This document shows positions 1 through 11,037 of a stretch of 11,037 nucleotides of DNA, one piece after another. The DNA lies in the NCBI GenBank assembly GCA_016208345.1, contig JACQYG010000264.1, positions 1 through 11,037 of the forward strand, given 5' to 3'. A model generated the notes under the pieces. It made no database searches, was not told the origin of the DNA, and saw only the letters and a list, made by a program, of their open reading frames with translations. The stretch is from Chloroflexota bacterium (GTDB lineage: Bacteria > Chloroflexota > DTOL01 > JACQYG01). Within the stretch, counting starts at the first letter, position 1. The number at the start of each line of letters is the position of its first letter. A program made the position numbers and the translations under genes.

Positions 1-202
1 CAGGCAGATCGACCAGGACCAGGTAGCCCTGGCGCAGGAAATGCTCCACCTCCCGGTAGTAGACAAGGTAGGGAGCCTCCTGGGAGGTGGTGATGACGAA
101 GTTGTCTTTTTCCAGGCCCACGTTGCCCTCGCCCTGGCTGACCAAACGGTCATCAGGGTCGAAGTGTTTATAGGACATGGGATAGGTATTCAATGGAACC
201 AT
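1..202 (-). CDS. Partial hypothetical protein (N-terminal 67 residues)
   Basis: The reading frame starts at an ATG at 202 on the minus strand and is still open at base 1, so only the first 67 codons are present. The start is supported by a strong Shine-Dalgarno site, AAAAGGAGT (211-219), 8 nt upstream. A near-consensus promoter lies further upstream (255-283). The protein begins MVPLNTYPMSYKHFDPDDRL. It shows no signal peptide or membrane segment and is rich in acidic and aromatic residues, followed by a hydrophobic strand (YLVLVDLP) at the window edge. I do not recognise the family. It is transcribed divergently from the FAD-dependent oxidoreductase pair and may share an operator with it. 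Presence of a gene is well supported; its function is unknown. Confidence 0.7.
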   Translation of the reverse strand, partial: MVPLNTYPMSYKHFDPDDRLVSQGEGNVGLEKDNFVITTSQEAPYLVYYREVEHFLRQGYLVLVDLP

Positions 203-254
203 CGCGCAAGACTCCTTTTGCCTCCGAGGTCCCATGGGCCAGGGGGTTGGCGCT

Positions 255-283
255 ATTCTAGTGGAGGCCACTGCCCCTGTCAA
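255..283 (-). promoter_or_regulatory. Sigma-70-type promoter of the leftward gene
   Basis: On the minus strand, TTGACA (278-283) and TAGAAT (255-260) are separated by exactly 17 nt (261-277). The -35 box is a perfect consensus and the -10 box differs at one position. Transcription would begin near 247, leaving a leader of about 45 nt that contains the strong Shine-Dalgarno site of the gene starting at 202. Confidence 0.7.
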
Positions 284-294
284 GGGCCTGCCCT

Positions 295-311
295 GGCCAA
301 TACGATTGGCC
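295..311. promoter_or_regulatory. Inverted repeat between divergent promoters, candidate operator
   Basis: GGCCAAT-ACG-ATTGGCC is a perfect 7 bp inverted repeat with a 3 bp centre. It lies 11 bp upstream of the minus-strand -35 box and 8 bp upstream of the plus-strand -35 box, roughly midway between the two promoters. A dyad of this size is typical of a site for a dimeric regulator. That a protein binds here and controls both genes is inference; no regulator gene is visible in the window. Confidence 0.4.
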
Positions 312-319
312 TGCTACCC

Positions 320-348
320 TTGCATTCGCGCCTGGGCTAGGGTATACT
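320..348 (+). promoter_or_regulatory. Sigma-70-type promoter of the oxidoreductase pair
   Basis: TTGCAT (320-325) and TATACT (343-348) are separated by 17 nt. Both boxes are close to the sigma-70 consensus. The expected transcription start near 355 leaves a very short leader, about 16 nt, before the ATG at 371. The Shine-Dalgarno of that gene is poor (GTAGG, 5 nt upstream), so the gene may be translated from a nearly leaderless message. Confidence 0.65.
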
Positions 349-370
349 GCTCGGTACAAAGTAGGCATTT

Positions 371-1801
371 ATGAGTCGAGATTGTAACGTGGCTGGCGCC
401 GAGAACGATCTCCAATTGAGGGATGGAGCCAGGATCGCCGTGGTGGGGGCGGGGCCGGCAGGCAGCCTGTTCGCCATCTTTGCCTGGCGCCTGGCCGCGG
501 AACTGGGCCGGAAGGTCCACATCACCGTCTTCGACGGCAAGCCCTTCACCCAAAGCGGGCCCCAGGGCTGTAACATGTGCGCCGGGGTGGTGGCGGAAGG
601 CCTGGTGGCCAGGTTTCGTGAGATCGGCTTAACCCTTCCGGAAAGCATCGTCCAGCGGCACATCCGAGGGTACTGGTGGGAGACCCGGGCGGGGAACCTG
701 CATCTATCGCCTCAGAAGGCCGAGTCGGAGATCTACACCGTCTACCGCGGCAACGGCCCTCGCGGCTCCACCCCTGGCCGCAACGTCAGCTTCGACGATT
801 ATCTCCTGGGACAGGTGAGTTCTTTAGGGGTACAGGTGGTCCCACAGCCGGTGGTGGAGATCCAGGTGCCCCACGGCACCAGGAATGACCCGGCCACGGT
901 GCTCGTCGGGTCCAAGGCACACAAAGAAGTCTACGAGGCTGACCTGGTGGTGGGGGCCTTTGGCCTCAGCCCGCGCCTGGCGCGGCAGGTGACAGCTCTG
1001 GGGTTCGGCTATGTCCCCCCTCCCACCTTGCCATCGTATCAGGCTGAGCTCCGGCTAGGGGCAGATCGGGTCAAAGAGGGCTTTCAGGATCGCATCGTCA
1101 TCTATGAGCTGGGCCTGTCGGGCATCAAGTTCGGGGCGATCATCCCGAAACAGGAGCACCTCACCGTGACCCTCATCGGCGAGAAGGCAGGGAAAGAGAG
1201 CCTGCTGGGCTTTCTGGCTCACCCCCTGGTCAGCAAGAGGCTGCCGCCAGGCTGGCAGGCGCCCGCGGACTACTGCCACTGCTGCCCGCGGGTGGCCGTG
1301 GCCCCTTGCCAAAAGCCTTTCACCAACCGGATAGTCATGATCGGCGATGCCAGCGTATCTAGGCTCTACAAGAATGGCCTGGACTCAGCGTTCCTGACGG
1401 CGAAGGCGGCGGCGGAGGCGGCATTCCGGCACGGCGTCTCCGCCCAGGCTTTCGCACGCTACTACCTCCCCACGTGCCGGGCCCTGGCAAGGGACAGCGC
1501 TTACGGCAGACTGCTCTTCCGTCTCAGCGCTTTGGGCTTTGCCTCCCAAATATTCCTTAGGCTTTTCGTCCAGGCTGCCCGCTACGAGCAGTTAGCCTGT
1601 CGGCCAAGGGAGCAGGTCCTGGGCCGCATCCTTTGGGGCTCCTTTACCGGCGACCAGCCCTATAAGGATATCGTGCTTGCCGCCTTGAGTCTGAGAATAC
1701 AGTGGCGCCTTTGGTCTTCTTTACTAGTAAAGAAGGCGTCGCCCATACCTGGAGGGTCGGCCGGGGATTCCATAGACAAAGTAACACCCGACGAGGCCTA
1801 G
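371..1801 (+). CDS. FAD-dependent oxidoreductase, geranylgeranyl-reductase type
   Basis: This 476-residue protein has the FAD-binding Rossmann signature IAVVGAGPAGS (glycines at 26-31). A second FAD contact motif, VMIGDA, has G325-D326, as in the FixC/geranylgeranyl reductase family. C67 and C70 sit in QGCNMCAGVV, where related enzymes often carry a conserved Cys near the flavin. Known family members reduce isoprenoid chains or other hydrophobic substrates with a reduced flavin; the substrate here cannot be read from sequence. The gene heads a two-gene operon with a paralog 3 bp downstream. The start at 371 follows a promoter at 320-348. The last ~28 residues (from S449) have no counterpart in the paralog and begin inside a palindromic repeat (1716-1735, read as SLLVKK), so the tail may come from insertion. 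Family placement is fairly sure; the specific reaction is not. Confidence 0.8.
   Translation: MSRDCNVAGAENDLQLRDGARIAVVGAGPAGSLFAIFAWRLAAELGRKVHITVFDGKPFTQSGPQGCNMCAGVVAEGLVARFREIGLTLPESIVQRHIRGYWWETRAGNLHLSPQKAESEIYTVYRGNGPRGSTPGRNVSFDDYLLGQVSSLGVQVVPQPVVEIQVPHGTRNDPATVLVGSKAHKEVYEADLVVGAFGLSPRLARQVTALGFGYVPPPTLPSYQAELRLGADRVKEGFQDRIVIYELGLSGIKFGAIIPKQEHLTVTLIGEKAGKESLLGFLAHPLVSKRLPPGWQAPADYCHCCPRVAVAPCQKPFTNRIVMIGDASVSRLYKNGLDSAFLTAKAAAEAAFRHGVSAQAFARYYLPTCRALARDSAYGRLLFRLSALGFASQIFLRLFVQAARYEQLACRPREQVLGRILWGSFTGDQPYKDIVLAALSLRIQWRLWSSLLVKKASPIPGGSAGDSIDKVTPDEA
1716..1735. repeat. Dispersed palindrome, copy 1 (inside oxidoreductase 3' end)
   Basis: CTTCTTTACTAGTAAAGAAG is a perfect 20 bp palindrome centred on CTAG. 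It lies in frame in the first oxidoreductase gene, encoding SSLLVKK (residues 449-455), 66 bp before the stop codon. Its A/T-rich composition contrasts with the GC-rich codons on both sides. Confidence 0.85.
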
Positions 1802-1804
1802 ACC

Positions 1805-3106
1805 GTGGATACCTTTTCCGGCGACTATCTGGGTCCCCTGGACGACGGACAGACCGCGGTGATCATCGGCGGCGGTCCCGCTGGGGCCGCCTGCGCCATC
1901 GCCTTGAAGAACCTGGCGGCGGAGCTGGGCCGGAGCATCGAGGTCATCATCTACGAGGGGAAGACCTTTGCCGGGGAGATCCACCACAACCAGTGCGTGG
2001 GCGTGCTTTCCCCGCCGCTGCGGGAGGTCATGGAGGAGCGCCTGGGGGTGGCCTTCCCCCACCACCTGGTGCAGACCAGTATCGGTGGCTACGTCCTGCA
2101 CTCAGATCGCCTCAGCATCGTCCTGGAAGAGGAGGGTGAGCCGTCCTACGTCGTCAAGCGCGTCCAGTTCGATGACTACCTTCTGGGAAAGGCCCGGGAG
2201 CGGGGAGTGCGGGTGGTTCAGTGTCGGGTTACCGATCTGGAGTTCGCCTGGGACCGGGTCGTGGTCTACAGCGAGGGAGACAACCGCCGGGCGGACGTGC
2301 TGGTGGGCGCCTTCGGCCTGGACGATGGGGCGATCCAGCTCTTCCAGCGAGCCACTTCGCCGCGGCGCAGGGACGCTTACGCCCCACCCCAGTGCCTGGA
2401 CTCCATCGTGACCAGGATCTATCCCGCTCCCGACTTCCTGGCGGGATTCGGCGATCGCATCCACGCCTTTCTGCCCGCCATGCCCAGGATCGAGTTCGGG
2501 GCGGTTACACCCAAACACGATCATCTGACCGTTAACATCGCCGGCGCCCAGGTGGATGCGAGGCTCATGGGTGATTTCCTAACCTTTGCGCCGGTGAAGA
2601 AGGTATTGCCTCCATCCTTCAACCCCTCCTCCAGCGAGCTCGCGTACTTCAAGGGCCGGTTTCCTGTCTCCCTGGCCAGGGGATATTACAATGACCGCTA
2701 CGTGATGGCGGGCGACGCCGCCGGCCTCCTGCGCCCGTTCAAGGGCAAGGGTGTGACCTACGGCTGCATCACCGGCATCCGGGCCGCCGAAACGATCATG
2801 AAAGAGGGGATCTCCAAGGCTGCCTTCAGGGGATACGAACGAAAGTCGCAGGAGGTCCTGGACGATATGATCTACGGCAGGATCGTCCGCTGGCTAGCCA
2901 TCGCCAGCGCGTATTACGGATTCTTGGACCCGGTTTTGGAGATCGCCAAAAACGACCACGCTTTGCGCCGGGCCCTGTTCGACGCCGTTTCGGCCCATAA
3001 GCTATTCAAGGAGATCGTCCGGGATACCTTGCGCCCGGGCCTGGCGGCCAGGCTGGCCGCCGCCTCTGCCCTGACCCTCCTGGGCTTCAAACCACGGTCT
3101 TCTTGA
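1805..3106 (+). CDS. FAD-dependent oxidoreductase, paralog of the upstream gene
   Basis: This 433-residue protein is clearly related to the gene before it. It shares the Rossmann motif AVIIGGGPAGAAC (glycines at 22-27), the phrase AAELGR, a Cys in NQCVGV (C64), FDDYLLG, and the second FAD motif VMAGDAAG (G303-D304) followed by FKGKG. These place it in the FixC/geranylgeranyl reductase group. A GTG start at 1805 is chosen because it lies 3 bp after the preceding TAG, has GAGG at 1793-1796 as a plausible ribosome site, and puts the FAD motif near residue 20 as in the paralog. The two proteins may form a heteromeric reductase or act on successive substrates of one lipid pathway; this is inference from operon structure. 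No membrane helix is obvious, although the C-terminus is amphipathic and hydrophobic. Confidence 0.8.
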   Translation: MDTFSGDYLGPLDDGQTAVIIGGGPAGAACAIALKNLAAELGRSIEVIIYEGKTFAGEIHHNQCVGVLSPPLREVMEERLGVAFPHHLVQTSIGGYVLHSDRLSIVLEEEGEPSYVVKRVQFDDYLLGKARERGVRVVQCRVTDLEFAWDRVVVYSEGDNRRADVLVGAFGLDDGAIQLFQRATSPRRRDAYAPPQCLDSIVTRIYPAPDFLAGFGDRIHAFLPAMPRIEFGAVTPKHDHLTVNIAGAQVDARLMGDFLTFAPVKKVLPPSFNPSSSELAYFKGRFPVSLARGYYNDRYVMAGDAAGLLRPFKGKGVTYGCITGIRAAETIMKEGISKAAFRGYERKSQEVLDDMIYGRIVRWLAIASAYYGFLDPVLEIAKNDHALRRALFDAVSAHKLFKEIVRDTLRPGLAARLAAASALTLLGFKPRSS

Positions 3107-3155
3107 CCAGTGGAAAGCGGAAGCGCGTCACCTTACTTGCCCCTGGTTCTGCCGG

Positions 3156-3188
3156 AGACTCCCGGTGTCTGGCAGACACCGGGAGTCT
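3156..3188. terminator. Strong hairpin between convergent operons, probable bidirectional terminator
   Basis: AGACTCCCGGTGTC (3156-3169) and GACACCGGGAGTCT (3175-3188) form a perfect 14 bp stem around the loop TGGCA. It lies 50 bp after the stop of the second oxidoreductase and touches the TAA of the convergent Mut7-C gene (3188-3190). Only a weak T run follows on the plus strand (TTAT), so it is not a textbook intrinsic terminator. It may act as a transcriptional barrier or as a 3'-end stabiliser for both messages. Confidence 0.55.
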
Positions 3189-3634
3189 TATCTCGCCGAT
3201 CTATTGACCTTCTCCACCATCTTCTGCCAATGAGTCCCTCTCCAGAAGAGCCGCCCACATTGCGGGCAGCGTCGAAACTCATCTTGGGTTTCGTAGACGT
3301 ACGGCGGCACCTGTCCGAGCACCTGGGGTTTGTCTACCTGCTCTAATGAGACGTTGCAACGCAGGCAACGGGTGAAGGGCGGCCGTGAATCAAGATAGCC
3401 CTCCCGGGCCAGTTGTCCGATCTGCTCCACCAGATCTTCGCTGGACACGTAGAGGCCCTTTAACCCCTTGCGGGCCAGAAGTCGTGTGTCCCGGGTGAGG
3501 AGGACTCGGTCCTCCGCTCGCGCCAGCCGGGCGATCTCGGCATCGCTCCAAGCGTTGGAGTACAGTGTGTCATAGCCCAGGATGCGCAGCCACTTGGCCA
3601 GACGCCCCAGCATCTGGTCGGCCAGGAATCTCAT
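3188..3634 (-). CDS. Mut7-C RNase domain protein with C-terminal zinc ribbon
   Basis: A 148-residue protein starting MRFLADQMLGRLAKWLRILG, a hallmark opening of the Mut7-C (DUF82) family of PIN-like ribonucleases. D6 and D49 (in LLTRDTRLL) are likely metal-binding acidic residues of the nuclease fold. The C-terminal half carries two CxxC pairs, C90/C93 and C123/C126 (RCLRCN and RCPQCGR), forming the expected zinc ribbon. Length matches the stand-alone family. The start at 3634 is chosen over an upstream extension because its ATG overlaps the TGA of the preceding gene (ATGA), the extension would lie wholly inside that gene, and the domain begins exactly here. Translational coupling to the endonuclease III-like gene implies coordinated production. 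Family assignment is confident; the RNA substrate is unknown. Confidence 0.85.
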   Translation of the reverse strand: MRFLADQMLGRLAKWLRILGYDTLYSNAWSDAEIARLARAEDRVLLTRDTRLLARKGLKGLYVSSEDLVEQIGQLAREGYLDSRPPFTRCLRCNVSLEQVDKPQVLGQVPPYVYETQDEFRRCPQCGRLFWRGTHWQKMVEKVNRSAR

Positions 3635-4320
3635 GCCACTGCCTTGCAGCACTCCTTCACCGGACAAACATCGTGGCGATTGCTCCGACAAAAATCCTTC
3701 CCTAACCTCAGGAGGGCCGCTTCGCTGTCCACCAACCGTTCCTGAGGAATGGCCCTCTTTAAGTCTGCCAGGGCGACTTGGGGCTCTTGGGTGGAGGTGA
3801 GCCCCAGGTTCACGGCGGCCAGAAGAACCAGGGCCGAGGGCAGTGGGTCGGCCTTGGGCCATAACCCCCGTAGCTCCCGCAGGAAGATGTTAACGGTAAC
3901 CGGCCCGATGCCTTTGCCCAGGGCCATGAGTCTGGTCTCCAGGTCCCGCGGGTCACGGGCTGCAGCATGCAACACGTTCAGGTCCCCGTCATAAAGGACC
4001 TCCAGAGCTTCCATCACCGCCAGAAGCTTGGTAGCGGTCTTGAAATCGTAGCGGGCATATCCGCCGGCGTCCAGGAGCTCCACCAGCCCATCCCATCCCG
4101 TTTCGATGATGGCCTTCGGCGTGGTAATCCCTTGGCGCTCGAACTCGCCATAGGTCCGGGCGGCCAGGCGCTCGCTGATGCGGCCCCCGAAAAGTATGGA
4201 GGCCAGGAACCATTTGAAGATCTCACCGGGCCGGCCGCCGGCCAGATCGATGTCAAGGTCTCGTGAGTAGCGCCCACCGAGCCTTTGGGTCAAGAATTCG
4301 GCATAACCTTGAATTTTCAT
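3631..4320 (-). CDS. HhH-GPD endonuclease III-like protein with altered catalytic motif
   Basis: A 229-residue protein with the all-helical layout of the HhH-GPD DNA glycosylases. The helix-hairpin-helix motif is LGKGIGPVTVNIFL (about 134-147). At the position where bifunctional endonuclease III has its catalytic Lys (LPGVGRKTA), this protein reads GPV, so lyase activity is doubtful. D158 in KADP is a candidate for the conserved catalytic Asp. The C-terminus has four cysteines (C211, C219, C224, C225), but their spacing (x7, x4, x0) differs from the C-x6-C-x2-C-x5-C iron-sulfur loop, so a [4Fe-4S] cluster is uncertain. The ATG at 4320 is preferred over one 30 bp upstream because GAGGGA lies at the right distance. 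The gene is first in an operon with the Mut7-C RNase. It may be a monofunctional glycosylase or a non-catalytic DNA-binding relative. Confidence 0.7.
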   Translation of the reverse strand: MKIQGYAEFLTQRLGGRYSRDLDIDLAGGRPGEIFKWFLASILFGGRISERLAARTYGEFERQGITTPKAIIETGWDGLVELLDAGGYARYDFKTATKLLAVMEALEVLYDGDLNVLHAAARDPRDLETRLMALGKGIGPVTVNIFLRELRGLWPKADPLPSALVLLAAVNLGLTSTQEPQVALADLKRAIPQERLVDSEAALLRLGKDFCRSNRHDVCPVKECCKAVA

Positions 4321-4349
4321 GGTTTTCCCTCTTCCAGACACCCAAACCA

Positions 4350-4378
4350 ATTATATCATCTTCCGCTCCCGGTTAGCA
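4350..4378 (-). promoter_or_regulatory. Promoter of the endonuclease III-like/Mut7-C operon
   Basis: On the minus strand a perfect TATAAT box (4350-4355) lies 30 bp upstream of the ATG at 4320. The sequence 17 nt further upstream, TGCTAA (4373-4378), is a poor -35 match. The promoter may therefore be weak or need an activator. Confidence 0.5.
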
Positions 4379-4465
4379 CGCCGAAATCCCCATTTTTGCC
4401 ATAAGCTCATGAATTGGGGTCGCAGCCCAACCACGGTGGGCGGCCCCTCTGCTTTCACCGCTGAC

Positions 4466-4494
4466 TTGTGCCCTATCAATTGACCTGCTATAAT
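4466..4494 (+). promoter_or_regulatory. Sigma-70-type promoter of the Thr/Pro-rich membrane protein
   Basis: TTGTGC (4466-4471), a 17 nt spacer and a perfect TATAAT (4489-4494). The expected start of transcription near 4501 leaves a leader of about 47 nt before the ATG at 4548. This argues against the in-frame GTG at 4509, which would leave almost no leader. Confidence 0.6.
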
Positions 4495-4547
4495 GTGGCC
4501 CTGCGTCGGTGCCGAAATTATACTCTCACCAAGGGGGACCTCTCTTC

Positions 4548-5174
4548 ATGTTCATCGAAGGCTTCTTTACTAGTAACGAAATTTTCAAGCCGCACCTGAA
4601 CCCCCCCGTCGGGGTGAGGGCCTCTCCGCCGCTCACCACTACGGTGCCGACCACCGCCACAGTGACGGCCACGCCGCCGGTTACGACCACCCTCCCAGTC
4701 ACAGCCACGCCCCCTACCACCGCGCCTCCCGGGGGTACCGTGAGGTACCTCGCCTGGTGGCAGGGACTGGATTTGCCGCTATTAATCCTGTTCGTCGCCA
4801 TCGGGCTGGCGGCGGCTTTCTCTTATTTCTACCTTAGCCAGAGAGTTTTCCGGGAACACCGGCTGAATGCCCGTCTGACCGAGATATTGGCTCTGGCTGG
4901 TGCGCTGGCCAGCGGCCTGGGCCTCTTGCTGCTGGGGTTCACCAGTTGGCAGATCCCGCTCCTCTCGCATCCACTTCTGATGAACCTGTTGCTTGCGGCC
5001 ATTATTGGCGTCCTCGGCTACGGCGTCTACTTTTACTTGCAGAGATATCCCAAGATGCGCGAAAGCTACGAGCTGGAGGAAAGGAAGAAAAAGTACATGC
5101 CCAAACCTAAGGCCGCGAAGCCTTCCCCCCCGGCTTCTCCGCCTAGAAAGAAAAAGGCCAAGAAGAGGAGGTAG
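4548..5174 (+). CDS. Membrane protein with Thr/Pro-rich ectodomain, three TM helices and Lys-rich tail
   Basis: A 208-residue protein I do not recognise. Residues 27-62 are almost entirely Thr, Pro, Ala and Val with repeated VTATPP phrases, resembling a mucin-like, potentially O-glycosylated stalk. Three hydrophobic segments follow (about 75-97, 112-134 and 142-163). The tail (165-208) is full of Lys, Arg and Pro and ends KKKAKKRR. The positive-inside rule predicts the Thr/Pro region outside and the basic tail inside, so the N-terminus would cross without a cleavable signal peptide. The ATG at 4548 is chosen for AAGGGGGA (4531-4538) upstream; a GTG at 4509 is the alternative. A palindromic repeat copy (4562-4581) encodes residues 5-11 (GFFTSNE). 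It has its own promoter and terminator, so it is probably monocistronic, just before the surface-glycan operon. Its role is unknown. Confidence 0.65.
   Translation: MFIEGFFTSNEIFKPHLNPPVGVRASPPLTTTVPTTATVTATPPVTTTLPVTATPPTTAPPGGTVRYLAWWQGLDLPLLILFVAIGLAAAFSYFYLSQRVFREHRLNARLTEILALAGALASGLGLLLLGFTSWQIPLLSHPLLMNLLLAAIIGVLGYGVYFYLQRYPKMRESYELEERKKKYMPKPKAAKPSPPASPPRKKKAKKRR
4562..4581. repeat. Dispersed palindrome, copy 2 (start of membrane protein gene)
   Basis: CTTCTTTACTAGTAACGAAA matches the 18 bp core at 17 positions; one arm base is changed (AAAG to AACG), which breaks one pair. It begins 14 bp into the membrane protein gene and is read as F-F-T-S-N-E. This is a different frame from the SLLVKK reading used by copies 1, 5 and 6. 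Confidence 0.75.
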
Positions 5175-5199
5175 CACCAGAGCCCGGGTATCTTTTCGT

Positions 5200-5217
5200 T
5201 TCTTTACGAGTAAAGAC
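5200..5217. repeat. Dispersed palindrome, copy 3 (intergenic, before terminator)
   Basis: TTCTTTACGAGTAAAGAC lies 25 bp after the stop of the membrane protein gene and directly abuts the terminator stem that starts at 5218. It has a CGAG centre and a changed last base. This is the only clear copy lying wholly outside coding sequence. Confidence 0.75.
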
Positions 5218-5254
5218 AGCTCTGCCTCGCCATCCAGGAGGCCAGGGCTTTTTT
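5218..5254 (+). terminator. Rho-independent terminator after the membrane protein gene
   Basis: AGCTCTG-CCTC (5218-5228) pairs with GAGG-(C)-CAGGGCT (5238-5249). The 11 bp stem contains one G-T pair and one bulged C, encloses a 9 nt loop, and runs into six T (5249-5254). It lies about 45 bp after the stop codon and separates the membrane protein gene from the glycan operon. Confidence 0.7.
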
Positions 5255-5256
5255 AC

Positions 5257-5285
5257 TTGTCCCACCGGCGCTTTTTTGTTACAAT
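5257..5285 (+). promoter_or_regulatory. Promoter of the surface-glycan operon
   Basis: TTGTCC (5257-5262), 17 nt spacer, TACAAT (5280-5285). Each box is close to the sigma-70 consensus. It starts immediately after the terminator T tract and would initiate near 5292, giving a leader of about 60 nt before the first glycosyltransferase. Confidence 0.55.
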
Positions 5286-5300
5286 ACCCTGGCGCCTTCT

Positions 5301-5329
5301 CTTGGAACGTCGAGGTCCCGGCGTCCAAG
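5301..5329 (+). other. Possible hairpin in the leader of the glycan operon
   Basis: CTTGGA-A-CG (5301-5309) can pair with CG-TCCAAG (5322-5329), giving 8 bp with one bulged A and a 12 nt loop. It lies between the predicted transcription start and the ribosome site of the first glycosyltransferase. It could affect translation or stability, but no known riboswitch pattern is recognised. Confidence 0.25.
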
Positions 5330-5351
5330 CAGGTTGTTCGGGGAGCCCTCG

Positions 5352-6476
5352 ATGCGCATCGGCATTGACGCCAGGCTGCTCTACTATCAACAGGCGGGCA
5401 TCGGGCAATACACTCTGCGGCTAGTGGAAGCCCTGGCTCAAGTCGACCGTGAAAACGAATACGTGTTGTTGCAGAGCCGCAAGGACCGGAGCATATTGGC
5501 CAGAGAGCCAAACTTCCGGCGCCATGCCATGTGGACACCACCGCATCACCGGTTCGAGCAGCTTGCCTTGTCCCTGGAGCTGGCGCCGGTTAAGGTGGAC
5601 GTGCTTCACCAGCCCGACTTCATTCCTCCCTGGCGTCGGCGCTGCCCCGCGGTAGTGACCATCCACGACCTGGGATTCCTGCACTACCCAGAAACCTTAA
5701 CCGAGGCCAGTAAACGCTACTACGGCCAGATCCATTGGGCAGTGAAGAGCGCCGAGCAGATCATCGCCGTCTCGGAATGCACGAAAGAGGACCTGGCACG
5801 GCTGACCAGCGCCCCTGAGAGCAAGGTCACGGTGATCTACGAGGCTGCCGGGCCACAGTTCCATCCGATAGAGGACCAATCTGCCCTTAAGGACGCCAAG
5901 GCCAGATATGGGATTGTGGGCGACTTTATCCTGTTCGTGGGCACCATCGAGCCCCGCAAGAACCTTTCCAACCTGGTGCGCGCCTACGCCTACCTGATTA
6001 AGGAAAAGGCCCGAGATCAGGCCTTACCGAAATTGATCATCGCAGGCAAGCGTGGATGGCTCTTCGAGGAGGTCTTCAGCCTGGTGGAGGAGTGGGACCT
6101 GGGTTATGCCATCCGCTTCATTGGCAGTGTTCCCGCAGAGGACTTGCCCTATCTCTACAATGCTGCTTGCCTGTTCGTCTACCCTTCCCTCTACGAAGGA
6201 TTCGGGCTACCCTTGCTGGAGGCCATGTCCTGTGGTACGCCCGCGGTGGCCTCGGACCGCTCCAGCCTGCCCGAGATAGCCGGAGATGCCGCCCTACTAG
6301 TGCCACCGGAGGACCCCGAGAAAATGGCCCAGGCCATATGGCAGGCTTTAACTGACGAAGAGCTTCGGCGAGAGCTACGACAAAAGGGCCTGGCCCAGGC
6401 CCAGGGTTTCTCCTGGGAAAGGACGGCCAAACAGACCATCCAGGTCTATCAGAAGGCAGCAGGCCTGGCTGGCTAG
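5352..6476 (+). CDS. GT4-family glycosyltransferase
   Basis: A 374-residue GT-B fold glycosyltransferase. It opens MRIGIDARLLYYQQAGIGQY, with the Gly-rich acceptor-side loop typical of GT4 mannosyl/rhamnosyl-type enzymes. It contains VVTIHDLGFLHYP (linker of the N-domain), ILFVGTIEPRKNL (start of the C-domain, about 194-206) and the donor-binding E-x7-E motif, E282-GFGLPLL-E290. Such enzymes transfer a sugar from a nucleotide donor to a lipid-linked or growing glycan on the cytoplasmic face of the membrane. The donor sugar cannot be decided from sequence. The ATG at 5352 has GGGGAG (5340-5345) 6 nt upstream; an in-frame TTG at 5334 is less likely. It is the first gene of the operon; the next glycosyltransferase starts 35 bp after its stop. 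Length is normal for the family. Confidence 0.85.
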   Translation: MRIGIDARLLYYQQAGIGQYTLRLVEALAQVDRENEYVLLQSRKDRSILAREPNFRRHAMWTPPHHRFEQLALSLELAPVKVDVLHQPDFIPPWRRRCPAVVTIHDLGFLHYPETLTEASKRYYGQIHWAVKSAEQIIAVSECTKEDLARLTSAPESKVTVIYEAAGPQFHPIEDQSALKDAKARYGIVGDFILFVGTIEPRKNLSNLVRAYAYLIKEKARDQALPKLIIAGKRGWLFEEVFSLVEEWDLGYAIRFIGSVPAEDLPYLYNAACLFVYPSLYEGFGLPLLEAMSCGTPAVASDRSSLPEIAGDAALLVPPEDPEKMAQAIWQALTDEELRRELRQKGLAQAQGFSWERTAKQTIQVYQKAAGLAG

Positions 6477-6482
6477 GCCAAT

Positions 6483-6500
6483 GCCTCTACTAGTTTAGGA
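6483..6500. repeat. Possible degenerate palindrome copy between two glycosyltransferases
   Basis: GCCTCTACTAGTTTAGGA agrees with the TTCTTTACYRGTAAAGAA core at 12 of 18 positions, including a perfect ACTAGT centre. It lies in the 35 bp gap between the two glycosyltransferase genes, a gene-junction position like several true copies. It may be a decayed copy or chance. Confidence 0.2.
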
Positions 6501-6511
6501 TACGAGAGCCA

Positions 6512-7795
6512 ATGAGGATACTTTTTCTGACCCCTGGCCTGCCCTATCCGCCCAACAAGGGTACCTCCATCAGGAACTATAACCTTATCAAACAACTTTC
6601 GGCCCGCCACGAGGTCCATCTTCTGTCGTTCGTGTGGTCCGAGGAGGAACTGGCCTGGCTTCCCGCTCTCCGGGAGTGCTGCCAGAGCATCGAAACGGTG
6701 ATGGCGCCCCGGCGAGGATTCCCCCGGCGCGCGCTCTCCGTATTTCTCTCCCCGTTGCCGGACATGGCCCTGAGGCTCCCGTCGCCTGAATTCCGAGCGA
6801 AGCTCGCGGTCATGCTGGGGCGAGAGCCCTTTGATCTGGTCCAGGTAGAGGGCATCGAGTTGGCCCAGTATGGGTTGGATTTGATCAATGGGGATATATC
6901 CTTGATCCACCCGGCGCCTTCTAGCGTCTTCGATAACCACAACGCCGAATACGTCCTGCAACAGAGGGCCTGGGAGATCGATCGACGCTATCCCCTGCGC
7001 TGGGCTGGTGCCCTTTATTCCTTTATTCAATGGCGCAAGCTGAGGGCTTACGAGGCCATGGTATGCCGGTCTTTCGATAAGGTCATCGCTGTATCGGAGG
7101 CTGACCGCAACGCCCTGCACCGCATCGTCCCACAGGTGGACATCGCGGTGGTGCCCAATGGTGTGGACTGCGCGCTTTTCTCCAGTCAGGTCCCGGCCGA
7201 TGCCTATCCGGCGCCCGAGTCCAGGATCAAACATGAAGCCTCTTTGATTTTCACCGGCACCATGGATTTTCGCCCCAATATCGACGCGGTGACCTGGTTT
7301 TGCCAGGAGGTATTGCCTCTGATCAAGAAGGACATCTTTCACGTTCACTTCTACATCGTAGGCAAGAGCCCACCTCCCGAGGTGCGGCGGTTGGGCGAAG
7401 ATCCAGCAGTCACGGTGACCGGTTACGTGGACGACGTGCGCCCCTACATGATCCACTCCCGGGTCTACGTCGTGCCCCTGCGCATGGGCAGCGGCACCAG
7501 ACTCAAAGTACTCCAGGCCATGGCCATGGGGATACCGGTTGTGTCCACCACTGCTGGCGCCGAAGGCATTGCGGCCAGGCCCGGCGAGGACATCCTGATC
7601 GCCGACGACCCTACGACCTTTGCCCAGCAGGTGGTCAGCCTCCTCAACGACGAGGAGAGGCGCAAGAAAATGGCCGCCAGAGGCCGGGCCTTGATGGAGG
7701 CCAGTTACGACTGGGCGGTGATCGTCCCACGGCTGGAACGCGTTTATTCGCAACTGAAGCACCTGCCGGCGGACGAGCAAGGGGCGGTCGGTTGA
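6512..7795 (+). CDS. GT4-family glycosyltransferase, PEP-CTERM/exosortase-associated sugar-transferase type
   Basis: A 427-residue GT-B glycosyltransferase. The N-terminus MRILFLTPGLPYPPNKGTSI and the phrase HNAEYVLQQRAW are typical of GT4 members linked to exopolysaccharide clusters, including the PEP-CTERM/exosortase-associated sugar transferases. The C-domain has VVPNGVD, FTGTMDFRPNIDAV and LRMGSGTRLKVLQAMAMG. In this subfamily the first Glu of the E-x7-E motif is already replaced (S327), and the second is usually Glu in LEAMAMG; here it is Gln (Q335). The enzyme may still work, since this subfamily diverges at the motif, but donor binding could be altered. The start at 6512 has weak ribosome sites (AGGA at 6497-6500). 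The stop overlaps the TTG start of the following hydrolase. It likely adds a sugar to the same glycan as its neighbour. Confidence 0.82.
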   Translation: MRILFLTPGLPYPPNKGTSIRNYNLIKQLSARHEVHLLSFVWSEEELAWLPALRECCQSIETVMAPRRGFPRRALSVFLSPLPDMALRLPSPEFRAKLAVMLGREPFDLVQVEGIELAQYGLDLINGDISLIHPAPSSVFDNHNAEYVLQQRAWEIDRRYPLRWAGALYSFIQWRKLRAYEAMVCRSFDKVIAVSEADRNALHRIVPQVDIAVVPNGVDCALFSSQVPADAYPAPESRIKHEASLIFTGTMDFRPNIDAVTWFCQEVLPLIKKDIFHVHFYIVGKSPPPEVRRLGEDPAVTVTGYVDDVRPYMIHSRVYVVPLRMGSGTRLKVLQAMAMGIPVVSTTAGAEGIAARPGEDILIADDPTTFAQQVVSLLNDEERRKKMAARGRALMEASYDWAVIVPRLERVYSQLKHLPADEQGAVG

Positions 7796-9591
7796 GACCC
7801 TTTACCGGTAAAGAAAGTGCCAAGAGACGGCGGCGATGGAGATGGAGATGGAGATGGAGGACCCTGGTGTCCCTGACCCTGGCGGTGGGGAGCTTCGCTC
7901 TGGCCATGGCCGTTTTTCTGTCTTTCCCCGGCCTGGCCCAGCTTATGGAAGAGGGCGAGCTGAAGGTCAGGGTCATGGCCGTTTACTCCCGCTTCACTTC
8001 ACGGCAAACCAACACTTCGGACCTGGCCCCCATCGCCCATACTGCCGTGAAGCCCCTGGGAATAAACACCATGCTCCAAGACGAGGTGGAGGAGTCGAAG
8101 GTCCGCAGGTCCCTCCAGATGATCCGCGACGCCGGTTTTGCCTGGGTTCGCCAGCAGTTCCCCTGGCGCGAGATCGAGGTTCCCTCCAAAGGACGATATT
8201 GGGACACCAAGTTCAACCACAGCACCTGGGAGAAGTTCGACCGCATCGTTAACCTGGCCCAGGAGTATGGTTTGAGCCTCATCGTGCGTCTGGATTCGCC
8301 ACCGGACTGGACCCGCCGGGAAAGCTCTCACTATACGCGTCCCCCGGACAACCTGGACGACTTCGGTGACTTCGTGTATACGGTGGTGAGCCGCTACCGG
8401 GGAAAAGTAAAGTATTACCAGATCTGGAATGAGCCCAACCTGGCCGTGGAATGGGGCCAACGGGACGTGAGCGCCTCGGAGTTCACCAAACTGCTCAAGA
8501 TCGCCTACACCCGAGCCAAGGAGGCCGATCCGGACTGCGTGGTCATCGCACCTGGCCTGGCCCCTACCCTGGACCCGGGGCCGCACAACCGCATGGACAC
8601 CCTCTTTTTGCAAGAGATGTACGATGCCGGAGCCAAAGACTATTTCGACATCATGTCCACCATGGCCTACGGGCTACGGCGGGGGCCGGACGACCGGAGG
8701 CTGGACGAGAAGGACGAGATGAACGTCTCCCGGCCCATTCTCCTACGAGAGGTCATGGTGCGCAACGGCGATGCCGGAAAACCAATCTGGCTCTCCGAGC
8801 TGGCCTGGAATGCCCTGCCCAAGGATTACCCGGAGAAGCCCTTCTGGGGCCGGGTGAGCGAGGCTCAACAGGCCAGGTACACCGTGCGGGCCCTGGAGCG
8901 CATCCAGGAGGAATGGCCCTGGGTCGGAGTCGTCAACCTCTGGTTTTTCAAGCCCGCCACCAAAAACGATAAGGACCAGCAATACTACTTCCGTATGGTG
9001 GACCCGGACTTCACGCCCCGCCCGGTCTGGGAGGCGGTCAAGCGATTCGCCACCACCCGGCCGGCGGCCATGCCGCGCGGCTATCACCAGGAGGACCACT
9101 GGACCATCAAATATAAGGGACAGTGGCAGACCATTCGGGACCAGAGGGCAAGCCTGAGTGCCTACGCGCTCTCTCGCTCCGCCGGCGACAGCCTGAGCTT
9201 TAGCTTCCGGGGCATCGATCTCACCCTGGTGACCAGTCAGGGCCCTCAGGCCGGCTACCTGCAAGTCTGGGTTGACGGTAGTGGCGCCCGGGCCAACCAA
9301 TTGCCTGCCGACGCTCAGGGCCTGGCCTTCCTGGACCTTCAGGCCCCGCAGGAGAAGTGGCAGGCGAAGATCCCCATAGCCAAAGGGCTCCCTGGAGGCC
9401 TCCACACGGTGGAGGTCAGGAACATGGGTGCCGGGCTCGCCGATGAGAGCAGCATATCCATTGACGGGTTCATCGTCGATCGCTCGGCCAACCCGGCCGG
9501 TGGCATCATCCTGGGCATCCTGGGCATATGTCTTCTGGTGGGCCTGCCGGGTTTTTTGGCCCAATTGCTGCAACGCTGGGGCCACAGATGA
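7792..9591 (+). CDS. Membrane-anchored clan GH-A glycoside hydrolase
   Basis: A 599-residue protein. A basic N-terminus with a run of Arg-Trp repeats (residues 11-23) precedes a transmembrane segment (about 24-48). The catalytic barrel (about 85-425) contains YYQIWNEPN (E214, acid/base) and PIWLSELAWN (E336, nucleophile). These are the paired Glu motifs of clan GH-A; the overall look is closest to GH39/GH5-like enzymes. A beta-sandwich, carbohydrate-binding-like region follows (about 430-563), then a second hydrophobic segment (570-592) with a basic end, so the enzyme appears anchored at both ends. A TTG start at 7792 is chosen because AAGGGG (7779-7784) is well placed and the start overlaps the preceding TGA (TTGA); the open frame further upstream lies within the glycosyltransferase gene. 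It probably trims or remodels the glycan made by this operon. Substrate is unknown. Confidence 0.75.
   Translation: MRPFTGKESAKRRRRWRWRWRWRTLVSLTLAVGSFALAMAVFLSFPGLAQLMEEGELKVRVMAVYSRFTSRQTNTSDLAPIAHTAVKPLGINTMLQDEVEESKVRRSLQMIRDAGFAWVRQQFPWREIEVPSKGRYWDTKFNHSTWEKFDRIVNLAQEYGLSLIVRLDSPPDWTRRESSHYTRPPDNLDDFGDFVYTVVSRYRGKVKYYQIWNEPNLAVEWGQRDVSASEFTKLLKIAYTRAKEADPDCVVIAPGLAPTLDPGPHNRMDTLFLQEMYDAGAKDYFDIMSTMAYGLRRGPDDRRLDEKDEMNVSRPILLREVMVRNGDAGKPIWLSELAWNALPKDYPEKPFWGRVSEAQQARYTVRALERIQEEWPWVGVVNLWFFKPATKNDKDQQYYFRMVDPDFTPRPVWEAVKRFATTRPAAMPRGYHQEDHWTIKYKGQWQTIRDQRASLSAYALSRSAGDSLSFSFRGIDLTLVTSQGPQAGYLQVWVDGSGARANQLPADAQGLAFLDLQAPQEKWQAKIPIAKGLPGGLHTVEVRNMGAGLADESSISIDGFIVDRSANPAGGIILGILGICLLVGLPGFLAQLLQRWGHR
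7798..7815. repeat. Dispersed palindrome, copy 4 (glycosyltransferase/hydrolase junction)
   Basis: CCCTTTACCGGTAAAGAA has a perfect 14 bp palindromic core, CTTTACCGGTAAAG (7800-7813). Its centre is CCGG, and the outer two bases of the left arm are changed. It starts 2 bp after the glycosyltransferase stop and encodes PFTGKE at residues 3-8 of the hydrolase. Confidence 0.8.
7835..7858 (+). repeat. Tandem hexamer GATGGA x4 encoding Arg-Trp repeats
   Basis: Four exact copies of GATGGA in a row lie inside the hydrolase gene just before its first membrane segment. They encode alternating Trp and Arg. Because the unit is 6 bp, slippage would add or remove Arg-Trp pairs without changing frame. Confidence 0.9.
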
Positions 9592-11037
9592 TTTCTTTAC
9601 TAGTAAAGAAATCTCACCGGTCCGTGTATATGCTGCTCTTGCTGGTGGTCCTCCTGGCCCTGGCCCTGCGCCTCTACCGGCTGGACGGCCAAAGCCTCTG
9701 GAACGACGAGGGCACCAGCGTGGCCCTGGCCCAGCGGGACCTGCCCACTATCACCCGGAGCGCCGCCGCCGACATCCACCCGCCCCTGTACTACTACCTC
9801 CTGCACATCTGGATCGCCCTGGCCAGCACCAGCGAGATGGGCGTCCGCTCGCTTTCCGTCCTGGGTGGCGTGCTGTTGGTCCTGGTGACCTTTGCCCTGG
9901 GCCGCAGGCTGGCGGGAGCCAGAATCGGCCTCCTGGCCGCCTTTCTTTCGGCCATCTCCCCCTTTCAGGTGTACTACTCCCAGGAAACCCGCATGTACGT
10001 CCTGGTGGCGCTCCTGGGGGCAATCTCGGTGTACCTGACCGCCCAGTGGCTGGGGGCTTTTGGCGCAAACACTGGTCCGGCAAGCCTGCGGTTGAACTGG
10101 CTCACCCTAGCCGCATACGTGGCCGTGACCTCGGCCGCCCTTTACACCCACTACTTCGCCTTCACCGTAGTGCTGGCCGAAGCCCTGGCCGTGCTCCTGG
10201 TGGCGGTAGGCCGGTACTGGAGGGGCCAGGTCGGGGGGGGCTACATACGCTCCATCCTGTCCTGGGCGGGCGCTCTCCTGGCCAGCGTCGCGCTCTACCT
10301 GCCCTGGCTGGGGGCCATGCGCCAGCAGTGGGCCAACTGGCCGGCCACCAGCGCGCCTTTTAGCTTGCCAGACCTTCTGGTGAGGGCTGCTGCTGATCTC
10401 AGCCTGGGCCGCTCGGCTGACCCATCGGCCATGTGGCCGGCCGTGGTGCTCCTCACCGCTATCCTCCTGGTGGGACTCTTACCGTTAAGGAAAAGAATCG
10501 CTGCCACTGACGGCTACCTCATCGCCGTCCTGTACCTCTTCGTGCCCGTGCTGTCGCTCTACCTGCTCTCCCTGCGCCGGCCCTTTTATGACTCCAAGTT
10601 TCTCTTGGTGGCCAGCCCCGCCTACTACCTGATGGTAGCACAGGGCCTGGAGAACATCTGTTCTTTACTGGTAAAGAAAGCCCGTGCCGGGCCTCTTTTA
10701 GCAGGCCTGGCCCTGGGCGGAATGGTCGTCGCCAGCGGACAGTCCCTCGGCAACTACTATTGGGATGCCAGGTACGCCCGGGATGACTACCGGGGCATCG
10801 CCCGGTACATCGAGGCTTTTGGGAGGCTTGGAGATGCCATATTGCTCAATGCGCCGGGCCAGGTAGAGACCTTCGAGTACTATTATCGCGGGGAGCTCCC
10901 CCGCCATCCCCTGCCCCGGCAGCGGCCCTTGGAGGAAGAACCGACCCAGGTGGAGCTCAGATCGTTGGTAGAGGCCTCCCGTCGGATCTGGGCCATTTAC
11001 TGGGCCACGGCGGAGAGTGACCCAAAGCGCTTCATCG
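9588..11037 (+). CDS. PMT/ArnT-type integral membrane glycosyltransferase (partial, N-terminal 483 residues)
   Basis: The frame opens at an ATG at 9588 that overlaps the TGA of the hydrolase (ATGA) and stays open to the window edge. The first membrane helix (about 13-29) is followed by RLDGQSLWNDEGTS (D40, E41) and AADIHPPLYYYLL (D62, H64). This acidic loop and the HPPLYY phrase are the signature of the PMT_2/ArnT-like GT-C fold, which uses polyprenyl-phosphate sugars and transfers them outside the membrane to proteins or lipids. Many further hydrophobic helices follow, and SPFQVYYSQETRMY is another typical element. Two palindromic repeat copies lie in this gene: one at the start (residues 3-8, SLLVKK) and one in a predicted loop (359-364, SLLVKK). 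The Shine-Dalgarno is weak, so translation probably depends on coupling to the hydrolase; an internal ATG at 9630 is possible. Confidence 0.83.
   Translation, partial: MISLLVKKSHRSVYMLLLLVVLLALALRLYRLDGQSLWNDEGTSVALAQRDLPTITRSAAADIHPPLYYYLLHIWIALASTSEMGVRSLSVLGGVLLVLVTFALGRRLAGARIGLLAAFLSAISPFQVYYSQETRMYVLVALLGAISVYLTAQWLGAFGANTGPASLRLNWLTLAAYVAVTSAALYTHYFAFTVVLAEALAVLLVAVGRYWRGQVGGGYIRSILSWAGALLASVALYLPWLGAMRQQWANWPATSAPFSLPDLLVRAAADLSLGRSADPSAMWPAVVLLTAILLVGLLPLRKRIAATDGYLIAVLYLFVPVLSLYLLSLRRPFYDSKFLLVASPAYYLMVAQGLENICSLLVKKARAGPLLAGLALGGMVVASGQSLGNYYWDARYARDDYRGIARYIEAFGRLGDAILLNAPGQVETFEYYYRGELPRHPLPRQRPLEEEPTQVELRSLVEASRRIWAIYWATAESDPKRFI
9590..9613. repeat. Dispersed palindrome, copy 5 (longest; hydrolase/PMT junction)
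   Basis: A perfect 24 bp palindrome, the TTTCTTTACTAGTAAAGAAA core plus two more pairs on each side (GA...TC), centred between 9601 and 9602. It overlaps the hydrolase stop codon and starts on the last base of the next gene's ATG. It encodes ISLLVKKS at residues 2-9. Confidence 0.9.
10661..10678. repeat. Dispersed palindrome, copy 6 (inside PMT-type gene)
   Basis: TTCTTTACTGGTAAAGAA has perfect 8 bp arms around a non-pairing TG centre. It encodes SLLVKK (359-364), between two hydrophobic segments of the membrane glycosyltransferase. This is the only clear copy away from a gene end or junction. Confidence 0.85.

Follow-up and report, generated by a model that had tools for sequence, protein, structure and literature searches.

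An 18-bp palindrome, TTCTTTACNNGTAAAGAA, is dispersed through the two genomes that alone represent their class, and eight copies found in only one of the two stand opposite unrelated sequence that is almost equal in length. The reading we favour, at slightly under an even chance, is a lineage-specific repeat, interspersed in the genome and with the palindrome itself as its unit, that would be read as DNA by a putative dimeric protein, spread by overwriting resident sequence, and then drift. This best fit joins two ideas of a preliminary description of the same DNA, a palindrome recognised by a protein and a repeat that spreads, here by replacing resident sequence.

We identified six matches to the palindrome at up to three mismatches in the window, the whole stretch of 11,037 nt that was analysed (GC = 61.5%; Table 1). 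In 200 dinucleotide shuffles scored with the same limit, the mean count was 0.01 and the largest was 1. The six copies listed in the preliminary description are thus borne out, three at the exact start positions given there and three displaced by 1, 1 and 3 bases. Its view that base composition does not suffice as a cause also holds, as the shuffles and the reversed-pattern controls given below reject chance or composition as the source of the copies. The arms are nearly constant, as it had stated: three copies have no arm mismatch, two have one, and one has two. The centre, which it took to be usually palindromic, is often not self-complementary, because the central pair was CA or TG in 49 of 146 copies (TA in 79, CG in 8, and another pair in 10). 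The location of all copies in plus-strand units carries no weight as an argument, because the site is palindromic and the two minus-strand genes cover only ~1.1 kb. A further motif-like stretch in the window may be a decayed copy or may be chance, chance matches being as frequent as real ones at its five mismatches.

Table 1. Copies of the 18-bp palindrome in the window, and copies elsewhere that were found in only one of the two genomes
Feature	Position	Context	Other genome	Length change of occupied allele (bp)
Perfect copy, one genome only (G000)	window 1717..1734	3' end of reading frame 371-1801, peptide SLLVKK	unrelated sequence in G001, 6 bp longer	-6
Motif-like stretch, possible decayed copy	window 3100..3117	5 mismatches	4 mismatches in G001	
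Copy, one arm mismatch	window 4563..4580	codons 6-11 of reading frame, peptide FFTSNE	G001 contig stops 3 bases into copy	
Copy, one arm mismatch	window 5200..5217	intergenic	ortholog looked for in the G001 assembly, none found	
Copy, two arm mismatches	window 7798..7815	gap or start region of next gene	shared, 18-mer identical in G001	
Perfect copy	window 9593..9610	start of next reading frame	shared; two arm changes and one central change in G001	
Perfect copy	window 10661..10678	within reading frame, peptide SLLVKK	shared; two changes in G001	
One-genome copy, G000	L030:1948		unrelated sequence	+2
One-genome copy, G000	L037:3137		unrelated sequence	0
One-genome copy, G000	L057:2393		unrelated sequence	-1
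One-genome copy, G000	L167:1048		unrelated sequence	-2
One-genome copy, G001	L065:15255		unrelated sequence	-6
One-genome copy, G001	L068:62		unrelated sequence	-3
One-genome copy, G001	L069:11675		unrelated sequence	-3

The genome of the window (G000) comprises 2.10 Mb in 366 contigs and is 74% complete, and the only other genome of its class, from the same genus, is G001 (2.6 Mb, 84% complete). The 14-mer CTTTACNNGTAAAG occurred 59 times in G000 and 79 times in G001, with no occurrence of the reversed control in either. At up to one mismatch the 18-mer had 91 and 134 matches, again compared with none for the reversed controls, and at up to three mismatches it had 204 and 275 matches compared with 1 and 3, a density of ~1 copy per 10 kb. 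In a sample of 299 further genomes of the phylum, 293 were without a match and six had a single match with one mismatch. The large genome-wide excess limited to one lineage that the preliminary description had proposed looking for is therefore present, and the copies are neither at the number expected nor restricted to the window. An exact match was found in 46 viral contigs, at one place each, compared with 58 for the reversed pattern; this is background, and a phage origin was rejected. An assembly artefact is unlikely, as G001 bears copies at the same places. Copies near contig ends were commoner than expected, with 12 of 174 (≤2 mismatches) lying within 120 bp of an end compared with 4.3 expected.

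In both genomes the copies were alike across 18 bp and scarcely beyond. Base preference in the flanks was weak (A at +1, C at +3, G at +4 and +5), left-right pairing of the flanks of 146 copies (≤2 mismatches) did not exceed that of shuffled flanks, and two copies of one genome had at most 8 nt of adjoining sequence in common. Tracing donors through shared flanks accordingly gave nothing longer than 8 nt; matches of 4-6 nt were slightly over-represented, as the weak flank preference explains. Single long palindromes occur, for example at L098:2530, although the outer arms are generally unpaired. Within the unit, the positions of the half-site TTCTTTAC had 46, 65, 52, 12, 14, 47, 63 and 16 mismatches in 176 copies with one to three mismatches. 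A core, TT..C..G..AA, was thus kept in decayed copies, three of the eight half-site positions having 42 of 315 mismatches compared with 118 expected. This profile did not differ in shape between coding and intergenic copies, and local mutability is not supported as its source, as trinucleotide mutability failed to predict it. The core looks like the putative contacts of a dimeric protein. Since the split of G000 and G001, 4 of 162 core sites have changed, where neutrality would predict 7.3 (P=0.15, not significant); among the non-core motif sites 12 of 270 have changed, with 12.2 predicted. The apparent conservation of the core may come from selection on each site or from a requirement for copy-making.

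To place copies relative to genes, we used our own hexamer caller, not a standard one, which gave 89% coding and reproduced the reading frames of the window. The placement counts pool the copies of both genomes, and shared sites may count twice. Intergenic copies made up 73 of 141 (≤1 mismatch), compared with 11.5% of random positions, and the other 68 lay within called genes. Fourteen of these 68 were within 60 bp of the gene 3' end (7.4% expected) and eight within 60 bp of the gene start (6.9% expected). The coding copies were read as FFTSKE in 38 cases, as SLLVKK in 25, and in a stop-containing frame in 5. The 73 intergenic copies were spread over gap types near the share of bases of each, with 46 in co-directional gaps (62% expected), 12 in divergent, 4 in convergent (6.7% expected) and 11 in contig-edge gaps. 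We found no preference for promoter or terminator gaps among them, and the enrichment 3' of genes or in convergent gaps that marks terminators was not seen. Pairs of neighbours less than 400 bp apart numbered 29 among 232 copies (≤3 mismatches) compared with 15.3 expected, shared pairs counting twice.

We then considered how copies compare between the two genomes by aligning their flanks to the other genome, over 0.36 Mb of G000 and 1.02 Mb of G001; the first contigs of each had been picked for near-perfect copies, and the later G001 contigs had not. An ortholog was present for 41 G000 copies (≤3 mismatches), 39 identified by script and two window sites read off the alignment. Of these 41, 27 were shared without gaps, including 14 with identical 18-mers, and seven were shared but had small indels or a deletion next to them. 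A single copy had a 141-bp insert in G001, one copy with three mismatches was lost in G001, and five stood opposite unrelated G001 sequence. From the other side, three of 28 G001 copies (≤1 mismatch) stood opposite unrelated sequence and one was half-deleted in G000. In the 27 gapless pairs, 16 of 432 specified motif sites had changed (3.7%), compared with 104 of 1914 sites in the near flanks (5.4%; p=0.15) and 410 of 9115 sites in the intergenic DNA of the two genomes (4.5%, with 85 indel events). With the motif at 3.7% and intergenic DNA at 4.5%, we conclude that the copies change at roughly the rate of the DNA around them.

The copies with an unrelated counterpart number eight, in a comparison of two genomes that is not polarised by an outgroup. 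The net length change lay between -6 and +2 bp in all eight and was never +18. Three are coding and five intergenic, so the reading frame alone is insufficient to account for lengths so nearly equal. The pattern is plainest at L037:3137, where nearly all of ~19 bases differ while the flanks on both sides match closely. The unoccupied alleles had no significant resemblance to the motif, either ungapped (P 0.11-0.92) or gapped (P 0.08-1.0), and growth from a pre-existing half-site is not supported by them. Weak gapped resemblance was seen at L057:2393 (P 0.08), at L030:1948 (0.17, an arm-like stretch) and at window 1717 (0.34), and at these three places the unoccupied allele may be what is left of an old copy after heavy decay. 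One 16-nt match aside, the unoccupied alleles were unique in the compared DNA. Divergent blocks of the same length were found at 5 of 31 G000 copies (≤1 mismatch) and at 12 of 738 random 18-mers that had an ortholog (p=0.0003), these 12 representing nine distinct places and windows that are not fully independent. The excess over all divergent random 18-mers was slight (5/31 compared with 46/738, p=0.048); between genes, 34 of 328 18-mers were divergent in any way. Because the excess is strong over same-length blocks and slight over all divergent 18-mers, it lies mainly in same-length events.

The proteins that carry a copy bear on the direction of the change. We compared eight conserved copy-bearing proteins with solved homologs; in six of the eight the copy has one mismatch or lies in a flexible segment, where the alignment may shift by a few residues. 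Six proteins (LysRS, a HemW-like protein, a UbiE-like methyltransferase, LarE, an esterase and a GT4 glycosyltransferase) had no six-residue addition at the motif peptide, which overlies native residues in each. In ValRS there were ~19 extra residues around the motif peptide, and in Ddl 5 extra residues at the copy and 3 nearby. The homologs thus suggest that the motif replaced native residues.

According to the reading we favour, a dimeric DNA-binding or DNA-processing protein would recognise the core TT..C..G..AA. New copies would arise by replacement, the palindrome being written over ~20-38 bp of resident DNA with no insertion, and would persist where replacement is tolerated, in gene gaps, gene ends and flexible protein segments, before decaying. 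A narrower version, in which a self-propagating palindrome copies and replaces at nearly constant length with a putative dimeric protein needing little beyond TT..C..G..AA, seems to us possible but doubtful. We know of no mechanism that would put 18 bp in the place of foreign sequence and leave the length unchanged. The site for a dimeric DNA-binding protein proposed in the preliminary description fits the constrained core, although neither a propagating protein nor a donor was found in either draft genome. Three Y1_Tnp matches were present in G000 and one in G001, and the only motif-like place in their surroundings (four stretches of 1.8-2.9 kb) was L103:170, with 4 mismatches. As no Y1_Tnp gene is flanked by good copies, a RAYT link is not supported, and the linked transposase for which the preliminary description had proposed a search did not appear. 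Capture of oligonucleotides via end joining is weakened by the lack of a Ku match in both incomplete drafts, and a reverse-transcribed donor by RVT_1 matches in G001 only. In G001, ParB gave one match over the cut-off and a second, weak one below it, and in G000 none, both drafts being incomplete; a perfect parS adjoins parB in G001. A second ParB or Noc was not found in the two drafts. Because both are incomplete, the absences of Ku, reverse transcriptase, a second ParB and a flanked Y1_Tnp gene are weak evidence.

A serious rival to overwriting is that the copies are dispersed, selected binding sites. They would be operators of a genus-specific dimeric protein, a Noc- or SlmA-like chromosome organiser or broad regulator, hundreds of them kept wherever tolerated; we judge this unlikely while giving it real weight. 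The constrained core favours it, as do the non-significant shortfall of core changes since the split beside a neutral number at the other positions, an outer layout resembling ParB/Noc operators, and the finding that for 35 of the 41 G000 copies that have an ortholog G001 still has a discernible copy in the corresponding position or an insert there. Selection at each site is harder to reconcile with overall substitution and indel rates near those of intergenic DNA, small indels or neighbouring deletions at seven of the 41 copies, placement without regard to gap type, wholesale appearance without pre-sites, and the failure to find a second ParB.

An inserting miniature element of a known type (a REP with a RAYT, or a MITE), with near-equal lengths arising by coincidence or from deletions at insertion, is improbable. 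It would account for the palindrome, its dispersal and its lineage restriction, Y1_Tnp genes are present in both genomes, and ValRS and Ddl have extra residues at the copy. Among the eight one-genome copies, however, none of the occupied sites was longer by the element and a target duplication, no such duplication was seen, nothing beyond the 18 bp is common to the copies, and the Y1_Tnp genes have only the four-mismatch place nearby. The mobile element of the preliminary description, taken as ordinary insertion, is thus contradicted by replacement at the same length. A DNA uptake sequence or other self-recognition mark, spread by biased transformation and recombination, is quite improbable: uptake sequences likewise overlie existing sequence within a restricted lineage, but the density of copies at up to three mismatches is far below that of known uptake signals and the alleles opposite one-genome copies are not near-matches. 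An RNA hairpin for termination or processing, also among the earlier candidates, is very improbable. The unit is a perfect inverted repeat and 46 of the 73 intergenic copies lie between co-directional genes, but that share is expected anyway, convergent gaps hold only four, and 68 of 141 copies are inside called genes. Symmetric mismatches in only 2 of 47 double-mismatch copies also count against a hairpin.

Short palindromic repeats are common in bacteria, but the multiplication of kinds that lack a linked transposase is largely unexplained. In the present pair of genomes, alleles with and without a copy can be set side by side at each site, and this points to replacement that keeps the length nearly constant. 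Overwriting, if true, would add a way in which mutation can alter coding sequence while the frame is kept. Copy-and-replace would amount to mobile DNA that hardly alters genome length and rewrites about six protein residues per event, and selected sites would imply that the genus has a DNA-binding system of its own, acting at hundreds of sites, its protein yet to come.

We set the 18-bp palindrome among dispersed short palindromic repeats and file it under no known family, because the feature tested for each family was either absent or undecided. No described family or mobile repeat with such a unit was found in the literature searched, and among the matches to the string TTTACTAGTAAA no paper was about such a repeat by its title. 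ParB and Noc operators are dyad sites with a TTT...AAA layout, and Noc sites are dispersed. The palindrome resembles them in length, in dyad form and in layout, and Noc sites also in dispersal; it differs in its core bases, and the sole ParB over the cut-off has its own perfect parS. These operators are treated in PMC7383237.

REPs, as outlined in PMC3733652, are stem-loops of 20-40 bp, mostly downstream of genes, the GTAG kind being linked to RAYTs; REP/REPIN elements with RAYT transposases are also covered in PMC3116915. They too are short dispersed palindromes, some of them within genes. The present unit differs from the elements outlined there in its 18 bp and in having no such tag, RAYT link or downstream placement; a GTAG or CGTC tag beside a stem-loop of 20-40 bp was not found at these copies, whose flank preference is weak. 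The Rickettsia palindromic elements, as cited in PMC3733652, likewise give a recurring peptide to unrelated proteins. They are described there as insertions in reading frames, whereas residues are mostly replaced here: added residues were lacking in six of the eight host proteins and present in ValRS and, on a smaller scale, in Ddl. HIP1, according to the account in PMC4390886 (Elhai 2015), is, among other highly iterated palindromes of cyanobacteria, an 8-bp one, GCGATCGC, linked to methyltransferases and proposed to originate by stepwise biased repair of near-matches. By that account the two differ in that the present unit is 18 bp long and occurs about once per 10 kb, and in that, at its eight one-genome copies, the sister allele is not a near-match from which single changes could have produced the motif. 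As with HIP1 (PMC4390886), a short palindrome lies throughout the genome of one lineage, over existing coding and non-coding DNA, and among the families compared HIP1 is the nearest in behaviour.

The highest motif density that we observed was in the gap that separates valS from a protein kinase/FHA gene, where four copies of the 18-bp motif lie in approximately 170 bp. This cluster is retained in both the window's own genome (G000) and its sister genome (G001), and a fifth copy nearby lies within valS itself. In another stretch, L079, a motif copy is interrupted by a 141-bp insert with ACCAGTA at either side. The sequence of the insert (CCCCGATACATTACACAGAATCAAAG) was found again in G001, and therefore the insert looks like a MITE that took the motif as its target.

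Features that lie at or near motif copies, or that carry other palindromes (L numbers, sequence stretches of G000 or G001)
Feature	Position	Context
Four-copy motif cluster	L089:6481-6652 and L040:1455-1625	between valS and protein kinase/FHA gene
Motif copy with 141-bp insert	L079	ortholog of L037:2815
AGACTCCCGGTGTCTGGCAGACACCGGGAGTCT palindrome	window 3156-3188	
CTGATGTCCCGGAGTT/AACTCCGGGACATCAG palindrome	e.g. L047:7160, L042:2770	G000 contigs
HemW-like protein	L085:3487-4830 (minus)	
Allele difference	L117:9361-9412 vs L173	Ddl gene

Within 120 bp of contig ends in the two genomes we found 12 of 174 motif copies (at most two mismatches), where 4.3 were expected, and one G001 contig (C1) ends within the copy orthologous to window position 4563. 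Strain mixtures or hairpins may cause the assembly to break at motif copies.

Other palindromes were also observed. The 14-base arm of AGACTCCCGGTGTCTGGCAGACACCGGGAGTCT occurs 20 times in 1.02 Mb of G001 (both strands), and its site in the window is its single place in the compared G000 DNA. We read AGACTCCCGGTGTCTGGCAGACACCGGGAGTCT as a repeat or terminator-like family apart from the motif. The arm of a REP-like palindrome, CTGATGTCCCGGAGTT/AACTCCGGGACATCAG, had 10 matches in the compared G000 DNA and none in the compared G001 DNA; G000 also has three Y1_Tnp genes. The HemW-like protein has about 60 residues more than its homologs ahead of VYFGGGTPS, and the DNA of this segment contains another palindrome, GCAGCCTTAAGGCTGC, which has further occurrences in G001. 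At one site in the Ddl gene, a motif-like stretch of G000 corresponds to a pair of GTACACCTTCCAGGTGTAC palindromes in G001; the total length is the same in both alleles (88 vs 88), and GTACACCTTCCAGGTGTAC likewise occurs elsewhere in G001.

A perfect parS adjoins parB in G001 (L298, contig C228). Therefore, we conclude that the usual chromosome partition system of this genome has its own site, parS.
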